From assembly GCA_944384235.1 (NCBI GenBank), contig CALWSP010000020.1:1-64000 (forward strand): a stretch of 64,000 nucleotides of DNA, written 5' to 3'. This DNA is from an uncultured Clostridia bacterium. Its GTDB lineage: Bacteria; Bacillota; Clostridia; Lachnospirales; CAG-274. Every line of letters starts with the position of its first letter. Within the stretch, counting starts at the first letter, position 1. Shown piece after piece: positions 1 to 64,000 of the stretch. The position numbers and the translations under genes were made by a program. The notes beneath the pieces were generated by a model. It searched no databases. It was not told the DNA's origin and saw nothing but the letters and a program-made list of their open reading frames with translations.

Positions 1-30
1 GATAATGAAGAATTAGAGGATAGTTTTTAG
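1..30 (+). CDS. Possible 3' end of a gene entering from the left
   Basis: Frame 1 reads nine codons rich in acidic residues (DNEELEDSF) and then a TAG stop. This could be the tail of an upstream gene cut by the window edge, but nine codons are too few to identify or prove it. Confidence 0.25.
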   Translation, partial: DNEELEDSF

Positions 31-426
31 AAGTATATATTAAATACATATAAGAATTAAATACATATAAGATATATTAAGAAATTTATACAGATATTGA
101 AGAAATGTTATTTTTTAATAGATTAGATTGAAAAGTTTTAGATAGATTTTATGAAAAAGCTTTTAGTTATGAAAGTAAATAAATTGTTCAAAAATTAGAA
201 ATAGGTGTTAATTTTGGCAGATTAGCAGCACTTTAGAAGAAAATATTATTAGTTACTATTAATGGAAAAAGGCAAAATCACTAGTATAGTTTCTGTATAG
301 TTATGTAAAGTGCCAGTTTTTATTTTTTAATATTATATAGATATATATGAAAAAGCTAGGGTATTTTAAGAGATTTATAACCATAAAGTTGAATCTCTTT
401 ATTATGACAAAATTTGATAATATTAC
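31..426. other. Gene-poor AT-rich stretch, possibly decayed coding sequence
   Basis: No open frame with a ribosome binding site is visible. Short peptide-like runs broken by stops, for example one ending SSTLEENIISYY just before position 261, hint at decayed coding sequence but match nothing I recognise. A weak hairpin with arms at 368-375 and 392-399 sits before the next promoter. A minus-strand frame at 301-501 is low-complexity and crosses that promoter, so it was not called. Confidence 0.4.
40..72. repeat. Two tandem copies of a 16-base unit
   Basis: The 16-mer TTAAATACATATAAGA occurs at 40-55 and again at 57-72, with one base between, giving a period of 17. It lies in non-coding AT-rich DNA just after the possible gene end at 30. 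Confidence 0.7.
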
Positions 427-455
427 TTGATTTTTTATTTTAATTATGATATAAT
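427..455 (+). promoter_or_regulatory. Sigma-A type promoter for the lipoprotein gene
   Basis: TTGATT at 427-432 and TATAAT at 450-455 are 17 bases apart, with a TG one base upstream of the -10 box (extended -10). The start codon follows about 80 bases later. Confidence 0.65.
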
Positions 456-537
456 TACATATATTTATATAAAGTTTGTGCTTTACAAGAGAGTACATCA
501 TTTTGTATGGGAATTTTTATTGATGAGGAAATGAGGG

Positions 538-1587
538 ATGAAAAAAGTTTTTGCAGTAGTTTTAACAACAATAATGCTACTGCTTTTAACAGCTTGTGGT
601 TGCGAGCATGAATTTGATTCTGGAACGGTTACGAAGGAGGCAACTTGTTTAGAAGAAGGAACAAAGTCTTACAAATGTACATTATGTGGGAATGAAAAGG
701 TAGAAAGTATTCCTTGTGTGCCGCATGAATACGAAAAAACAGTTAAGAAAGAAGCAACCTTTGACATTACAGGAACAGCAAAATATACTTGTAAAGTTTG
801 TGGAGATTCTTATAGTGAGGATATTCCTAAAAAAGAACGAACTGTTAATGTAACTGTTACGGATAAAAAGAATGTTCCAAAGGATATTTACAATGGAAGA
901 TTTTCTGACCGTGTAGAATTTATATTCAATCTTGAAAATCAATCTGATAAACCTGTAAGGGGAGTGGAGGGAGTTCTTCATATTCAAGACCTTTTTGATA
1001 ATGATGTTTTATCAATGAACTGTGACTTTACAGGACAAACTATTCCAGCAAATGATTCTATTACTGTTGGTGAATTAGGTATGGATATAAATACGTTTAT
1101 GGATAATCATTCAAAACTTTATAATGAAAATTTTGCTGACTTGAAGTTTGCATATGAAATTAATAACATTGTGTATGATGGAGATACATCAGTTGTTGAT
1201 TTAACTCAAAATGAAAATGTACCTATTAAAGTTAATGTGTTAGACAAAAAGAATATAGCAAAAGATATTTACAATGGACGATTTTCACCAAGAGTTCAAT
1301 TTATTATCGAGGTTTCAAACAATTCGGACAAAGATATAAAGGGTGTTTCTGGTGTTTTAAAGATAAAAGATTTGTTTGGCAAGGATATCATATCTTCTGA
1401 ATGTGATTTTACAGGACAGATTATTACCGTAGGCAGTAGTGCAACATTTTCTGATTTAGGTATGGATATTAATGAATTTATAGATGATAACAATAAGCTT
1501 TACAATGAAAATTATTCAGATTTGATGTTTGAGTATAAGGTGAAGTCTGTAGTATATTCAAATGGAGAAACTGAAACATTTAATTAA
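538..1587 (+). CDS. Lipoprotein with CxxC motifs and a duplicated C-terminal domain
   Basis: A 349-residue exported lipoprotein of unknown function. The signal peptide ends in the lipobox LLTAC with the acylated Cys at residue 20, so the protein should be anchored outside the membrane. Two short repeats with CxxC pairs (KCTLCG and TCKVCG, about residues 45-95) each end in a run like ESIP or EDIP and resemble small zinc-ribbon or disulfide modules. The rest is two copies of a domain of about 110 residues, starting KNVPKDIYNGRFS and KNIAKDIYNGRFS; both copies also share a DFTGQ segment and a GMDIN segment. The start has GAGG at 525-528. The next gene follows after 31 bases, probably in the same transcript. 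What is seen is the lipobox and the duplication; ligand and role are unknown. Confidence 0.85.
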   Translation: MKKVFAVVLTTIMLLLLTACGCEHEFDSGTVTKEATCLEEGTKSYKCTLCGNEKVESIPCVPHEYEKTVKKEATFDITGTAKYTCKVCGDSYSEDIPKKERTVNVTVTDKKNVPKDIYNGRFSDRVEFIFNLENQSDKPVRGVEGVLHIQDLFDNDVLSMNCDFTGQTIPANDSITVGELGMDINTFMDNHSKLYNENFADLKFAYEINNIVYDGDTSVVDLTQNENVPIKVNVLDKKNIAKDIYNGRFSPRVQFIIEVSNNSDKDIKGVSGVLKIKDLFGKDIISSECDFTGQIITVGSSATFSDLGMDINEFIDDNNKLYNENYSDLMFEYKVKSVVYSNGETETFN

Positions 1588-1618
1588 AAAAAATACAACA
1601 TTTAAGAGAGGTATTAAA

Positions 1619-1987
1619 ATGAAAAAAAGTAAATTATTATTGGCAGCTGGAATTATTGGAACACTTTATTTAATATATTTAATTTCTTACTTTACTAATG
1701 CTGTTTCATCTACTGATGGTGCTGAGGCAATTGGTGCTGGTATTGCAACTGCATTAGTGATGCCACATATGGTATGTGTTATTATAGCAGTTATATTCAA
1801 CTGGTTGGGCTGGGCATTTAAAGCTAGATGGGGCGCATTGGTTGCAGGAATTATGTATGCAGTTTCTATTGGTATATTCTCATTTGGAATTTTGAGATTA
1901 TCTGGTGTGTTACTTGCGATGATTTTTTGTTTTGTTGTATTTGCAAAAAATGAAAATACATCTGAAAAAAATATTATAGAGTCTTAA
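1619..1987 (+). CDS. Small multi-pass membrane protein
   Basis: A 122-residue hydrophobic protein with about four membrane segments: near residues 5-27, 35-60, 65-85 and 88-105. The frame is open back to 1562, but the start at 1619 is preferred because AGAGAGG lies at 1604-1610 and the protein then begins MKKSKLLLAAG, a typical membrane N-terminus. It overlaps nothing, follows the lipoprotein gene by 31 bases and is closed by a strong terminator, so the two form a small operon. No family was recognised. Confidence 0.75.
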   Translation: MKKSKLLLAAGIIGTLYLIYLISYFTNAVSSTDGAEAIGAGIATALVMPHMVCVIIAVIFNWLGWAFKARWGALVAGIMYAVSIGIFSFGILRLSGVLLAMIFCFVVFAKNENTSEKNIIES

Positions 1988-2011
1988 AATAGTTTTTATA
2001 ATTTGATTTAG

Positions 2012-2058
2012 AAAAGTCGATGTATTCTTTGATTTAGAATACATCGACTTTTTTATTT
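2012..2058 (+). terminator. Intrinsic terminator after the lipoprotein/membrane protein pair
   Basis: A perfect 16-bp stem with arms at 2012-2027 and 2037-2052 and a 9-base loop ends in a T-rich run. It is among the strongest hairpins in the window. Confidence 0.9.
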
Positions 2059-2359
2059 AAAAAGGAGCAAAAAGCTATTAATGAAAAAATTGAGTAGATA
2101 ATTATAAAATAAAGGTTTTATATTATTGTAATAGTTAAATGGATATAAATTTGTATTTTTTATTAAAGAAAATTAAATTAAAAGATTGATATTAATAAAC
2201 AAGTTATGATAGTTTTTAAAAATTTTTTATAATAATTATAAAAATTATAAACAAATTTGTTAGTGTCAAGTGAACAATAAATTTTTTGAAAGAATTCTGA
2301 TTTCATAGATTTAAACATTAAATTATTTTATGAACTGTGGACATAATTGAAAGCTTTGG

Positions 2360-2399
2360 TAAACAAAAAGGGCTGTTCAAAAGCAGTTATTTTTGTTTA
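2360..2399. other. Orphan symmetric hairpin, bidirectional-terminator-like
   Basis: Ten base pairs (2360-2369 with 2390-2399) plus a mismatch and five further pairs including two G-T (2371-2375 with 2384-2388), closed by an 8-base loop. One arm is A-rich and the other T-rich, as in a bidirectional terminator. No gene ends next to it, since the preceding operon already has its own terminator more than 300 bases upstream. Confidence 0.6.
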
Positions 2400-2504
2400 T
2401 GAAAAAGTTATAATTTTAAAAAGTGATTTTTATATTTATTTTATTAGTTGTTTTAGAGAAAAATTTAAAATATGATTATTATAAGTTTAAGAGAAAAAAG
2501 ACTA

Positions 2505-2533
2505 TTGTATTAATAAATTTAATAGGTTATAAT
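2505..2533 (+). promoter_or_regulatory. Promoter for the 402-residue unknown protein
   Basis: TTGTAT at 2505-2510 and TATAAT at 2528-2533 with a 17-base spacer. The inferred start near 2540 gives a leader of about 60 bases. Confidence 0.6.
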
Positions 2534-2600
2534 TATTTTATAAAAGTTAAATTAAAATTATTAGATTATTAGTTTTAATAAAACCTATTAGGAGGTTAAA

Positions 2601-3809
2601 ATGGGAGAAAAATCGAGAGTGGAAAGAGTTGAAGATTTTGAAAATGGTAATAAAAATGAAATAATAGATTTATTTGAAATGTTATTAATTGATTCAAAAA
2701 ATAATATTAATCTTAGTAATGCATTAAGTGTACCTATTGATAAACTATCAACAATTGGAGTGGGTTTTTCATCATTTATTCCAGTATTTGAGACAATTAG
2801 GCAAACAAAATTTGCTTCAGATGACCCACTTTTTAGAATAGCTAATTTAGCGGCAGGAGATATGCCTAAAATAGCTAAAAATGGTAATGTTTGGGGTGCA
2901 ATGAAAACAGCTAGTGGAAGTTCTAAAATGATGCAACTTAAAGAGGTTAGTTCTCTGTCAAGTTCAGAAAAATTACTTAAAGGGTTTAACCCTGCAACAT
3001 TGATGATGGCTGTGGCATTATATTCTATAGAAAATAAAATTAATGATATAGTTCAAACACAAAAGGATATAATTGAATTTCTTGAGGTGGAGAAAGAATC
3101 TCAAATAAAGGCTGATGCTGAGTCGTTGTTGGAATTTGTAAAAAATTATAAATATAATTGGGATAATGAACTCTTAGTTTCAAGCACACTTAACTTAGTT
3201 ATGGATATTAAAAAGAATGCTAGAAAAAATATGATTTTTTATAAGGAAAAAGTTTATAGGGCTATTTCATCAAAAAAATTGATAGTTGTTAAAAACAAAG
3301 TTAATTCGGCATTATTTGACTTAAAAAAGAAATTTAAATTTTATAGATTATCATTATACATATTTTCTTTAGCATCGTTGATGGAAATTATGCTTAGTGG
3401 TAATTTTAAAGAAGATTATATTATTGATATAAGAGAAATTATTAGAAAAGAATCTAAAGAATACAGAGAGCTATTTAATGATTGTTCTTTATATCTTGAG
3501 AAATTAATTAGTAATGGGGCAGAGGCGAGGATTTTAAAAGGGGTTAGCGAAGCTAGTAAAAATGCTGGAAAGTTTATTAATAACATACCGTTAGTTAAAG
3601 AAAGTGTTATTGACGATTTTTTGCAGAACAAAGGTTATAACTTAAAGCAAATAGCAAATGAAATGGAGTTGAAAATTATAAAAACATTTGCTAGTGTTGC
3701 TAATCCAGAAACTAGAATGTTTATAGAAAAGCTAGATGATATAATTAAGATATATAATCAAAAAGCGCAAATATGTTTTGACAGCAAGAATATATATATT
3801 GTTAGTTAA
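2601..3809 (+). CDS. Conserved-looking helical protein of unknown function
   Basis: A 402-residue protein with an excellent start (GGAGG at 2591-2595). It has no signal peptide. Residues about 45-75 and 130-150 are moderately hydrophobic (IGVGFSSFIPVFETI and NPATLMMAVALYSIENK), and the rest is predicted to be long helices rich in Lys and Glu. A further hydrophobic stretch, LYIFSLASLMEIMLSG, lies near residue 255. The layout resembles a family of uncharacterised proteins I recall from Clostridia and Bacilli, but I cannot name it. The gene stands alone between a long non-coding stretch and a pseudogene, which suggests accessory DNA. A helical membrane-active or defence role is possible but is only a guess. 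Confidence 0.85.
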   Translation: MGEKSRVERVEDFENGNKNEIIDLFEMLLIDSKNNINLSNALSVPIDKLSTIGVGFSSFIPVFETIRQTKFASDDPLFRIANLAAGDMPKIAKNGNVWGAMKTASGSSKMMQLKEVSSLSSSEKLLKGFNPATLMMAVALYSIENKINDIVQTQKDIIEFLEVEKESQIKADAESLLEFVKNYKYNWDNELLVSSTLNLVMDIKKNARKNMIFYKEKVYRAISSKKLIVVKNKVNSALFDLKKKFKFYRLSLYIFSLASLMEIMLSGNFKEDYIIDIREIIRKESKEYRELFNDCSLYLEKLISNGAEARILKGVSEASKNAGKFINNIPLVKESVIDDFLQNKGYNLKQIANEMELKIIKTFASVANPETRMFIEKLDDIIKIYNQKAQICFDSKNIYIVS

Positions 3810-3857
3810 AAAAGAGATGTTTGATGTGATTTTTATAAATTAAAAGGGAGTTAAAAA

Positions 3858-4185
3858 ATGGGAATAAATGTTAATATATATTACAAAGGGGACAATGGTT
3901 AGCACACAAGTTTGTTAAAGAAATAGTAGAAAGTGGAACTGTTGAAAAAATAAAAAAGAAAAAGGAAACATTAGGTATGAATATTTTTATTCTATGGAGG
4001 ACAAGGAAATAGTTCTTCTTATTGACAGCTGGGAGAGCCAAGAGGCATTAAATATTCATCACAGCAGCGATATGATGAAAAAAAATATAGAGCTTAGGGA
4101 AAAATATGACTTACATATGAAAGTTGAAAGGTTTGTGTTAGAAAAGGACAGCTTAAGTAAAGACAGGGAGTTTATAAGAGAATGA
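3858..4185 (+). pseudogene. Frameshifted ABM-type (putative quinol) monooxygenase
   Basis: Three consecutive frames together spell a small antibiotic-biosynthesis-monooxygenase-like protein. The first, from ATG 3858 with AAAGGGAG at 3844-3850, starts MGINVNIYYKGDNG and hits TAG at 3900. The second frame, from about 3902, reads AHKFVKEIVESGTVEKI. The third, from about 3952, reads KKEKGNIRYEYFYSMEDKE and continues to DSW, ALNIHH and KYDLHMKVERF. The second shift falls in a poly-A tract near 3947-3960. Each piece fits the expected family order, so this is a real gene broken twice rather than three small genes. Sequencing error in the A-run could explain the second break but not easily the first. 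Confidence 0.75.
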
Positions 4186-4201
4186 ATTTAAAGTTAGGAT
4201 T

Positions 4202-4230
4202 AGGACAGGGTTTACTCTGTCTTTTTTTAT
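4202..4230 (+). terminator. Intrinsic terminator after the monooxygenase pseudogene
   Basis: A seven-pair stem with GACAG (4204-4208) and CTGTC (4217-4221) at its core is followed by seven T residues. Confidence 0.75.
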
Positions 4231-4266
4231 TAAAAAATAGGTAACAAAAAATTAAAAAAATAGGTG

Positions 4267-4295
4267 TTGACTTTATTTTTTAGAAGTAGTAAACT
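4267..4295 (+). promoter_or_regulatory. Promoter of the marR-efflux operon
   Basis: TTGACT at 4267-4272 and TAAACT at 4290-4295 with a 17-base spacer, 43 bases upstream of the marR start. Confidence 0.55.
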
Positions 4296-4303
4296 AATAA
4301 AAG

Positions 4304-4315
4304 TTAGAGTTCTAA
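4304..4315. promoter_or_regulatory. Candidate MarR operator at the transcription start
   Basis: TTAGA-GT-TCTAA is a perfect inverted repeat lying about 9 bases after the -10 box, where a bound repressor would block initiation. Its position directly before a MarR-family gene suggests autoregulation. The site itself is only 12 bases, so chance is possible. Confidence 0.45.
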
Positions 4316-4337
4316 GTATTTTTGAGGAGGAAAGAAT

Positions 4338-4763
4338 TTGGAGGATAAATTAATTATTATTCCTTTATTATATAAAGTTGCACACAAGTGTTTAGAAGGA
4401 AATAGCAATGGGCTTAAAAAATATGGCATTTCAACACCTCAAGCAATGATTTTAGGAATGATTGGGCACGAGTTTAAAGGGCAAGATATTACTCAAAAAG
4501 ATATTAGCAACAAACTTGGAATAAAAGAATCTTCTGTTTCTAGTGTTATTAAGACTATGATTAAAAACAACCTTTTAACAAAGGAGCAAAGCAATATAGA
4601 CGCTAGAAAGTACATATTAAAATTGACTAAAAAGAGTAATGAAATGTTAGAAGAGATAAAAAGATATTATATAGAGTATGAAAAAGTTTTTTTATCTGTT
4701 TTAGACGAGAAAGAAAAAGTTTTATTAGAAAACATATTATCAAAACTTTGTGGTTTTAATTAA
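4338..4763 (+). CDS. MarR-family transcriptional regulator
   Basis: A 141-residue winged-helix regulator. It starts with TTG, chosen because GAGGAGG lies at 4324-4330. The DNA-binding part is about residues 35-95: AMILGMIGHE, then QKDISNKLGIKESSVSSVIKTMIKNNL as helix-turn-helix and SNIDARKYILKLTKKS as the wing with the conserved D-R pair (here DAR). The helices at each end would form the dimer. It sits 72 bases before a membrane fusion protein gene with no terminator between, so it likely controls the efflux operon. The inducer is unknown. Confidence 0.9.
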   Translation: MEDKLIIIPLLYKVAHKCLEGNSNGLKKYGISTPQAMILGMIGHEFKGQDITQKDISNKLGIKESSVSSVIKTMIKNNLLTKEQSNIDARKYILKLTKKSNEMLEEIKRYYIEYEKVFLSVLDEKEKVLLENILSKLCGFN

Positions 4764-4835
4764 AGTTTAATTTGTGTTTTATTAATTTTTAATTTAATAT
4801 ATATATTATTACATTATTAGAATTTGGAGGTTATT

Positions 4836-6242
4836 ATGAAAAGATTGATTAGGTTATCAGTTGCGGCGTTATGTATTGTAATGCTTGCTGGTTGTGGGAA
4901 AAAAGGAGATATGTTGCCAGTTGAAGAAGCAAAGGTTACTAGTGTTGAAGTTGAAAACCCTACTATTAACACAGTGAAAGACGAGTATATGTATTCTGGT
5001 GCAATTAAAGCTGCTCAAACTGTTGATGTGAGCGCTAAAGTATCAGGGCTTGTAGAAAATACATATTTTGAGGTGGGCGACAAGGTTACAAAAGGCGATG
5101 TTCTTTATACTATTGATGACACAGACTATCAAAACGCTTTAAAATCTGCTCAAGCTGGTTTAAACAGTGCAAATGCAAGTGTTCAATCTGCAAAAACTGG
5201 AGTTGAAACTGCTAACGGAGCAAGTATGCAAAGCCAAATTGAAGTTTCCAAAAATTCTATTACTAACAGCGAAACAGCTTTAGAAACTGCAAGAAAAAGT
5301 TTAGATGACTCTAAAATTGCATTAGATAAGGCTCAAAGTGAATATGATATTAACAAGCAATTATTTGATGTTGGTGGTGTTTCTGAAGATGCACTTAAAA
5401 CATACAAAAACGCATTAGAAAACGCTCAAAATGCTTATAGCAGAGCAGAGTTAAATGTTAAAAACGCTGAAAATGCTTTAAACCAAGCAAAGAGCAATTA
5501 TGACATTCTTGTTAACAAGACAACTGCTGAAAATTCTAGAAGGGCAAAAGATGCTTTAAATTCAGCTCTTGCTCAACAAAAATCAGCTCAAGTATCTGTT
5601 GACAATGCTAAGCAAAATATTGCTAATTGCACTGTTAAAAGCCCTATAAGCGGAACAATTCTTAGTAAAAATGCTACTTCTGGTTCAATGATTGGCGGGG
5701 TTGGATACCAGATTGTAGATTTATCTACTGTTAATGTTGAGGTTAAGGTTTCAGAACAAATTGCTACAAGTGTTAAAGTTGGTGACTTGGTTACTATTAA
5801 AATACCTTCTATGAGCGACGAGCAATTTGTTGGTAGCATTAGTGAAATTCCACCTGGGGCAAACAACGATGGTACATATAATGTTAAAATTAACATTCCA
5901 AATTCAACAGGCAAGTTAATTTCTGGTATGTTTGCTGAGGTTTATTTTGCTAAATCAACAAGCAACAACGCAGTTATTTTACCTAGAAACGCTGTATTAG
6001 ACGAAAACGGAGAAAACTACTTTGTTTATGTTTTAGATGGTGATAAGGCTAAGAAAGTTAATGTTAGTGTTGGCATTGACACTGGCGAAAGTATTGAGGT
6101 TGTTTCTGGGCTTAATATTAGCGACAAAGTTATTACTAAAGGTCAAACTTACTTAGCTGACGGTGATACAGTTAATGTTGTTTCTGAAAATGGCCAAGAT
6201 GTAGAAAAGGCTACTCCTAACAACGAGGAGGAGAAGAAATGA
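4836..6242 (+). CDS. RND efflux membrane fusion protein, lipoprotein (HlyD/AcrA type)
   Basis: A 468-residue periplasmic-adaptor-type subunit that would link the RND pump to a TolC-like partner. The signal peptide ends in the lipobox MLAGC with Cys at residue 20. After a first lipoyl half (TVDVSAKVSGLVENTYFEVGD, about residue 65) comes a long Ala/Asn/Ser-rich coiled-coil hairpin (about residues 100-260), the second lipoyl half (NCTVKSPISGTI, about 265) and a beta-barrel and membrane-proximal domain to about 450. The frame is open to TTG 4824, but ATG 4836 has GGAGG at 4826-4830. It overlaps the pump gene by the four bases ATGA, showing translational coupling. Confidence 0.93.
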   Translation: MKRLIRLSVAALCIVMLAGCGKKGDMLPVEEAKVTSVEVENPTINTVKDEYMYSGAIKAAQTVDVSAKVSGLVENTYFEVGDKVTKGDVLYTIDDTDYQNALKSAQAGLNSANASVQSAKTGVETANGASMQSQIEVSKNSITNSETALETARKSLDDSKIALDKAQSEYDINKQLFDVGGVSEDALKTYKNALENAQNAYSRAELNVKNAENALNQAKSNYDILVNKTTAENSRRAKDALNSALAQQKSAQVSVDNAKQNIANCTVKSPISGTILSKNATSGSMIGGVGYQIVDLSTVNVEVKVSEQIATSVKVGDLVTIKIPSMSDEQFVGSISEIPPGANNDGTYNVKINIPNSTGKLISGMFAEVYFAKSTSNNAVILPRNAVLDENGENYFVYVLDGDKAKKVNVSVGIDTGESIEVVSGLNISDKVITKGQTYLADGDTVNVVSENGQDVEKATPNNEEEKK

Positions 6243-9200
6243 TAAAAATATGTATTAAAAGAACTGTTACTGTCATAATGATGACAATGGTTGTGTTGCT
6301 TGCTGGTACTTTAGGGTACAATAGTTTAGAGCTTGCAATGACGCCTAATATTGATTTACCAGTAGCTCTTATTAATTGCAACTACACTGGTGCAGCTCCT
6401 GAGGAAATGGAGGAGCTTATTACAAAACCCATTGAAGAAAGTATGTCAACTTTAACTGGTGTTGACACAATTACATCTTCTTCATCTTCTGGTTCATCAA
6501 TTGTTGTTATTCAGTTTGTAGACGGAACTGATATTGATGTTATTACCAACGATATGAGAGATAAACTTGACAGAATAAAGGGTATGTTACCTGAAGATGC
6601 AACTGACCCTCTTATTATGAAAATGGATATGAACTCTACAACTATATCTGTTGGTATTACAAGCGATAAGTATGATGTTGACACTTTATATAACTTACTT
6701 GATGAAAATGTTACTTCAAATTTTGAAAGAATTGACGGTGTTTCTTCTGTTTCTTTATCAGGTGGTAGCGAGGAAGAAGTTAGAATTATAGTTGACCAGA
6801 ACAAAATGGAAAACTACGGTATAACTATGGGCAGCATTACTCAAGCTTTAGCTGCGGAAAACAAAAACTTACCATCTGGCTCTTTAAAGCAGGGTGATAT
6901 TGACATATCTTTAAGAACTGTTGGAGAGTTTGAAACCATTGAAGATATTAAAAACACATTTATTACTACAAGCAGTGGCAACAAAGTTATGGTTAAAGAC
7001 GTTGCTAATGTTAAAAAGGTTAAAAAGGAAAAAACAAGTAAATCTTTAATTAACGGAAAAGAAGGTTGTACATATTCCTTATCAAAGCAAAGTGATGCGA
7101 ACATTGTTACAGTTTCTGAAAGCATTGTTCAGGCGATGAACAAATTACAGGCTCAATACCCTGATTTTAAATTTACTTTACTTACAGATACTGCTGATTA
7201 TATTAAACTTTCTATTAGCAATATGGTTTCTTCTGCATTCCAGGCGGCTATTCTTGCAGTTATTGTGCTTTTAGTTATGTTAAGAAGTGTTAAGATGTCA
7301 TTTATTATTGCTGTTTCTATTCCAACTTCTATTATGGCTACTTTTGGGCTTATGTATATTAGTGGAATGTCCCTTAATATGATGTCCTTAGGTGGTGTTG
7401 TTATTGCAATTGGTATGCTGGTTGACAACTCCATTGTTGTTCTTGAAAACATATTTAAGAAAAAAGACGAGGGTATGAGTGGACCTGACGCAGCTTATTA
7501 TGGTACATCTGAAGTTGCAATGGCTATTACTGCATCTACTCTTACTACAGTTGCTGTATTTATTCCTTTAGTGTTTATTAAAGGTACGATTGGACAGCTT
7601 ATGAAAGAAATTTCATACACTGTTTGTTTTGCTCTTGGTGCATCTTTACTTGTTGCTTTAACTTTTGTGCCTATGGCGGCTGCTGTTTTAATGCGTCAAG
7701 AAGAAAAGGCTAGAGGAAATGGTTTTATTGGCAAGATTTTTAATAAGCTTGATGTTATAGTTGGCACATTTTTAGATAAAATGGACCTTGGTTACTCTAA
7801 TTTTATTAAAAAATGTCTTGGACATAGAATAATTACAGTTATTGCTGTGTTTATTGCATTTGTGGCCTCTTTATTATGTGTTCCACTTGTTGGTTCTGAC
7901 CTTATGGCTTCTAGTGACGAAGGTAGTGTTTCTATTAAAGCTACTTTACCAAATGGTACTGATTATGAAACAGCTGAAAAGATGTTAGATAACATTTTAG
8001 CTAAAGTTGGCGACGTTGAAGAAATGGTTAAAATGGATGCAAATATTGGTGGAGGAAGTTTCTTTAGCACAGGCACATCTATAAACATTAATTACGATGT
8101 TGGCGACAGAGAAGACAGAAACAGAAGTTCCAAAGAAATTGCCGAGGATATTGAAAGCAGGTTACAAAACATTGCTGGTTGCGAAATTACAGTTAGTGAC
8201 TCTAGCAACGCTATGGGTTCTCTTGGTGGAAGTGGATTTGAACTTCAAATTAGAGGCGACGACAACGATAAATTAAAAGAAATTAGTGATGAAATTATTG
8301 CTGAAATAAAAAAGATACCTAATGTAAAAGATGTTGAATCTTCGTTAGATGACTCTAGCACAGAGGCAACTATTGTTATTAACAGAGCTAAAGCATCTCA
8401 ATATGGTTTGACTACTCAAAGTATAGCTTCAGCTATAAGCAGCGCAAACTCTGGTTCAGTTGCAACAGAATACAAAACTGACGGAACTGAAATTGATGTT
8501 AGAATTATGTATCCAGACGAAGATGTTGAATATGTTAAGGATTTAAACAGCCTTTCAATAACTAACAATGCTGGTGTTGTTATTCCATTAACTGAAGTTG
8601 CAAGTATTGAAATGGGCGAGGGCGCTTTAAGTATTACAAGAGAAAATATGCAAAAGTATATTGAAATTTCAGGCGAAATACCAGGTATGGACTCTGCATC
8701 TCAACAAGCACAAGTTCAAAAAGTTTTAGACAACTATGTTTTTCCTGATGGATACAGCTACAAATTTGGCGGTATGATGGAAAAGATGGCTGAAACATTT
8801 GCTAGTTTATTTACTTGTATGGTTGTTGCGATTCTCCTTATATATATGGTTATGGCTTCTCAGTTTGAGTCATTTGTGTATCCATTTATTATTATGTTCT
8901 CTATGCCTTTAGCTATTACAGGCGGTATTTTTGGACTTTTAATTACAGGACAAAACCTTACATCAACTGCTTATATGGGACTTATAATGCTTGTTGGTAT
9001 GGTTGTTAACAACGGTATTGTTTTAGTTGACTATACAAACCAATTGCTAGAAAGAGATAAAAAGACTAGTGTGAACGAAGCTTTAATGATGGCAGGTCGT
9101 TCTAGATTAAGACCTATTTTAATGACTACACTTACAACTGTGCTTGGTATGTTACCAGTTGCTTTAGCTTTAGATTCTGGTATGGAAACTAACCAAAGTA

Positions 9201-9403
9201 TGGGTATTGTTATTGTATTTGGTCTTACAATTGGTACAATTATTACACTTATATTTATACCTGTTCTTTATTCTATTATTAATTCTATAAAGTTAAGATT
9301 AAGAAAAAAGAATATGAGGTATGTATCTGACAAAGACAACAATAGAAAAATGAAAAGAGATGCAAAAAAAGCATTTAAAAAAGGAGAGGAAATAAATGAA
9401 TAA
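6239..9403 (+). CDS. RND-family efflux transporter (HAE1/AcrB-like)
   Basis: A 1054-residue proton-driven exporter of usual RND length. There is one N-terminal membrane helix, a large extracytoplasmic loop, a block of helices at about residues 330-480, a second large loop and a final helix block at about 850-1020. The TM4 motif reads GMLVDNSIVVLENI, so the first of the two Asp residues of the AcrB pair is kept and the second is Asn, which I recall as common in Firmicute RND pumps. The C-terminal tail is lysine-rich. It is coupled to the adaptor gene before it and overlaps the TolC-like gene after it by 8 bases. The substrate cannot be told; control by the adjacent MarR protein suggests toxic organic compounds, drugs or bile-like molecules. 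Confidence 0.95.
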   Translation: MIKICIKRTVTVIMMTMVVLLAGTLGYNSLELAMTPNIDLPVALINCNYTGAAPEEMEELITKPIEESMSTLTGVDTITSSSSSGSSIVVIQFVDGTDIDVITNDMRDKLDRIKGMLPEDATDPLIMKMDMNSTTISVGITSDKYDVDTLYNLLDENVTSNFERIDGVSSVSLSGGSEEEVRIIVDQNKMENYGITMGSITQALAAENKNLPSGSLKQGDIDISLRTVGEFETIEDIKNTFITTSSGNKVMVKDVANVKKVKKEKTSKSLINGKEGCTYSLSKQSDANIVTVSESIVQAMNKLQAQYPDFKFTLLTDTADYIKLSISNMVSSAFQAAILAVIVLLVMLRSVKMSFIIAVSIPTSIMATFGLMYISGMSLNMMSLGGVVIAIGMLVDNSIVVLENIFKKKDEGMSGPDAAYYGTSEVAMAITASTLTTVAVFIPLVFIKGTIGQLMKEISYTVCFALGASLLVALTFVPMAAAVLMRQEEKARGNGFIGKIFNKLDVIVGTFLDKMDLGYSNFIKKCLGHRIITVIAVFIAFVASLLCVPLVGSDLMASSDEGSVSIKATLPNGTDYETAEKMLDNILAKVGDVEEMVKMDANIGGGSFFSTGTSININYDVGDREDRNRSSKEIAEDIESRLQNIAGCEITVSDSSNAMGSLGGSGFELQIRGDDNDKLKEISDEIIAEIKKIPNVKDVESSLDDSSTEATIVINRAKASQYGLTTQSIASAISSANSGSVATEYKTDGTEIDVRIMYPDEDVEYVKDLNSLSITNNAGVVIPLTEVASIEMGEGALSITRENMQKYIEISGEIPGMDSASQQAQVQKVLDNYVFPDGYSYKFGGMMEKMAETFASLFTCMVVAILLIYMVMASQFESFVYPFIIMFSMPLAITGGIFGLLITGQNLTSTAYMGLIMLVGMVVNNGIVLVDYTNQLLERDKKTSVNEALMMAGRSRLRPILMTTLTTVLGMLPVALALDSGMETNQSMGIVIVFGLTIGTIITLIFIPVLYSIINSIKLRLRKKNMRYVSDKDNNRKMKRDAKKAFKKGEEINE

Positions 9404-10550
9404 AAAAAGAGCTATTTGTGGTTTAATTGCTGTTATGATGTTGACACCAGTTTATGCAAACGCTGGTATGTTAGGAACTGTAAAAGGTGCTCAAAGCAAA
9501 GACACAAAAATTCTTGGAAGCACTGTTAGCGGAACTAACTACAACCAGTTACTTACGGAAGAAGATTTAACTGTTGAAATGGCTATTGATGAGGCTATTA
9601 AGTACAGCAGGGACATTAAAAACCTTGAAGAAAATGTTGAAATCCTTGAAGATACTATGAGAGAGGTTCATAGTTATTGGGAGGTTGCAAGCGATTACAG
9701 CACAAACCATTCTTTAGCTGTTCAGCTTAGACAGCTTACAATTAACCTTTCTAGTTTTAGCGACAACCAAGAAAAAGCTAAGGAAAAGATTGCATACAAT
9801 GTTAAAAATATATTCTATGCTATTGACACATTAGAAAAGAGTTTAGATATTTACGACAAACAACTTGATTTAAGCAAAAGAAACCTTGTTGTTTACGAAA
9901 CTATGTTAAATCTTGGAAAGATAAGCCAAGTAGACTACAACAACTACAAGTATGAATATGACAAGCTTGTTTCTGACAGAGCTAATGTTGAAAACCAAAT
10001 TAATTCTACTTTTAGAACTTTAAACCAATTAATGGGCAAAGACATTAACCAAAAGTACAACATTATAGTTGATGATGTTGATTTTGTAGATATGGGTAAG
10101 GTTGATGTTTCTTACGAAATTAACAAAAGTTTAGAAACAAACCAAACTGTTAAATCTGCAAAAGATGCTTATTATATTGCTGATTATGACATTAAGTCTT
10201 ATGTTGATGGACCTAATGTTAGCGCTGACAGAAAAGAAAAAGAGGCTAAGAGAAACCAAGCTCAAAGAACTTTAGAAGACACTAAAACTAGTTTAAAAAA
10301 CCAAATGACTTCTCTTTATGAAAACATTATGGACAGTGAAAGAGTTTACAAAGAAAACGAAAGTAAACTTAATTTATTAAACGAACAGCTAAAGGTTAAA
10401 GAAGTTCAGTTTAGTTTAGGTAAAATTACTCAGCTTGAGTTAGACAGCCACAAGTTATCTATTGAAAGTTTAAAATTAACTATGGAGTCAAGTGCAAAAA
10501 ACCATCAATTAAGTGTTGAACAATTTAAAAACTCTGATTTATTAATGTAG
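9396..10550 (+). CDS. TolC-like outer-channel family protein, apparently without a beta-barrel
   Basis: A 384-residue exported protein with a signal peptide (AVMMLTPVYANAG). The sequence shows the family's first conserved segment (LTVEMAIDEAIKYS, about residue 53) and two long coiled-coil halves, about 75-215 and 260-380, each containing the LGKISQVDYNNYK or LGKITQLELDSHK turn typical of TolC repeats. The usual protein has about 420-480 residues with beta-strand insertions in each half. Here the joins look too short and too charged for membrane strands. It closes the adaptor-pump-channel operon and is followed by a terminator. It probably forms a periplasm-like coiled-coil conduit in the cell wall rather than an outer-membrane pore. 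Confidence 0.82.
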   Translation: MNKKRAICGLIAVMMLTPVYANAGMLGTVKGAQSKDTKILGSTVSGTNYNQLLTEEDLTVEMAIDEAIKYSRDIKNLEENVEILEDTMREVHSYWEVASDYSTNHSLAVQLRQLTINLSSFSDNQEKAKEKIAYNVKNIFYAIDTLEKSLDIYDKQLDLSKRNLVVYETMLNLGKISQVDYNNYKYEYDKLVSDRANVENQINSTFRTLNQLMGKDINQKYNIIVDDVDFVDMGKVDVSYEINKSLETNQTVKSAKDAYYIADYDIKSYVDGPNVSADRKEKEAKRNQAQRTLEDTKTSLKNQMTSLYENIMDSERVYKENESKLNLLNEQLKVKEVQFSLGKITQLELDSHKLSIESLKLTMESSAKNHQLSVEQFKNSDLLM

Positions 10551-10556
10551 TTACAA

Positions 10557-10584
10557 AAAATACTCCTATTAGGAGTATTTTTTT
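10557..10584 (+). terminator. Terminator of the efflux operon
   Basis: An A-rich and ACTCC arm pairs with GGAGTATTTT around a short loop, followed by T residues, directly after the TolC-like gene. Confidence 0.85.
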
Positions 10585-10585
10585 G

Positions 10586-10614
10586 TTGAAATTGTATTTG
10601 TATTAGGTTATACT
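10586..10614 (+). promoter_or_regulatory. Promoter of the unknown/MBL/Cys-rich gene group
   Basis: TTGAAA at 10586-10591 and TATACT at 10609-10614, 17 bases apart, 26 bases before the next start codon. Confidence 0.65.
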
Positions 10615-10639
10615 ATATTAAAGTGGTGGAGGTGAGTTT

Positions 10640-11083
10640 ATGATTAAGTTTGTTATTTCTCCAGAGTATTTTGGTAGTAATGACAGCAAGAATAAAATTA
10701 AAAAGCAATTAAATGATTTAGGTGCTCATAACGTGGAAATTGACGAGGCAACTGGTTTTGTGTCTGCAGTTATGAATTTTAACTGTTACGAAGAATTTTT
10801 ATTAGGCTTAAAAAGAAAAATTGAGGAAAAGGCTAAAGAGCTTACAAAAGGAGCAGTTAAAGAAATTAAATTTAATCCTGATTACACTGTTTTTAAAATA
10901 TACGGGAATAGAATAAAGGAAGTTGAAAAGAAAAACATTGCTATTGAGTTATTTTTAACTAGCTCAACTTATCAAGTTTTAAGCGGTGTTCCGCAACCTG
11001 AAGTTTCTATGTGTTTTGAATTTTACAACAGTGAAGGCAAATTATTAAAGAAAATAGATTCAGAGGAGTTAATTAATGTTTAA
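10640..11083 (+). CDS. Protein of unknown function
   Basis: A 147-residue soluble protein with a good start (GGTGGAGGTGA upstream). It has no signal peptide, no cysteine pairs and no motif I recognise. It overlaps the start of the following metallo-beta-lactamase gene by 8 bases, so the two are likely translated together and may work together. Confidence 0.75.
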   Translation: MIKFVISPEYFGSNDSKNKIKKQLNDLGAHNVEIDEATGFVSAVMNFNCYEEFLLGLKRKIEEKAKELTKGAVKEIKFNPDYTVFKIYGNRIKEVEKKNIAIELFLTSSTYQVLSGVPQPEVSMCFEFYNSEGKLLKKIDSEELINV

Positions 11084-12221
11084 GTTTAGATTTATTTTTA
11101 TTTTATGTTTAAGTTTTTTATTTGGCTGTGTTGAAGTTTCTGACGCTTCTGTTACAAATAGTAGCGGTTTAAACAAGGTTCATTTTATTGATGTTGGGCA
11201 AGGCGACAGTGTTTTAGTTGAAAGCAACGGGCAGTTTATGCTTATTGACGCTGGCGAAGTTGACAAAGGAGGCGTTGTTTCTAATTATTTAAACAGTGTA
11301 GGGGTTAAAAGCCTTAAATATGTTGTTGCTACTCACCCACATTCAGACCATATTGGTGGTTTACCTGATGTTTTAAACAACTTTAAGGTTGAAAATGTTA
11401 TTATGCCAAACGCTACTGCAAGCACTAAGATTTTTGAGAAGTTATTAGATGCTATTGAAAACAACAACATTAATGTTATTGAGGGCAAAGCTGGGTATAA
11501 TTTTAAGATGGGTGATTTTGATTGCAATATTGTTGGACCTAGTAAAATTGTTGAAGATGCTAACAACAATTCTGTTGTTATGAAAGTTAAATTTGGCTCT
11601 GACAGTTTCTTATTTACTGGAGATTGCAGTAAAGAGGAAGAAAGAGATATTTTAAGCAAAGGTTACGACATTAAAGCTGAAATTTTAAAGGTTGGACACC
11701 ACGGAAGTACTACATCTAACACAAAGGAATTTATAGATGCAGTTAACCCAAGCATTGCCATAATTAGTTGCGGAAAGAACAATGACTATGGACACCCTCA
11801 CAAAGAAGTTGTTAACAGATTAGAGAGCAAAAACATAAATATTTACAGAACTGATTTACTTGGAAGTATTGTTGTTGAGTGCAGTGGCAATGGTGTTAAA
11901 TTAAATGATAGCAGTGTGAATTTAAACAAGAACAGTAATAGCGTTGAAAAGGAAGAAACATCTATTAAAAAAGAAGATAGTGTTGCAAACAGCACTCAAA
12001 ACAGTAGTTCAAAGAAGGAAAGTAGTGTTGAAAAAAGTCAAAGTGAAAATGTTAAAGTTAGCAACTTTGTGTTAAACACAAATTCTAAAAAATTTCACAA
12101 AGAAGATTGTTCTGGTGTTAAGGCAATAAGCTCAAAAAACAAGGAAACATTTAAAGGAAGTGCTAAAGATTTAATTAGCAAAGGATATGAGCCTTGCAAA
12201 ATATGTAAGCCAGAAAATTAA
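11076..12221 (+). CDS. Secreted MBL-fold lipoprotein, ComEC C-terminal-domain-like
   Basis: A 381-residue lipoprotein (lipobox LFGC, Cys 18). The core has the metallo-beta-lactamase fold as seen in the extracellular part of the DNA uptake protein ComEC: HFIDVGQGDSVLVES, the metal motif THPHSDHIGG (about residues 87-96), FTGDC and VGHHGSTTSN, and the late GHPHKEVVNRL. A Ser/Lys/Glu linker (about 285-325) leads to a C-terminal Ada-like metal-binding segment, FHKEDC and later CKIC, close to the end. Proteins of this make-up are usually called ComEC/Rec2-related hydrolases; a nuclease or phosphodiesterase role at the cell surface is likely but not proven. Confidence 0.88.
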   Translation: MFKFRFIFILCLSFLFGCVEVSDASVTNSSGLNKVHFIDVGQGDSVLVESNGQFMLIDAGEVDKGGVVSNYLNSVGVKSLKYVVATHPHSDHIGGLPDVLNNFKVENVIMPNATASTKIFEKLLDAIENNNINVIEGKAGYNFKMGDFDCNIVGPSKIVEDANNNSVVMKVKFGSDSFLFTGDCSKEEERDILSKGYDIKAEILKVGHHGSTTSNTKEFIDAVNPSIAIISCGKNNDYGHPHKEVVNRLESKNINIYRTDLLGSIVVECSGNGVKLNDSSVNLNKNSNSVEKEETSIKKEDSVANSTQNSSSKKESSVEKSQSENVKVSNFVLNTNSKKFHKEDCSGVKAISSKNKETFKGSAKDLISKGYEPCKICKPEN

Positions 12222-12234
12222 ATAGAGGTGAAAA

Positions 12235-12486
12235 ATGAAAAATTCGTATAAGTTCTTTTCTAACAAAGAATGTGAATACTACCCTTGTCATAAAGATTTT
12301 AAAGGGGATTTTAATTGTTTATTTTGTTATTGTCCTTTTTATTTATGGGAAGAATGTTTAGGTAACCCTAAATTTATTGAACACAATGGAAAGAAGATAA
12401 AGGATTGTTCTTTTTGCAAGCTACCTCACATAGCTGAAAATTATGATATGATTATTGAAACTATTATGAAAAGAGCCAAAGAGTAG
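12235..12486 (+). CDS. Cysteine-rich small domain protein (zinc-finger-like)
   Basis: An 83-residue protein with eight cysteines at 13, 18, 28, 31, 33, 41, 58 and 61, arranged like the cysteine-rich small domain family (PF04071 type), which is often found with cobalamin or metal genes. A GAGGTG precedes the ATG. It follows the MBL gene by 13 bases and is probably in its operon. The cysteine pattern suggests a metal-binding role; the function is unknown. Confidence 0.82.
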   Translation: MKNSYKFFSNKECEYYPCHKDFKGDFNCLFCYCPFYLWEECLGNPKFIEHNGKKIKDCSFCKLPHIAENYDMIIETIMKRAKE

Positions 12487-12546
12487 GTTTTAAAAAGGAA
12501 TAAATAGAATTGTCTTAAAAAAATGAAGTCAAATGCAAATAAAATG

Positions 12547-12575
12547 TTGTAAAATTGATTAAAATAGTGTATAAT
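12547..12575 (+). promoter_or_regulatory. Promoter of the amino acid ABC transporter operon
   Basis: TTGTAA at 12547-12552 and TATAAT at 12570-12575, spaced 17 bases, 41 bases before the start codon. Confidence 0.7.
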
Positions 12576-12616
12576 GTTAAGAGAATGTTATGATTAAAGA
12601 AATAGGAGGTTCGATT

Positions 12617-13387
12617 ATGAAAAAATTTATTGCAATGTTAATGTCTGCTTTAATGGTTGCAGGCTTTACTGGTTGTGGTAGCAATGGTGGGGAGAATGTA
12701 TCAGCAGATGCAGACAAGGTTTATGCTATTGGTACAGACACAACTTTTGCTCCATTTGAGTTCCAAAACAAAGATGGTGAAATGGTTGGTATTGATATGG
12801 AGTTATTAGCAGCTATTGCTGAGGTTGAAGGTTTTAAATATGAAGTTACTCCATATGGTTTTGATGCTGCTGTTCAAGCTTTAGAAGCTCAGCAAGTTGA
12901 CGGCGTTATTGCTGGAATGAGTATTACTGAAAAGAGAAAAGAAAGTTTTGATTTTTCTGACCCATATTTTGATAGTGGTGTTATTATGGGTGTTGCAGAT
13001 AGCAACGACACAATTAAAGGTTATGAAGATTTAAAAGGTCAAAAAGTTGCTGTTAAAAGCGGTACAGAAGGTTTAGCATTTGCTAACCAAATTAAAGACC
13101 AGTATGGTTTTGAAACTGTTGTTTTTGAAGATTCTGCAACTATGTATGAAGATGTTAAGCTTGGCAACACAGTTGCTTGTTTTGAGGACTATCCTGTTCT
13201 TGGTTATGCTATTAACCAGGGCATTGGTTTAAAGACTGTTACTGAAAAAGAAGCTGGTAACAGCTATGGTTTTGCTGTTGCTAAAGGACAAAATCAAGAG
13301 TTAATTCAAAAGTTTAACTCTGGTCTTGCTAAGATTAAAGAAAATGGCAAGTACCAAGAAATTTTAGACAAGTACATTGCAAATTAA
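12617..13387 (+). CDS. Polar amino acid ABC transporter substrate-binding lipoprotein
   Basis: A 256-residue family 3 extracellular solute-binding protein that captures an amino acid at the cell surface. Signal peptide with lipobox FTGC (Cys 20). The mature part has the family marks FAPFEFQNKDGEMVGIDMELL, then SITEKRKESFDFSDPYF and a C-terminal NSGLAKIKENGKYQEILDKY. The frame extends 27 bases upstream, but AGGAGG at 12604-12609 sets ATG 12617. It is first in a three-gene transporter operon. The ligand cannot be fixed from sequence; glutamine, cystine and histidine are all possible. Confidence 0.93.
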   Translation: MKKFIAMLMSALMVAGFTGCGSNGGENVSADADKVYAIGTDTTFAPFEFQNKDGEMVGIDMELLAAIAEVEGFKYEVTPYGFDAAVQALEAQQVDGVIAGMSITEKRKESFDFSDPYFDSGVIMGVADSNDTIKGYEDLKGQKVAVKSGTEGLAFANQIKDQYGFETVVFEDSATMYEDVKLGNTVACFEDYPVLGYAINQGIGLKTVTEKEAGNSYGFAVAKGQNQELIQKFNSGLAKIKENGKYQEILDKYIAN

Positions 13388-13398
13388 GGAGCAATTTT

Positions 13399-14079
13399 AT
13401 GAACTTTATAGACATATTAAAAGATTATTGGCCTATGCTTTTAGAAGCAGCCTTTATGACCATAAAGCTAACTATTATTACGTTGCCGTTTGCTTTAATT
13501 CTTGGTCTTTTAGCTTGTCTTTGTGGAATGACTAAGCATTTTAAATTTATTAATGTTATTTATTTAAACATTGTTAGAGGCACTCCAATTCTTGTTCAAG
13601 TGTTTTTTATATATTTTGGTATACCATCTGTTATGAAAGAGCTTTTTAATATGCCATTTAAATTTACTGCAATTACAGCAGGTGTTATTACTCTTAGCTT
13701 AAATGCAGGTGCTTATCTTTCAGAGATTTTTAGAAGTGGTATTCAAGCTGTGAACAAAGGGCAGATGGAGGCCGCTAGAAGTTTAGGTTTGCCATACCAC
13801 AAGGCTATGACTAAGGTTATTTTACCTCAAGCTTTTAGAATTGTTGTTCCATCTGTTGTGAACCAATTTATTATTACTTTAAAAGATACATCAATTATTT
13901 CTGTTATTGGTTTAACAGAATTAACTTTCCAAGGTAAACAAATTGTTGCTACTACATACAAGGCGTTTTATGTTTGGATAATGGTTGGTATTATTTATTT
14001 TGTTATTATTTATTTATTGACTAAGCTTTCTAAATTTATGGAAAGGAGGTTGTCAAATGATAAAGGTAAAGGTAAGTAA
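13399..14079 (+). CDS. Amino acid ABC transporter permease (HisM/GlnP type)
   Basis: A 226-residue inner-membrane permease with about five helices. The coupling loop that touches the ATPase is [21 protein letters not shown] near residues 120-140. It lies 11 bases after the binding protein gene and overlaps the ATPase gene by 23 bases, so the ATPase start lies in its coding end. A single permease implies a homodimer. Confidence 0.94.
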
Positions 14080-14785
14080 CCTTAAGAAAAACTATGGAGA
14101 TTTGACTGTTCTTAAAGACATTAACATTGAGGTTCACGAGGGCGAGGTTGTTTGTTTAATTGGTCCATCTGGTTCTGGTAAAAGCACGTTTTTAAGATGT
14201 ATAAACCAGTTAGAAGTTGCAACAGATGGTAGCATTATTGTTGACGATGTTGAAATTACTGACAAGAAAAACGATATTAACAAGTTAAGAGAAAATGTTG
14301 GTATGGTTTTTCAGCAGTTTAACCTTTTTCCTCACTTAACTGTTTTACAAAACATTACTATGGCTCCTATTGAGCTTAAGAAAATGAATAAAGCTCAAGC
14401 CGAGGAAAAAGCTATTGAGCTTCTTGAAAAAGTGGGGCTTGCTGACAAAAAAGACGTTTATCCGACACAGCTTTCTGGCGGACAGCAACAGAGAGTTGCT
14501 ATTGTTAGAGCTTTAGCTATGAATCCAGATTTAATGCTTTTTGACGAGCCAACATCAGCACTTGACCCAGAAATGGTTGGGGAAGTTCTTGATGTTATGA
14601 AAGACCTTGCTAAGCAAAAAATGACTATGATTGTTGTTACTCACGAAATGGGTTTTGCTAGAGAGGTTTCAGACAGAGTGTTGTTTATGGACGGAGGATA
14701 TGTTGTTGAAGAAGGGTCACCTGAGGATATATTTACTAACCCTAAAAATCCTAGAACAATTTCTTTTTTAAACAAGGTTTTATAA
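14057..14785 (+). CDS. Amino acid ABC transporter ATP-binding protein
   Basis: A 242-residue ATPase that powers uptake. Walker [10 protein letters not shown] at residues 36-44, Q-loop [13 protein letters not shown], signature LSGGQQQR, Walker [14 protein letters not shown] and switch histidine in VVTHEMGF are all present, as in the GlnQ group. AAAGGAGG at 14042-14049, inside the permease gene, sets the start. It ends the operon before a terminator. Confidence 0.95.
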
Positions 14786-14794
14786 TTTAGGTTT

Positions 14795-14824
14795 AAGGAA
14801 TACATTATGTGTATTCCTTTTTTT
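14795..14824 (+). terminator. Terminator of the ABC transporter operon
   Basis: AAGGAATACA (14795-14804) pairs perfectly with 14810-14819 around a 5-base loop, followed by T residues. Confidence 0.88.
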
Positions 14825-14841
14825 ATTTGATAATTATATTG

Positions 14842-14870
14842 TTGACTTATGAATATAATTGTAATATAAT
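14842..14870 (+). promoter_or_regulatory. Promoter of the giant pilin/minor pilin operon
   Basis: TTGACT at 14842-14847 and TATAAT at 14865-14870 with a 17-base spacer. Transcription would start near 14877, which rules out the upstream in-frame start codons at 14809 and 14875. Confidence 0.75.
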
Positions 14871-14922
14871 TAGTATGTTAAAGTGTAGGCAAAATATGAT
14901 TTTGACAGGGCTTGGTGAGAGT

Positions 14923-17900
14923 ATGGATTGGAAAAATAAAAGAGGTTATACACTAATAGAATTAACTATTGTTATGGCACTTATGCTTGTGCTATTTACT
15001 ATGCTTAGTGTAGGTGTTTTAAGTTTTTTAAATCATTCAGAAAAAACACATAATGATGAATATGCTAAAATTATTTTTTCTAGCGTTCAAAATGCTTTAA
15101 TTGATAAAAAAAATAACGGTAGCCTTTTAGAGTTAAGAGATGATATTATGGCAAATTGTGATGGTGTTCCTTTGCCTATATACAAAGGTGGCGTTATTTC
15201 AAACGAAGTTAGAGATATGTATTCAAGGCTTTTTGCAATTAATATTGGACCTAACAAGGTTACTGAAAGGGACGAAAAGGCTAGAGAAATATTAAAGGAT
15301 TTAGTTAGTGACAGAATGTATGATAGCGAAATGTGGAAAGGGGCTGTTTGTGTTGAACTTGACCCATCAGATGGAGTTGTTAAAGCTGTTTGGTACAGCA
15401 AGACTGGAAAAGAGTTATCATATAGCAGAGAGGATTTAGAAAACAGAGTTATAAAAATTGGCGATTTTACTAAAGATTTTAAGGAAAGTGCCATTGGTTA
15501 TTATGGAGTTGATGAACTTTCGGATTCGATTCCTGTTGATTTAGGCAGGCCAAAAGTTGAAAATGCTAAAATTACAAATGGCGATGTTTTAGATATTAGT
15601 TGGAACTTAGACAACGAATTTGCTTTTTATGTTAGAAAGTTAGATTATGAAATTAATATATTTAACGAAAGCAACAAGCCGTTAATTAACTTAATTATTG
15701 ACGGAGAAAATTTACAAATTGGAAGCCAAAGTGAGATGAAGTTTATAGATGCTAAAATTTCTACTTACGATAGCAGTGGAAACTTAACATCAAGTGGAGA
15801 GAGTATACCAGTTTTATCTTACATTGGAAGAAACAAAAACGATATACATATTGTTTTAGATGCTATTGATTTAAATGCTGAAAATGTTATTAACCAATTT
15901 AGAAGCGACAAAACTAATGTTGATTATGTTCAAAAACTTAAAAAATCTACTAGTATAATGAAATTTGTTGAGCTATATAATTTTGATATTAAAGGGCAGA
16001 TAAAGGCTGAAATTAAAGCTAGTGATTTAAGCTCAAGTAGCGACACAAAAGTTACAAATTTAGCTAGTGTTATTGCAAACAAAGTTGAGGGTGAGAAAGT
16101 TTTTGAAATTAGCAATGCAAGGCATTTATTTAACATTAGATTTATTGAAAACAGTTTTTCAGGAATTGAAGGTATAACTTACAATCAAGTAGAGGACTTT
16201 GAATGGGGAAAGAAAGACTTTATTTTTAACACTTTAGAGGGTAGCACAAATACATATAAATTTACTCCAATTGAAAAGTTAAACAGCAAACATAGTTATA
16301 ACGGAAACAACAAGAAAATAGAAAACTTAGTTATTAGCGAAGATAGAAACGAAGTTGCTTTATTTAGAGAAAACAGTGGTAGCATTTCAAATATAGTAAT
16401 TGAAAAAGCCGTAGTTTATGGAAAGGAAAATGTTGCTATATTATGTGCTAAAAACAATGGTGAAATTAAAAACATTGTTACTAGCGGAAATGTTAGCGGC
16501 GAAAAGTATGTTGCAGGTATTATAGCCACAACTAGCGGAGGAAATAGAAAGTATAGCGAGTTGAAAAACGACGCTAATGTTACTGGATACGAATTTGTTG
16601 GCGGTGTTATTTCTGATTTAAAAGATTGCGAAGTTGAAAACAGTAGCAACACTGGTTTAGTTAGAGGACTTAAAAAAGAAGGTGTTACAAGCCAATATAT
16701 TGGCGGTATTACTGGATACAGCGACAGTAGTGTTATTAAAAATTGTGTTGTTGAGCCAAGCCAAGATAATTTTAAATTGCCAGAAAACATTTTAGATTAT
16801 ATGGTTGGAAACAATGTTGGTGGCGTAGCTGGTTACAGCAAAAACAGTAGTTTTGAAAACTGTGAAAACAAAGGCGGGTATGTATTTGGTGAAAGTTATG
16901 TTGGTGGAATTATTGGTAGAGCAGAGGGTGAGTTAGTTTTAAATGGAAATGGCAAAGAAAACAACTCTACTGTTGTTGGTAGCCAATATGTAGGTGGCAT
17001 TATTTCAGAAATTAATGAAAAATCTAGTTTAAAAAATTGGGTGAACAAAGGGTTAGTATTTTCTACAAACGGCTATTGTGGTGGCATAGCAGGCTTTAAC
17101 AAAGGAAAGGTTGAAAATTGTTATGTTAAGATGGATAATCACGAAGATGGTTTGGTGGAAAAACGCGAAGAAAACAAAGCCTTTTATTATTACTTAACAG
17201 AAAATAAAGTTTCATTATCTGAAATTACTAAAGAGGCTGACTATGTAGGCGGCGTGGTTGGTTACAATGGTGGTGAAGTATTAATTGAAAGTGAAATTTT
17301 ATCGCCAATTGTTATTGGAAGAAACTATTTAGGTGGAGTAGTTGGATACAACTTAGGAAAAGTAAGTTTAAAAAATGTTACTGAGCCAATTATTTCGGGC
17401 AGCAACTTTATTGGTGGCGTTTTTGGATTTAACGGAGATATTAATTCTATTAATGGTATAAAAATAAGCAATTTAGATATTAACAGCAACGATGGAAATT
17501 TTGTTGGAGGTTATATTGGAGCAAATATAATATCTAGTTTAAATTCTAAAGATGTTGAAAACGAAAACTTAACTATTTCTGGAGGCAACATAAAAGCTAA
17601 AGGGAATTATGTTGCAGGTGTTATTGGATACAACAGCGTAGTTGAGGAAAAAGACATAGAAGCATATGTTAAAAACATTTTAAGTGCGATTAAAGACGGC
17701 AAGGAATTTGATGAAAAAAGTGTTAATTCAGGTTCAATGATTTTTAAAAATGCTAAAATTAACGTTGATAGTGTTGAGGGTGGCAGGTTTGTTGGTGGTA
17801 TTATAGGTAAGAATACAGATAATACTCACACTATTCTTAACAAAATTAATGGTGAAATTGGCAAAATAAAGGGTAACGATTTTATTGAAGTTGAAGGCAA

Positions 17901-20900
17901 AAAACATTCCTTTACATCAAGTATATCTGGAATGATAAGCAAAAATATGATAGTTGAAGAAGTTAGTATGAAAGCAAATGTTGAAAGTTACAGCAATGTT
18001 ACTGGAAACTTTGCTGAAATTAACGAAGGACAGATTTTAAATTGTATTATTGAAAGAGATATAAACAAAGGCGTTTACGCTGGCGGTATAGTTGGTATAA
18101 ACAAAGGTATAATATCAAATTCTAGATACAATGGAAATGTTTTAACTAACGCTGGAATTTCATATATTAACTACGGAAGGATTGAAAGCCCTGAGGTTAA
18201 AAATGGTGTTATTGTTTACAGAAACGAAAGCGGAGCTTTAATTACTGGAAATGTTTTAGTTGAAAGCGAGATAGTTAACGGCGAAAATGCAGGCAGCATT
18301 GCTTATAGAAACTCTGGAGAAATTAAAGACATTACATTTGGTGGAAAAGCAAGCATATTTACATTATTTAAAAATGGTAAAATTAGTGTAGATGGTGGCG
18401 GTTATACTGGTGGTATTGTCGGAGTTAACGAAGATTATGGTAGTATTGAAAATGTTATATTAGAAAAGGAAATTACTCTTGTTTCACAAAATGCAAAAGC
18501 TGTTGGTGGCTTAGTTGGTGCTAACTATGGTAGGATTAAAAACATTAACATTAACGACAACATTTATTTTTATGTTTCAAACAAAGACTGTATATTAGGC
18601 GGATTAGTTGGTTTAAATGTAGAGTCTGAAAGCGATGAAAATTTAGGTTTAATTGAGGGAAACGAAGAAAATAAAAGTGTATTTAATGTTCAAATAGACA
18701 GTGAATGCAATGTTATAGGCGGTGTTGTTGGAAGCAACAGCGGAAGAATAAGGAACATTGTTTTTGCTGGAAAAATAAATGGTAGAGCAAATGTTATTGG
18801 TGGCATTGCTGGCAAAAATGACGGGCATATTGAAAGTTGTTTTGTTGAGAGTTTAGAAAGCTCAAGAGATAGCATTAAAAACTTAAGTGAAAGCAACGTT
18901 TCTAGCACTGGTGGCATTGCAGGAGAAAACACTTTAAATGGTTTAATTGAAAAGGCTACTGTTTTAAGAGGTAATATTAGTTCTGAAAGCGGGCAAGTTG
19001 GTGGCGTAGTTGGTTTGAACTATGGTGAAGTTACATCTTGTTATGCTGAGGAAGAAGAAAAGGAAAACTCTAGCAAGGAAAAAAATGTTAGCATATATTC
19101 TGCAAATGGATATGCAGGCGGTATTGCTGGCAAGAACGAAATTGAGGCAACAATTACACTTTCTTCAACTGGAGAGGACTGGGAAGTTAAGGCTGAAGGT
19201 AGCTCAAGTGGAGTAGGTGGTATAGTTGGATACAACTGTTCTGAATATAGTATAGAAAGTGTGTCTAACTATGCTAGTGTAAATGGCGATGTAAACGTTG
19301 GTGGTGTGGTTGGTTACAACAACAATAACACTACAAAAAGTTATGGCGTTAGAGGTTGTGTTAATTATGGTGACGTTTTTGGAAGACAAAATGTTGGCGG
19401 AATTACAGGAAGTGTTAATGTAGGTTTTAATGACAAGGAAATAGAGGGCAAAATTACATTTGCATTTTGCGAAAACTATGGAAATGTTACAAACAAAACA
19501 AACTATACAGGCGGTATAGTTGGGTACATTAACTCATCACACAACGACAACATTGTGTTTGAAGTTTGTAAAAACTTTGGAGAAGTTGGAAACAAAGACG
19601 GGGCAAATGTTGGTGGTATATTAGGCGGAAATGACGAAGGCAACGATTTATCAAAAGTTATTTTCTACAACAATGTTAATGCAGGAATAATTAATGGTGG
19701 TTTTAACTATGGCGGTATAGCTGGATATGTGAGTGGAGATACTGTTCAAGTTGAAGGCAATGTTAATTATTATAATTTTAATGGAAAAGACGGTTTTGGT
19801 GGCATTGTTTGTTCTGGTGTGAACGCAGAATATAGGAACAATATTAATATTAACAGCAAAAATTTTGTTACTAACGGGTACCAAAGTGATGGCGGAACGA
19901 ATCTATATTTTGGGGAGAGCATAGAAAGCACTGAAAATATTCCAAATGTTGTGAATGTTAGGGAAAAAATTAAGGCAAGTTATGAAAGTGAAAACGTTAA
20001 ATTATTATGGGACAATTTATATGGCTTAGAAAATGAAGCCTTTACAGTTTCTTCTGAGAATATAAGTGGTTTTAAATTTAGCATAGACACGAAAACAGAA
20101 AATGGTGGCTCAACTATTGAGAACATTGCAATTGCTACTCAAAGCGAAGTTGACAAGTTTAAGTATTATGATTTTAATGTTATGTTAAAGGACATAGACG
20201 GAAACAAGTTGTATTTAAACAAAGACGGCGAGTTAGTAGATGAAATTCCTGACGAGGCTTTAAGAATTAGCATTGAAGAGTATGACAACATTAAATGGGG
20301 AATTTTTAAGCTAAAGGAAGCAAAGGAAAGAATTGTAGAAGTTGAAATTACTGTTTTAGGTGTTAATGTTAAAGCTAGTGAAAAAGACAAAATGGAAAAG
20401 AGCAACTTGATTGTTATAAACGAAATTTCGTTAAACAGAGGTGAAAATTCTCAAGAGAATATGCTAACTCTTTACAGAAATGGTGATACATATGTTGGAA
20501 TTAACCAAAATCAAGGAGTGGCTATTTACGACATTTTATACAACCCAAACGACAATGAACACAAAAATTATGATGCAAAGATGTATTATGAGGACATTGA
20601 CAGTGCAATTCAAAGCTATTTTAGGAGTCAATTTAGTTCAGTTGCTTTAGAAAGCCAAAACATTATTTTAACTAGGTACGACAATGGCTACAAATTAAAC
20701 TGGGATAAAGCTCAAGGTGGATACGCTTATTTAGTTGAAGTTTATACTTACAACGACAATGAATGGGTGTTAAGAAAGCAACAAGAAGTTAGATACGGCA
20801 CAGAGTATAGGTTTAAGGCTGAAAGAAAATGGCTTAATGACGGAGCAAGCTCTATTATGTGCAAGGTGAAAACCACAAATGGTCTATATGAAAAGGGCAG

Positions 20901-23007
20901 AGCTTTAGGTGAAAACGGGCAATTTATTTCAAACGCTGGAAAATCTAACATTATTGGCATTGGAGAGCTTTTACCTAGCCCAGAAATTAGTTTTGAGCTT
21001 ATTAACGAAAAAGGTGACTATATAATTAGTTTGTTAAATGCAAAAGAGTACAAAGATTTAGAGAAAGAAAACATTGACATTTATTTGAATATTAATGGCG
21101 TTGGGGCTAAGTTTAAAGTTGTAGGCAATATTAAGTTTGAGTACAACAAAGACGAGGATTTAAGCCTTAATGTTATAGCTCAAGCTAGAATTAGCAACAA
21201 CGAGAAATATATGAACTCTATAGCTATTAGCAAGCAATTAAATTTATATAGTGTTAAGAGTTTAGCAAGCAACAGATTTAGTGAAATTGAAAAAGGTAGC
21301 TACTTTACTGGCGACAACCCTCTTGAGCTTAAATTTAACGGAAGCATTAAGAGCAAAGAAAATGTGTTAAACACTAGATACAACGAGATTTTATACAACG
21401 GTGTTGTATATGGCTATGACGAAATGAGAGAAAGCGAAAGAAATGATTTTGTGATAGCTAATTTAGAGGAGATACCTGCTAATTCTAAGGTTATTTTTAG
21501 GTCGTATTTAGCTGGCGATATGAATATGGGTGTTAGTTATGGGCATAAGGTTTTAGAAAAGGCTAAATACGAAGATGTTCAAAAATATATAAACCAAAGT
21601 GGTTATGTTGTTAGGAAAAACAAGGATTATTATGATGTTTATTACAATGTTTTACTAGCAAACAAAGGCAAATTTGGAAAGCAAATTTTAGAAAAAGAAG
21701 TTGTTTTACCAAAGGGCTTAGAAAAAGTTAATTTAAATGACGACTATGATTTAAGCAACGGTTTATATAAATTTAGTTTTAGCGACAATGGCTCTGGAAA
21801 ATACAAGGTTAGAATTAGTGGAAAAAATGCTGGCTTTGAAAACAAGGTTTTATTTGACGAAATTACAGAAAACAAGCAAATTTTAGTTAACGGAAAGGAC
21901 TGGATTTTTGACAGTTTAGTTGTTGAAGTTGCTAAGATTGGCAAGGAAAGTATTATAACTGAAAATATGGGAAGTTATGTAAAGAAAGAATACAACTTTA
22001 AATACAGTTTACCAGAAATTAAAGTTATTGATGTTAAAAGATTAGATGGATACAACTACAATGTTAGCTTTAATGGATATGTTGATGGCAGCGAGGAGTT
22101 TAACCAAGCTAAGGGATATAGCATTAGAGTGTATGGAAAGGCTGAAAATGTTGGTTGGTATGTTGTGGGCAGTTTAATTGACAAAAACCAAAGTAGTGCA
22201 AGTGTTGATTTAAGTCCATTTAAAAACCAAGATATTAAAGTTGGCGTGGTTGCTATTGTTGACGAAAAGGCAAGAAGCGAAAGGTTTAAGTCAAATTCTA
22301 TTATTAAAGAAGTTTATGATGTTAAGGTTGAAGAAGAGGTTAAGCTAGGAAAAGTTAGCATAGAGTTAAAGCCTTATACATATATAAGCGAGTTTGAAAA
22401 TGGAATTGTGTTAAAGTTTGATGTTCTTGAAAATGATGAAAGTGGCAAATATGTTATTTCTGGAAATGTTCTAGATGGGCAAACTTTGGTTTATAGCTTT
22501 GAAGAGAAAGAAGTTATTAACGGGGAGTGTTATTTAAAGAATGTTCCAATTAATGCCCTTAACAAAGAGTTGAAAGTTAGGTATAAATTTATTAAAGAAA
22601 ATGGCAAGAGTTCTGAAGAAAGCAAGGAAATTAGCATTAAGCTTCCTAAAGCTAAATTAGACACGCTAAAAGTTATAGTTGACGAAAAAGGGTTAAGCAT
22701 TGAAAAGGGAAAATATGTTATTAGTTACAACATTATTTTAAAGAGCAAAGACGGTAGAAGAAAGGAAGTTGACATAGACTTAAGTTCAAAGAAAGTTATT
22801 GTTGACGGAATGGAAATTAAAAAATTATCTAGCGTTCTTGACAAAAATGTATACAGCATTGACAAGGGTAAAACTGACATTAATTTAGAATTTTTGGAAG
22901 ATAAAATTATGATTTTACCTCTTGAAAATGTAGAAAGCATTGAGGTTAGTGCTAATTCTCTAGATGATAGCATTGAAAAGACAGATGTTTTTGTGTGGAA
23001 GAAATAG
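14923..23007 (+). CDS. Giant type IV pilin-like protein with about 30 GLUG repeats
   Basis: A 2694-residue protein that begins like a type IV pilin: a short basic leader, cleavage site after Gly8 (KRG, then YTLIE), Glu at mature position 5 and a hydrophobic helix to about residue 35. From about residue 500 to 1630 there are roughly 30 GLUG-type repeats, each with a core like VGGVVGYN or AGGIAGKN followed by a short strand. The C-terminal 1000 residues include fibronectin-III-like beta stretches (one near 1910-1970, GYKLNWDKAQGGYAYLVEVY). GLUG repeats are known from surface adhesins and IgA-protease-like proteins. The start at 14923 is chosen from the promoter position and pilin logic; GGTGAG at 14914-14919 is a close, weak ribosome site, and 14896 is the alternative. 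Three minor pilin genes follow at once. The likely role is a pilus-tip adhesin. Confidence 0.9.
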   Translation: MDWKNKRGYTLIELTIVMALMLVLFTMLSVGVLSFLNHSEKTHNDEYAKIIFSSVQNALIDKKNNGSLLELRDDIMANCDGVPLPIYKGGVISNEVRDMYSRLFAINIGPNKVTERDEKAREILKDLVSDRMYDSEMWKGAVCVELDPSDGVVKAVWYSKTGKELSYSREDLENRVIKIGDFTKDFKESAIGYYGVDELSDSIPVDLGRPKVENAKITNGDVLDISWNLDNEFAFYVRKLDYEINIFNESNKPLINLIIDGENLQIGSQSEMKFIDAKISTYDSSGNLTSSGESIPVLSYIGRNKNDIHIVLDAIDLNAENVINQFRSDKTNVDYVQKLKKSTSIMKFVELYNFDIKGQIKAEIKASDLSSSSDTKVTNLASVIANKVEGEKVFEISNARHLFNIRFIENSFSGIEGITYNQVEDFEWGKKDFIFNTLEGSTNTYKFTPIEKLNSKHSYNGNNKKIENLVISEDRNEVALFRENSGSISNIVIEKAVVYGKENVAILCAKNNGEIKNIVTSGNVSGEKYVAGIIATTSGGNRKYSELKNDANVTGYEFVGGVISDLKDCEVENSSNTGLVRGLKKEGVTSQYIGGITGYSDSSVIKNCVVEPSQDNFKLPENILDYMVGNNVGGVAGYSKNSSFENCENKGGYVFGESYVGGIIGRAEGELVLNGNGKENNSTVVGSQYVGGIISEINEKSSLKNWVNKGLVFSTNGYCGGIAGFNKGKVENCYVKMDNHEDGLVEKREENKAFYYYLTENKVSLSEITKEADYVGGVVGYNGGEVLIESEILSPIVIGRNYLGGVVGYNLGKVSLKNVTEPIISGSNFIGGVFGFNGDINSINGIKISNLDINSNDGNFVGGYIGANIISSLNSKDVENENLTISGGNIKAKGNYVAGVIGYNSVVEEKDIEAYVKNILSAIKDGKEFDEKSVNSGSMIFKNAKINVDSVEGGRFVGGIIGKNTDNTHTILNKINGEIGKIKGNDFIEVEGKKHSFTSSISGMISKNMIVEEVSMKANVESYSNVTGNFAEINEGQILNCIIERDINKGVYAGGIVGINKGIISNSRYNGNVLTNAGISYINYGRIESPEVKNGVIVYRNESGALITGNVLVESEIVNGENAGSIAYRNSGEIKDITFGGKASIFTLFKNGKISVDGGGYTGGIVGVNEDYGSIENVILEKEITLVSQNAKAVGGLVGANYGRIKNININDNIYFYVSNKDCILGGLVGLNVESESDENLGLIEGNEENKSVFNVQIDSECNVIGGVVGSNSGRIRNIVFAGKINGRANVIGGIAGKNDGHIESCFVESLESSRDSIKNLSESNVSSTGGIAGENTLNGLIEKATVLRGNISSESGQVGGVVGLNYGEVTSCYAEEEEKENSSKEKNVSIYSANGYAGGIAGKNEIEATITLSSTGEDWEVKAEGSSSGVGGIVGYNCSEYSIESVSNYASVNGDVNVGGVVGYNNNNTTKSYGVRGCVNYGDVFGRQNVGGITGSVNVGFNDKEIEGKITFAFCENYGNVTNKTNYTGGIVGYINSSHNDNIVFEVCKNFGEVGNKDGANVGGILGGNDEGNDLSKVIFYNNVNAGIINGGFNYGGIAGYVSGDTVQVEGNVNYYNFNGKDGFGGIVCSGVNAEYRNNININSKNFVTNGYQSDGGTNLYFGESIESTENIPNVVNVREKIKASYESENVKLLWDNLYGLENEAFTVSSENISGFKFSIDTKTENGGSTIENIAIATQSEVDKFKYYDFNVMLKDIDGNKLYLNKDGELVDEIPDEALRISIEEYDNIKWGIFKLKEAKERIVEVEITVLGVNVKASEKDKMEKSNLIVINEISLNRGENSQENMLTLYRNGDTYVGINQNQGVAIYDILYNPNDNEHKNYDAKMYYEDIDSAIQSYFRSQFSSVALESQNIILTRYDNGYKLNWDKAQGGYAYLVEVYTYNDNEWVLRKQQEVRYGTEYRFKAERKWLNDGASSIMCKVKTTNGLYEKGRALGENGQFISNAGKSNIIGIGELLPSPEISFELINEKGDYIISLLNAKEYKDLEKENIDIYLNINGVGAKFKVVGNIKFEYNKDEDLSLNVIAQARISNNEKYMNSIAISKQLNLYSVKSLASNRFSEIEKGSYFTGDNPLELKFNGSIKSKENVLNTRYNEILYNGVVYGYDEMRESERNDFVIANLEEIPANSKVIFRSYLAGDMNMGVSYGHKVLEKAKYEDVQKYINQSGYVVRKNKDYYDVYYNVLLANKGKFGKQILEKEVVLPKGLEKVNLNDDYDLSNGLYKFSFSDNGSGKYKVRISGKNAGFENKVLFDEITENKQILVNGKDWIFDSLVVEVAKIGKESIITENMGSYVKKEYNFKYSLPEIKVIDVKRLDGYNYNVSFNGYVDGSEEFNQAKGYSIRVYGKAENVGWYVVGSLIDKNQSSASVDLSPFKNQDIKVGVVAIVDEKARSERFKSNSIIKEVYDVKVEEEVKLGKVSIELKPYTYISEFENGIVLKFDVLENDESGKYVISGNVLDGQTLVYSFEEKEVINGECYLKNVPINALNKELKVRYKFIKENGKSSEESKEISIKLPKAKLDTLKVIVDEKGLSIEKGKYVISYNIILKSKDGRRKEVDIDLSSKKVIVDGMEIKKLSSVLDKNVYSIDKGKTDINLEFLEDKIMILPLENVESIEVSANSLDDSIEKTDVFVWKK

Positions 23008-23028
23008 AACAGATAGGAGAGCAGAGAT

Positions 23029-23616
23029 ATGAAAGGTTTAATAAAAAAAGCTATAAAAAACGAAAGTGGTTTTGCCACAGTTGTTGCAGTGGTTATGCTG
23101 GTTTTATTTACTGCCTTAGGTTTGGCTTGCCTTATTTCTGTTTCTTCCTTTTTAAAAAGCACTCAAACAAGATATTACAGAGAGCAAGTTAAAATTTATG
23201 CCACAAGTTTTTCGCAAAGGCTTGAAAAAGAGCTTGAGGGAATGGACAACGTTATTGGTGGCGGCGACGGGCAGTCTTTATCAAAGTATTTATATGAAAA
23301 TATGTATACTTTTGGGGACGATAGAACTTGGCTTGCAAACAAGAGCGACGGAAACGGCGGGTTTTATTCTGAGAAAGTTAAGTTTAGTGCCGACGGATAT
23401 GAAAGCAGTGAAGTTCAAGTTCCTGAGATGGAAATTGAAATGTATTGGAGTTGCGACAAAAACCTTACAGGGCTTTCAGAGGAAGAAAGGTATTTAAGCA
23501 CAACTGTTCATATTAAGGTTAAGGCTATTTACAGAGAGTATGAGTATTCATACGAAAGCAATTACAGCCTTATTAAAAATGGTGACGGGAAAGTTAAGTG
23601 GAATAAGGTCGTTTAG
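23029..23616 (+). CDS. Minor pilin, GspK/PilX-like, lacking Glu5
   Basis: A 195-residue prepilin-like protein. A basic leader MKGLIKKAIKNESG is followed by F-A-T-V-V and a long hydrophobic helix (VAVVMLVLFTALGLACLISV). Mature position 5 is Val instead of the usual Glu, as in the tip pseudopilin GspK and some PilX-type proteins. The helix is followed by an amphipathic stretch (TQTRYYREQVKIYATSF) and a small globular domain. It lies 21 bases after the giant pilin gene and 17 before the next minor pilin. Confidence 0.85.
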   Translation: MKGLIKKAIKNESGFATVVAVVMLVLFTALGLACLISVSSFLKSTQTRYYREQVKIYATSFSQRLEKELEGMDNVIGGGDGQSLSKYLYENMYTFGDDRTWLANKSDGNGGFYSEKVKFSADGYESSEVQVPEMEIEMYWSCDKNLTGLSEEERYLSTTVHIKVKAIYREYEYSYESNYSLIKNGDGKVKWNKVV

Positions 23617-23633
23617 TTTAAGGTGGTAGATAT

Positions 23634-23966
23634 ATGAAAAATATATTTAAAAATGAAAAAGGAATGACAATGGTTTCTGTTATTGTTGGCTTTGCTGTTT
23701 TAATGTGTGGCAGTGCTATATTTTATCAGGCTGTTTTAAGTTCAAGAAATATGTTAGAGCTTGCTTACAAGGAAAGTTACGACTTAGAAAAAAGTGTTGA
23801 AAACTATTTTAACACTAGGTTTGGCTCTAGTTCGCCTGCTGGAAGCAGTGTTGAAATTAATTTTAATGGAAATGGAAAAAATATTAAATTTAATTTTGAA
23901 ATGGTTAAAGTGGAAAACACTGGAGATAGGACTGGGCATAAGTTTGACTTTTACTATTTTAAATAA
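23634..23966 (+). CDS. Minor pilin with Ser at position 5
   Basis: A 110-residue prepilin-like protein: leader MKNIFKNEKG, mature start MTMVS and the helix VIVGFAVLMCGSAIFYQAVLSS. The leader and hydrophobic helix fit PilV/GspI-type pilins, but position 5 is Ser rather than Glu. The globular part is short and rich in Asn and Lys. AAGGTGG precedes the start. It is probably cotranscribed with its neighbours and assembled in the pilus tip complex. Confidence 0.82.
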   Translation: MKNIFKNEKGMTMVSVIVGFAVLMCGSAIFYQAVLSSRNMLELAYKESYDLEKSVENYFNTRFGSSSPAGSSVEINFNGNGKNIKFNFEMVKVENTGDRTGHKFDFYYFK

Positions 23967-23980
23967 ATGGAGGTGGGAGA

Positions 23981-24556
23981 TTGACAAGGCTAGTTAAATG
24001 GATTAGGAAAAACCAAAAGGGAACAACGATGGTAGAAATGATTGTTACGTTTGGGCTTTTAAGCATTTTTTTGACAGCATCTGTTATGTTGGTGGCTAAT
24101 TATGCAAACATTCAAGCCAAAATTTCTGGGCAGATTTCAGCTGAAAATGTTTCTGAAATGGTTTTAAACACCGTTGAGGGAGAATTGTCAAAGGCCACCG
24201 AACTTTTTGGAACTGGAAACAAGTTTATTCAAGTTAGCGAAGATGTTGTTTTTGGAAAGGTTATTGAGTTTAGCAACAAAGACAAGTACAAATCTAAAAT
24301 GTTTATAAAAGATGGTATGCTTGAAATTGACTATTTTAGAAGAGCTGACATTGTTATGGACAGTAGCACTGTTGTTAGCCGTTGGTATTTTGACGAAAAG
24401 GTGTATATGGGAAACAAAATTACTCAATTTGACATTGAGGAGTTTAAAACTGGCGGTAGAGTTGTTCAAGGAGTTTACAAGGTTAAAATTAAAGTTGAAA
24501 ACGGAAGCAGTAGCGTTGAAAAAAGCAGGCTTATTGAAATTAGAAACGCTATTTAA
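23981..24556 (+). CDS. Minor pilin, PilW/GspJ-like
   Basis: A 191-residue prepilin-like protein that starts with TTG, supported by GGAGGTGGG at 23969-23977. The leader MTRLVKWIRKNQKG is followed by TTMVE with the canonical Glu5 and a hydrophobic helix (MIVTFGLLSIFLTASVMLV). The C-terminal domain of about 140 residues is beta-rich, as in GspJ/PilW proteins. It is last in the minor pilin operon; no clear terminator follows. Confidence 0.85.
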   Translation: MTRLVKWIRKNQKGTTMVEMIVTFGLLSIFLTASVMLVANYANIQAKISGQISAENVSEMVLNTVEGELSKATELFGTGNKFIQVSEDVVFGKVIEFSNKDKYKSKMFIKDGMLEIDYFRRADIVMDSSTVVSRWYFDEKVYMGNKITQFDIEEFKTGGRVVQGVYKVKIKVENGSSSVEKSRLIEIRNAI

Positions 24557-24703
24557 GAGTTGAAAAAAGTTTAACAGATTATATTAATTTAAAGTTGTAA
24601 CGCTTTAGAGAGAAAACTAATAGATTTATTTTTAGAAATATAATATATTTTTATTATTTTGGCAAAAATATGGATAATAATAGTTTAATTTGTTAAAAAA
24701 GAC

Positions 24704-24735
24704 TTTACATTTAACATAATATATGGTAATATAAT
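24704..24735 (+). promoter_or_regulatory. Promoter of the major pilin gene
   Basis: TTTACA at 24704-24709 is followed 17 bases later by TG-G-TAATAT (24724-24732), and TATAAT overlaps at 24730-24735. The leader of about 70 bases begins with a G-rich run. It is shorter than the leaders that carry c-di-GMP riboswitches and no riboswitch core was found. Confidence 0.55.
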
Positions 24736-24813
24736 TATGTAAAAGGGGGCTTAGTGTACCTGATGGGCCTATCTAAAACGGTTAAAAAAATTTTTTGAAA
24801 GGAAAGAAAGTAA

Positions 24814-25347
24814 ATGAGTAAATTTAAAAGTTTTACTAAGGAAATGAGAAAAAGATTAGGTACTGACGTTAAAGGGTTTACTTTAATTGAAGTTATCGTT
24901 GTTTTAGTTATCCTTGCTATTTTAATGGCTATTGCTATTCCTAATGTTTTAGGTTACATTAACAAGGCTAAGGGTACAGAAAACGAATTAAATGCAAGAA
25001 ACGTATTTATGGCTGCACAGGTTGAAACAGCTGAGATTTTAAAGACAAATCCATCTGTTACAGCTACTAATTTTGTTGCAGATAGTAATAAGCACCTTAA
25101 GTCTATTTGTAATTTAGCTAACATTGATTATGTTGATGGTCAGATTACTGTTGTAGAAGATGATGTTACAACAACAGAGAACGCAAAAAACACTCCAAAG
25201 ATTGTTATCGTTATTGAAGATAGTGCAATTAGCGGTGTTCAGTATGTTCCTGCTCAAACACAGGCTACTCCAGAAGACCAGGCTAAGATAGTAAACTACC
25301 ATTCTGATGGTTCTATCAACTACGGTACTAAGTTTGCAGAGCAATAA
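24814..25347 (+). CDS. Major type IV pilin
   Basis: A 177-residue type IVa-like prepilin. The 21-residue basic leader ends in Gly21, and the mature protein begins FTLIEVIVVLVILAILMAIAIP with Glu5, the closest match to a classical pilin in this window. The C-terminal domain is Thr/Ala/Val-rich and has no cysteine pair. It has its own promoter and terminator, consistent with high and separate expression from the minor pilins. The assembly ATPase, platform protein and prepilin peptidase are not in the window. Confidence 0.92.
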   Translation: MSKFKSFTKEMRKRLGTDVKGFTLIEVIVVLVILAILMAIAIPNVLGYINKAKGTENELNARNVFMAAQVETAEILKTNPSVTATNFVADSNKHLKSICNLANIDYVDGQITVVEDDVTTTENAKNTPKIVIVIEDSAISGVQYVPAQTQATPEDQAKIVNYHSDGSINYGTKFAEQ

Positions 25348-25370
25348 ATAAAAAAGTAAATAACAGGTAC

Positions 25371-25400
25371 AAGGGCTGATGGAAACATCAGCCTTTTTTA
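25371..25400 (+). terminator. Terminator of the major pilin gene
   Basis: GGCTGATG (25374-25381), GAAA loop, CATCAGCC (25386-25393) and a T run. Confidence 0.92.
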
Positions 25401-25407
25401 TTTAAAG

Positions 25408-25446
25408 AAAAAGGGGTGGTACTAGAAAGTATCACCCTTTTTTGAG
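25408..25446 (-). terminator. Terminator for rqcH on the minus strand, bidirectional in shape
   Basis: A 13-pair stem (25411-25423 with 25428-25440, one G-T pair) is flanked by A residues on the left and T residues on the right, so it can stop transcripts from both sides of this convergent junction. Confidence 0.85.
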
Positions 25447-25449
25447 AAA

Positions 25450-27204
25450 TTATTCAAATTGTTTTAATTTTTTTAAGATGTCGTCAGTTGAGTTTATATA
25501 GGCAGTTTTATTTGTTTCATAGATTACCATTCCTGGTTTTGCACCGTTTGGTTTTTTAACGTTTCTTTTTTCTGTGTAGTCTACTGGAACCATTGAAGAG
25601 CCTTGAGCTTTACTAAACCAAGCTGAAAGCTCAGCAGCTTCGTTTAAAGTTGTGTCTGGAATTGTTGTTCCTTTATTTATTACAATTACGTGGGAGCCAG
25701 GAATGTTTTTAGTGTGGAACCACATATCTTTTGGTTTTGCAACTTTTAGGGTTAAATCATCGTTTTGGTAGTTGTTTTTTCCTACTAAAATGTCATAGCC
25801 ATCAGAAGAAAGGAAGTGGAGAGGTTTTGACTTTTTGGAGGACTGTTTTGAATTATCTTTAGATGTTTTTTTAATGTAGCCGTTATCTCTAAGTTCTTTT
25901 CTTATTTCTTTAACATCTTGTTCATCAACGCAGTTATTAACAGAGGTTAGAACTGCATCAAGGTATTGGAGTTCTTCATTGTTTGATTTTATTAACTCCT
26001 GCAAAGCCTCGAAAGTTCTTTTTTCTTTATTATAGGCTTTAAAGTATTTTTGAGCATTTTCAGCAGGGGTTTTATTTGGGTCTAAAGGTATTTGAATTTG
26101 CTCGTAGTTTTCTGAATAAAAATTGTTTAAAGTTGCAGTTGTCATACCTTGTTTTAGGGAGTAAATGTTTGCTGTTATTAGCTCGCCAAAAAGCCTTTTT
26201 TCATCTCTATTTGAAATTTCTTCAAGAGTTTTTTGCTGAAGTTCTTTTTTTCTAACGCAACGTTCAATGTTTTGGGAGATTAGTTTTCTAAGGTCTTGCG
26301 TTTTTTGATTTATTCTATAAGTAAAATCTCTAGTTTTATAAAAATCTTCCACAAGTTCTGAAAGGGAAGAATAGGAAGTTTTGAAAGAAAATTGTGTCAT
26401 TTCAAAAGGAGAGAAGTCAACTAAGTTTTGGTTTTCGTCCTTAATTAATTCAGGAGAAAAGTTTGAAGTTTTAACATAGTTTACAACTTGTTCAAAGGAA
26501 GTGTAGAGATTTTTTATTTCCAAAGGAGTTAAATTTAAACAAAAAGTTGAAGAATCTACCCCTGCACGATGGCAAATTTCAGAGGAAACAACAGGGCTTA
26601 TGCCAGTGTAGGAGTGGTAGATTAGCTGGTGTATTTTTTTGTTTTGGTTATTATTTATTTCAGTTGTTAAATTTTCCAAAGACAGAGAAAGAGGGTTTAT
26701 TTTTGACTGGGACACAATTTTATAAGTTCTGCCTGGCAAAAGCTCTCTAACAGAGCTTTTATCGTGGGAGATGTGTCTTATTGCGTCAAGAATTATGTCG
26801 TTTTCGTCTGTTAAAATTATGTTGCTATGTCTTCCCATTGTTTCTAGAATTAGTTTTTTAGTGGAGTAATCTCCCATTTCGTTTATGGACTCTATGTGAA
26901 AAACTACTATTCTATCAAAATCTGGTTGTGTTATATCTATTATTTTACCACTTTGGAGATGTTTTCTTAAAACCATACAAAAAAGTGGAGGATTGAGCGG
27001 GTTTTGTTTTTGTTCCTTTGTGAAGTGGAACTTTGGGTTTGATGGGTTTGATGTTAGCAAAAGTTTAAAGGCTTTACCAAAACTTCTTATGCCTAAAATT
27101 ATTTCGTCTTTTTCTGGCTGATAGATTTTATCTATTCTACCACCTAAGGTGTTTTGTTTTATTTCTGAAATTAAAGCTGAAACTGTTATGCCGTCAAATG
27201 CCAT
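25450..27204 (-). CDS. rqcH: Rqc2/NFACT family ribosome quality control protein RqcH (FbpA-like)
   Basis: A 584-residue NFACT protein. In bacteria this family binds split large ribosomal subunits with stuck chains and directs addition of alanine tails; older annotations call it fibronectin-binding protein. The NFACT-N domain begins MAFDGITVSALISEI with FCMVLRKHL near residue 80. A coiled coil spans about 290-430, and the C-terminal NFACT-R domain (about 460-570) shows DGYDILVGKNNYQND, MWFHTKNIPGSHV and a lysine-rich end. The start has GGAGGTAA upstream on the minus strand. It stands alone between convergent pilA and divergent yicC. Confidence 0.93.
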   Translation of the reverse strand: MAFDGITVSALISEIKQNTLGGRIDKIYQPEKDEIILGIRSFGKAFKLLLTSNPSNPKFHFTKEQKQNPLNPPLFCMVLRKHLQSGKIIDITQPDFDRIVVFHIESINEMGDYSTKKLILETMGRHSNIILTDENDIILDAIRHISHDKSSVRELLPGRTYKIVSQSKINPLSLSLENLTTEINNNQNKKIHQLIYHSYTGISPVVSSEICHRAGVDSSTFCLNLTPLEIKNLYTSFEQVVNYVKTSNFSPELIKDENQNLVDFSPFEMTQFSFKTSYSSLSELVEDFYKTRDFTYRINQKTQDLRKLISQNIERCVRKKELQQKTLEEISNRDEKRLFGELITANIYSLKQGMTTATLNNFYSENYEQIQIPLDPNKTPAENAQKYFKAYNKEKRTFEALQELIKSNNEELQYLDAVLTSVNNCVDEQDVKEIRKELRDNGYIKKTSKDNSKQSSKKSKPLHFLSSDGYDILVGKNNYQNDDLTLKVAKPKDMWFHTKNIPGSHVIVINKGTTIPDTTLNEAAELSAWFSKAQGSSMVPVDYTEKRNVKKPNGAKPGMVIYETNKTAYINSTDDILKKLKQFE

Positions 27205-27231
27205 TACATTACCTCCTTATTTTTTTAGGAT

Positions 27232-27260
27232 ATTATAACATATTTTAAATTATTTTTAAA
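27232..27260 (-). promoter_or_regulatory. Promoter of rqcH
   Basis: On the minus strand TTTAAA (27255-27260) and TATAAT (27232-27237) are 17 bases apart, 28 bases before the start codon. Confidence 0.6.
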
Positions 27261-27285
27261 TAGCTAAAAAAATTTTAAAAAAGTC

Positions 27286-27314
27286 TTTTCAATGGGGAAA
27301 AAATATTGTATAAT
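27286..27314 (+). promoter_or_regulatory. Promoter of the yicC-gmk-rpoZ group
   Basis: TTTTCA at 27286-27291 and TATAAT at 27309-27314, 17 bases apart, 38 bases before the yicC start. Confidence 0.65.
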
Positions 27315-27351
27315 AAAAAGAGTGTTAAAAATTGAAAGTGAGGTATCAAGT

Positions 27352-28233
27352 ATGAAAAGTATGACTGGCTATGGCAGAGGCGAAGCCAATATGTTTGACA
27401 GAAAGTTTGTTGTGGAGATTAAAGCTGTTAATCATAGGTATAGTGATATTAACATTAAGATGCCTCGTACTATGCTTATTTATGAGGACAAAATTAAAAA
27501 GGCCATTAGCGAAAAGGTGAACAGAGGAAAGATTGACGTTTTTGTGTCTTTTGAAAGTTTTTCTGAGGACGATGTTTGTATAAGTGTGAACGACAGCCTT
27601 GTTAAAGGATATATTAAGGCTTTAAACTACATTAAAGAGGAATATAAAATTCAAGAGGATATTGGAATTGGGCTAATATCTAGGTTTCCTGACGTTATTA
27701 GCGTTGACAAGAGTATGAAAGAGGGAATTTCAAACTCTGAAATTAGCCAATGTCTTTTTGCTGCCACTAACGAGGCTATTGAAAAGTTTGTGGCTATGCG
27801 TGAGGTTGAGGGCAAGGCTTTAAAAGAAAACATTTTAGAAAAACTTATTGTTATTGAAAAATATGTTGAAAGAATTGACGAAATTGCTCCTGAAATTGCT
27901 AAAGATTATAGAAAAAGGCTTGAAGGAAAGTTAAGAGAGCTTGAGGAAGTTCAAGTGGACGAGGCTAGGCTTTTGACGGAGGTTCTTATTTTCTCTGACA
28001 AGGCTTGTATTGACGAGGAGATTACAAGACTTTGTAGCCACATTGTTCAAATGAGAAAAATTGTTGAAGAAAACATTCCAGTTGGCAGAAAGCTTGATTT
28101 TCTTATTCAAGAAATGAACAGAGAAGTTAACACTATTGGCTCTAAGTCTAACAATTTAGAGATAACTAACATTATTGTTGAGTGCAAGAGCGAGATTGAA
28201 AAAATTAGAGAGCAGATACAAAATATTGAATAG
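27352..28233 (+). CDS. yicC: YicC/YloC family endoribonuclease
   Basis: A 293-residue protein starting with the family's hallmark MKSMTGYGR. The frame is open 60 bases further upstream, but that part overlaps the promoter, and GTGAGG at 27339-27344 supports 27352. The C-terminal DUF1732 part shows DEARLLTEVLIFSDK, DEEITRL, and GRKLDFLIQEMNREVNTIGSKSN, all well conserved in the family. YicC proteins are endoribonucleases. It is followed by gmk after 9 bases, the common clostridial order. Confidence 0.93.
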   Translation: MKSMTGYGRGEANMFDRKFVVEIKAVNHRYSDINIKMPRTMLIYEDKIKKAISEKVNRGKIDVFVSFESFSEDDVCISVNDSLVKGYIKALNYIKEEYKIQEDIGIGLISRFPDVISVDKSMKEGISNSEISQCLFAATNEAIEKFVAMREVEGKALKENILEKLIVIEKYVERIDEIAPEIAKDYRKRLEGKLRELEEVQVDEARLLTEVLIFSDKACIDEEITRLCSHIVQMRKIVEENIPVGRKLDFLIQEMNREVNTIGSKSNNLEITNIIVECKSEIEKIREQIQNIE

Positions 28234-28242
28234 AGGTGTTAT

Positions 28243-28848
28243 ATGAACAAGGGTATGCTTATTGTTTTATCTGGCCCGTCTGGGTCTGGAAAAGGAACTG
28301 TTTTGAAAAAGTTTTTGGAAGAAAACGATTTTAAAGTTTCTATTTCCGCAACTTCTAGAGAGCCTAGAGAAAACGAGATTGATGGCGTGAATTACTTTTT
28401 TAAGCTTAGAGAAGAATTTGAGGAAATGATTGAAAACGATGATTTTTTTGAATATGCTATGTTTAACGGAAATTACTATGGCACGCCTAAAGAGTATGTT
28501 TTAAAGGAGCTTGAAAAGGGCAACGATGTTATTTTAGAAATTGAAGTGCAAGGAGCTATGCAGGTTAAGTCTATTGTTCCTGATTGTGTTCTTATTTTTA
28601 TGACTACGCCTAATATAAACATTCTTAAAGAAAGGCTTATTGGCAGAAACACCGAAAGTATGGAGGTTATTGAGCAAAGGCTTAATACTGCTTTAGCTGA
28701 AGTTGACTACATTAACTGTTATGACTACCTTATTATTAACGACGATGTTGATATTGCTGTTAGAGATTTGAAAGATGCTATTAAAAACGCTAAAGCTAAG
28801 GTAGCTAAAAATAATAATTTTATTAAATATTTTAAGGGAGAGATTTAA
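28243..28848 (+). CDS. gmk: Guanylate kinase
   Basis: A 201-residue enzyme making GDP from GMP and ATP. The P-loop GPSGSGKGT is at residues 11-19, and the GMP-binding segment SATSREPRENEIDGVNYFF follows with the usual Ser, Arg and Tyr residues. EVQGAMQVK and the lid segment GRNTESMEVIEQRL complete the family pattern. It sits between yicC and rpoZ, one base from the latter. Confidence 0.97.
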   Translation: MNKGMLIVLSGPSGSGKGTVLKKFLEENDFKVSISATSREPRENEIDGVNYFFKLREEFEEMIENDDFFEYAMFNGNYYGTPKEYVLKELEKGNDVILEIEVQGAMQVKSIVPDCVLIFMTTPNINILKERLIGRNTESMEVIEQRLNTALAEVDYINCYDYLIINDDVDIAVRDLKDAIKNAKAKVAKNNNFIKYFKGEI

Positions 28849-28849
28849 T

Positions 28850-29206
28850 ATGTTAAGACCGTCTTATGCAGAACTTATGGATATTATGAACGAAAACTCT
28901 AAGGAGGCTGTTACTAGCAGATACACTGTTGTTATTGCCGCGGCTAAAAGAGCTAGACAAATTATTGACGGCGACGAGGTTATGGCTGAAGTTAAAGTGG
29001 ATTCTAACAAGCCAGTTTCTATTGCTGTTGAAGAAATGAGAGAGGGCAAGATTACTGTTGTGCCTGAGGGTATGGGCACTAAGTTAAAGCCTCACAAAAA
29101 CGACGAAATGGATATTAAAAAGGATTTAGAAAGTTTTAACGAAAAAAAGGCTTCTGTTAAAGAAGAAGTTGAAGTTGTTTCTGAAGAAGAATTTGAAGAA
29201 GAATAA
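28850..29206 (+). CDS. rpoZ: DNA-directed RNA polymerase omega subunit
   Basis: A 118-residue protein with the omega core: MLRPSYAELMDI, SRYTVVIAAAKRARQI and KPVSIAVEEMREGKI. The core ends near residue 70 and is followed by an acidic and lysine-rich tail to 118, longer than the usual 65-90 residues. GGGAGAG precedes the ATG. Omega helps assemble RNA polymerase. Confidence 0.94.
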   Translation: MLRPSYAELMDIMNENSKEAVTSRYTVVIAAAKRARQIIDGDEVMAEVKVDSNKPVSIAVEEMREGKITVVPEGMGTKLKPHKNDEMDIKKDLESFNEKKASVKEEVEVVSEEEFEEE

Positions 29207-29219
29207 AAAATAAGTTTAT

Positions 29220-29247
29220 GGGTTAAGTTAGCTTTGCTATTTAGCCC
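29220..29247 (+). other. Hairpin between rpoZ and priA
   Basis: GGGTTAA (29220-29226) pairs with 29241-29247 (one G-T), and TAGC (29229-29232) with GCTA (29236-29239) inside it. There is no T run, so it may be an RNA processing or stability element rather than a terminator. Confidence 0.5.
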
Positions 29248-29275
29248 TTATTATATTTAAGTGGGTGGTGATGTA

Positions 29276-31495
29276 ATGAAATATGCTTCAATTATAATTT
29301 CTATTTCTCATTCTGATATTGACCGTATATTTCATTACAAAATTCCTGAAAATTTAAAAGACAAAATTAGCCTTGGTACTAGAGTTATTGTTCCTTTTGG
29401 GAAGGGAAACAAAAGTATTGAGGGGTATGTTGTGGGCTTTTCTGAAGTTGCCGATGTTGATGAAAAATATATTAAGCCTATTTTAAATGTATGCGAAGAT
29501 TATTCATTAATTAGCGAGAGAAGAATAGAGCTTGCTATGTGGATGAGGGAAAAATATTATACTACTTTAAGCAGTTGTATTCAATGTATTATTCCAAAGG
29601 TTGTGAAAGACAAAAAGTTTGCTTTAGTTACTTTAGAGGACGAAGTTGATGAAAACGAAGTTGCTAAAATTTTGAAAAAAGACACTAAAATTAAAAGAAT
29701 TTTAGAGTTTATTTTAGAGTGTAAAGTTATTCCATCTTCTCATTTAAAGTTCTTATTTGGCGAGAGCAGTTATGGAATTAACACTCTTGTTAAAAAAGGG
29801 ATTTGCAAGGTTGTTTATGAAAAAATTTACAGAGGTAGCATAGACAAAAATGAAAATTTTACAAAGGAAAAACCTACATTAAACGAAGAACAAAAAAAGG
29901 CTTGTGATTTTATTTTTTCTCAAATGGAAAGTGAAAAGAAAAAGCCTATTTTAATTAACGGTGTTACTGGAAGTGGCAAGACTGAGGTTTATATTAGAGT
30001 TATTGAAAAGGTTATTGAAAAAGGGCAAGCGGCTATTGTTTTAGTTCCTGAAATTTCTTTAACTGCCCAAACTGTTGACAGGTTTGTTTCTAGGTTTGGA
30101 AGCAAGGTTTCTTTTACACATTCTAAGCTTAGTGACGGAGAAAGGTTTGACCAGTGGTTAAGGGCTAGAAACGGGGATATTTCTGTTATGATTGGAGCTA
30201 GAAGTGCTATATTTACTCCTTTTGAAAATTTAGGCGTTATTATTATTGACGAAGAACACGAATCTACATACAAGTCTGACCAATTATCGCCCAAGTATGA
30301 CGCTAGAGAGGTTGCCGAAAAGTTGGCTAGCCTTTACGGGTGTAGTGTTATTTTAGGGAGTGCTACGCCGTCTATAAACAGCTATTTTAAGGCTCAAAAG
30401 GGGGAGTATGAGCTTTGTGTTTTGAAAAACAGAGTGAACAACTTATTTCCTAGCATTGAGATTATAGATATGAGGCAGGAGCTTGCAAACAGAAACTTTT
30501 CTATTTTTAGCAGAAAGCTGAAAAATGAAATAGAGGAAAATATTAAAAATGGTGAACAGACCATTCTTTTTTTGAATAAAAGAGGGTATTCAAGTTTTGT
30601 TAGTTGCAGAGAGTGTGGATATGTTATGGTTTGCGACAACTGTGATGTTAGTTACACTTACCACAAGGGCATTAACAGCCTTAGTTGCCATTACTGTGGA
30701 AAGCAAGTGGCTGTGCCTAATATTTGCCCTAAGTGCAAGTCGAAGTATATTAAATATTTTGGGACTGGCACAGAAAAGGTTGAGCAGGAAGTTATTAAAG
30801 CTTTTCCTGAAGCTAGAGTTCTTCGTATGGACGTTGACACTACTCAAAGAAAAGGTAGCCACCAAAAAATTTATGAGGAGTTTAAGGTTGGAAACGCTGA
30901 CATTTTAATTGGCACGCAAATGATTGCTAAAGGGCTTGATTTTGAAAACGTTACTTTAGTGGGGGTGTTAGCTGCCGACATTTCTCTACATTTTGGAGAT
31001 TACAGAGCCTCTGAAGTTACATACCAGCTTATTTCCCAAGTGTGTGGCAGGGCTGGGAGAGGCAAAAAGCAGGGCAGAGCTTTAGTTCAAACTTATTCGC
31101 CTGATGAATACAGTTTAAAATATGCCCAGAAAAATGATTACGAAGGTTTTTACGAGGAGGAAATTTTGTTTAGGCAAAATATGGTTTACCCTCCTTTTAC
31201 TAACATATTTGTTATTGTTTTAAGTAGTTCAAGTGAATGGTTTGTTAAAGATGTTTCTCAAAAGCTTATGATGATTTTAAGGCATTACAACAAAGACAAC
31301 ATTTTTGGGCTTTTAGGGCCTTGTGCTTGTGCTATATCTAAAATTAACAACAAGTACAGGTGGCAGATTATTATTAAATGTGAAGATGAAGTTAAGTTAA
31401 GAAAATATAGTTTATATTGTGTTGAAAAGTTGAAAGGAAAAATTGATTTAAAGGACATTTCTTTTCAACTAAGTTTAAACCCAAACTTTATATAG
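29276..31495 (+). CDS. priA: Primosomal protein N', replication restart helicase PriA
   Basis: A 739-residue DNA helicase that reloads the replisome at stalled forks. Walker [12 protein letters not shown] lies near residue 230, DEEH in [11 protein letters not shown] near 325, and a cysteine cluster of eight zinc ligands (CRECG, CDNC, CHYC, CPKC) at about 443-495. The helicase C motifs [12 protein letters not shown] and QVCGRAGRG follow. The frame extends to a GTG at 29261, but ATG 29276 is preferred because GGTGGTG lies just before it. Confidence 0.95.
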
Positions 31496-31508
31496 GAGGA
31501 AAGTGAAG

Positions 31509-31979
31509 ATGGCTATTAGAATGATTAGAGAACAAGGGGAAGATGTTCTTAGAAAAAGATGTAAGGAAGTTACTGAAATTACACCTAAGATTGTTGAAAT
31601 TGTTGAGGATATGCTTGACACTATGTATGAGGCTAATGGAGTTGGTTTAGCTGCACCTCAAGTGGGCATTTTAAAAAGGATTGTTGTTATTGACATTGGT
31701 GAAGGGCCTATTGTTTTAATTAACCCTGAAATTATTGAAACTAGCGGAAAGCAAACTGGAAACGAAGGCTGTTTATCTGTGCCTGGCAAAGTTGGAGTTG
31801 TTACTAGACCTAATTATGTTAAGGCTAAGGCTATTGACATTACTGGACAAAGCATTATTGTTGAGGGTGAAGAACTTATGGCTAGAGCTATTTGCCACGA
31901 GTTAGACCACTTAGACGGTGTTTTATATGTTGACAAAGTTGAGGGCAGTTTAGAAGATGTTGAGGCTGAGGAGGAGTAA
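31509..31979 (+). CDS. def: Peptide deformylase
   Basis: A 156-residue metalloenzyme that removes the formyl group from new proteins. All three motifs are intact: [10 protein letters not shown] near residue 43, EGCLSVPG near 86 with the metal-binding Cys, and HELDHLDG near 129 with the two metal-binding His and catalytic Glu. GGAGG at 31495-31499 fits ATG 31509 better than the in-frame GTG at 31503. It is followed by fmt, the usual partner. Confidence 0.96.
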
Positions 31980-31982
31980 TTG

Positions 31983-32912
31983 ATGAAAGTTTTATTTATG
32001 GGTACTCCTGACTTTGCTGTGCCTGTGCTTGAAGCTTTAATTGAAAAGCACGAGGTTGTGGCTGTTGTGAGCCAGCCTGACAAGCCTAAGGGTAGAGGCA
32101 AGAAATTAATGCCAACGCCTGTTAAAGAAGTTGCTTTAAAGCACAATATTGATGTGTATCAACCTGAAAGAATTAAAAACGAAGATTTTGTTGAAGTTTT
32201 AAAAGGTATTGAAGCTGATATTTATGTTGTTGTTGCTTATGGGCAAATTCTTTCGCAAGAAATTTTGGACATTCCAAAGTTTGGTTGTATAAATGTTCAC
32301 GGATCTTTATTGCCTAAATACAGAGGTGCCGCTCCTATTCAATGGTCTATTATTAACGGAGAAGATGTTACTGGCGTTACTATTATGTATATGATAAAAG
32401 AGCTTGACGCTGGGGATATGATTTTGAAAAAGGAAATTGATATTGAAAAGGAAGATACTTACGAAACCTTACACGACAAAATGGCTATTGTTGGAGCTGA
32501 GGCTTTAATTGAGGCTATTGAGTTAATTGAAAGTGGAAAGGTTAAGGCTGAAAAGCAAGATGACAGTTTATCAACTTATGCACCTATGATTAGCAAGGAT
32601 ATGGGAAGAATTGACTGGAATAAATCTTCAGTTGAAATTAAAAATAAAATTAGAGGATTTAACCCTTTCCCTGCTTGTTTTAGCGAATATAAAGGCGAAG
32701 TGTTGAAAATTTTTAAGGCTGAAGAAGTTGAATGTAATAAGCAGGCAAAAGCAGGCGAAATTATTGAGGTGGACAGCAAAAAAGGTTTCACTGTTAAAAC
32801 TGGAGATTCTGCCTTACTTATTAAGGAAATTCAGGCTAAGGGTGGCAAGAAAATGAATAGTTGCGACTATATGAGAGGGCATAGCATTGAAGTTGGGGAA
32901 ATATTAAGTTAA
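31983..32912 (+). CDS. fmt: Methionyl-tRNA formyltransferase
   Basis: A 309-residue enzyme that formylates initiator Met-tRNA. It opens MKVLFMGTPDFAVPVLEAL and has SQPDKPKGRGKK, the folate site HGSLLPKYRGAAPIQWSI near residue 107 with the catalytic Asn/His region, and DAGDMI. The C-terminal tRNA-binding domain follows from about 205. The start is ATG 31983, with GAGGAGGAG at the end of def as its ribosome site; a TTG three bases earlier is also possible. Confidence 0.96.
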   Translation: MKVLFMGTPDFAVPVLEALIEKHEVVAVVSQPDKPKGRGKKLMPTPVKEVALKHNIDVYQPERIKNEDFVEVLKGIEADIYVVVAYGQILSQEILDIPKFGCINVHGSLLPKYRGAAPIQWSIINGEDVTGVTIMYMIKELDAGDMILKKEIDIEKEDTYETLHDKMAIVGAEALIEAIELIESGKVKAEKQDDSLSTYAPMISKDMGRIDWNKSSVEIKNKIRGFNPFPACFSEYKGEVLKIFKAEEVECNKQAKAGEIIEVDSKKGFTVKTGDSALLIKEIQAKGGKKMNSCDYMRGHSIEVGEILS

Positions 32913-32981
32913 AATTGTGTTTATTTTAATTTTATTTTATGGTTTTTAAGTTATAATTGAATTTGAAAGGGTGTGTTAAAG

Positions 32982-33695
32982 ATGTATTATTATAGTTTAT
33001 CTAATTTGTTTTATTTCCTATCTATTGCAATGATTTTTGTTTGTATGATAGTTCAAGGAAATGTTACTTCTACATTTAAAAGATATTCAGAGGTTAAAAA
33101 CAAAAGGGATTATACTGGAGCTGATGTGGCTAGAATGTTATTACATCAAAATGGAATTTATGATGTTACAGTTGAGCATATAAAAGGTTCTTTAAGCGAC
33201 CATTACGACCCTACAAAAAAGGTTATTAGACTTTCTGACGATGTTTATGGTTCTAAAAGCTTAGCTGCCCTTGGTGTTGCAGCTCACGAAACAGGGCACG
33301 CAGTTCAGCACGCTAAAGGTTATGCACCATTGAAGCTTCGTAGTGCTATTTTTCCTTTAGTGAATTTTAGTAGCAAGGTGTCTATGCCTCTTGTTATGAT
33401 TGGGCTTATGCTTGGACTTTTAATTAACAGCTACACTATTGCTATTTTTGGTGTTATACTTTTTGGTGTTGTAGTTATGTTTCAAATTATAACATTGCCA
33501 GTTGAGTTTAATGCTTCTTCTAGAGCGTTAAATATGCTTAGTGAATACAACTATTTAGACAACAACGAAGTAAGTGGAGCTAAAAAAGTGTTAAGTGCCG
33601 CTGCTTTAACATATGTAGCTGCTGCCGCTGCATCTGTTATTCAGTTATTAAGATTTATTTTTATTATTTTAGGTGATAAAGACAGAAGAAGATAA
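32982..33695 (+). CDS. Membrane zinc metallopeptidase (YugP family)
   Basis: A 237-residue membrane protein with an N-terminal helix (residues 3-25) and helices near 125-170 and 205-230. The zinc site HETGH is in AHETGHAVQHA near residue 101, the signature of the neutral zinc metallopeptidase family PF04298. GAAAGGG at 32965-32971 fits ATG 32982; the GTG at 32973 is too close. It commonly follows fmt in Clostridia; its substrate is unknown. Confidence 0.9.
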   Translation: MYYYSLSNLFYFLSIAMIFVCMIVQGNVTSTFKRYSEVKNKRDYTGADVARMLLHQNGIYDVTVEHIKGSLSDHYDPTKKVIRLSDDVYGSKSLAALGVAAHETGHAVQHAKGYAPLKLRSAIFPLVNFSSKVSMPLVMIGLMLGLLINSYTIAIFGVILFGVVVMFQIITLPVEFNASSRALNMLSEYNYLDNNEVSGAKKVLSAAALTYVAAAAASVIQLLRFIFIILGDKDRRR

Positions 33696-33704
33696 AAAAT
33701 TTTT

Positions 33705-33730
33705 GCCGAGGTTTTACCTCGGCTTTTTTG
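33705..33730 (+). terminator. Terminator after the zinc peptidase gene
   Basis: GCCGAGGT (33705-33712), a 3-base loop, ACCTCGGC (33716-33723) and six T residues. Confidence 0.92.
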
Positions 33731-33775
33731 TTATTTATATTATTTTTTAGCATATAATTATTTGAGGTGATTTAT

Positions 33776-34204
33776 TTGGAAGAAAACAGTTTTAACATAG
33801 ACACAGCTCAAATTGAAAAAATTATGTCTATTATGAAAATTTTTAACAATATTAACAGTATGAGTGGGCAAAAAGAGGAGGTTGTTGAAAACGAGGTAGG
33901 GACAGAGATTATTGAGAAACTTGACGAAAGCACTGCTTTAAAAAAGATTAAAGATGTTTTACCTTTTATTGAAATGCCTTACCAAAAGAACATTGGGCTT
34001 ATGGTTAAGTTGATGGAAATTGACAAGCTAGTGAACAACTTTAGGGCTATGTCAATATCAGGGGAAGACAATTTAAATATGAAAAGGAAAATGTTAATGG
34101 CGATTAAGCCTGAGCTTGATTTAAGAAAACAAAAACTAATTGACATTTTTGTTAGAGTTATGGAAATATCAGACATTGTGGAGGGTTTAAAAAATTATGA
34201 TTAA
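33776..34204 (+). CDS. Protein of unknown function, helical
   Basis: A 142-residue protein starting with TTG (GAGGTGA at 33764-33770 five bases before it; the GTG at 33767 lies within that site). The sequence is almost all helix, with Met- and Lys-rich stretches (EKIMSIMKIFNNINSM, NMKRKMLMAIKPELDLRK). A TATAAT at 33753-33758 just upstream may serve as promoter. It overlaps the next small gene by 8 bases. No family was recognised. Confidence 0.65.
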   Translation: MEENSFNIDTAQIEKIMSIMKIFNNINSMSGQKEEVVENEVGTEIIEKLDESTALKKIKDVLPFIEMPYQKNIGLMVKLMEIDKLVNNFRAMSISGEDNLNMKRKMLMAIKPELDLRKQKLIDIFVRVMEISDIVEGLKNYD

Positions 34205-34463
34205 TGAAAGTATTTTTGAAAACGAGGCTTTTGACTGTTTTGATGAAAAAACTAAAAAGAGTATTATTGAGCTTAGCAACAGTATAAAAGGAAAGAGCAA
34301 CGAAGAAAAAATTGCTACTATATTAGCTTATGCTAATTCTTTGCCTAGTGGTGTTAAGTTTGATGAAAAGCAAAAAAAGGCTATTTTAAATGTTTTAATG
34401 GAAAATATGAGCGAGAAAGAAAAAGCTCAAATTAGTATGATTATAAAAATGGTGGGATTTTAA
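34197..34463 (+). CDS. Small protein of unknown function
   Basis: An 88-residue helical protein, start ATG 34197 with GAGGGT at 34181-34186 in the gene before it. It ends in a helix-rich KAQISMIIKMVGF. Overlap with the previous gene shows coupled translation, so the two probably form a functional pair. No motif was recognised. Confidence 0.65.
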   Translation: MINESIFENEAFDCFDEKTKKSIIELSNSIKGKSNEEKIATILAYANSLPSGVKFDEKQKKAILNVLMENMSEKEKAQISMIIKMVGF

Positions 34464-34534
34464 AAATGAAAGATTTAAAAAATAAAAATTCAAAAATAAA
34501 AAAATTTTTAAACTAAATTAGCTTAAAATTATTA

Positions 34535-34565
34535 AAAAATGCAATAAAATTTAAGAAAAATGCAA
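34535..34565. repeat. Direct repeat AAAAATGCAA upstream of the citrate synthase promoter
   Basis: Identical 10-mers at 34535-34544 and 34556-34565, 21 bases apart (two helical turns), end 17 bases before the -35 box. The layout suits a pair of regulator half-sites. Confidence 0.4.
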
Positions 34566-34582
34566 AAAAATTGATATTATGG

Positions 34583-34610
34583 TTGACATTTCCTGCAAAT
34601 ATGGTATTAT
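34583..34610 (+). promoter_or_regulatory. Promoter of the citrate synthase-isocitrate dehydrogenase pair
   Basis: TTGACA at 34583-34588 and TATTAT at 34605-34610 with a 16-base spacer and a TG before the -10 box. Confidence 0.75.
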
Positions 34611-34635
34611 TAATATTAAATGGAGGTGTACCAGT

Positions 34636-36021
34636 ATGTTTATTTTTAATCCTAAGACAAATGTTATTGAAAGACGAGAGTCAATATATCCACTTCAAGA
34701 TGTAGAAAAGCCTAACTTATATGACAACTTATATAGTTATGATGAAGTGCCTAAAATTGCTTTCAACCACAGACTTGTGCCTATGGACGTGCCAGATGAA
34801 ATCTGGATAACTGATACAACTTTTAGAGATGGTCAGCAATCACGAGAGCCATACACTGTTAAGCAAATTGAACATATTTATAAATTGTTGCACCAATTAG
34901 GTGGGCCTAAGGGAATTATTAGACAAAGTGAATTTTTTGTTTATTCAAAAAAAGACCAAGACGCTTTATACAAGTGTCTTGAAATGGACTACAAATTTCC
35001 TGAAGTTACAACGTGGATTCGTGCAAACAAAAAAGATTTTGAACTTGTAAAATCTATCGGTATTAAAGAAACAGGTATTCTTGTGAGCTGTTCAGACTAC
35101 CACATTTTTTATAAAATGAATATGAAAAGAAGCGAAATAATGGAACATTATCTATCGATTGTTAGACAATGTATAGAAACTGGCATTAAGCCAAGATGCC
35201 ACTTTGAAGACATTACAAGGGCAGATTTTTATGGATTTGTTGTGCCTTTTGCTTCTGAGCTTATGAAATTATCTGAAGAAACTGGAGTGCCTATTAAAAT
35301 TAGGGCTTGTGACACTATGGGGTATGGTTTAAACACAGCAGGTACTGTTTTGCCACGAAGTGTATCTGGAATTATTTACGGTTTACACCATTATGCTGGC
35401 GTTCCTAACCATTTACTTGAATGGCACGGACACAACGACTTTTACAGGGCTGTTAGCAACGCAACAACTGCTTGGCTTTATGGATGTTGTGGAATAAACA
35501 CTTCTTTATTTGGTATAGGCGAAAGAACTGGAAACACGCCTTTAGAGGCTATGGTTTTTGAATATGCTCAGTTAAGGGGAACTTTAGATGGTATGGATAC
35601 AAGGGTTATTACTGAACTAGCTGAATATTACAAAAAAGAAATAGGGTATGACATACCTCCTATGACTCCATTTGTTGGAGAGAATTTTAATTTAACTAGG
35701 GCAGGTATCCACGCTGATGGTATATTAAAAAATGAGGAAATTTACAACATATTTAACACAGAGTTATTACTTAACAGACCTGTTAAAATTGCAGTTGGAA
35801 AAACATCTGGCCTTGCAGGCATTGCACACTGGATTAACAGCTATTACAAGTATGAAGGTGAAAAGAAGATTGGAAAACAACACCCTGTTGTTGTGAAAAT
35901 TAAAGAATGGGTTGACAAGCAATATGAAGATGGACGTGTTACTCAAATTAGTGACAAAGAGCTTGCTAAATTAGCAAACAGAGAAATGGAAAAATATTTA
36001 AATAGCATTGGTGAAGAATGA
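34636..36021 (+). CDS. Probable Re-citrate synthase (isopropylmalate/homocitrate synthase family)
   Basis: A 461-residue HMGL-like enzyme that condenses acetyl-CoA with a 2-oxoacid. The motifs WITDTTFRDGQQSR (about residue 58) and EWHGHNDFYRA (about 259) hold the metal and substrate sites. There is no C-terminal leucine-regulatory domain of the LeuA type. Clostridial proteins of this exact type include the Re-citrate synthase of Clostridium kluyveri, which belongs to this family. The next gene encodes isocitrate dehydrogenase, which supports citrate rather than isopropylmalate as product, leading to glutamate. GGAGGT at 34622-34627 sets the start; the open frame 57 bases upstream overlaps the promoter. 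A homocitrate or isopropylmalate role cannot be excluded. Confidence 0.75.
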   Translation: MFIFNPKTNVIERRESIYPLQDVEKPNLYDNLYSYDEVPKIAFNHRLVPMDVPDEIWITDTTFRDGQQSREPYTVKQIEHIYKLLHQLGGPKGIIRQSEFFVYSKKDQDALYKCLEMDYKFPEVTTWIRANKKDFELVKSIGIKETGILVSCSDYHIFYKMNMKRSEIMEHYLSIVRQCIETGIKPRCHFEDITRADFYGFVVPFASELMKLSEETGVPIKIRACDTMGYGLNTAGTVLPRSVSGIIYGLHHYAGVPNHLLEWHGHNDFYRAVSNATTAWLYGCCGINTSLFGIGERTGNTPLEAMVFEYAQLRGTLDGMDTRVITELAEYYKKEIGYDIPPMTPFVGENFNLTRAGIHADGILKNEEIYNIFNTELLLNRPVKIAVGKTSGLAGIAHWINSYYKYEGEKKIGKQHPVVVKIKEWVDKQYEDGRVTQISDKELAKLANREMEKYLNSIGEE

Positions 36022-36041
36022 TTTGAAAGGGGAAATTACTT

Positions 36042-37196
36042 ATGAATAAAATTGAAATTGCAAAAGAAAAATTTGGAAAATTATTAGAAGAACAGCTTTT
36101 AAGAGTTGAAAAAATGAAGCAAGACAAGGACTTTATTGATTTTACAACACTTCCTGTTATTAAAATTGGTATATGTGGTGGAGATGGTATTGGACCTGCT
36201 ATTACTAGCCAAGCTCAAAGAATTTTAGAGTTTTTATTAGCTGACGAAGTTAAGGCTGGCAAGGTTGAATTTAAGGTTATTGACGGCTTAACTATTGAAA
36301 ACAGAATTGCCGCTGGAAAGGCTATTCCTGACGATGTTTTAGCTGAGTTAAAAGAGTGTCCTGTTATTTTAAAAGGACCTACTACTACACCTAGAGCTGG
36401 CGACAAAGTTAACATTGAGTCTGCTAATGTTGCTATGAGAAAAGAGCTTGACTTATTTGCAAACGTTAGACCTGTTAGAATTCCTGAAGAAGAAATTGAC
36501 TGGACTTTTTACAGAGAAAACACTGAGGGTGCTTACACATTAGGTTCAAAGGGTTTTGAAGTTGACGAAGATTTAGCAGTTGATTTTACTGTTACTACAA
36601 GTGATGGAACTGAAAGAATTATTAGAGCTGCTTTTGATTATGCTAGAAAAAACAACAAGGGCAAAGTTACTTGTGTAACTAAGGCAAACATAATTAAAAC
36701 TACTGACGGCAAGTTTTTAAACACATTTAAGGAAATTGCTAAGGAATATCCTGAAATTGAAACTGACGACTGGTATATTGACATTATGACTGCAAAGTTA
36801 ATTGACCCTAAGAGAAGAAAAGACTTTAAGGTTGTTGTTCTTCCAAACCTTTATGGTGACATTATTACTGACGAAGCAGCTGAGTTCCAAGGCGGTGTAG
36901 GAACTGCTGGTTCTATAAATATGGGCAAAAAATATGCTATGTTTGAGGCTATTCACGGCTCTGCTCCTAGAATGGTTGAGGAGGGCAGAGATAAATATGC
37001 TGACCCTTGTTCTATTATAAGAGCTGCTAGTATGTTACTTGCTCACATTGGGCACAAAGACAAGGCTGAAAAGTTAGACAAGGCTCTTGATATTTGCACT
37101 CAAAAGGAAAAAAGGATTAAAATTACTGGACATAGTGACGGTTGCACAAGTGCAGAACTTGCAGACTATATTATGGAAACTATTAAAGGATTATAA
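36042..37196 (+). CDS. icd: Isocitrate dehydrogenase
   Basis: A 384-residue member of the isocitrate/isopropylmalate dehydrogenase family, oxidising isocitrate to 2-oxoglutarate. It shows GICGGDGIGPAI near residue 43, the substrate segment YRENTEGAYTLG near 158 and the metal/cofactor end DIITDEAAEFQGGVGTAG and EAIHGSAPRM. It follows the citrate synthase-like gene by 20 bases and is closed by a terminator. Cofactor choice is not certain from sequence; the family in Clostridia is often NAD-linked. Confidence 0.88.
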   Translation: MNKIEIAKEKFGKLLEEQLLRVEKMKQDKDFIDFTTLPVIKIGICGGDGIGPAITSQAQRILEFLLADEVKAGKVEFKVIDGLTIENRIAAGKAIPDDVLAELKECPVILKGPTTTPRAGDKVNIESANVAMRKELDLFANVRPVRIPEEEIDWTFYRENTEGAYTLGSKGFEVDEDLAVDFTVTTSDGTERIIRAAFDYARKNNKGKVTCVTKANIIKTTDGKFLNTFKEIAKEYPEIETDDWYIDIMTAKLIDPKRRKDFKVVVLPNLYGDIITDEAAEFQGGVGTAGSINMGKKYAMFEAIHGSAPRMVEEGRDKYADPCSIIRAASMLLAHIGHKDKAEKLDKALDICTQKEKRIKITGHSDGCTSAELADYIMETIKGL

Positions 37197-37200
37197 TAAA

Positions 37201-37230
37201 AAAGGCTATCTAAAAGATAGCCTTTTTTTA
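37201..37230. terminator. Bidirectional terminator between icd and ligA
   Basis: AGGCTATCT (37203-37211), a 3-base loop and its complement (37215-37223) flanked by A and T runs serve both convergent genes. Confidence 0.9.
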
Positions 37231-39171
37231 TTTAATTAGATTAATAAAATCTTCTTCTGTTATTATTGGAATGTTTAATTCTTTTGCTTTTTTGTTTTTA
37301 GAAGATGTTGAGTCTATATCATTATTTATTAAATAGTTTGTTTTTGAAGTTACACTTCCTGTGACTTTACCACCTAAAGACTCTATATGAGATTGAAGTT
37401 CTTTTCTGTTTTTATAGATATTAACATTACCAGTTACAACAAAAGTTAAATTTTCTAGCTTATTATTTGATAGTGTTATTTCAGGTGTTTCAAAGGAGAT
37501 ATAGTTTAAAACTTCGTCTATAAGTTTATTATTTTCATCGTATTTAAAATAGTCTATTATACTATTTGCAATTACATCTCCAAAACCATCTATATTAATT
37601 AGCATTTCAAAATTAGCTTTTCTAATTTCATCTAAATTATAGTTAAAGTTTTTACAAAGAAGTTTTGCGTTATTTAAACCTACATTATCAATTCCAAGAG
37701 CATATATAAAGTTAGGAAGTTGAGGAGTTTTGCTTTTATTAACTGCCTTTAAAAGGTTTGTATAAGACTTTTCACCAAAGCCGTCCATATTTATTATTTC
37801 GTCTTTAAAGCGTTCTAATTTATAAAAGTCTGTATAATTATTTAAAAAACCTTTTTCTATAAATTTTTCTATGGTTGCCTCTGAAAGACCTTCAATGTTC
37901 ATTGCATCTCTTGAAACAAAGTGTTCAAGGCTAGATATTTGCCTTGCTTTGCAATTAGGGTTTGTACATTTAAGCGCTTCACCGTCTTTTAAAGATATTA
38001 TTTCAGCAGTATGGCCACAAACAGAGCAATGGTTTGGGATTTTAATGTTATCTGACTTAGTTAGATTTTCTGCAACTTGTGGGATTATCATATTTGCTTT
38101 ATAGACTTTAATTTTATCGCCTATGCCTAAGTGCAGGTTTTTTACTATGCTTAAATTATGCAAGGAGGCTCTTTCAACAGTTGTTCCCTCAAGCTCTACT
38201 GGCTCAAAGACAGCAATTGGGTTTATAAGACCCGTTCTTGAGGTGTTCCAAAGAATGTCAAGAAGTGTGGTTTCTGCCAGTTCATCTTTCCATTTAAAAG
38301 CTATGGAATCTCTAGGGAATTTAGATGTTGAGCCAAGGCTATTTGAATAGGAAAGGCTATTATAGGTTAAAACTAGGCCATCAGTTGCATATTTATTTTC
38401 AGGTATTTGTGCTTCAAAAGATAAAACAGCTTCTTTAACTGTTGATTTTGAAACAAGTTTTCTTTCTACACATTCAAAGCCTAATTTTTCAAGAAAATCA
38501 AATTGATTTGACTTTTTATCGTTAAATTCAACTCCATCTGCTTTAACGAGAGAGAAAATTATACAATTTACATTTCTTGAGGCAGATATTTCTGAATTTA
38601 ACTGGCGAACAGTTCCACTACAAAGGTTTCTTGGGTTTTTATATTGTTCTTCTGGAGGAAGGTTTTCATTTATTTTATTAAAATCTTCAAAAGATATAAC
38701 TGCTTCGCCTCGTATAATTAACTCAGATGTAAAGTTTATTTTTAAAGGTATATTTTTAAAAAATTTGGCGTTATGAGTTATATCTTCGCCAACTTCACCG
38801 TTTCCTCTTGTGACAGCTTGAACTAAAGAACCATTATTATAGGTTAAAACGACTGTTAGACCGTCCATTTTATAGGAAAGAATTCCATCGTTGTTTGAAA
38901 GAAAGCTTTCAAGGGCAGGGATTTCCTTTGTTTTATCAAGGGACAGCATTTTTGTTTCGTGTTTTATTTTTTTTAGGTTACTTAAAATTTCGTATCCAAC
39001 GTTTTGTGTTGGGCTATTTGAATAAATTATTCCTGTTTTATTTTCAAGCTCTATTAATTCATCATAAAGTTTATCATATTCAAAATCGCTTATTATTTCT
39101 TTATCTTGTTGATAATATGCTTTAGATGCTTTATTTAAAATTGATATAAGTTCTTTTATTCTATTTTTCAT
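37228..39171 (-). CDS. ligA: NAD-dependent DNA ligase
   Basis: A 647-residue ligase that joins nicks at replication and repair. The adenylation site is SYKMDG with Lys101. The OB-fold follows, then a four-cysteine zinc finger (CSVCG and CTNPNC, about 377-405), helix-hairpin-helix repeats (about 410-560) and a C-terminal BRCT domain (about 575-647). The N-terminal Ia domain has YYQQDKEIISDFEYD. It is slightly shorter than the usual 660-670 residues. It is transcribed alone on the minus strand. Confidence 0.95.
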   Translation of the reverse strand: MKNRIKELISILNKASKAYYQQDKEIISDFEYDKLYDELIELENKTGIIYSNSPTQNVGYEILSNLKKIKHETKMLSLDKTKEIPALESFLSNNDGILSYKMDGLTVVLTYNNGSLVQAVTRGNGEVGEDITHNAKFFKNIPLKINFTSELIIRGEAVISFEDFNKINENLPPEEQYKNPRNLCSGTVRQLNSEISASRNVNCIIFSLVKADGVEFNDKKSNQFDFLEKLGFECVERKLVSKSTVKEAVLSFEAQIPENKYATDGLVLTYNSLSYSNSLGSTSKFPRDSIAFKWKDELAETTLLDILWNTSRTGLINPIAVFEPVELEGTTVERASLHNLSIVKNLHLGIGDKIKVYKANMIIPQVAENLTKSDNIKIPNHCSVCGHTAEIISLKDGEALKCTNPNCKARQISSLEHFVSRDAMNIEGLSEATIEKFIEKGFLNNYTDFYKLERFKDEIINMDGFGEKSYTNLLKAVNKSKTPQLPNFIYALGIDNVGLNNAKLLCKNFNYNLDEIRKANFEMLINIDGFGDVIANSIIDYFKYDENNKLIDEVLNYISFETPEITLSNNKLENLTFVVTGNVNIYKNRKELQSHIESLGGKVTGSVTSKTNYLINNDIDSTSSKNKKAKELNIPIITEEDFINLIK

Positions 39172-39203
39172 ATTAGCTCTCCAAACAAATTTATTTACTT
39201 TTT

Positions 39204-39232
39204 AGTATACAACATTAAAAGCAAAATATCAA
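39204..39232 (-). promoter_or_regulatory. Promoter of ligA
   Basis: On the minus strand TTGATA (39227-39232) and TATACT (39204-39209) are 17 bases apart, 32 bases before the ligA start. Confidence 0.7.
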
Positions 39233-39281
39233 TTTTAATTATTATTAAATTAAAAAAAATTATAAAATGTTTATTTTTGTA

Positions 39282-39310
39282 TTGAAATTTGTTTGAAAAA
39301 GCCTTAAAAT
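39282..39310 (+). promoter_or_regulatory. Promoter of the surface-polysaccharide-modification-like operon
   Basis: TTGAAA at 39282-39287 and TAAAAT at 39305-39310 with a 17-base spacer, 40 bases before the first start codon. Confidence 0.6.
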
Positions 39311-39350
39311 AAGAGTAGTGATTTTTGTTAATTAATTGGAGGTAGGTAAA

Positions 39351-40352
39351 ATGAAAGTTTTATTAACTGGCTGTGGTTTTATTGGCCGGAATATTGCTTA
39401 TGCTTTGTCTGATAACAATATTGAGGCAGTTATTTTAGATAATGTAGGAGATATTGAAAATTATAGTTTACCTGGCTGTTATTTTTATAAATGCGATATA
39501 ACTAATCTTGATGAAGTTTCTAAAATTCTTGATAAGCACGATGACATTGAAATGGTTATTCATTCTGCTATGATATCATCTGTTGCCAAGTCTGTTAAGC
39601 ACCCATTTGAGTTTTACACACAAAATGTTGTGGGCTCTTTATCTTTTGTTCACCTTTTAAAAGACAGAGGAATTAAAAAAATTATTATAGCTTCTAGTGC
39701 GTCTGTATATGACGATGTGCCTGGTTTTATGGTTACTGAAAAATCTCCATTAAAGCCTAGAAGCCCTTTTGGTAGGTCAAAATACATTTTTGAGCTTATG
39801 ATGAAAGATTTTTGTAACGCTTATGATTTAAAGTGTATTAGCCTTAGATATTTTAACCCTGTTGGTATTGACCACTATTTTAACACTAGAGAGCATAAAC
39901 TTCCTATGAAAACAGGGTCTAACCTTCTTGAGATTCTTATTGAAATTTATAACGGTGAAAGAAACAAATTTATTATAAATGGTGATGACTGGTTTACAAG
40001 AGATGGAACTTGTATTAGAGATTATATTCACATTACTGACTTAGCTAAAGCTAATGTAAAAGCTGTTTTAAATTTTGACACTGCTTTTGAAAGGGCAGGA
40101 AGTGAGTATACCAACTATCTTAGTTTAAATGTTGGTAGTGGTGTTGATGTGACTGTTAAAGAGTTTTTAATTGCTTTCCAAAACATTATTGGCGACAAAA
40201 TTAACGTTGAAATTGGGCCAAGAAGAATTGGTGACATTGGCGGAAGTTATGCTAATATTCAATTTGCTAAGAAAACTATTGATTGGAAGCCAGAGTTCAG
40301 GTTAGAAGATGCTATAATTGACAGATGTGCTCTTAATGAACAAATAAAGTAG
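39351..40352 (+). CDS. NAD-dependent epimerase/dehydratase, GalE-like, with altered YxxxK motif
   Basis: A 333-residue extended short-chain dehydrogenase. The NAD site is LLTGCGFIGRNIAY at the N-terminus, followed by ASSASVYDD and, where GalE has Tyr-x-x-x-Lys, FGRSK: Phe140 replaces the catalytic Tyr while Lys144 remains. Later segments follow GalE closely: RYFNPVGID, DGTCIRDYIHITDLAKA, LNVGSGVDVTVKEF and RRIGDIGGSYANI. GGAGG at 39338-39342 sets ATG 39351. It heads a five-gene operon of cell-surface type. With the Tyr missing it may not be a classical epimerase. Confidence 0.85.
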   Translation: MKVLLTGCGFIGRNIAYALSDNNIEAVILDNVGDIENYSLPGCYFYKCDITNLDEVSKILDKHDDIEMVIHSAMISSVAKSVKHPFEFYTQNVVGSLSFVHLLKDRGIKKIIIASSASVYDDVPGFMVTEKSPLKPRSPFGRSKYIFELMMKDFCNAYDLKCISLRYFNPVGIDHYFNTREHKLPMKTGSNLLEILIEIYNGERNKFIINGDDWFTRDGTCIRDYIHITDLAKANVKAVLNFDTAFERAGSEYTNYLSLNVGSGVDVTVKEFLIAFQNIIGDKINVEIGPRRIGDIGGSYANIQFAKKTIDWKPEFRLEDAIIDRCALNEQIK

Positions 40353-40367
40353 TTAGGGGTGGATATT

Positions 40368-41204
40368 ATGAATAAAAGGTCTAATAGAGTTTACTGGCTT
40401 TTATTTATAATGTTGCTAATACTTGGTTTATCTATAATAATAGATTGTATTAGGAAAGATAAAAAGGATATTGAAGTTATAAATAATGAAGTAACAACAA
40501 ATGATGAAAGTAGCACAGAGCCATCTTCAGAAGCTACTACTGAAACAACTACAAGAGAGAGGACTACTGTTGACCCTGAGCTTGTTAAAGAGTTTGCCCC
40601 AAATTATTACAACGGATTAGTCTTTATTGGGGACAGTATTATAGATGGTTTTGCTAGATATGCTTCTACAAAAGAAGCCCCTCAATGGCTTAACAACATT
40701 ATATTTTTGACTAAAGTTAGCTGGAGAATTAACACAGCTTTAGAGGACAGCAACGGGCCTATGTATAAAGGGCAAGCTCAAAATATATGCACTAGTTTAA
40801 GTCAAATTAAGCCAGAAAGGGTGTTTTTAGACATTGGCATTAATGATATGAATGGGCTTGGCTCGCCAGGGTATTCAGTTGAAAAGCTTGTAAACAGCTA
40901 TGTTGAGCTTATTAAAGGAATAAAAAATGCTTCACCAGAAAGCAAGATTTATATTGTTAGTGTTACGCCTGGAACAGAGGCTATGCAAAGTGGCAATTTT
41001 AGCAACGAAAAAATTAAGGAATTTAACGACGCTATTAAAAGCAAGGCATCAGAGCTTAATTTTACTTTTTTAGATTTGGCAAGTGAATTTGACTACAATC
41101 TTGATAGTCAATACAGTAGCGACAACAAAGTTCATCACAACAACAAGTCTTATAGTGAAGTTTGGGTGCCATTTTTAGAAAAAATAGCTGTTGAAAATTT
41201 ATGA
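40368..41204 (+). CDS. Membrane-anchored SGNH/GDSL hydrolase
   Basis: A 278-residue protein with one N-terminal membrane helix (about 9-28), a Thr/Ser/Glu-rich spacer (40-70) and an SGNH hydrolase domain. The blocks are GDSIIDGF near residue 88 with the nucleophile Ser, GINDMN near 160 and a late His in DNKVHHNN. Such proteins act as acyl esterases or acyltransferases outside the cell. GGGGTGG at 40356-40362 sets ATG 40368. Next to the MBOAT and DHHW genes it suggests acetyl transfer to a surface polymer. Confidence 0.88.
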   Translation: MNKRSNRVYWLLFIMLLILGLSIIIDCIRKDKKDIEVINNEVTTNDESSTEPSSEATTETTTRERTTVDPELVKEFAPNYYNGLVFIGDSIIDGFARYASTKEAPQWLNNIIFLTKVSWRINTALEDSNGPMYKGQAQNICTSLSQIKPERVFLDIGINDMNGLGSPGYSVEKLVNSYVELIKGIKNASPESKIYIVSVTPGTEAMQSGNFSNEKIKEFNDAIKSKASELNFTFLDLASEFDYNLDSQYSSDNKVHHNNKSYSEVWVPFLEKIAVENL

Positions 41205-41219
41205 TAGAGGTGTTTTAAG

Positions 41220-41684
41220 ATGAAGAGATTTTTAAAGTTTTTAGCTACAACTTTAGTATTAAGTGTTATGTTTGGCTGCGGAGGAAAGGAAAACAAAGAG
41301 GTTGACACAGCAAAGCTTTATGAAAGCGTTGTTAGTGTTATGGGCGATGATTTAGTTAAAATGAATGAAAACTACATATCCAATTATTTTGGAATAGAAA
41401 GTGAAAATTTAAGCGATTGTATTATTACTCAAAGTGAAGACCCTAAGTCAGCTTCAACATTTATTATGATTAAATGTGAGGATAGCGAAAAGAGACAGCA
41501 ATATATTGAGTCTATAAACAACTTTTTAAGCCAAAAGTATGATGAGCTTACAAATTATGATTTGCCTGAAGAAGCTGAGCTTGTTAAAGGGGCTGAAGTT
41601 AAAACAGAGGGCAATTGGGTTTACTTAGTAGTTGACAAAAATGCTGATGAAGTTAACAAATTAGTTCAAGACAGCTTTAAATAG
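41220..41684 (+). CDS. DUF4358 lipoprotein
   Basis: A 154-residue lipoprotein with lipobox MFGC (Cys 20) followed by a Gly/Lys/Glu linker. The mature domain, with YESVVSVMGDDLVKMNENYISNYFGI and the end DEVNKLVQDSF, matches DUF4358 proteins that are common beside DHHW and MBOAT genes in Clostridia. It lies between the SGNH and MBOAT genes with short gaps, so it is likely an accessory part of the same surface process. Its molecular role is unknown. Confidence 0.85.
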   Translation: MKRFLKFLATTLVLSVMFGCGGKENKEVDTAKLYESVVSVMGDDLVKMNENYISNYFGIESENLSDCIITQSEDPKSASTFIMIKCEDSEKRQQYIESINNFLSQKYDELTNYDLPEEAELVKGAEVKTEGNWVYLVVDKNADEVNKLVQDSFK

Positions 41685-41696
41685 CGAGGTATAAAG

Positions 41697-43088
41697 ATGG
41701 TTTTTTCTAGTTTAGAATTTTTATTTTTCTTTTTACCTTTAGTTTCAATTCTATATTTTTTAATTAGAGATTTAAAAATAAGAAACTTTATATTAATTGT
41801 TTCAAGCGTTTTATTTTACGCATTTGGAGAGCCAAAGGCTATTTTGATTATGTTAATGTCCATAGTTTTAAACTATGGACTTGCTTTATTAATTGAAAAG
41901 GTTAGCAAATTTAAAAAAGTTTTTCTTTTTTTAGCTGTTGTAATAAATATAGGGTTATTGTTTATTTACAAATATGCTGACTTTTTTATTGGAAGCGTTA
42001 ATTATGTTTTTAAAAGCAATTTTAGTTTACTAGGTTTACCTTTGCCTATTGGCATATCTTTTTTTACTTTTCAGGCAATGAGTTATGTAATTGATGTTTA
42101 CAGAAAAGATGTTAAAGCGCAAAAGAAGATTTTGAATATATTATTATATATTTCTTTTTTTCCACAGCTTATAGCAGGACCTATTGTAAAATATCACGAC
42201 ATTGAAAAGCAAATTGACAACAGAAAAACTAGTTTTGACGGATATTGCAAAGGTGTTCATAGGTTTTTAATTGGTTTATTTAAAAAAGTTTTAATTGCAA
42301 ACAACGTTGGTTTGGTTTGGGAGAATATATTAAATTCTGACATTAGCTCAATGTCTTTAACAACTGCGTGGATAGGGGCTATATGTTATAGTTTACAGAT
42401 ATATTTTGATTTTTCAGCATATTCTGATATGGCAATAGGGCTTGGAAAAATGTTTGGTTTTGACTTTTTAGAAAATTTTAACTACCCATACATTTCAAAA
42501 AGTATTAGAGAGTTTTGGAGAAGGTGGCATATTTCTTTATCTACCTGGTTTAAAGAATATTTATATATTCCTTTAGGTGGAAACAGAATTAGCGAAAAAA
42601 GAACATATGTGAATTTATTTATTGTTTTTTTAGCAACTGGCTTATGGCACGGAGCAAGCTGGAACTTTATTATATGGGGCTTATGGCACGGCTTTTTTTC
42701 AATTATTGAAAGGCTTGGCTTGGAAAAAATTTTGAAAAAGGACAAAACTACAATTTTAAGCAGGGTATACACTTTATTTGTTGTTGTTGTAGGTTTTACA
42801 ATTTTTGCTATTACAGACTTTAACAAGTTAAGAGAATATATTGGCGTTATGATTTTAAACAAAAACCATTTAATTCTTGACAAAGAAGCTATATTTATTT
42901 TTATAAACAATTATTTTTATATTTTAGTAGGGATTGTGTGTTCTATGCCTATTTACTTAAAAATTAAGAGTTTTAACAAAACTTATTTAAAAATTATTGG
43001 GTTTATAATGATGATAGTATGTTTTATTATTTCTATAGCATATTTAGTTAGTTCAAGTTACAACCCGTTTTTATATTTTAGGTTTTAG
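41697..43088 (+). CDS. MBOAT family O-acyltransferase (DltB/AlgI-like)
   Basis: A 463-residue polytopic membrane protein with about 11 helices. Typical family segments are LPLPIGISFFTFQAMSYVID, AGPIVKYHDIEKQI, YFDFSAYSDMAIGLGKMFGF, REFWRRWHISLSTWFKEYLY and the catalytic His in LWHGASWNFIIWGLWHG near residue 318. These enzymes pass acyl groups, usually acetyl, across the membrane for use on polysaccharides. The DHHW and SGNH neighbours are its probable partners outside the cell. Confidence 0.95.
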   Translation: MVFSSLEFLFFFLPLVSILYFLIRDLKIRNFILIVSSVLFYAFGEPKAILIMLMSIVLNYGLALLIEKVSKFKKVFLFLAVVINIGLLFIYKYADFFIGSVNYVFKSNFSLLGLPLPIGISFFTFQAMSYVIDVYRKDVKAQKKILNILLYISFFPQLIAGPIVKYHDIEKQIDNRKTSFDGYCKGVHRFLIGLFKKVLIANNVGLVWENILNSDISSMSLTTAWIGAICYSLQIYFDFSAYSDMAIGLGKMFGFDFLENFNYPYISKSIREFWRRWHISLSTWFKEYLYIPLGGNRISEKRTYVNLFIVFLATGLWHGASWNFIIWGLWHGFFSIIERLGLEKILKKDKTTILSRVYTLFVVVVGFTIFAITDFNKLREYIGVMILNKNHLILDKEAIFIFINNYFYILVGIVCSMPIYLKIKSFNKTYLKIIGFIMMIVCFIISIAYLVSSSYNPFLYFRF

Positions 43089-43098
43089 GAGGTATAGA

Positions 43099-44193
43099 AT
43101 GAAAAAAATTATTGCTATTTTATTTTCTATTTTTATAATTTGTTTTTCTATATTATTTATTGTTGAGCCTAAAAAAGATTTTTCTGAAAACGAAAACAGA
43201 AAGTTAGCTAGTTTTCCAAAGTTTCAAATTAGCTCTATTATAGATGGAGAATATATGGAAAATTTAGGGAAATATATTAACGACCATTTTCCGTACAGAG
43301 ATTTATTTGTTAGTATGAAAAACAAATTTGAGATTGAAATTTTGAACAAAAAACTGGTAAACAACATTTTTATTGCTGAAGATGGATATTTAATTGAAAA
43401 TTATGAAAATGGGAAAAATACAGATAAAATTATTAAAAATCTGAATTTGTTTAGGGAAAGTGTTAATGTTGATGTTGACTTTATGCTTGTGCCTACCCAA
43501 ATTAGTATTTATAGCGACAAACTGCCTAAGTATGCAAGTTATGGCAAGCAAGTAGAGAGTATAAAAGAATATTATAGTAGGCTTGAATTTAACAATATAG
43601 ATGTTTTTAAAGCTCTTTTTGAAAACAAAGATAAAAAATTGTTTTTTAAATATGACCACCACTGGACTATGGACGGAGCATATATAGCCTATTTAGAATA
43701 TTGCAAAGACAAGGGCATTGAGCCAGTGGATTTATCTGAGTATAGTGTTGAAGATGTTAAAGGGTTTAAAGGAACCATATATTCAAAGTTAAATTACCCA
43801 TCAAATTTAGAGGGGGAAGATTTAAGGATATATAAAAAAGATTTTAATTTAGAAATAGAGTATGATGGAAAGAAGTCTAATTCATTATATAATATGGATT
43901 ATGCAAGCAAAAAGGACAAATATTCTATATTTTTAAACAACATAAACTCTTTTGTGGAGATAGAAAACAAAGATTTTAAGGGTTTGGAAGAATTAGTTGT
44001 TATAAAAGACAGTTATGCTAATTCAATTATTCCATTTTTAGTTAACCACTATAAAAAAATATATGTATTTGACCCAAGAAGTTACAAAAAGCCTATTAGT
44101 GAGTTTATTAACGAAAAGAAAATAGAAAATGTGTTAATTTTATATAACGCAAACACTATTGACAATGACACAGGTATAAATGCTATATATTAA
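43099..44193 (+). CDS. DHHW family protein (AlgJ/AlgX-like)
   Basis: A 364-residue protein with an N-terminal membrane anchor (about 4-22) and an extracellular domain. The name-giving motif DHHW is in KYDHHWTMDGAY near residue 188. Further family marks are GEYMENLGKYINDHFPYRD near 50 and VIKDSYANSIIPFLVNHY near 300. The family resembles the SGNH-like acetyltransferases AlgJ and AlgX that work with AlgI. It follows the MBOAT gene by 10 bases and ends the operon. Confidence 0.92.
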   Translation: MKKIIAILFSIFIICFSILFIVEPKKDFSENENRKLASFPKFQISSIIDGEYMENLGKYINDHFPYRDLFVSMKNKFEIEILNKKLVNNIFIAEDGYLIENYENGKNTDKIIKNLNLFRESVNVDVDFMLVPTQISIYSDKLPKYASYGKQVESIKEYYSRLEFNNIDVFKALFENKDKKLFFKYDHHWTMDGAYIAYLEYCKDKGIEPVDLSEYSVEDVKGFKGTIYSKLNYPSNLEGEDLRIYKKDFNLEIEYDGKKSNSLYNMDYASKKDKYSIFLNNINSFVEIENKDFKGLEELVVIKDSYANSIIPFLVNHYKKIYVFDPRSYKKPISEFINEKKIENVLILYNANTIDNDTGINAIY

Positions 44194-44194
44194 A

Positions 44195-44226
44195 AAGCGT
44201 GTCATTTGACACGCTTAATTTTTTGT
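44195..44226. terminator. Terminator between the DHHW gene and the CBS gene
   Basis: AAGCGTGTCA and its complement TGACACGCTT (44195-44216) form a near-perfect stem, with a T run after it on the plus strand and one on the minus strand too. Confidence 0.85.
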
Positions 44227-44619
44227 TTTATTAATTAAATATTGTATTATATCTTTTCTTGTGATTATTCCTACGAAGTAGTTTCTATCGTCAACAACTG
44301 GGATAAAATTTTGGTTTTGTATCATTTCAAAAAGTGTTTCCATAGTTGTGTCTACTTTTATTGCAGGGTTATAATTTTTTCGTATTATAGATTTTATATT
44401 TTGTTGCTCTTTTTCTTTTATATCAAAAGTGTTTTTATTTAGTATATCCCACAAAAAGTCGCCCTCTGAAACAGTGCCGACATATTTTCCGTCTTTATCT
44501 ATTACAGGAACAGCTGTGTAGCTATGGGCTTTAAATTTTTCTAAGCCTTGTCTTATTGTTATATTATCAGGCAAGTAAACTATTGTAGATTTTGGTTTTA
44601 AAATAAAAAATAAATTCAT
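44215..44619 (-). CDS. CBS domain pair protein
   Basis: A 134-residue protein of two CBS motifs: YLPDNITIRQGLEKFKAHSYTAVPVID with GTVSEGDFLW, and IKVDTTMETLFEMIQNQNFIPVVD with GIITRKDIIQYL. CBS pairs bind adenine nucleotides such as AMP or ATP and often regulate partners. Here there is no other domain, so its partner is unknown. The minus-strand start has GGGGG upstream. Confidence 0.9.
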   Translation of the reverse strand: MNLFFILKPKSTIVYLPDNITIRQGLEKFKAHSYTAVPVIDKDGKYVGTVSEGDFLWDILNKNTFDIKEKEQQNIKSIIRKNYNPAIKVDTTMETLFEMIQNQNFIPVVDDRNYFVGIITRKDIIQYLINKTKN

Positions 44620-44707
44620 ACAAAAACCCCCTTTAAGTATATGGTATTAAAAAAAATATCAAAAGTCAACAAAAAAATGGGGAATAAATTTAAATGAAGA
44701 TATTAAA

Positions 44708-45238
44708 ATGGATTGGGAAATAGATTTTTTAAAATATATTATTGAAAATGTTCAAATGCCTATTTTAGACAAAATTATGTTTATTATTACAAGTTTAGGA
44801 AATGCAGGCTTTATTTGGATTTTAATTGTTATAGTTTTTATTTTAATAAAAAGATATAGGAAAATGGGAGTTACTATGGCTATTAGTTTATTTATGAATT
44901 TTTTAGTTGTAAACTGTTTTTTAAAGCCTATTTTTAACAGAAGCAGACCCTTTGAAGTTAGCCAAGAAATTTTAAACAGCATTATGATTAGTTTACCTCA
45001 AGACAATTCTTTTCCGTCAGGGCATACTTCTGCAGCTTTTGCTGTTGCTATGGTTTGTTATTTATGCAACAAAAAAATTGGAAGTTTTTTAATTTGTTTT
45101 GCTTTTTTAATGGGTTTAAGCAGGCTATATTTTAGCGTGCATTTTCCAACAGATGTTATTTTTGGTGTTATTATTGGTATTTTTACATCAATTGTTGCGT
45201 ATAAAATTTATTTTGAAAAAAATGAAAAAAATAGTTGA
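44708..45238 (+). CDS. PAP2 superfamily membrane phosphatase
   Basis: A 176-residue membrane protein with the three phosphatase motifs in order: KPIFNRSRP near residue 76, PSGHTSA near 103 and SRLYFSVHFPTD near 138. Family members remove phosphate from lipid carriers such as undecaprenyl pyrophosphate or from phosphatidic acid. The ribosome site is weak (GAAGA), and the start could differ by a few codons. The tRNA promoter overlaps its last codons. Confidence 0.9.
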   Translation: MDWEIDFLKYIIENVQMPILDKIMFIITSLGNAGFIWILIVIVFILIKRYRKMGVTMAISLFMNFLVVNCFLKPIFNRSRPFEVSQEILNSIMISLPQDNSFPSGHTSAAFAVAMVCYLCNKKIGSFLICFAFLMGLSRLYFSVHFPTDVIFGVIIGIFTSIVAYKIYFEKNEKNS

Positions 45239-45263
45239 CAAGACGGAAAAAGTGTGGTATTAT
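45235..45263 (+). promoter_or_regulatory. Promoter of the tRNA-Trp/tRNA-Gly operon
   Basis: Consensus TTGACA at 45235-45240 and TATTAT at 45258-45263 with a 17-base spacer, 22 bases before the first tRNA. The -35 box lies over the stop codon region of the PAP2 gene. Confidence 0.88.
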
Positions 45264-45285
45264 ATTAATTGTCGATGACAGTTAA

Positions 45286-45356
45286 AGCGGCTTGGTTAAG
45301 TGGTATAACGTTCGCCTCCAAAGCGAAAATTGAGAGTTCGATTCTTTCAGCCGCTG
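45286..45356 (+). tRNA. tRNA-Trp (CCA anticodon)
   Basis: A 71-base cloverleaf: acceptor AGCGGCT pairs perfectly with AGCCGCT, D stem GTTA/TAAC, anticodon stem TTCGC/GCGAA around the loop CTCCAAA (anticodon CCA), T arm GAGAG-TTCGATT-CTTTC with one G-T pair. The discriminator base is G, as in bacterial tRNA-Trp. The 3' CCA is not encoded. Confidence 0.95.
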
Positions 45357-45359
45357 TAT

Positions 45360-45431
45360 GCGCGAGTGGCTCAGTGGTAGAGCATCGCCTTGCCAAGGCG
45401 AGGGCCGCGGGTTCGAATCCCGTCTCGCGCT
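45360..45431 (+). tRNA. tRNA-Gly (GCC anticodon)
   Basis: A 72-base cloverleaf: acceptor GCGCGAG/CTCGCGC, D stem GCTC/GAGC, anticodon stem TCGCC/GGCGA around loop TTGCCAA (anticodon GCC), T arm GCGGG-TTCGAAT-CCCGT, discriminator T. It follows the tRNA-Trp after 3 bases and shares its promoter; CCA is not encoded. Confidence 0.97.
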
Positions 45432-45433
45432 TT

Positions 45434-45460
45434 AAAGGACTTCTTTTGAAGTCCTTTTTT
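45434..45460 (+). terminator. Terminator of the tRNA operon
   Basis: AAAGGACTTC, loop TTTT and GAAGTCCTTT followed by T residues, two bases after the tRNA-Gly. Confidence 0.92.
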
Positions 45461-45487
45461 GCTATTAAATAAAAAAGGAGATATTTT

Positions 45488-45748
45488 ATGGAGTTTAGAT
45501 ACAAAAACAGTGGCGTATGTTCAAAAGAAACTTTAGTTGATATAGATGAAAATACACATATTATAAACGATGTTAGAATAGTTGGAGGTTGTGATGGCAA
45601 CATTAAAGGCATTATTTCTCTTTTAAAAGGTATGAAAGCAGAAGATGCTATAAACAAAATGGAGGGCATTACTTGCGGGCTTAAAGAGTCTTCTTGCCCT
45701 GACCAAATTGCTAAAGCACTTAAAGCTTCAATTAACGAAAATAAATAA
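45488..45748 (+). CDS. TSCPD domain protein, four-cysteine family (TIGR03905 type)
   Basis: An 86-residue protein with cysteines at 11, 35, 63 and 70 in the family pattern (GVCSKE, VGGCDGN, ITCGLKESSCPDQ). The same domain occurs at the C-terminus of B12-dependent ribonucleotide reductases; this stand-alone version is of uncertain function, and metal binding is likely. AAAGGAG precedes the start. A long hairpin follows immediately. Confidence 0.88.
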   Translation: MEFRYKNSGVCSKETLVDIDENTHIINDVRIVGGCDGNIKGIISLLKGMKAEDAINKMEGITCGLKESSCPDQIAKALKASINENK

Positions 45749-45752
45749 TTCT

Positions 45753-45809
45753 AAAAGCCCTAAGTTGTTCATATACTTGATTAAGTGTTGAACAAGGAGG
45801 GCTTTTTTT
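45753..45809 (+). promoter_or_regulatory. Long nested hairpin that holds the spoIIID ribosome binding site
   Basis: Three stacked stems: AAAAGCCCT (45753-45761) with AGGGCTTTT (45798-45806), TTGTTCA (45765-45771) with TGAACAA (45789-45795), and ACTT (45775-45778) with AAGT (45783-45786). A run of T residues follows and leads straight into the spoIIID ATG at 45810. The structure thus reads as a terminator for the TSCPD gene, while the AAGGAGG of spoIIID (45794-45800) lies in its 3' arm. Confidence 0.8.
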
Positions 45810-46067
45810 ATGAGAGCCGATATTGAAGACAGATGTCTTGAAATAGGAAAGTATATTTGTGATACTAAAAAGACAATAAGAGCAACTGCTAAAATCTGGG
45901 GTATTTCAAAATCTACCTGCCACAAAGATTTAGTGGATAGGTTGCCAAAAATTGACCCTTGTCTTGCAAAGAAGGTTAAAGAAATTTTGGATTATCACAA
46001 GGCTCAAAGGCATATTCTTGGTGGAAGAGCAACTGCTGAAAAATGGAAGATGAAAAAGCAAGTTTAG
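45810..46067 (+). CDS. spoIIID: Sporulation transcriptional regulator SpoIIID
   Basis: An 85-residue DNA-binding protein that controls mother-cell genes during sporulation. It has the helix-turn-helix TIRATAKIWGISKSTCHKDL (about residues 22-41), then DRLPKIDPCLAKKVKEIL and the basic end RHILGGRATAEKWK, all typical of SpoIIID. AAGGAGG lies nine bases before the ATG but inside a hairpin. The presence of this gene marks the organism as a spore former. Confidence 0.95.
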   Translation: MRADIEDRCLEIGKYICDTKKTIRATAKIWGISKSTCHKDLVDRLPKIDPCLAKKVKEILDYHKAQRHILGGRATAEKWKMKKQV

Positions 46068-46116
46068 TTACATAAAAAAATATTAATGAAACAGTTTATT
46101 TTTTTATTTAGTAAAG

Positions 46117-46145
46117 TTGACAAAAATTATACAAAGTTGTATAAT
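46117..46145 (+). promoter_or_regulatory. Consensus promoter with overlapping palindrome at fprA
   Basis: TTGACA at 46117-46122 and TATAAT at 46140-46145, exactly 17 bases apart. The spacer and -10 box form a perfect inverted repeat, ATTATACA (46126-46133), AAGT, TGTATAAT (46138-46145). A protein bound here would block RNA polymerase. The AT-rich form recalls PerR/Fur-type operators, but the match is not exact. Confidence 0.8.
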
Positions 46146-46192
46146 GAAATACAAAGTGTAATATTGTTATTTTACGAAAGGAAGACAACATA

Positions 46193-47392
46193 ATGTATTG
46201 TGTGAAAAAGGTGTTAGACAACATTTATTGGGTAGGTGGAAACGACAGAAAAACTGCTTTATTTGAAAATATGTTTCCAATTCCTAATGGTGTATCATAT
46301 AATTCTTATTTAATATTAGATGAAAAAACTGTTTTATTAGACACTGTTGACCATTCTATTAGCAGAGAGTTTATGGAAAACATTGAACATTTACTTGGAG
46401 AGAGAAATCTTGATTATATAATTGTAAATCATATGGAACCTGACCATTGTGCTATTATTGGCGACATTGTTTTGAAGTATCCTGAAATTCAGGTAGTAGG
46501 CAACGCTAAGACTTTTCAAATGATTGAGCAATTTTTCCCTGACATAAAGTTTGACAGAATTACTGTTAAAGAAGGGGATTGTTTAGAAATTGGTAAGAGA
46601 AAGTTAAACTTCTATTTCTCTCCTATGGTTCACTGGCCAGAAGCTATGGTCACTTTTGAAAGTGTTGATGGGGTTTTATTTTCTGCTGACGCTTTTGGTA
46701 CTTTTGGCGCTCTTGATGGAAATTTATTTGCTGACGAATATGATTTTGAGAGAGTTTTTCTTGAAGATGCAAGAAGGTATTATACTAACATTGTAGGCAA
46801 GTTTGGAAAGCCTGTTCAAAGCCTTTTAAGCAAGGCTTCTAATTTAGATATTAAGTGTATTTGTCCATTACACGGCCCTGTTTGGAGAGAAAACATTGGA
46901 TATTTTGTTGACAAATATAACAAGTGGAGCTCTTATGAGGCTGAGGAAAAGGGTGTTATGATTGCATACGCTTCTATGTATGGCAACACAGAAAATGTGG
47001 CGAACGCTTTAGCTTTTATGTTATCTGAAAAAGGTATTAAAAACATTAAAGTTTATGATGTGTCTACTACACATATTTCCCAGCTTGTTGCAGATACATT
47101 TAAATATAGCCACATTGTTTTAGCTTCTCCTACATATAATGCAGGTATATACCCTATTATGGAAAACTATATTAGAGATATTAAAGCTTTAAATGTTCAA
47201 AACAAGACTGTTGCTATTGTTGACAACGGCACTTGGGCTAACACTGCTGGAAAGCAAATGATTAAAGAAATTTCTGAAATGAAAAATATGAATATTATTG
47301 AAAAAGGTTTTTCAATTCTTTCTTCTGTAAACAAAGACAGAGAAAACGAGCTTAATGAGTTTGTTGATGAAATTGTGAAATCTTTTGAATAA
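46193..47392 (+). CDS. fprA: FprA family A-type flavoprotein (flavodiiron protein)
   Basis: A 399-residue enzyme that reduces oxygen (or nitric oxide) in anaerobes. The N-terminal MBL-like domain carries diiron ligands in NHMEPDHCAI (about residues 79-88), SPMVHWPEAM, SADAFGTFG and CPLHGPVW (near 226). The C-terminal flavodoxin domain starts IAYASMYGNTENVANAL near 258, binding FMN, with SPTYNAGIYP and NGTWANTAGKQM. GAAAGGAAG precedes the ATG. It stands alone with its own promoter and terminator. Confidence 0.95.
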   Translation: MYCVKKVLDNIYWVGGNDRKTALFENMFPIPNGVSYNSYLILDEKTVLLDTVDHSISREFMENIEHLLGERNLDYIIVNHMEPDHCAIIGDIVLKYPEIQVVGNAKTFQMIEQFFPDIKFDRITVKEGDCLEIGKRKLNFYFSPMVHWPEAMVTFESVDGVLFSADAFGTFGALDGNLFADEYDFERVFLEDARRYYTNIVGKFGKPVQSLLSKASNLDIKCICPLHGPVWRENIGYFVDKYNKWSSYEAEEKGVMIAYASMYGNTENVANALAFMLSEKGIKNIKVYDVSTTHISQLVADTFKYSHIVLASPTYNAGIYPIMENYIRDIKALNVQNKTVAIVDNGTWANTAGKQMIKEISEMKNMNIIEKGFSILSSVNKDRENELNEFVDEIVKSFE

Positions 47393-47400
47393 TTAAAGTA

Positions 47401-47432
47401 AATGGCATTAGTTTTTCTAGTGCCATTTTTTA
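47401..47432 (+). terminator. Terminator of fprA
   Basis: An 11-pair stem (47401-47411 with 47417-47427, one G-T) and a T run. Confidence 0.88.
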
Positions 47433-47506
47433 TTACAAAACGACATATTAAAATTATAAATATTTGTTTAGTATTAACAAAGATATAAAGTTTATATTTT
47501 TTTAAG

Positions 47507-47535
47507 TTGAAAAAGGGAAAGAAAGTAGGTATAAT
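47507..47535 (+). promoter_or_regulatory. Promoter of the EAL phosphodiesterase gene
   Basis: TTGAAA at 47507-47512 and TATAAT at 47530-47535 with a 17-base spacer. The 80-base leader shows no riboswitch core. Confidence 0.65.
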
Positions 47536-47621
47536 TAAAAATATATAAAATAGATGATTATTGGGGAATGATTTTTTATTTTATATAGAACTATCAATTA
47601 TTTTCTTTACAGGGGGACAAT

Positions 47622-49262
47622 ATGAAAAATGTAAAAAAAATAATTGTCGTTGATGATGAAAAATATTATGGTGGGGATTTTAAAGATTTTGATTTAGTCT
47701 TTATTAAAAACACCAAAACATATTTTTTAGATATATGTAAAAGGTTTGTCAATCTATCGGCAATTATTATTGATGTTAATGTTGATTTTGAAGAAAGAGT
47801 TAATTTTATTAAAGAAATTCGAAACGACAATCTATTAAATAAAATGCCTCTATTTGTTACAACTGACAAAGAGTTAGGTGATGAAGAAATAGAGCTTTTA
47901 GACTTGGGGGTTATAGATGTCATTAAAAAGCCATTTAGCAAGGTGGTTTCTAAAAAAATTAACAATGTTATTGATGTTTCTGAAAATGAAATTGAAAAGT
48001 TAATTGGAATTAACAACACAAGTAGTTTATATAAATATATTCATTATGTTATTTCTGGAAATCAACATAAAAAATACAGCATTATTATGGTTGATATATA
48101 TAAGTTTAGAGTTATTAACGACATATATGGGCCAGAAAAGGCTGATGAGATTCTTGTTAAATTGGCTAGTGAAATTGAGCGAGTTAACAAAAAATACAAC
48201 GGGATTTGTGGACACAGTTATGCTGACCAATTTATAATGGCAGTTAGTGAATATGATGAAAGTTTTGAAAAAGAGTTAAAAGAAATTGAAGCTAATATAA
48301 ATAAAAGTTTAGACAAAATTAGAATTTCTTTAAAAGCTGGTGTGTATGATGTTGAAGACCCTAATATGCCTGTTATTACAATGTGTGCAAGGGCTAAGTT
48401 TGCATTAAATGAAATTAAAGACAGGTTTGATATTAGAGTTGCAAAATATGACGAGGCATTAAAAGCCGCTATTAGTAAAGAAAACAAAATTTTATCTGAT
48501 ATGAAAATGGGTATAAACGAAGGGCAGTTTAAAGTTTACTACCAGCCTAAGTATGATGTTTTATGTGAGAAAACTGTTGGAGCTGAAGCTCTTGTTAGGT
48601 GGGTGCACCCTGAATATGGAATGATTTCTCCTGCTGATTTTATACCAATTTTTGAGAAAAATGGCTTTATTACAGAAGTTGACCTTTGTGTTTGGGAAGA
48701 ATGTTGCAAGTTTCTTCAAAAGAGAAAGAACGAGGGGAAAGAAATTATTCCTATTTCTGTAAATGTTTCTAGGCTAGATATGGTAGCTGATGGGTTAGTG
48801 GACAAAGTTTGTGAGCTTGTTGACAGGTATGGAATAGAGCATAAATATTTTCACTTAGAGATTACTGAAACTGCTTATGCTAACGACCCTGAGAAGTTAA
48901 ACAGAGTTTTAGAAGAATTTAAAAGCAGAGGGTTTGTTATTGAAATTGACGACTTTGGAAGCGGACATTCTTCTTTAAGTATTTTATCTGAAATGCCGAC
49001 AGACATTTTAAAGCTTGATATGAAGTTTTTAAACAGCAAGCAAGATGTTCATATTAGAAACAAGATTTTATATAGTGTTGTTAAATTAGCTAATTTAATG
49101 AATTTAAAAATTGTGGCTGAGGGCGTGGAAACAAAAGAACAATTAGACTATTTAAGAAAAATTAAGTGTAATTATGTTCAAGGTTATTATTTTTCTAAGC
49201 CATTGCCTGAAGAAGATTTTGAAGAAATTATTGACAATGAAAACAATGTATTGCACGAATAA
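47622..49262 (+). CDS. c-di-GMP phosphodiesterase: receiver-like, degenerate GGDEF and EAL domains
   Basis: A 546-residue signalling protein. The first 120 residues look like a response-regulator receiver: IIVVDDEKY at the start, IIIDVNVDF with the likely phospho-Asp, and VIKKPFS with the conserved Lys. The GGDEF domain (about 145-285) has HSYADQF at the signature site, so cyclase activity is unlikely. The EAL domain (about 300-540) is intact: GAEALVRW near 320, LEITETAY near 415, EIDDFGSGHSSL near 442 and AEGVETKEQ near 502. It should break down c-di-GMP, which in Clostridia affects type IV pili, motility and biofilm; a link to the pilin locus here is only inferred. A terminator follows. Confidence 0.93.
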   Translation: MKNVKKIIVVDDEKYYGGDFKDFDLVFIKNTKTYFLDICKRFVNLSAIIIDVNVDFEERVNFIKEIRNDNLLNKMPLFVTTDKELGDEEIELLDLGVIDVIKKPFSKVVSKKINNVIDVSENEIEKLIGINNTSSLYKYIHYVISGNQHKKYSIIMVDIYKFRVINDIYGPEKADEILVKLASEIERVNKKYNGICGHSYADQFIMAVSEYDESFEKELKEIEANINKSLDKIRISLKAGVYDVEDPNMPVITMCARAKFALNEIKDRFDIRVAKYDEALKAAISKENKILSDMKMGINEGQFKVYYQPKYDVLCEKTVGAEALVRWVHPEYGMISPADFIPIFEKNGFITEVDLCVWEECCKFLQKRKNEGKEIIPISVNVSRLDMVADGLVDKVCELVDRYGIEHKYFHLEITETAYANDPEKLNRVLEEFKSRGFVIEIDDFGSGHSSLSILSEMPTDILKLDMKFLNSKQDVHIRNKILYSVVKLANLMNLKIVAEGVETKEQLDYLRKIKCNYVQGYYFSKPLPEEDFEEIIDNENNVLHE

Positions 49263-49296
49263 AAAGCTGTACCTTTTGGGGTACAGCTTTTTTTAT
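49261..49296. terminator. Bidirectional terminator between the EAL gene and the antiporter gene
   Basis: A 13-pair perfect stem (49261-49273 with 49280-49292), A-rich on one side and T-rich on the other. Confidence 0.92.
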
Positions 49297-50465
49297 TTTA
49301 ACAAAGTTTTATAAGTTTTATCTATTAGAAAAGCACCTATTGGAGCGGTTAATATTATTGACAAAGCAGCTACTGTTAAAATTTGATTTCCACAAGAAAG
49401 CCCCATTGAAAGGGGTATAGAGCCTATTGCCGCTTGTACTGTTGCTTTTGGTGTGTAAGCTATTAAGCAAAATATTTTTTCTTTAAAATTTAATTTTGAT
49501 GGAAGAACTGCAATTAAAACTCCAACAAACCTTATTAAAAGAGCAAAAAGCAAGACACAAAGGCTTTTTAAACCAAAATTAAAGGCATAACTTAAATTTA
49601 TTTGTGTTCCTACTAAGACAAACAAAACAATTTCCCAAACTTTCCACAAGTTATTATACCCTTTAGAAAGTTCATTAGAAAGGTTTATATTTAACTGAAA
49701 AATTGTTATTCCTACCGACATAATTGAGATTAAGGCAGAAAAAGAGCAAATTGGTTTTAATATATTTTCTAGTTCTAAAAGTAGAAAGGAAATTGAAAGC
49801 AAAATTATTATTTTTATTGTTAAATCTAGTTTAAATTTTGAATAAAATTTATTTAAAACAACCCCTAAAACTATTCCTACAAAAGTTCCCAAAAGTATGG
49901 AAGTTGGTATTTGAATTATATTTAGAGGGGAAAAGCTATTATTTAAGGACAAGGACAAAAGGGAGTAGAAAAGTACTATTACAAAAATATCATCTGCTGA
50001 CGCACCAGCTAATATAAGCTGAGGAACAGAGTTTTTCTTTCCATAGCCTTCATTAATTACTTTTATCATTCTAGGAACAATTACTGCTGGGGAAACTGCA
50101 CCAAGAACAGTTCCCATAAGAGCTGAATTTAAATAGCTTAAGTTAAAAACTTTATGGGCTATAAAAGTTGTTGCTAAAATTTCAAAAAGTGCTGGCAAAA
50201 AGCACATTAAAACCGCTGAGAAGCCAACTTTTTTAAGGTCTTTTATATTTAAAGTTAAGCCAGCTCTTGTTAGAATTATGACAAGGGCTAGTTGCCTTAA
50301 TTCTGAAGCTACTGTTAGGGTGTCATTATTTATTAAGTTTAAAAAGGACGGGCCAACAAGGACACCAGCAAGCATCATACCAACGAGCGAAGGGAGTTTT
50401 AAAAGTTTAGAGAGATAGCCAAAAAACAAGCCAAAGGCAAAAATTATTCCAAGTGAAGTGAGCAT
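49293..50465 (-). CDS. Cation:proton antiporter (CPA2/KefB-like)
   Basis: A 390-residue membrane protein with about 12 helices and no cytoplasmic nucleotide domain. It begins MLTSLGIIFAFGLFFGYLSK and has LPSLVGMMLAGVLVGPSFL and LILAGASADDIFVIVLFYSLL with the DD pair of the ion-binding helix. Members exchange Na+ or K+ for protons. The frame extends 45 bases upstream, but AAGGAGG at 50470-50476 (minus strand) fits the ATG at 50465. It is divergent from the Csp gene. Confidence 0.9.
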   Translation of the reverse strand: MLTSLGIIFAFGLFFGYLSKLLKLPSLVGMMLAGVLVGPSFLNLINNDTLTVASELRQLALVIILTRAGLTLNIKDLKKVGFSAVLMCFLPALFEILATTFIAHKVFNLSYLNSALMGTVLGAVSPAVIVPRMIKVINEGYGKKNSVPQLILAGASADDIFVIVLFYSLLSLSLNNSFSPLNIIQIPTSILLGTFVGIVLGVVLNKFYSKFKLDLTIKIIILLSISFLLLELENILKPICSFSALISIMSVGITIFQLNINLSNELSKGYNNLWKVWEIVLFVLVGTQINLSYAFNFGLKSLCVLLFALLIRFVGVLIAVLPSKLNFKEKIFCLIAYTPKATVQAAIGSIPLSMGLSCGNQILTVAALSIILTAPIGAFLIDKTYKTLLK

Positions 50466-50560
50466 ATGAACCTCCTTAATTTTATTTTGATTTACACAAT
50501 TTTCAAACAATTATAACATAATTTAGGAAATTGTCAATATAATCTTTAAGAGGTGATATA

Positions 50561-53500
50561 GTGGAAAGAGTTATTGTTAAATACAACGGGAACTTAGAAA
50601 AATACAAAGTTATAGAGATTTTATCTGAGAAATTTGCAATTATTGAAGGGGAGATTGAAAAAATTTCTAATGATGAAATTATAATTGATTTTGAGGGGAT
50701 TAGGGTTTTACAGCCGATGGTTGAAAGAGGAAAAGAAAGCAGTTGTATAACTCTTAACAATGAAAATTTTAGTGGGTTAGATGGTAGTGGCGTTATAGTT
50801 GGGATTATTGATTCTGGCATAACTTTAGGACATAGAGAGTTTGAAAACAGAATTATAGGGTTATGGGACATTCCTAACGACAGAATATACAACGAAGAAG
50901 AAATTAGAAACGGTGTTAACTATGTAGATTTTTTAGGGCACGGAACTGCTGTGGCTGGGGTTGCCTGTGGGAGAAGTGGCGTTGCTAGTGGAGCTAGTAT
51001 AGTTGCAGTTGCAATAGGCAGAGGAAACAGCGACGATGTTGCAAGAGGAATTAAATACATTGCTGAATTATCTAAAGAAAGGAATATGCCTTTTGTAATT
51101 AACATATCTTATGGGACTAATTTTGGTGGGCATAACGGACAATCATTAATTGAGCAATATATTGACGAGGTAGTTGAAAACTATGTTTGCAACATTGTTG
51201 TTGCAGCTGGAAACGAAGGGGATAAAAGACACCATTACAAGGGGATTGGAAGCAAGGAAGTTGAGTTTAATGTTGGAGAAAGCATTAAAAGTTTGAATTT
51301 AGAGCTTTACAAAAACTATATAGGAAATTTAGAGCTTGAAATTGTTTCGCCAAATGGAAACAGAACTGGAGTTATGACTGGAAAGGACAGTTTATACAGA
51401 ATGGTTTTATTAAACACAGAAGTTGAAATAGAATACATAAAGCCAACACCAAGCATATTAGACGAGAGAATTATTATAAACTTAAGTGGGTTAAATTATG
51501 TTGATGGAGGTATATGGAAGATTATAATTAGAACAGATGAAAATGTTGAATATGACATTTGGCTACCTATTTCTGAGGGAGTTACTGAAGATACTATTTT
51601 TTTAAGCTCTGATGTAAACACAACAATTACAATTCCATCAACTGCTTACAGAGCAATATCTGTTGGGGCATATAACGACGAAAACAACACGATAGCTAGT
51701 TTTTCTGGAAGAGGATTTACTAGAGAAATTAGCTATGTTAAACCTGATATTGTTGCTCCAGGAGTTAACATTAGAAGCGCTTCTAACACAGGTGGATACG
51801 ATGTTTTTACTGGAACAAGCTTTGCTACTCCATTTGTTACAGGTGTTTGTGCTTTATTAATGCAATGGGGGATTGTAGAGGGAAACGACGAAAATATGTA
51901 TGGAGAGAAGATAAGGGCTTTAATTAGGAGGTATGCTATTAGAGAGGGGAATATTAATTACCCTAGCAGAGAGTGGGGATATGGCAGGCTTTGCTTTAAA
52001 AACATTTACAACAATTTAAACCAGATTTCTGCAACTAGTGTTGGGGACTTTGCTTTATCAGAAGATTACATTGGGCTTATTGTTGGAGAAAACGATGATT
52101 TTTTGAACATATTAAAAAATTATAGCGTTGGTGTGTGTGAATTAGATTATGGAAACTATGTTATTGTGTATGTTGACATAAATACTTACGAGCTTTTACT
52201 TAGAAACACTCAAATTGGAAACGGAATTAGAAGTAGTACTCCTTTAATATTAGGATATAGTGGCGAAGATTTTACAATACCACAAGATTTATCGACAGTT
52301 AAAAATTTACCTTTAGATTACAGAGGCGGGGGAGTTTTAGTTGGGCTTATTGGAGAGGGGATAGACATAAATGCTTCAGAGCTTAAATACGAAAATGGAG
52401 AAAGCAGAATATATTCAATGTGGGTACAAGATGATGAAATTAATTCTGACGGGGTTTGTTTTGGCAGAGTATATGACAGAAATGAAATTACAAATGGTGA
52501 AATTAATTTAAGGGGAAATACATTTTATACAACAAATATGGCAAAAGCTATTCTTGAAGTTGCACCAGATGTGGAGTTTGTTGTTGTTAAAGTTAAGCAA
52601 GCAAACACATATTTTAAAGAAATTATTGGCATAGACGAAGATGCTTTAGCTTATTGTTCTTCTGACATAATGCTTGGCATAGATTTTTTAGCAACCAAGG
52701 CTAGTATTGCTAGAAGGCCTTTATCTATTGTTTTAGGGTTAGGAACTAATATGGGTGGACACGATGGAAAAACTATTATTGAAACTTATTTAGAAAATGT
52801 TGGAATAAATAATGGAGTAGCATTAACAACTAGTGTTGGAAACGAGGCTTTAAGTGGTAGGCACACTTCATTTGAAATTAACAACGATTTAGGATACAGA
52901 GATGTAGAAATTAGTGTTGATGAGGGCGTTGAAAATTTTACTTGCTGGATTTGGAGCAATATAAGTGAGCAATTTGACATAAGCATTATTCCTCCTATTG
53001 GAAACGAAATTAAAAGAATTGAGGCTAGAAGCAACTTTATTAACACTTACAACTTAAATTTAACAAACACTCAAGTTAAAGTTGAGTATAAAATTCCATT
53101 ATATAGAACTGACAGCCAGTTGACTTTAATTAGCGTTAGAGGAGCTATTTCTGGAGTTTGGAGAATTAGGGTTTATGGCGAAACTAGAATAGGAAAGGTG
53201 AACTGTTGGCTTTCTATGGAAAGTTTTTTAAGTGGCATTAGATTTTTATCTCCAGTTGTTAGCACTACAATTACAGTTCCATCAAGTGCTGAAGATGTTA
53301 TTAGCGTTGGGGCTTACAACCCTCAAAGCAACAGCATTATACCTACATCTAGCAGAGGACCTAACAGGTTAAATGATTTAAAGCCTGACTTTGTTGCACC
53401 AAGCAATGGAGCAACTGAAATTAGTGCTGCAATTGTTGCAGGAATAGCATCGTTATTATTAGAATGGGGCATTGTTAGAGGAAATAATTTAAATATTAAC

Positions 53501-53623
53501 AGTATAAGCATTAAATCTTATATTATACAAGGGTGTGTGCCTATTAACGAAAGTGAAGTGACGCCAAACGATGTTTGGGGGTATGGAGCAGTGAATTTAT
53601 TTAACATATTTAACAGATTATAA
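50561..53623 (+). CDS. CspBA-like double subtilase: active N-terminal and pseudoprotease C-terminal domain
   Basis: A 1020-residue fusion of two S8 domains, each with a short prodomain (about residues 1-65 and 490-585). The first has an intact triad: Asp84 in IIDSGI, His127 in LGHGTAVAG and Ser420 in GTSFATPF, with the oxyanion Asn in AAGNEG. The second keeps the fold and VGNEA but has lost all three: Gly598 in the Asp position (LIGEGID), Thr for His (FYTTNMAKA) and Glu for Ser (GATEISAAIVAG). Csp proteins process the cortex hydrolase SleC during spore germination; in Clostridioides difficile CspBA is also a fusion with an inactive second half, while CspC is separate. The start is GTG 50561 with AAGAGGTGA at 50548-50556. 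No sleC or cspC is nearby. Confidence 0.88.
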   Translation: MERVIVKYNGNLEKYKVIEILSEKFAIIEGEIEKISNDEIIIDFEGIRVLQPMVERGKESSCITLNNENFSGLDGSGVIVGIIDSGITLGHREFENRIIGLWDIPNDRIYNEEEIRNGVNYVDFLGHGTAVAGVACGRSGVASGASIVAVAIGRGNSDDVARGIKYIAELSKERNMPFVINISYGTNFGGHNGQSLIEQYIDEVVENYVCNIVVAAGNEGDKRHHYKGIGSKEVEFNVGESIKSLNLELYKNYIGNLELEIVSPNGNRTGVMTGKDSLYRMVLLNTEVEIEYIKPTPSILDERIIINLSGLNYVDGGIWKIIIRTDENVEYDIWLPISEGVTEDTIFLSSDVNTTITIPSTAYRAISVGAYNDENNTIASFSGRGFTREISYVKPDIVAPGVNIRSASNTGGYDVFTGTSFATPFVTGVCALLMQWGIVEGNDENMYGEKIRALIRRYAIREGNINYPSREWGYGRLCFKNIYNNLNQISATSVGDFALSEDYIGLIVGENDDFLNILKNYSVGVCELDYGNYVIVYVDINTYELLLRNTQIGNGIRSSTPLILGYSGEDFTIPQDLSTVKNLPLDYRGGGVLVGLIGEGIDINASELKYENGESRIYSMWVQDDEINSDGVCFGRVYDRNEITNGEINLRGNTFYTTNMAKAILEVAPDVEFVVVKVKQANTYFKEIIGIDEDALAYCSSDIMLGIDFLATKASIARRPLSIVLGLGTNMGGHDGKTIIETYLENVGINNGVALTTSVGNEALSGRHTSFEINNDLGYRDVEISVDEGVENFTCWIWSNISEQFDISIIPPIGNEIKRIEARSNFINTYNLNLTNTQVKVEYKIPLYRTDSQLTLISVRGAISGVWRIRVYGETRIGKVNCWLSMESFLSGIRFLSPVVSTTITVPSSAEDVISVGAYNPQSNSIIPTSSRGPNRLNDLKPDFVAPSNGATEISAAIVAGIASLLLEWGIVRGNNLNINSISIKSYIIQGCVPINESEVTPNDVWGYGAVNLFNIFNRL

Positions 53624-53647
53624 AGGGATTTTTATATCCCTTTTTTA
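53622..53647 (+). terminator. Terminator of the Csp gene
   Basis: AAAGGGAT (53622-53629) pairs with ATCCCTTT (53636-53643) around a 6-base loop; T residues follow. Confidence 0.85.
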
Positions 53648-53677
53648 TTGTTTTTTAAATAAATTTGCATTTATCTA

Positions 53678-53705
53678 TTGACAAAGTTATTTTGTGTGGT
53701 ATAAT
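53678..53705 (+). promoter_or_regulatory. Promoter of the histidine operon
   Basis: TTGACA at 53678-53683 and TATAAT at 53700-53705, 16 bases apart, with TG one base before the -10 box. The leader of about 57 bases is too short for a T-box or leader peptide. Confidence 0.8.
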
Positions 53706-53767
53706 TAAGTTACTTTATTAATTTAACGTGATAAACTAATGAAGTAAAATCGAAAGGGGAGGATAAT

Positions 53768-54970
53768 ATGATTTTAAGTAAATTACATACGCCTGAAGGT
53801 GTTAAAGACTATTTGCCTATTGAGTGCAAAAGGAAAAGGGAAATTGAAAACAATATTATTAATGTTTTTGAAAGGTTTAGCTACAGCCAAATTAAAACAC
53901 CTACATTTGAGTTTAACGAAGTTTTTGAATGTACAGGAAGTGTTAAAAACAAAAGGGAGTTAAATTTTTTAGACAGAGATGGTTCTTTATTAGCTTTAAG
54001 AGCTGATATGACACCAGTTATAGCACGAATAGCTGCAACAGTGTATCAAAAGCAGGATTTACCTTTAAAATTTTATTATGTTGAAAATATGTTTAGAACA
54101 AATGTTAATTATCAAGGAAAGTTAAGGGAGTTTACACAAGCAGGTGTTGAGCTTATGGGGGTGAACAGCATTGATGCTGACATTGAAATTATTATATTAG
54201 CAATATCCTCTTTATTAGCATCTGGTGTTAAAGAGTTTAAAATTAACATTAGTCATTCTAACTTTTTAAAAAGTATTTTAAACGAAGCTTTATTAGAAGA
54301 AGAAAAAAAGATTGAAATTCTTGAAAGTATTAGCAATAAAAACTTTGTTGAAGTGAGTAGGTTAGCAAAAGATATAGAAAATAAGGATATTAAATTTATT
54401 TTAGAAGAACTACCTTTTCTAGTTGGAAAAATTGACGTTATTGACAAGGTTAGCGACAAAGTTAAGGACAAAAGCTCTTTAGATTATTTAAAAAATATAT
54501 ATGAGATTTTAAAGTCGTTAGGATATGAAAAATATATTTTATTTGACTTAGGTGTTATTGGCTCTATGAACTACTATACTGGAATTGTTTTTCGAGGATA
54601 TGTAAAAGGGACAGGAGAATCTATATTAGATGGGGGAAGATATGACAAAATGGTAGAAAAGTTTGGGTTTGAAATGGCAGCAGTTGGGTTTGCAATTAAA
54701 ATAAACGAAGTTTTAAAAGTTGTTAAGCAAAAAGTTGAAAAAGAGGAAAGTTATGTTGGGTTTTATTCTGAAGAAAACAGAATATTTGCTTTTAGAGAAA
54801 TTAACAAAATGAGAAATATGGGATATAAAATTGAAAACAATTTTTTATGTAGTTCCTTTGAAAGCACAATAAAGTATGCTAAGGAAAAAAATATTGATTT
54901 TGTTATAAACTTTGATGATTTAAAAATGTATGATGTAAAAAATGAAAATATGGCTTATTTTAAGTTGTAA
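53768..54970 (+). CDS. hisZ: ATP phosphoribosyltransferase regulatory subunit HisZ
   Basis: A 400-residue paralogue of histidyl-tRNA synthetase that acts as the regulatory partner of short HisG, the first step of histidine synthesis. It begins with LHTPEGVKDYLP and has the class II core (EFNEVFECTG, LALRADMTPVIARI, YYVENMFRTN, REFTQAGVELMG) and GESILDGGRYDKM but lacks the C-terminal anticodon domain. AGGGGAGG precedes the ATG. It heads the operon. Confidence 0.94.
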   Translation: MILSKLHTPEGVKDYLPIECKRKREIENNIINVFERFSYSQIKTPTFEFNEVFECTGSVKNKRELNFLDRDGSLLALRADMTPVIARIAATVYQKQDLPLKFYYVENMFRTNVNYQGKLREFTQAGVELMGVNSIDADIEIIILAISSLLASGVKEFKINISHSNFLKSILNEALLEEEKKIEILESISNKNFVEVSRLAKDIENKDIKFILEELPFLVGKIDVIDKVSDKVKDKSSLDYLKNIYEILKSLGYEKYILFDLGVIGSMNYYTGIVFRGYVKGTGESILDGGRYDKMVEKFGFEMAAVGFAIKINEVLKVVKQKVEKEESYVGFYSEENRIFAFREINKMRNMGYKIENNFLCSSFESTIKYAKEKNIDFVINFDDLKMYDVKNENMAYFKL

Positions 54971-54990
54971 GTTAGAAAGGGGTGAAAAAA

Positions 54991-55629
54991 ATGGAATATT
55001 TAACTTTTGCATTAGCTAAAGGAAGGTTAGCTGAAAAAAGTATGGAAATTTTAGAAAAAATTGGAATAACTTGCGAGGAAATGAAAGAAGATTCTAGAAA
55101 ATTAATTTTTATAAATGAAAAATTGGGATACAAGTTTTTTCTTGCTAAAGCCTCAGATGTGCCAACTTATGTAGAAAATGGAAGTGCAGACATTGGGATT
55201 GTGGGAAAAGACACACTTCTTGAAGAAGGCAGAAACTTATATGAGGTTTTAGATTTAAAAATGGGTAAATGCAAGTTTGCAGTTGCTGGATATAAAGAAA
55301 TTAAAGAGAAGTTAGATAGCTCAATGGATTTAGTTGTTGCTACAAAGTATCCAAATGTGGCTAAAGAATATTTTTATACAAAAAAGAAACAAACTATTGA
55401 AATTATAAAGTTAAATGGCAGTGTTGAGCTTGCTCCTATTGTAAATTTAAGCGATGTTATTGTAGATATTGTAGAAACTGGTTCAACATTAAAGGCTAAT
55501 GGGTTAGAGGTTTTGGCTGACATATGTCCAGTTTCAGCAAGGGTTGTTGTGAACAGAGTTAGTATGAAGTTAGAATATGAAAGAATATCTAAAATTATTA
55601 AGGGATTAAAAGAATTGGTGGTGGATTAA
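54991..55629 (+). CDS. hisG: ATP phosphoribosyltransferase, short form
   Basis: A 212-residue catalytic subunit that joins ATP and PRPP. It shows [16 protein letters not shown] at the start, [15 protein letters not shown], and the PRPP-binding segment [18 protein letters not shown]. The length marks the short form, which needs HisZ. The start is ATG 54991 with AAGGGGTGA just upstream; the GTG at 54982 lies inside that site. Confidence 0.96.
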
Positions 55630-56925
55630 ATGATTAAAATGATTAAATACGACGAAAAAGAAGGGAAATTAATTGTTGATGGGTTACTTTCAAGAACTCA
55701 ATTAGACCAAAGTGAAGTTCAGATGAAAGTTGACAAGATTATTAGCGAAGTTAGGCTTAAAAAGGACAAGGCTTTATTTGAATACACTAAAATGTTTGAC
55801 GGATTTGAAATTAACAAAGAAAACATATTAGTGTCAAAAGAGGAAATTGAAAAGGCATACAAAGAAGTTGACAAAGAGCTTATTGAAATTATTAAAAAAG
55901 CAGCTGAAAGAATTAGGGATTTTCACGAAAAACAAAAGCTAAACAGCTGGTTAGAGCCAAAGGCTAACGGAGAAACGCTTGGGCAACTAGTTAGGCCTTT
56001 AAAAAGAGTTGGAGTTTATGTGCCAGGTGGAAAGGCGTCTTATCCATCTAGTGTTTTAATGAATGTTATTCCAGCAAAAGTTGCTGGAGTTAGCGAGATT
56101 ATTATGACAACTCCTCCTGACAAAAAAGGGAAAATTAACCAAGCAACTATTGTGGCTGCTGACATTGCTGGGATTACAAAAATTTACAAAGTTGGCGGCG
56201 CTCAGGCTATTGCAGGTTTAGCTTTTGGAACTGAAAGCATACCAAAGGTTGACAAAATTGTTGGGCCTGGAAACATATATGTAGCTTTAGCTAAAAGAAG
56301 TGTTTATGGATATGTTAACATAGATTCTGTTGCAGGGCCTAGCGAAATATTAATAATGGCTGACGAAAGTGCAAACCCAAAGTTTGTTGCAGCAGATTTA
56401 TTATCTCAAGCTGAACATGATGAGCTCGCATCAGCAATTTTAATTACTGACAGTTTAAAATTAGGCGAGGAGGTTCAAAAAGAAATTATTAAGCAAACAG
56501 AAAGGTTAGAAAGAAAAGAGATTATTAAAAAGTCTTTAAACAATTATGGAGCGATTATAGTTGTTAAGGACATTGAGGACGGATTTAAATTATGTAACGA
56601 AATTGCTCCAGAACATTTAGAAATTTCAACAAAAGAGGCTTTTAATTATTTAAGCAAAATAGAAAATGCAGGAGCTATATTTTTAGGGTACTATACACCA
56701 GAGCCTTTAGGAGATTATATGGCAGGGCCTAACCACGTTTTACCAACTGGTGGAACTGCAAGGTTTTTCTCACCTCTTTCAATTGATGATTATATAAAAA
56801 AATCTAGCATATTGTCTTTTAGCAAAGAGGCTATGGAGGAAATAGGGGAAGATGTTATTAAGTTTGCTAGGGCTGAGGGTTTAACAGCACACGCAAATTC
56901 TGTTGAAGTTAGACTAGAAAAGTAG
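55630..56925 (+). CDS. hisD: Histidinol dehydrogenase
   Basis: A 431-residue zinc enzyme that oxidises histidinol to histidine in two steps. The segments VGVYVPGGKASYPSSVLMN, KIVGPGNIYVALAKR, LLSQAEHDELASA with Gln and His zinc ligands, EIAPEHLEI with the catalytic Glu-His, and the C-terminal AHANSVEVR are intact. It begins directly after the hisG stop; GGTGGTGG precedes it. Confidence 0.97.
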   Translation: MIKMIKYDEKEGKLIVDGLLSRTQLDQSEVQMKVDKIISEVRLKKDKALFEYTKMFDGFEINKENILVSKEEIEKAYKEVDKELIEIIKKAAERIRDFHEKQKLNSWLEPKANGETLGQLVRPLKRVGVYVPGGKASYPSSVLMNVIPAKVAGVSEIIMTTPPDKKGKINQATIVAADIAGITKIYKVGGAQAIAGLAFGTESIPKVDKIVGPGNIYVALAKRSVYGYVNIDSVAGPSEILIMADESANPKFVAADLLSQAEHDELASAILITDSLKLGEEVQKEIIKQTERLERKEIIKKSLNNYGAIIVVKDIEDGFKLCNEIAPEHLEISTKEAFNYLSKIENAGAIFLGYYTPEPLGDYMAGPNHVLPTGGTARFFSPLSIDDYIKKSSILSFSKEAMEEIGEDVIKFARAEGLTAHANSVEVRLEK

Positions 56926-56937
56926 GTGGTGTTATAT

Positions 56938-57531
56938 ATGGAAAGAAGTGCAAGGATTAAAAGGGAAACATTTGAAACTAAAATTGATTTAAGTCTTAAT
57001 TTAGATGGGGCTGGAAAGAGCGAAACAAACACAGGAATAGGCTTTTTTGACCATATGCTAGCCCACATTTCAAAACAGGGGTTTTTAGACCTTAAAGTTG
57101 AAAGCAAAGGAGATTTAAACGTTGACTGCCACCACCTTATAGAAGATGTAGGAATTGTTTTTGGGAAGTGTGTTGCAAAGGCGTTAGGTGACAAAAAAGG
57201 AATTAAAAGATATGGACAAGCTATATTGCCTATGGACGATGTTTTAGTTATTTGTGCAATTGATTTTTCTGGCAGGGCTTATTTAAATTTTGATGTTAAA
57301 TTTACAGTTGAAAAAATTGGAGAAATGGACACGGAAATGATTGAAGAATTTTTTAGAGCTGTTGCAGAAAATTGCAAAATGAATTTACACATAAAAGTGT
57401 TAGACGGGAAAAACAATCATCACATAGCAGAAGCTATATTTAAAGCTTTTGGCAGAGCTATTGATATGGCTAAAAGTTATGATGAAAGAATTGTGGGAGT
57501 TTTATCGACAAAAGGAATGTTAGAGGTATGA
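56938..57531 (+). CDS. hisB: Imidazoleglycerol-phosphate dehydratase
   Basis: A 197-residue single-function enzyme (no phosphatase domain). It has the two metal-binding repeats CHHLIEDVGI and HHIAEAIFKAFGRA plus GIGFFDHMLAHISK. ATG 56938 follows AGGTGG at 56924-56929. It overlaps hisH by four bases. In many Clostridia hisC stands between hisD and hisB; here it is missing. Confidence 0.97.
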   Translation: MERSARIKRETFETKIDLSLNLDGAGKSETNTGIGFFDHMLAHISKQGFLDLKVESKGDLNVDCHHLIEDVGIVFGKCVAKALGDKKGIKRYGQAILPMDDVLVICAIDFSGRAYLNFDVKFTVEKIGEMDTEMIEEFFRAVAENCKMNLHIKVLDGKNNHHIAEAIFKAFGRAIDMAKSYDERIVGVLSTKGMLEV

Positions 57532-58124
57532 TTGCAATAATTGATTATGGTGTAGGGAATTTAAGAAGTGTTCAAAAGGCTTTTGAATTTGTAGGATATG
57601 AGGCCATTATTACTGAGGAGAAAAAAGTTCTTGAAAGAGCTGACAAAATAGTGTTACCTGGTGTTGGAGCTTTTGCTAGTGGAATTAATTCAATTAAAAA
57701 AATGGGGCTTGACAAGGTTATTATTGATGAAATTAACAAAGGCAAGTATTTTATGGGCATTTGTCTTGGTATGCAGATGGTTTTTAGCAAAAGTTATGAA
57801 TATGGAGAAAACGAAGGTTTAAATATTATAAAGGGTGAAATTAAGTTATTGCCTGACAATGTTAAAAAGCCACATATTGGCTGGAACAATTTAAATATAA
57901 AAAAAGACAGTGTTTTATTTAAAAACATTGGAGAAAACCCATATGTATATTTTGTTCATTCCTACTATTTAGAAACAAAAGAAGATGTTGTTACTGCAAC
58001 AACAGAGTATGGAAAGGAAATTCAAGTGGCAGTTGAAAGGGAAAACGTGTTTGCTTTGCAGTTTCACCCAGAAAAGAGTGGAGATGTTGGGCTTAAAATA
58101 CTTAAAAATTTTGGAGGTTTATGA
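57528..58124 (+). CDS. hisH: Imidazole glycerol phosphate synthase glutaminase subunit
   Basis: A 198-residue class I glutamine amidotransferase that feeds ammonia to HisF. The nucleophile is Cys79 in GICLGMQ, and His and Glu are in LQFHPEKSGDVG. VLPGVGAFASG forms the oxyanion region. It overlaps hisB by ATGA and ends one base before the hisA start codon. Confidence 0.97.
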   Translation: MIAIIDYGVGNLRSVQKAFEFVGYEAIITEEKKVLERADKIVLPGVGAFASGINSIKKMGLDKVIIDEINKGKYFMGICLGMQMVFSKSYEYGENEGLNIIKGEIKLLPDNVKKPHIGWNNLNIKKDSVLFKNIGENPYVYFVHSYYLETKEDVVTATTEYGKEIQVAVERENVFALQFHPEKSGDVGLKILKNFGGL

Positions 58125-58125
58125 G

Positions 58126-58839
58126 ATGAAGATTTATCCAGCAATAGACATTATTGGAAGAAAGGCTGTTAGACTAGCTCAAGGGAGTTTTGAAGAGGTT
58201 ACAACTTTTAACGAAAGCCCTTTGCAAGTGGCAGAAGAATTTGTAAAATCTGGAGCTAGGTATATACATATTGTTGATTTAGATGGAGCAAGATATGGAA
58301 AATCTTTTATTTTAGATATAATAGAGGAAATTAAAGAAAGATTTAATGTTAAAATTGAAACTGGGGGCGGTGTTCGTAGCATAGAAGATATTGAAAGAAG
58401 AATTTTGGCTGGTGCGGACAGAGTTATATTAGGAACAGTTGCAGTTAAAAAGCCAGAGCTTGTAGAAATTGCTGTGAAAAAATATGGTGAGAAAATAGCA
58501 GTTGGTATTGATGCTAGAGATGGGATTGTTGCAATTTCTGGCTGGGAGGAAGCAAGTGGTGTTACAGCTTTAGACCTTTGTTTAAAAATGAAAAAAATTG
58601 GTATTAAAACAATTATATATACAGACATATCAAAAGATGGTATGATGAGCGGGCCTAATATTAAGGCAACAAAAGAGTTGATTGAGAAAACAGGGCTTAA
58701 CATTATTGCCTCTGGAGGGGTTTCAAGCAAGGCAGATGTTGAAAAGGTTAAAAATATTAATGCTAGTGGTGTTATTATTGGAAAGGCTTTATACAATGGA
58801 GCGATTAATTTAGAAGAAGTTATTAAAGAGTTTGAGTAG
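58126..58839 (+). CDS. hisA: Phosphoribosylformimino-aminoimidazole carboxamide ribotide isomerase
   Basis: A 237-residue TIM-barrel isomerase. Catalytic Asp8 lies in YPAIDIIGRKAVRL; the second Asp is in IYTDISKDGMM. Phosphate sites ETGGGVRSIEDI and IASGGVSSKAD are in place. GGAGG just before the hisH stop sets ATG 58126, even though the frame is open 141 bases further upstream inside hisH. Confidence 0.97.
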   Translation: MKIYPAIDIIGRKAVRLAQGSFEEVTTFNESPLQVAEEFVKSGARYIHIVDLDGARYGKSFILDIIEEIKERFNVKIETGGGVRSIEDIERRILAGADRVILGTVAVKKPELVEIAVKKYGEKIAVGIDARDGIVAISGWEEASGVTALDLCLKMKKIGIKTIIYTDISKDGMMSGPNIKATKELIEKTGLNIIASGGVSSKADVEKVKNINASGVIIGKALYNGAINLEEVIKEFE

Positions 58840-58848
58840 GTGATTATA

Positions 58849-59610
58849 GTGCATACAAAAAGAATAATACCTTGTTTAGATGTTAAAGATGGCAGAGTTG
58901 TTAAAGGAGTGAACTTTGTAAACCTTAAAGATGCAGGCGACCCAGTTGAAATTGCAAAATTTTATAGCAATTCTATGGCTGATGAAATTGTGTTTTTAGA
59001 CATAACTGCCTCAGTTGATGAAAGAAAGATTATGCTTGAGGTTGTTTCTAAAACTGCTGAGCAGGTGTTTATTCCTTTAACAGTTGGTGGAGGAATTAGA
59101 AGCATTGAGGATTTTAGAAAAATTTTAAACGCAGGAGCTGACAAAGTGGCAGTTAACTCAGCGGCTATTAAAAAACCCGAGCTTATAAACGAGGCTAGTA
59201 AATTGTTTGGAAACCAATGTGTTGTTGTGGCTATTGACGCTAAAAAAAGAGAGGACAAAAGTGGATTTGATGTTTATTTAAATGGTGGCAGAATTAACAC
59301 ATACAAAGATGTTGTTAAGTGGGCAGTTGAGGTTGAAAAAAGAGGTGCTGGGGAAATATTATTAACTAGTATGGATTGTGACGGGACTAAAAGTGGATAT
59401 GACCTTGAGCTTACAAGATTAGTTAGTTCTGCTGTTGACATTCCAGTTATTGCATCAGGTGGGGCTGGAAAAAAGGAGCATTTTTTAGACGCCTTTAATG
59501 CAGGAGCAGAAGCAACTTTAGCAGCTAGTTTATTTCATTTTAGGGAAATGGAAATTATTGAATTAAAAAAATATTTAGATGGTAAAAAAATTCCAGTTAG
59601 ATTAAAGTAG
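58849..59610 (+). CDS. hisF: Imidazole glycerol phosphate synthase cyclase subunit
   Basis: A 253-residue TIM barrel starting with GTG (TAGGTGA at 58838-58843 upstream). [19 protein letters not shown] holds the first catalytic Asp and [10 protein letters not shown] the region of the second. [12 protein letters not shown] and [13 protein letters not shown] bind the phosphates. It forms the synthase with HisH. Confidence 0.97.
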
Positions 59611-59617
59611 GTGTATT

Positions 59618-59941
59618 ATGGAAATTAAATTTAACAAAGATGGGCTTGTGCCAGCAATTGTTCAAGATTTTAAAACAAAGGAAGTTCTTATGCTTGCATA
59701 TATGAACCAAGAAGCTTTTAACTTAAGTGTTAAAACAAAAAAGGGGACATATTTTAGCAGGTCTAGGAATAGGATTTGGGTGAAGGGAGAAACAAGTGGC
59801 CACTATCAACATATAAAAGAGATGAAGTATGATTGCGATTGTGACACTATTTTATTATTAGTTGAACAAGTTGGGGCAGCTTGTCACACAGGTAATTACA
59901 GTTGTTTTTACAGAGATGTTGAAAAGTTTAACAAGGAGTAG
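59618..59941 (+). CDS. hisI: Phosphoribosyl-AMP cyclohydrolase
   Basis: A 107-residue enzyme with the metal-binding [20 protein letters not shown] and the usual [13 protein letters not shown]. It is separate from HisE rather than fused. AGGTG precedes the ATG seven bases after hisF. Confidence 0.96.
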
Positions 59942-59944
59942 GTT

Positions 59945-60304
59945 ATGGAATTAGGAAAATTATTAAAAGCTGAATTAGAAGTTATTAAATTTAGAAAAAA
60001 AGAATTTCAAGAAGGGTCTTATACTTGTTATTTATTTAAAAAGGGTCTTGATAAAATATTAAAAAAAATTGGGGAGGAGGCAACTGAAACTATTATTGCT
60101 GCTAAAAACGAGAGCAAAGACGACATTGTTGGGGAAATATGTGATTTAATTTTTCACACAGAAGTTATGATGGTTGAAAAAAATATATGTTGGGAAGATA
60201 TTGAAAGAGAGTTAAAAAGTAGGCGAGAAAAAGAAAATATGAACATTGAAAAAGAGGAAAAAAGAAAGGCTGAAAACAGAACTGACGAGTGTAAAATTAA
60301 CTAA
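59945..60304 (+). CDS. hisE: Phosphoribosyl-ATP pyrophosphatase
   Basis: A 119-residue enzyme of the MazG-like fold: SYTCYLFKKGLDKILKKIGEEATETIIAAKN and EICDLIFHTEVMM hold the acidic metal ligands. The last 25 residues are a charged tail not typical of the family. It ends the operon. Histidinol-phosphate aminotransferase (hisC) and histidinol phosphatase are not in the window. Confidence 0.95.
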   Translation: MELGKLLKAELEVIKFRKKEFQEGSYTCYLFKKGLDKILKKIGEEATETIIAAKNESKDDIVGEICDLIFHTEVMMVEKNICWEDIERELKSRREKENMNIEKEEKRKAENRTDECKIN

Positions 60305-60330
60305 GTAAATTCTTATTTACATAAAATATA

Positions 60331-60359
60331 TTGACTTTTAAAAATTTATATTATAAAAT
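60331..60359 (+). promoter_or_regulatory. Promoter of mntP
   Basis: TTGACT at 60331-60336 and TAAAAT at 60354-60359 with a 17-base spacer, 29 bases before the start. An inverted repeat GTAAAT-TCTT-ATTTAC lies just upstream at 60305-60320. The leader is too short for a manganese riboswitch. Confidence 0.65.
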
Positions 60360-60388
60360 TATATTCTATGTATAAAGGAGGATTTAAA

Positions 60389-60955
60389 ATGAGTTTTATT
60401 GAGCTTTTTATAATTGCTATTAGTTTAGCTATGGACGCTTTTGCAGTTGCAATTTCAAACGGGCTTTCTATGCCTAAAGTTAAAATATCTCACGCTATTA
60501 AGTTTGGTTTATTTTTTGGTATATTTCAGTTTATGATGCCATTAATTGGATATTTTTTAGCTAGTAGTTTTAGTGAGTACATAAAGGCTTTTGACCACTG
60601 GATTGCATTTATTTTATTGGCTATTATTGGCGGAAATATGATTAAAGAAAGTTTTTCTGACGAAGAAAAAGAAGTAAGTGAAGCTAGTATAATGTCAATT
60701 AAAAATATGACTTTATTAGCTATTGCAACAAGCATTGACGCTCTTGCAGTTGGTGTTACTTTTGCACTTGTTGGAGATGGAAACATTTTCTTCTCTTGTG
60801 CAGTAATTGGTGTTGTGGCTTTTATTCTTTCATATATTGGTGTTATTTTAGGAAAGAAGATAAGTTGTTTATTCAAAAGTTATGCTGAGAGAATTGGCGG
60901 GTTAGTTTTAATTTTTATTGGTGTTAAAATTTTAATTGAACATTTATTTTTTTAA
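60389..60955 (+). CDS. mntP: Manganese efflux pump MntP
   Basis: A 188-residue membrane protein with six helices in two similar halves: LFIIAISLAMDAFAVAISNG in the first and LLAIATSIDALAVGVTFALVG in the second, each with the Asp used for metal passage. This is the MntP (DUF204) pattern. AAAGGAGG sets ATG 60389, 21 bases after the first ATG of the open frame. It is monocistronic. Confidence 0.93.
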   Translation: MSFIELFIIAISLAMDAFAVAISNGLSMPKVKISHAIKFGLFFGIFQFMMPLIGYFLASSFSEYIKAFDHWIAFILLAIIGGNMIKESFSDEEKEVSEASIMSIKNMTLLAIATSIDALAVGVTFALVGDGNIFFSCAVIGVVAFILSYIGVILGKKISCLFKSYAERIGGLVLIFIGVKILIEHLFF

Positions 60956-60962
60956 AAATTAG

Positions 60963-60988
60963 AGAGAGGATTTTACCTCTCTTTTTTT
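60963..60988 (+). terminator. Terminator of mntP
   Basis: AGAGAGG (60963-60969), a 6-base loop, CCTCTCT (60976-60982) and a T run. Confidence 0.9.
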
Positions 60989-61056
60989 ATTGGAAAGGGC
61001 TTTATATAAAGGATATTTATAGTTTTTGGCGAATATAATAAGTAAGAGGTGATTTA

Positions 61057-62055
61057 ATGAATATCAGAGAAATGAAAGAGAAAAATGAAAGTGAAAAATT
61101 GAGCGAATTTGCGTGTAGAAGCGCAGAAAGTGAAGGAAGGGCAATTAAAGAAGAGCCTTGTGACATTAGAACTTGTTTTGAAAGGGACAGAGATAGAATT
61201 TTACATAGCAAGGCTTTTAGAAGGCTTATGCACAAAACGCAAGTTTTTATTTCTCCAGAGGGTGACCATTACAGAACAAGATTAACCCACACTTTAGAGG
61301 TTTCTCAAATTGCTAGAACTATTGCAAGTGCATTAAATTTAAATGAAAATTTAACAGAGGCTATTGCTTTAGGGCACGACCTTGGGCACACTCCTTTTGG
61401 GCATATTGGAGAGGAGGCACTTAATGAAGTTTTAAAAGGTGGTTTTGAGCATAATAAACAAAGTGTTAGGGTTGTTTCAAAGATTGAGAAAAATGGAGAG
61501 GGGTTAAATTTAAGCAAAGAAGTTTTAGATGGTATATTAAATCACAGAGGAAAGGGAAAGCCGAAAACGTTAGAGGGAAAAATTGTTCAAATTTCTGACA
61601 AAATTGCTTATGTTAACCACGATATTGAGGACGCAATTAGGGCTGGAATTATTTCAGAAGGTATGTTGCCAAAAAATGAAATTGAACTTTTAGGTAGAAG
61701 TGCAAAGGAGAGAATTGATTTTCTTATTAGGGACATAATTAAAAATAGTTACGGAAAAAATGACATTAAAATGACAGAAGATGTGAAAGATTGTTTATAT
61801 AGCTTGAGGGATTATATGTTTGAAAATGTATATAAGTCTAAAGCTTTAAACGAAGAGAAAGATAAATATATTAATGTTTTAAAGGAATTATTTAAATATT
61901 ACAAAGAAAATTACGACAAAGTTCCAAGTGAATTTAAAAACAATTATAAAAATGAAAAGGGAGAGAAAGAGGAGAAGGAGCGTATTATTGCAGATTATTT
62001 AGCTGGTATGACAGACAGGTTTGCTAGAAACAAATATAATGAAATAAAAAAATAA
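61057..62055 (+). CDS. dgt: dGTP triphosphohydrolase-like HD protein
   Basis: A 332-residue HD-domain enzyme that splits dNTPs to nucleoside and triphosphate. The metal motif is complete: RTRLTHTLEVSQIAR with the first His, ALGHDLGHTPFGHIGE with HD, and AYVNHDIEDA with the final Asp. FRRLMHKTQVF is the usual upstream block. TAAGAGGTGA precedes the ATG. In many Clostridia this gene stands before dnaG and rpoD, as here. Confidence 0.93.
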   Translation: MNIREMKEKNESEKLSEFACRSAESEGRAIKEEPCDIRTCFERDRDRILHSKAFRRLMHKTQVFISPEGDHYRTRLTHTLEVSQIARTIASALNLNENLTEAIALGHDLGHTPFGHIGEEALNEVLKGGFEHNKQSVRVVSKIEKNGEGLNLSKEVLDGILNHRGKGKPKTLEGKIVQISDKIAYVNHDIEDAIRAGIISEGMLPKNEIELLGRSAKERIDFLIRDIIKNSYGKNDIKMTEDVKDCLYSLRDYMFENVYKSKALNEEKDKYINVLKELFKYYKENYDKVPSEFKNNYKNEKGEKEEKERIIADYLAGMTDRFARNKYNEIKK

Positions 62056-62082
62056 AAAAATTTTTATTAAAAAAAAGGAAAT

Positions 62083-62109
62083 TTGACAGTTGTGTCGAAT
62101 ATATATTAT
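62083..62109 (+). promoter_or_regulatory. Candidate promoter of dnaG-rpoD
   Basis: TTGACA at 62083-62088 is followed 15 bases later by TATTAT at 62104-62109; the spacing is short, so activity is uncertain. Confidence 0.4.
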
Positions 62110-62154
62110 GGCGAAATTTTGCTTTAATTTAATTTTTATGAAAGAGGTGCTTAT

Positions 62155-63903
62155 ATGAGTTATTATCCAAGCGAAGTCATAGATGAAGTTCGTGCTGGTA
62201 ATGACATTGTAGATGTTATAGGGCAATATGTGAAATTAAGAAGAACTGGCAGTTCTTATGTTGGTTTATGTCCTTTTCACAACGAAAAATCACCATCTTT
62301 TCACGTTAATAGCGAAGGTCAATATTTCCATTGTTTTGGTTGTGGAGCTGGTGGAGATGTTTTTGGCTTTATGATGAAATATGGTAATTATAGTTACCCT
62401 GATGCTGTTAGGTTTTTAGCTGAAAGGATTAATTATAATTTGCCTGAAGCCAATATGAGTGCTGACATTATTAAAAAAAGGGAAATTAAGCAAAATTTAT
62501 ATGAAATACATAAGGTTGCAGCACAGTTTTTTTACGACAACTTACAAAGTTCTAACGGAAAGATTGCTGTGGATTACCTAGATAAAAGAGAAGTTAAGTT
62601 AGGTGCTAGACGAAAGTTTGGCCTTGGATATTCTCCTATGAACAGGAGTGCTCTTTATGAGGAGCTGAAAAAAAAGGGTTTTTCAGACGAAAATATTTTA
62701 AGAAGTAAACTTGTATATAAAAACGATAGTGGTAATTTTTATGCTAGCTTTTATAACAGGCTGATGTTTCCTATTATTGATGTGTATGGACATATTATTG
62801 GTTTTGGTGCTAGAAGTTTAGGAAATGAAATGCCTAAATACATTAATTCGCCAAAAACTGATGTGTTTGACAAAAGCAAAAATTTATATAACTTAAACAA
62901 TGCTAAAAATGCTAAATTAAGAGAGTTTATTTTAGTTGAAGGTTATATGGACGCAATTGCAATTTATCAAGCTGGGTTTAAAAATGTTGTTGCATCTCTT
63001 GGAACTGCATTTAATGACGAACATACTAAGGTTTTAAAAGCTTATGCTGACAGTGTTATTTTACTTTTTGACAGCGACACAGCTGGAGTGAAGGCTGTTT
63101 TAAGGACCATTCCAGTTCTTGAAAAGGTTGGTATAAAAATTAGAGTTTTACAGGTTAAAAACGCCAAAGACCCTGACGAGTTTATTAAAAAATTTGGTGC
63201 TTATGAATTTGGTGAGCTTTTAAAAACTGCTAAAAACCATATTATTTTTCAAGCTGAAGTTTTAAGGCAAAAATATGATTTAAATGTTTTAGAGGACAAA
63301 ATTGCTTATTCTAAGGATATTGCTAAGCTATTATCTAATGTTGAAAGTAGCATTGAAACTGACGCATATTTAAAAGAGGTATCAAATGAAACTAAGATTG
63401 ATATATCTGCAATTCAAAGCGAAATTAAAAAGTTAAATAATGGTGTTGTAGAGGTTAAATCTTTTAACAAAGGTTTGGGTATTAATAAAAATGGTATTGA
63501 AAATGCAAGAAATGGACTTGTTAGCATTTTAGTTTCTAGCAAAAAATATTTCGATTGCATTAGCAAGTTTTTAGAGCCTGAAGAATTTGTAGACGAGTTT
63601 TATGTTAAGGTTGTTAAGGCAATTTATGAATTATACAAAAACAACAAGCCTGTAAACAGAGAAAACGTTATTGGCAGTTTTGAAACTGTTGAGGAGCAAA
63701 GCAAAATTACTAACCTTTTTGTTAAAGACATTCCATATAGTCAGGAAGAGATGGAAAAAGCTATTAACCACCTTGTTAAAAGGGTTAAGTTAGAGTATTA
63801 TGACAAACTGATTAGAGAAAATTTTGACAGCCCTAACATAAATGAACTAATTATGAAAAAAATTAATGTAAACAAATTGTATATATCATTATCGGAAGGT
63901 TAA
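62155..63903 (+). CDS. dnaG: DNA primase
   Basis: A 582-residue primase that makes RNA primers for replication. The CHC2-type zinc finger is in LCPFHNEKSPSFHV and YFHCFGCGAGGDVFGF (about residues 40-70). The TOPRIM catalytic core has LVEGYMDAIAIYQAG (about 262) and LLFDSDTAGVKA (about 303) with the acidic metal ligands. The C-terminal 130 residues form the helicase-binding domain. GAAAGAGGTG precedes the ATG. It is followed after 30 bases by rpoD. Confidence 0.97.
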   Translation: MSYYPSEVIDEVRAGNDIVDVIGQYVKLRRTGSSYVGLCPFHNEKSPSFHVNSEGQYFHCFGCGAGGDVFGFMMKYGNYSYPDAVRFLAERINYNLPEANMSADIIKKREIKQNLYEIHKVAAQFFYDNLQSSNGKIAVDYLDKREVKLGARRKFGLGYSPMNRSALYEELKKKGFSDENILRSKLVYKNDSGNFYASFYNRLMFPIIDVYGHIIGFGARSLGNEMPKYINSPKTDVFDKSKNLYNLNNAKNAKLREFILVEGYMDAIAIYQAGFKNVVASLGTAFNDEHTKVLKAYADSVILLFDSDTAGVKAVLRTIPVLEKVGIKIRVLQVKNAKDPDEFIKKFGAYEFGELLKTAKNHIIFQAEVLRQKYDLNVLEDKIAYSKDIAKLLSNVESSIETDAYLKEVSNETKIDISAIQSEIKKLNNGVVEVKSFNKGLGINKNGIENARNGLVSILVSSKKYFDCISKFLEPEEFVDEFYVKVVKAIYELYKNNKPVNRENVIGSFETVEEQSKITNLFVKDIPYSQEEMEKAINHLVKRVKLEYYDKLIRENFDSPNINELIMKKINVNKLYISLSEG

Positions 63904-63933
63904 ACTAGATACAAGTGAGAAAGGATGAAATTT

Positions 63934-64000
63934 ATGAAACCCATAGATGACGCTACTTTTACAAGTAAAATGAAAGAATTAATTACAATAGCTAAAAAGA
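63934..64000 (+). CDS. rpoD: Start of the primary sigma factor gene, cut by the window edge
   Basis: The first 22 codons, MKPIDDATFTSKMKELITIAKK, lie after GAGAAAGG. Place right after dnaG and a helical region-1.1-like start fit RpoD, but none of the conserved sigma regions are inside the window, so the call rests mainly on gene order. ATG 63925 is an alternative start nine bases upstream. Confidence 0.7.
   Translation, partial: MKPIDDATFTSKMKELITIAKK

Follow-up and report, generated by a model that had tools for sequence, protein, structure and literature searches.

A giant GLUG-repeat type IV pilin at the head of a pilin operon in a gut Clostridia bacterium

Among the type IV pilus subunits encoded by a gut Clostridia bacterium is one that is more than ten times larger than usual. 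Its gene lies in a contiguous stretch of 64,000 nucleotides (hereafter the window, to which all positions refer unless stated otherwise) and is the first of five same-strand pilin genes placed between a promoter and a terminator. We consider it likely that the protein is a modular minor pilin, which takes the first slot of a tip-initiating complex and carries a giant beta-helical arm, probably serving as an adhesin.

An intact giant gene and its pilin operon

The open reading frame runs uninterrupted from an ATG at 14923 to a stop at 23007 (2,694 codons, no internal stops) and is thus the single intact 8-kb gene of 2694 residues that a preliminary description of this DNA had reported. The translation start, a point on which the assignment of a leader peptide could have failed, is fixed at the ATG by a ribosome-binding-site-like GGTGAG, by the promoter and terminator upstream of it, and by the orthologues from the same genus, which align from the same Met. 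A GTG at 14809 was rejected as an upstream start because it is located inside the terminator hairpin (14795-14819) and 5' of the promoter (14842-14870). The features of the locus are as follows, with predicted leader cleavage sites marked by a slash.

14795-14819, forward: intrinsic terminator that ends the preceding amino-acid ABC transporter operon (11-bp stem followed by a T-run)
14842-14870, forward: sigma70-like promoter of the pilin operon, TTGACT-N17-TATAAT, 53 bp upstream of the ATG; top match (11/12) of the scan, a pattern match and not functional proof
14914-14919, forward: ribosome-binding-site-like GGTGAG, read directly from the sequence
14923-23007, forward: giant GLUG pilin, 2,694 aa, about 296 kDa once the leader is removed
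14923-14946, forward: class III leader peptide (aa 1-8), predicted cleavage after Gly8; PF07963 and TIGR02532 above cut-off
14923-15507, forward: pilin module (aa 1-195), delimited by the family alignment, the model and plain 190-aa homologues
15508-16107, forward: linker domain (aa 196-395), modelled with low confidence as beta-rich; conserved in genome G313 (E 1e-10) and in the genus orthologues
16108-19992, forward: GLUG region (aa 396-1690) with 26 GLUG cores, predicted right-handed beta-helix, confidently modelled only for aa ~450-730
16120-16140, forward: RHLFNIR signature (aa 400-406) at the entry to the beta-helix
19993-23004, forward: C-terminal part (aa 1691-2694, ~1,000 residues), presumed distal
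23029-23616, forward: minor pilin, 195 aa, leader ESG/FATVV, lacking Glu5 (K-like position)
23634-23966, forward: minor pilin, 110 aa, leader EKG/MTMVS; position +5 is Ser in the genus and genome G364 but Glu in the other relatives
23981-24556, forward: minor pilin, 191 aa, leader QKG/TTMVE, from a TTG start or an ATG at 23993
24814-25347, forward: major-pilin-like protein, 177 aa, leader VKG/FTLIEV, with a GspG/ComGC/PilA-like N-terminus, the models of which match best
25371-25396, forward: intrinsic terminator ending the pilin operon

The giant begins with MDWKNKRG/YTLIELTIVMALMLVLFTML, reading YTLIELTIV after Gly8, with Glu at +5. Two curated models recognise this leader above their cut-offs, PF07963 (N_methyl) with 26.4 bits against 21.2 and TIGR02532 with 20.0 bits against 16.3, and the prepilin leader described earlier (Gly8, Glu5, hydrophobic helix) is accordingly genuine as far as model searches can tell. 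The protein therefore combines the hallmarks of type IV pilins, namely a class III leader ending in Gly or Ala, Glu5 and a hydrophobic helix. This helix is the sole membrane-grade hydrophobic segment of the giant. We considered attachment via an LPXTG motif or a C-terminal membrane anchor and rejected both, as neither an LPXTG or other wall-anchor motif nor such an anchor is present in the protein.

The genome also encodes an assembly machine, including the prepilin peptidase. On contig C22 of the same 1.75-Mb assembly, a single operon comprises PilD, carrying both A24 domains (PF01478 and PF06750), PilC, a PilM-like and a PilO/GspM-like protein, PilB with an MshEN domain, and PilT, whose score exceeds the cut-off of the PilT/PilU subfamily model. 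Pil models fit PilC, PilO and the major pilin about as closely as Gsp and Com models do. Neither a secretin nor Omp85 was found in the genome by searches that both gave matches in control genomes, and the pilus should therefore be of the monoderm type. For the tip protein PilC/PilY1 (PF05567), the genome gave no match in a search that was silent in control genomes too, and the giant itself does not match PF05567.

Three further loci of the same genome deserve mention in their own right. An operon at 4824-10550 of the window encodes an MFP, an AcrB-type RND pump and a TolC-like outer membrane efflux protein (PF02321, E 1.6e-19), the last being odd in an apparently monoderm genome lacking Omp85 and secretin. 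Outside the pil loci, contig C6 (L106:2449-4941) carries tandem pilins of 352 and 395 aa (GFTLIEIIVVLVI). Finally, a GGDEF-EAL protein with a receiver-like N-terminus is encoded at 47622-49262 of the window, 22 kb from the pilin operon. In C. difficile, a c-di-GMP riboswitch precedes pilus genes; at the Rfam gathering threshold, none was found upstream of either the pilin operon or the pil operon.

Pilin module, GLUG beta-helix and C-terminal part

The pilin module consists of the alpha1 helix, an AxxIYxxxQNxL motif and a closing beta hairpin, VELDPxDGxVxxVWY. In the structural model it is seen as a helix (aa 11-64) and a hairpin (aa 141-158), with pLDDT values of only about 40-60. Two motifs return all through the family of related giants described below, namely A(R/K)xIYLAAQNxLT, which follows the transmembrane helix, and the hairpin IEFxxxTGxVxSVFYSD. 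As judged from these sequences, homology among the giants extends beyond the leader to a module of ~190 residues. When the family profile was compared with solved pilins, matches were confined to alpha1, except for 3sok.

The preliminary description had counted about 30 GLUG repeats, which is a fair estimate: aa 441-1700 contain 26 GLUG cores, whereas 2,000 shuffled sequences had 1.16 on average and 7 at most. For the protein as a whole, the Pfam model PF07581 scores E 3.4e-11 and 43.2 bits (cut-off 20.5), only 3 repeats passing individually. At the DNA level the repeats have diverged, with one trivial tandem array. We saw no sign of a DNA-level tandem expansion or misassembly of this region, and the divergence of the repeats makes such an artefact unlikely. 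A sequence search with the whole giant against the PDB returned chance matches only, and no catalytic Pfam domain was found in the protein. Among 20 family members submitted to Pfam, GLUG was detected in 6, Peptidase_M26_N in 3 and CBM_5_12 in one.

To the fold of this region, an AlphaFold model of aa 1-1200 built from four sequences gave a partial answer. Its mean pLDDT was 46 and most of it is poor, but for about aa 450-730 it is confident, and here the GLUG part is predicted to form a right-handed beta-helix of the kind found in IgA1 proteases. In a structural alignment (VIA), the modelled helix matched the IgA1 protease structure 7uvk with Z 25.4 over 265 residues (rmsd 2.8) and the GLUG protein 3n6z with Z 24.2. 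Foldseek agreed with this alignment, retrieving 3n6z with E 5.5e-5. Polysaccharide lyases and phage tailspikes ranked below the IgA1 proteases and 3n6z, with Z 16-19.

The C-terminal third had been described as beta-rich, a claim that could not be confirmed. A single-sequence model of aa 1890-2561 reached a mean pLDDT of 34, no Pfam family matched this part, and no relative of it was found among the other giants or in 392 genomes of the order. The genus orthologues lack any counterpart of it.

A family of giants with a fixed place in the pilin cassette

The giant had been introduced as a single unusual protein. It is instead part of a family spread over the order, in which larger proteins also occur, and the suggested search for other proteins joining a pilin leader to GLUG repeats was productive. 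With a profile of the first ~510 residues, we found pilin-led open frames of 966-4,121 aa in at least 29 of the 392 genomes of the order; a sample of the class added more giants (2,035-3,752 aa) and a sample of the phylum one (2,182 aa). Within the genus, two orthologues of 1,134 and 1,148 aa have 16 GLUG cores and the same gene order as the window, and a third is cut by a contig end. A comparison of the genomes G006 and G004 gave a dN/dS of 0.37 for the gene as a whole and 0.20 for its pilin module, values pointing to purifying selection on the genus orthologues.

Of 35 pilin-led giants, 29 carry one copy of a signature, RH(L/I/V)xN(I/L/V)(R/D), located at position 319-602. None of the 7 examined GLUG proteins without a pilin leader has it, nor do the 4 shortest homologues, with lengths of 189-501 aa. 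Their signature, their size and their place in the locus thus set the giants apart as a distinct family. As for its origin, a tree of 40 pilin modules does not group the short or plain forms together: they are found in at least three different parts of it, and its supported branches require three or more switches between size classes. Such a pattern calls for losses or for repeated grafts. The simple scenario in which a plain 190-aa pilin was the ancestor of the giants is unsupported, the short forms being scattered over the tree. As the RHL motif is shared, an early graft followed by reductions seems more probable, with repeated grafting as the alternative.

The place of the giant genes is as characteristic as their signature. 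Genes for PilB, PilC, PilD, PilM or PilT are present in 32 of the 43 fetched loci. For 22 of 32 giants (the one in the window and 21 more), the first pilin gene downstream encodes a protein without Glu5, mostly followed by two further pilins; this triplet was not seen downstream of the other 10, and the downstream pilin of G006 and G004 has a Glu at +4. In genomes G560 and G620, a protein of 189-191 aa that is homologous to the pilin module and carries no further part takes the slot of the giant; it matches nearly the whole profile (E 1e-36 to 1e-39) and is again followed by a Glu5-less pilin and others. The same module of about 190 residues hence occurs alone in the slot in which it otherwise bears a C-terminal GLUG beta-helix, the arrangement that defines a modular pilin.

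In HIJK complexes, four minor pilins initiate the filament and remain at its tip, with a Glu5-less member as the cap (PMC10191384). The window likewise has four minor pilin genes together, one of them without Glu5, and the pilin at 23634 also has Ser at +5. The fixed slot of the giant ahead of a Glu5-less pilin argues for a tip complex of this type. When compared with PDB and Pfam, the K-like and W-like minor pilins gave leader matches only, the H, I, J and K family models remaining silent; of 20 Glu5-less pilins, 2 weakly matched PilX_N (E 0.025). With the PilX_N and GspK models failing, the identity of the K-like subunit rests on its missing Glu5 and its position. Interpretation of the protein as a pilin is borne out by leader, ~190-residue module, operon and comparative synteny, whereas the single-protein view of the preliminary description is not.

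Several relatives depart from the common layout. In G448 (L123:2944-7857), the enlarged gene is the last minor pilin of the cassette, encoding a pilin-led protein of 1,637 aa that has no GLUG cores and the end of which resembles BspA/DUF285-type repeats by eye. This case suggests that various slots of the minor pilin complex can take giant modules. A 20-kb stretch of G377 (L091) encodes a pair of pilin-led giants, of 2,630 and 2,106 aa, which both lack the RHL motif and have no pil machine genes nearby. The 4,035-aa pilin-led giant of G208 (L084:2374-14481) ends in a hydrophobic segment and a basic tail, without LPXTG, and because of this end it may be held by both ends. In G183 (L130:15229-19231), a tandem array of at least eight major-pilin-like genes (143-172 aa) behind the pil operon is a possible pilin-variation cassette.

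A proposed tip arm and its alternatives

In the mechanism we propose, PilD would trim the leader from the ~190-residue pilin module, which would fill the first (H/FimU-like) slot in a complex with the next three gene products, where the Glu5-less partner could cap the filament. PilB and PilC would push the minor pilin complex out first and, since this four-membered complex would start assembly, it should end up at the tip. The linker, the ~1,300-residue GLUG beta-helix and the ~1,000-residue species-specific end would then form a long, stiff arm extending from the tip and measuring an estimated 13-22 nm, roughly, if 26-46 coils rise 4.8 angstrom each. Such an arm would most likely bind a host, mucus or cell-surface ligand, and PilT retraction would draw cell and ligand together. 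To our knowledge, there is no direct precedent among characterised pilins for secretion of so large an ectodomain (~2,650 residues) by way of a pilin anchor.

Given this size, extreme for a filament subunit, the pilin leader might be a mere membrane anchor or export signal, making the giant a membrane or wall surface adhesin outside pili. The same family of genomes does encode GLUG proteins with ordinary signal peptides, which are non-pilus surface or secreted proteins, and the additional C-terminal segment of the G208 giant would suit such a role. A purely surface protein, however, would need neither the conserved entire pilin module nor the conserved location ahead of minor pilin and pil machine genes, and a wall-anchor motif is absent; we regard this explanation as unlikely. 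We find it similarly improbable that the beta-helix is a lyase-like enzymatic or binding arm acting on polysaccharide, with the pilus as its carrier for degradation or substrate capture. Lyases and phage tailspikes are next in structural similarity after the IgA1 proteases, and one family member matches CBM_5_12, but the GLUG helices of IgA1 proteases and 3n6z score well above the lyases and the protein of the window has no catalytic domain.

Glu5 and a normal alpha1 would not forbid insertion of the giant into the shaft, where several copies could display beta-helical side arms along the filament body, and in their survey Raynaud et al. do not exclude modular pilins from the shaft if the linker is flexible (PMC8179133). 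The bulk of the giant speaks against this arrangement, and a single gene heading a minor-pilin cassette fits a low copy number, so that we consider a shaft subunit quite improbable. Least credible is a filament of the pseudopilus or DNA-uptake kind (T2SS- or Com-like) binding exported protein or DNA and not host surfaces: PilC, PilO and the major pilin are about equally near to Gsp/Com and Pil models, but PilT is present, the lack of a secretin argues against a T2SS, and the acidic arm (pI about 5) speaks against DNA binding.

The proposed tip arm has counterparts in several known systems. Modular pilins are widespread, with more than 1,200 proteins and 264 architectures reported in the text of a 2021 survey (PMC8179133), and in Streptococcus sanguinis the modular pilins PilB and PilC cap the pilus (PMC10628169). 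Like these, the giant combines a class III leader and a pilin module with a grafted non-pilus module and is encoded with pilins in a monoderm type IV pilus system. It differs in belonging to a family with a signature of its own and a fixed place in a four-pilin cassette, and in size: the protein of the window has 2,694 aa and its largest relative 4,121, as compared to 860 residues with 12 repeats in the most extreme case cited in the survey text, which does not list a GLUG beta-helix among the commonest architectures (PMC8179133). With the PilHIJK, FimU-PilVWX and GspHIJK sets (PMC10191384), the cassette shares four minor pilin genes, one without Glu5, adjoining the major pilin or the pil machine, yet its first member is 6-20 fold larger and the GspH, GspK and PilX models do not recognise the proteins found here. 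The GLUG core and right-handed beta-helix recur in the N-terminal region of IgA1 proteases (6xjb, 7uvk) and in BACOVA_03286 (3n6z); unlike these, the giant lacks a protease domain and is displayed on a pilin, not via a Sec signal or LPXTG anchor. The proposed role as a large binding protein at the tip is that of the PilC/PilY1 adhesins, but PilY1 is a beta-propeller and not a pilin, whereas here the pilin itself carries the arm. A literature search for GLUG pilins found no paper, and members may be listed in Dataset S1 of PMC8179133. Modular pilins as such are known; the present family, with its size and fixed position, appears to be new.

On a wider and more tentative reading, to which we give slightly less than even odds, giants marked by RHLxN[IVL][RD] may form a beta-helical pilin family in Clostridia and beyond that contributes one subunit of the tip complex. 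This subunit would provide a single tip fibre tens of nanometres long, the fast-diverging distal end of which could act as an adhesin-variation system.

The giants extend the range of modular pilins from the 860 residues given in the 2021 survey (PMC8179133) to above 4,000, and link the giant module, in many gut Clostridia, to a single position in what is presumed to be a tip complex. They offer a natural test of the cargo size limit of the type IV pilus machine and of pilin membrane export, and might be a concrete candidate for type IV pilus attachment by abundant gut commensals.
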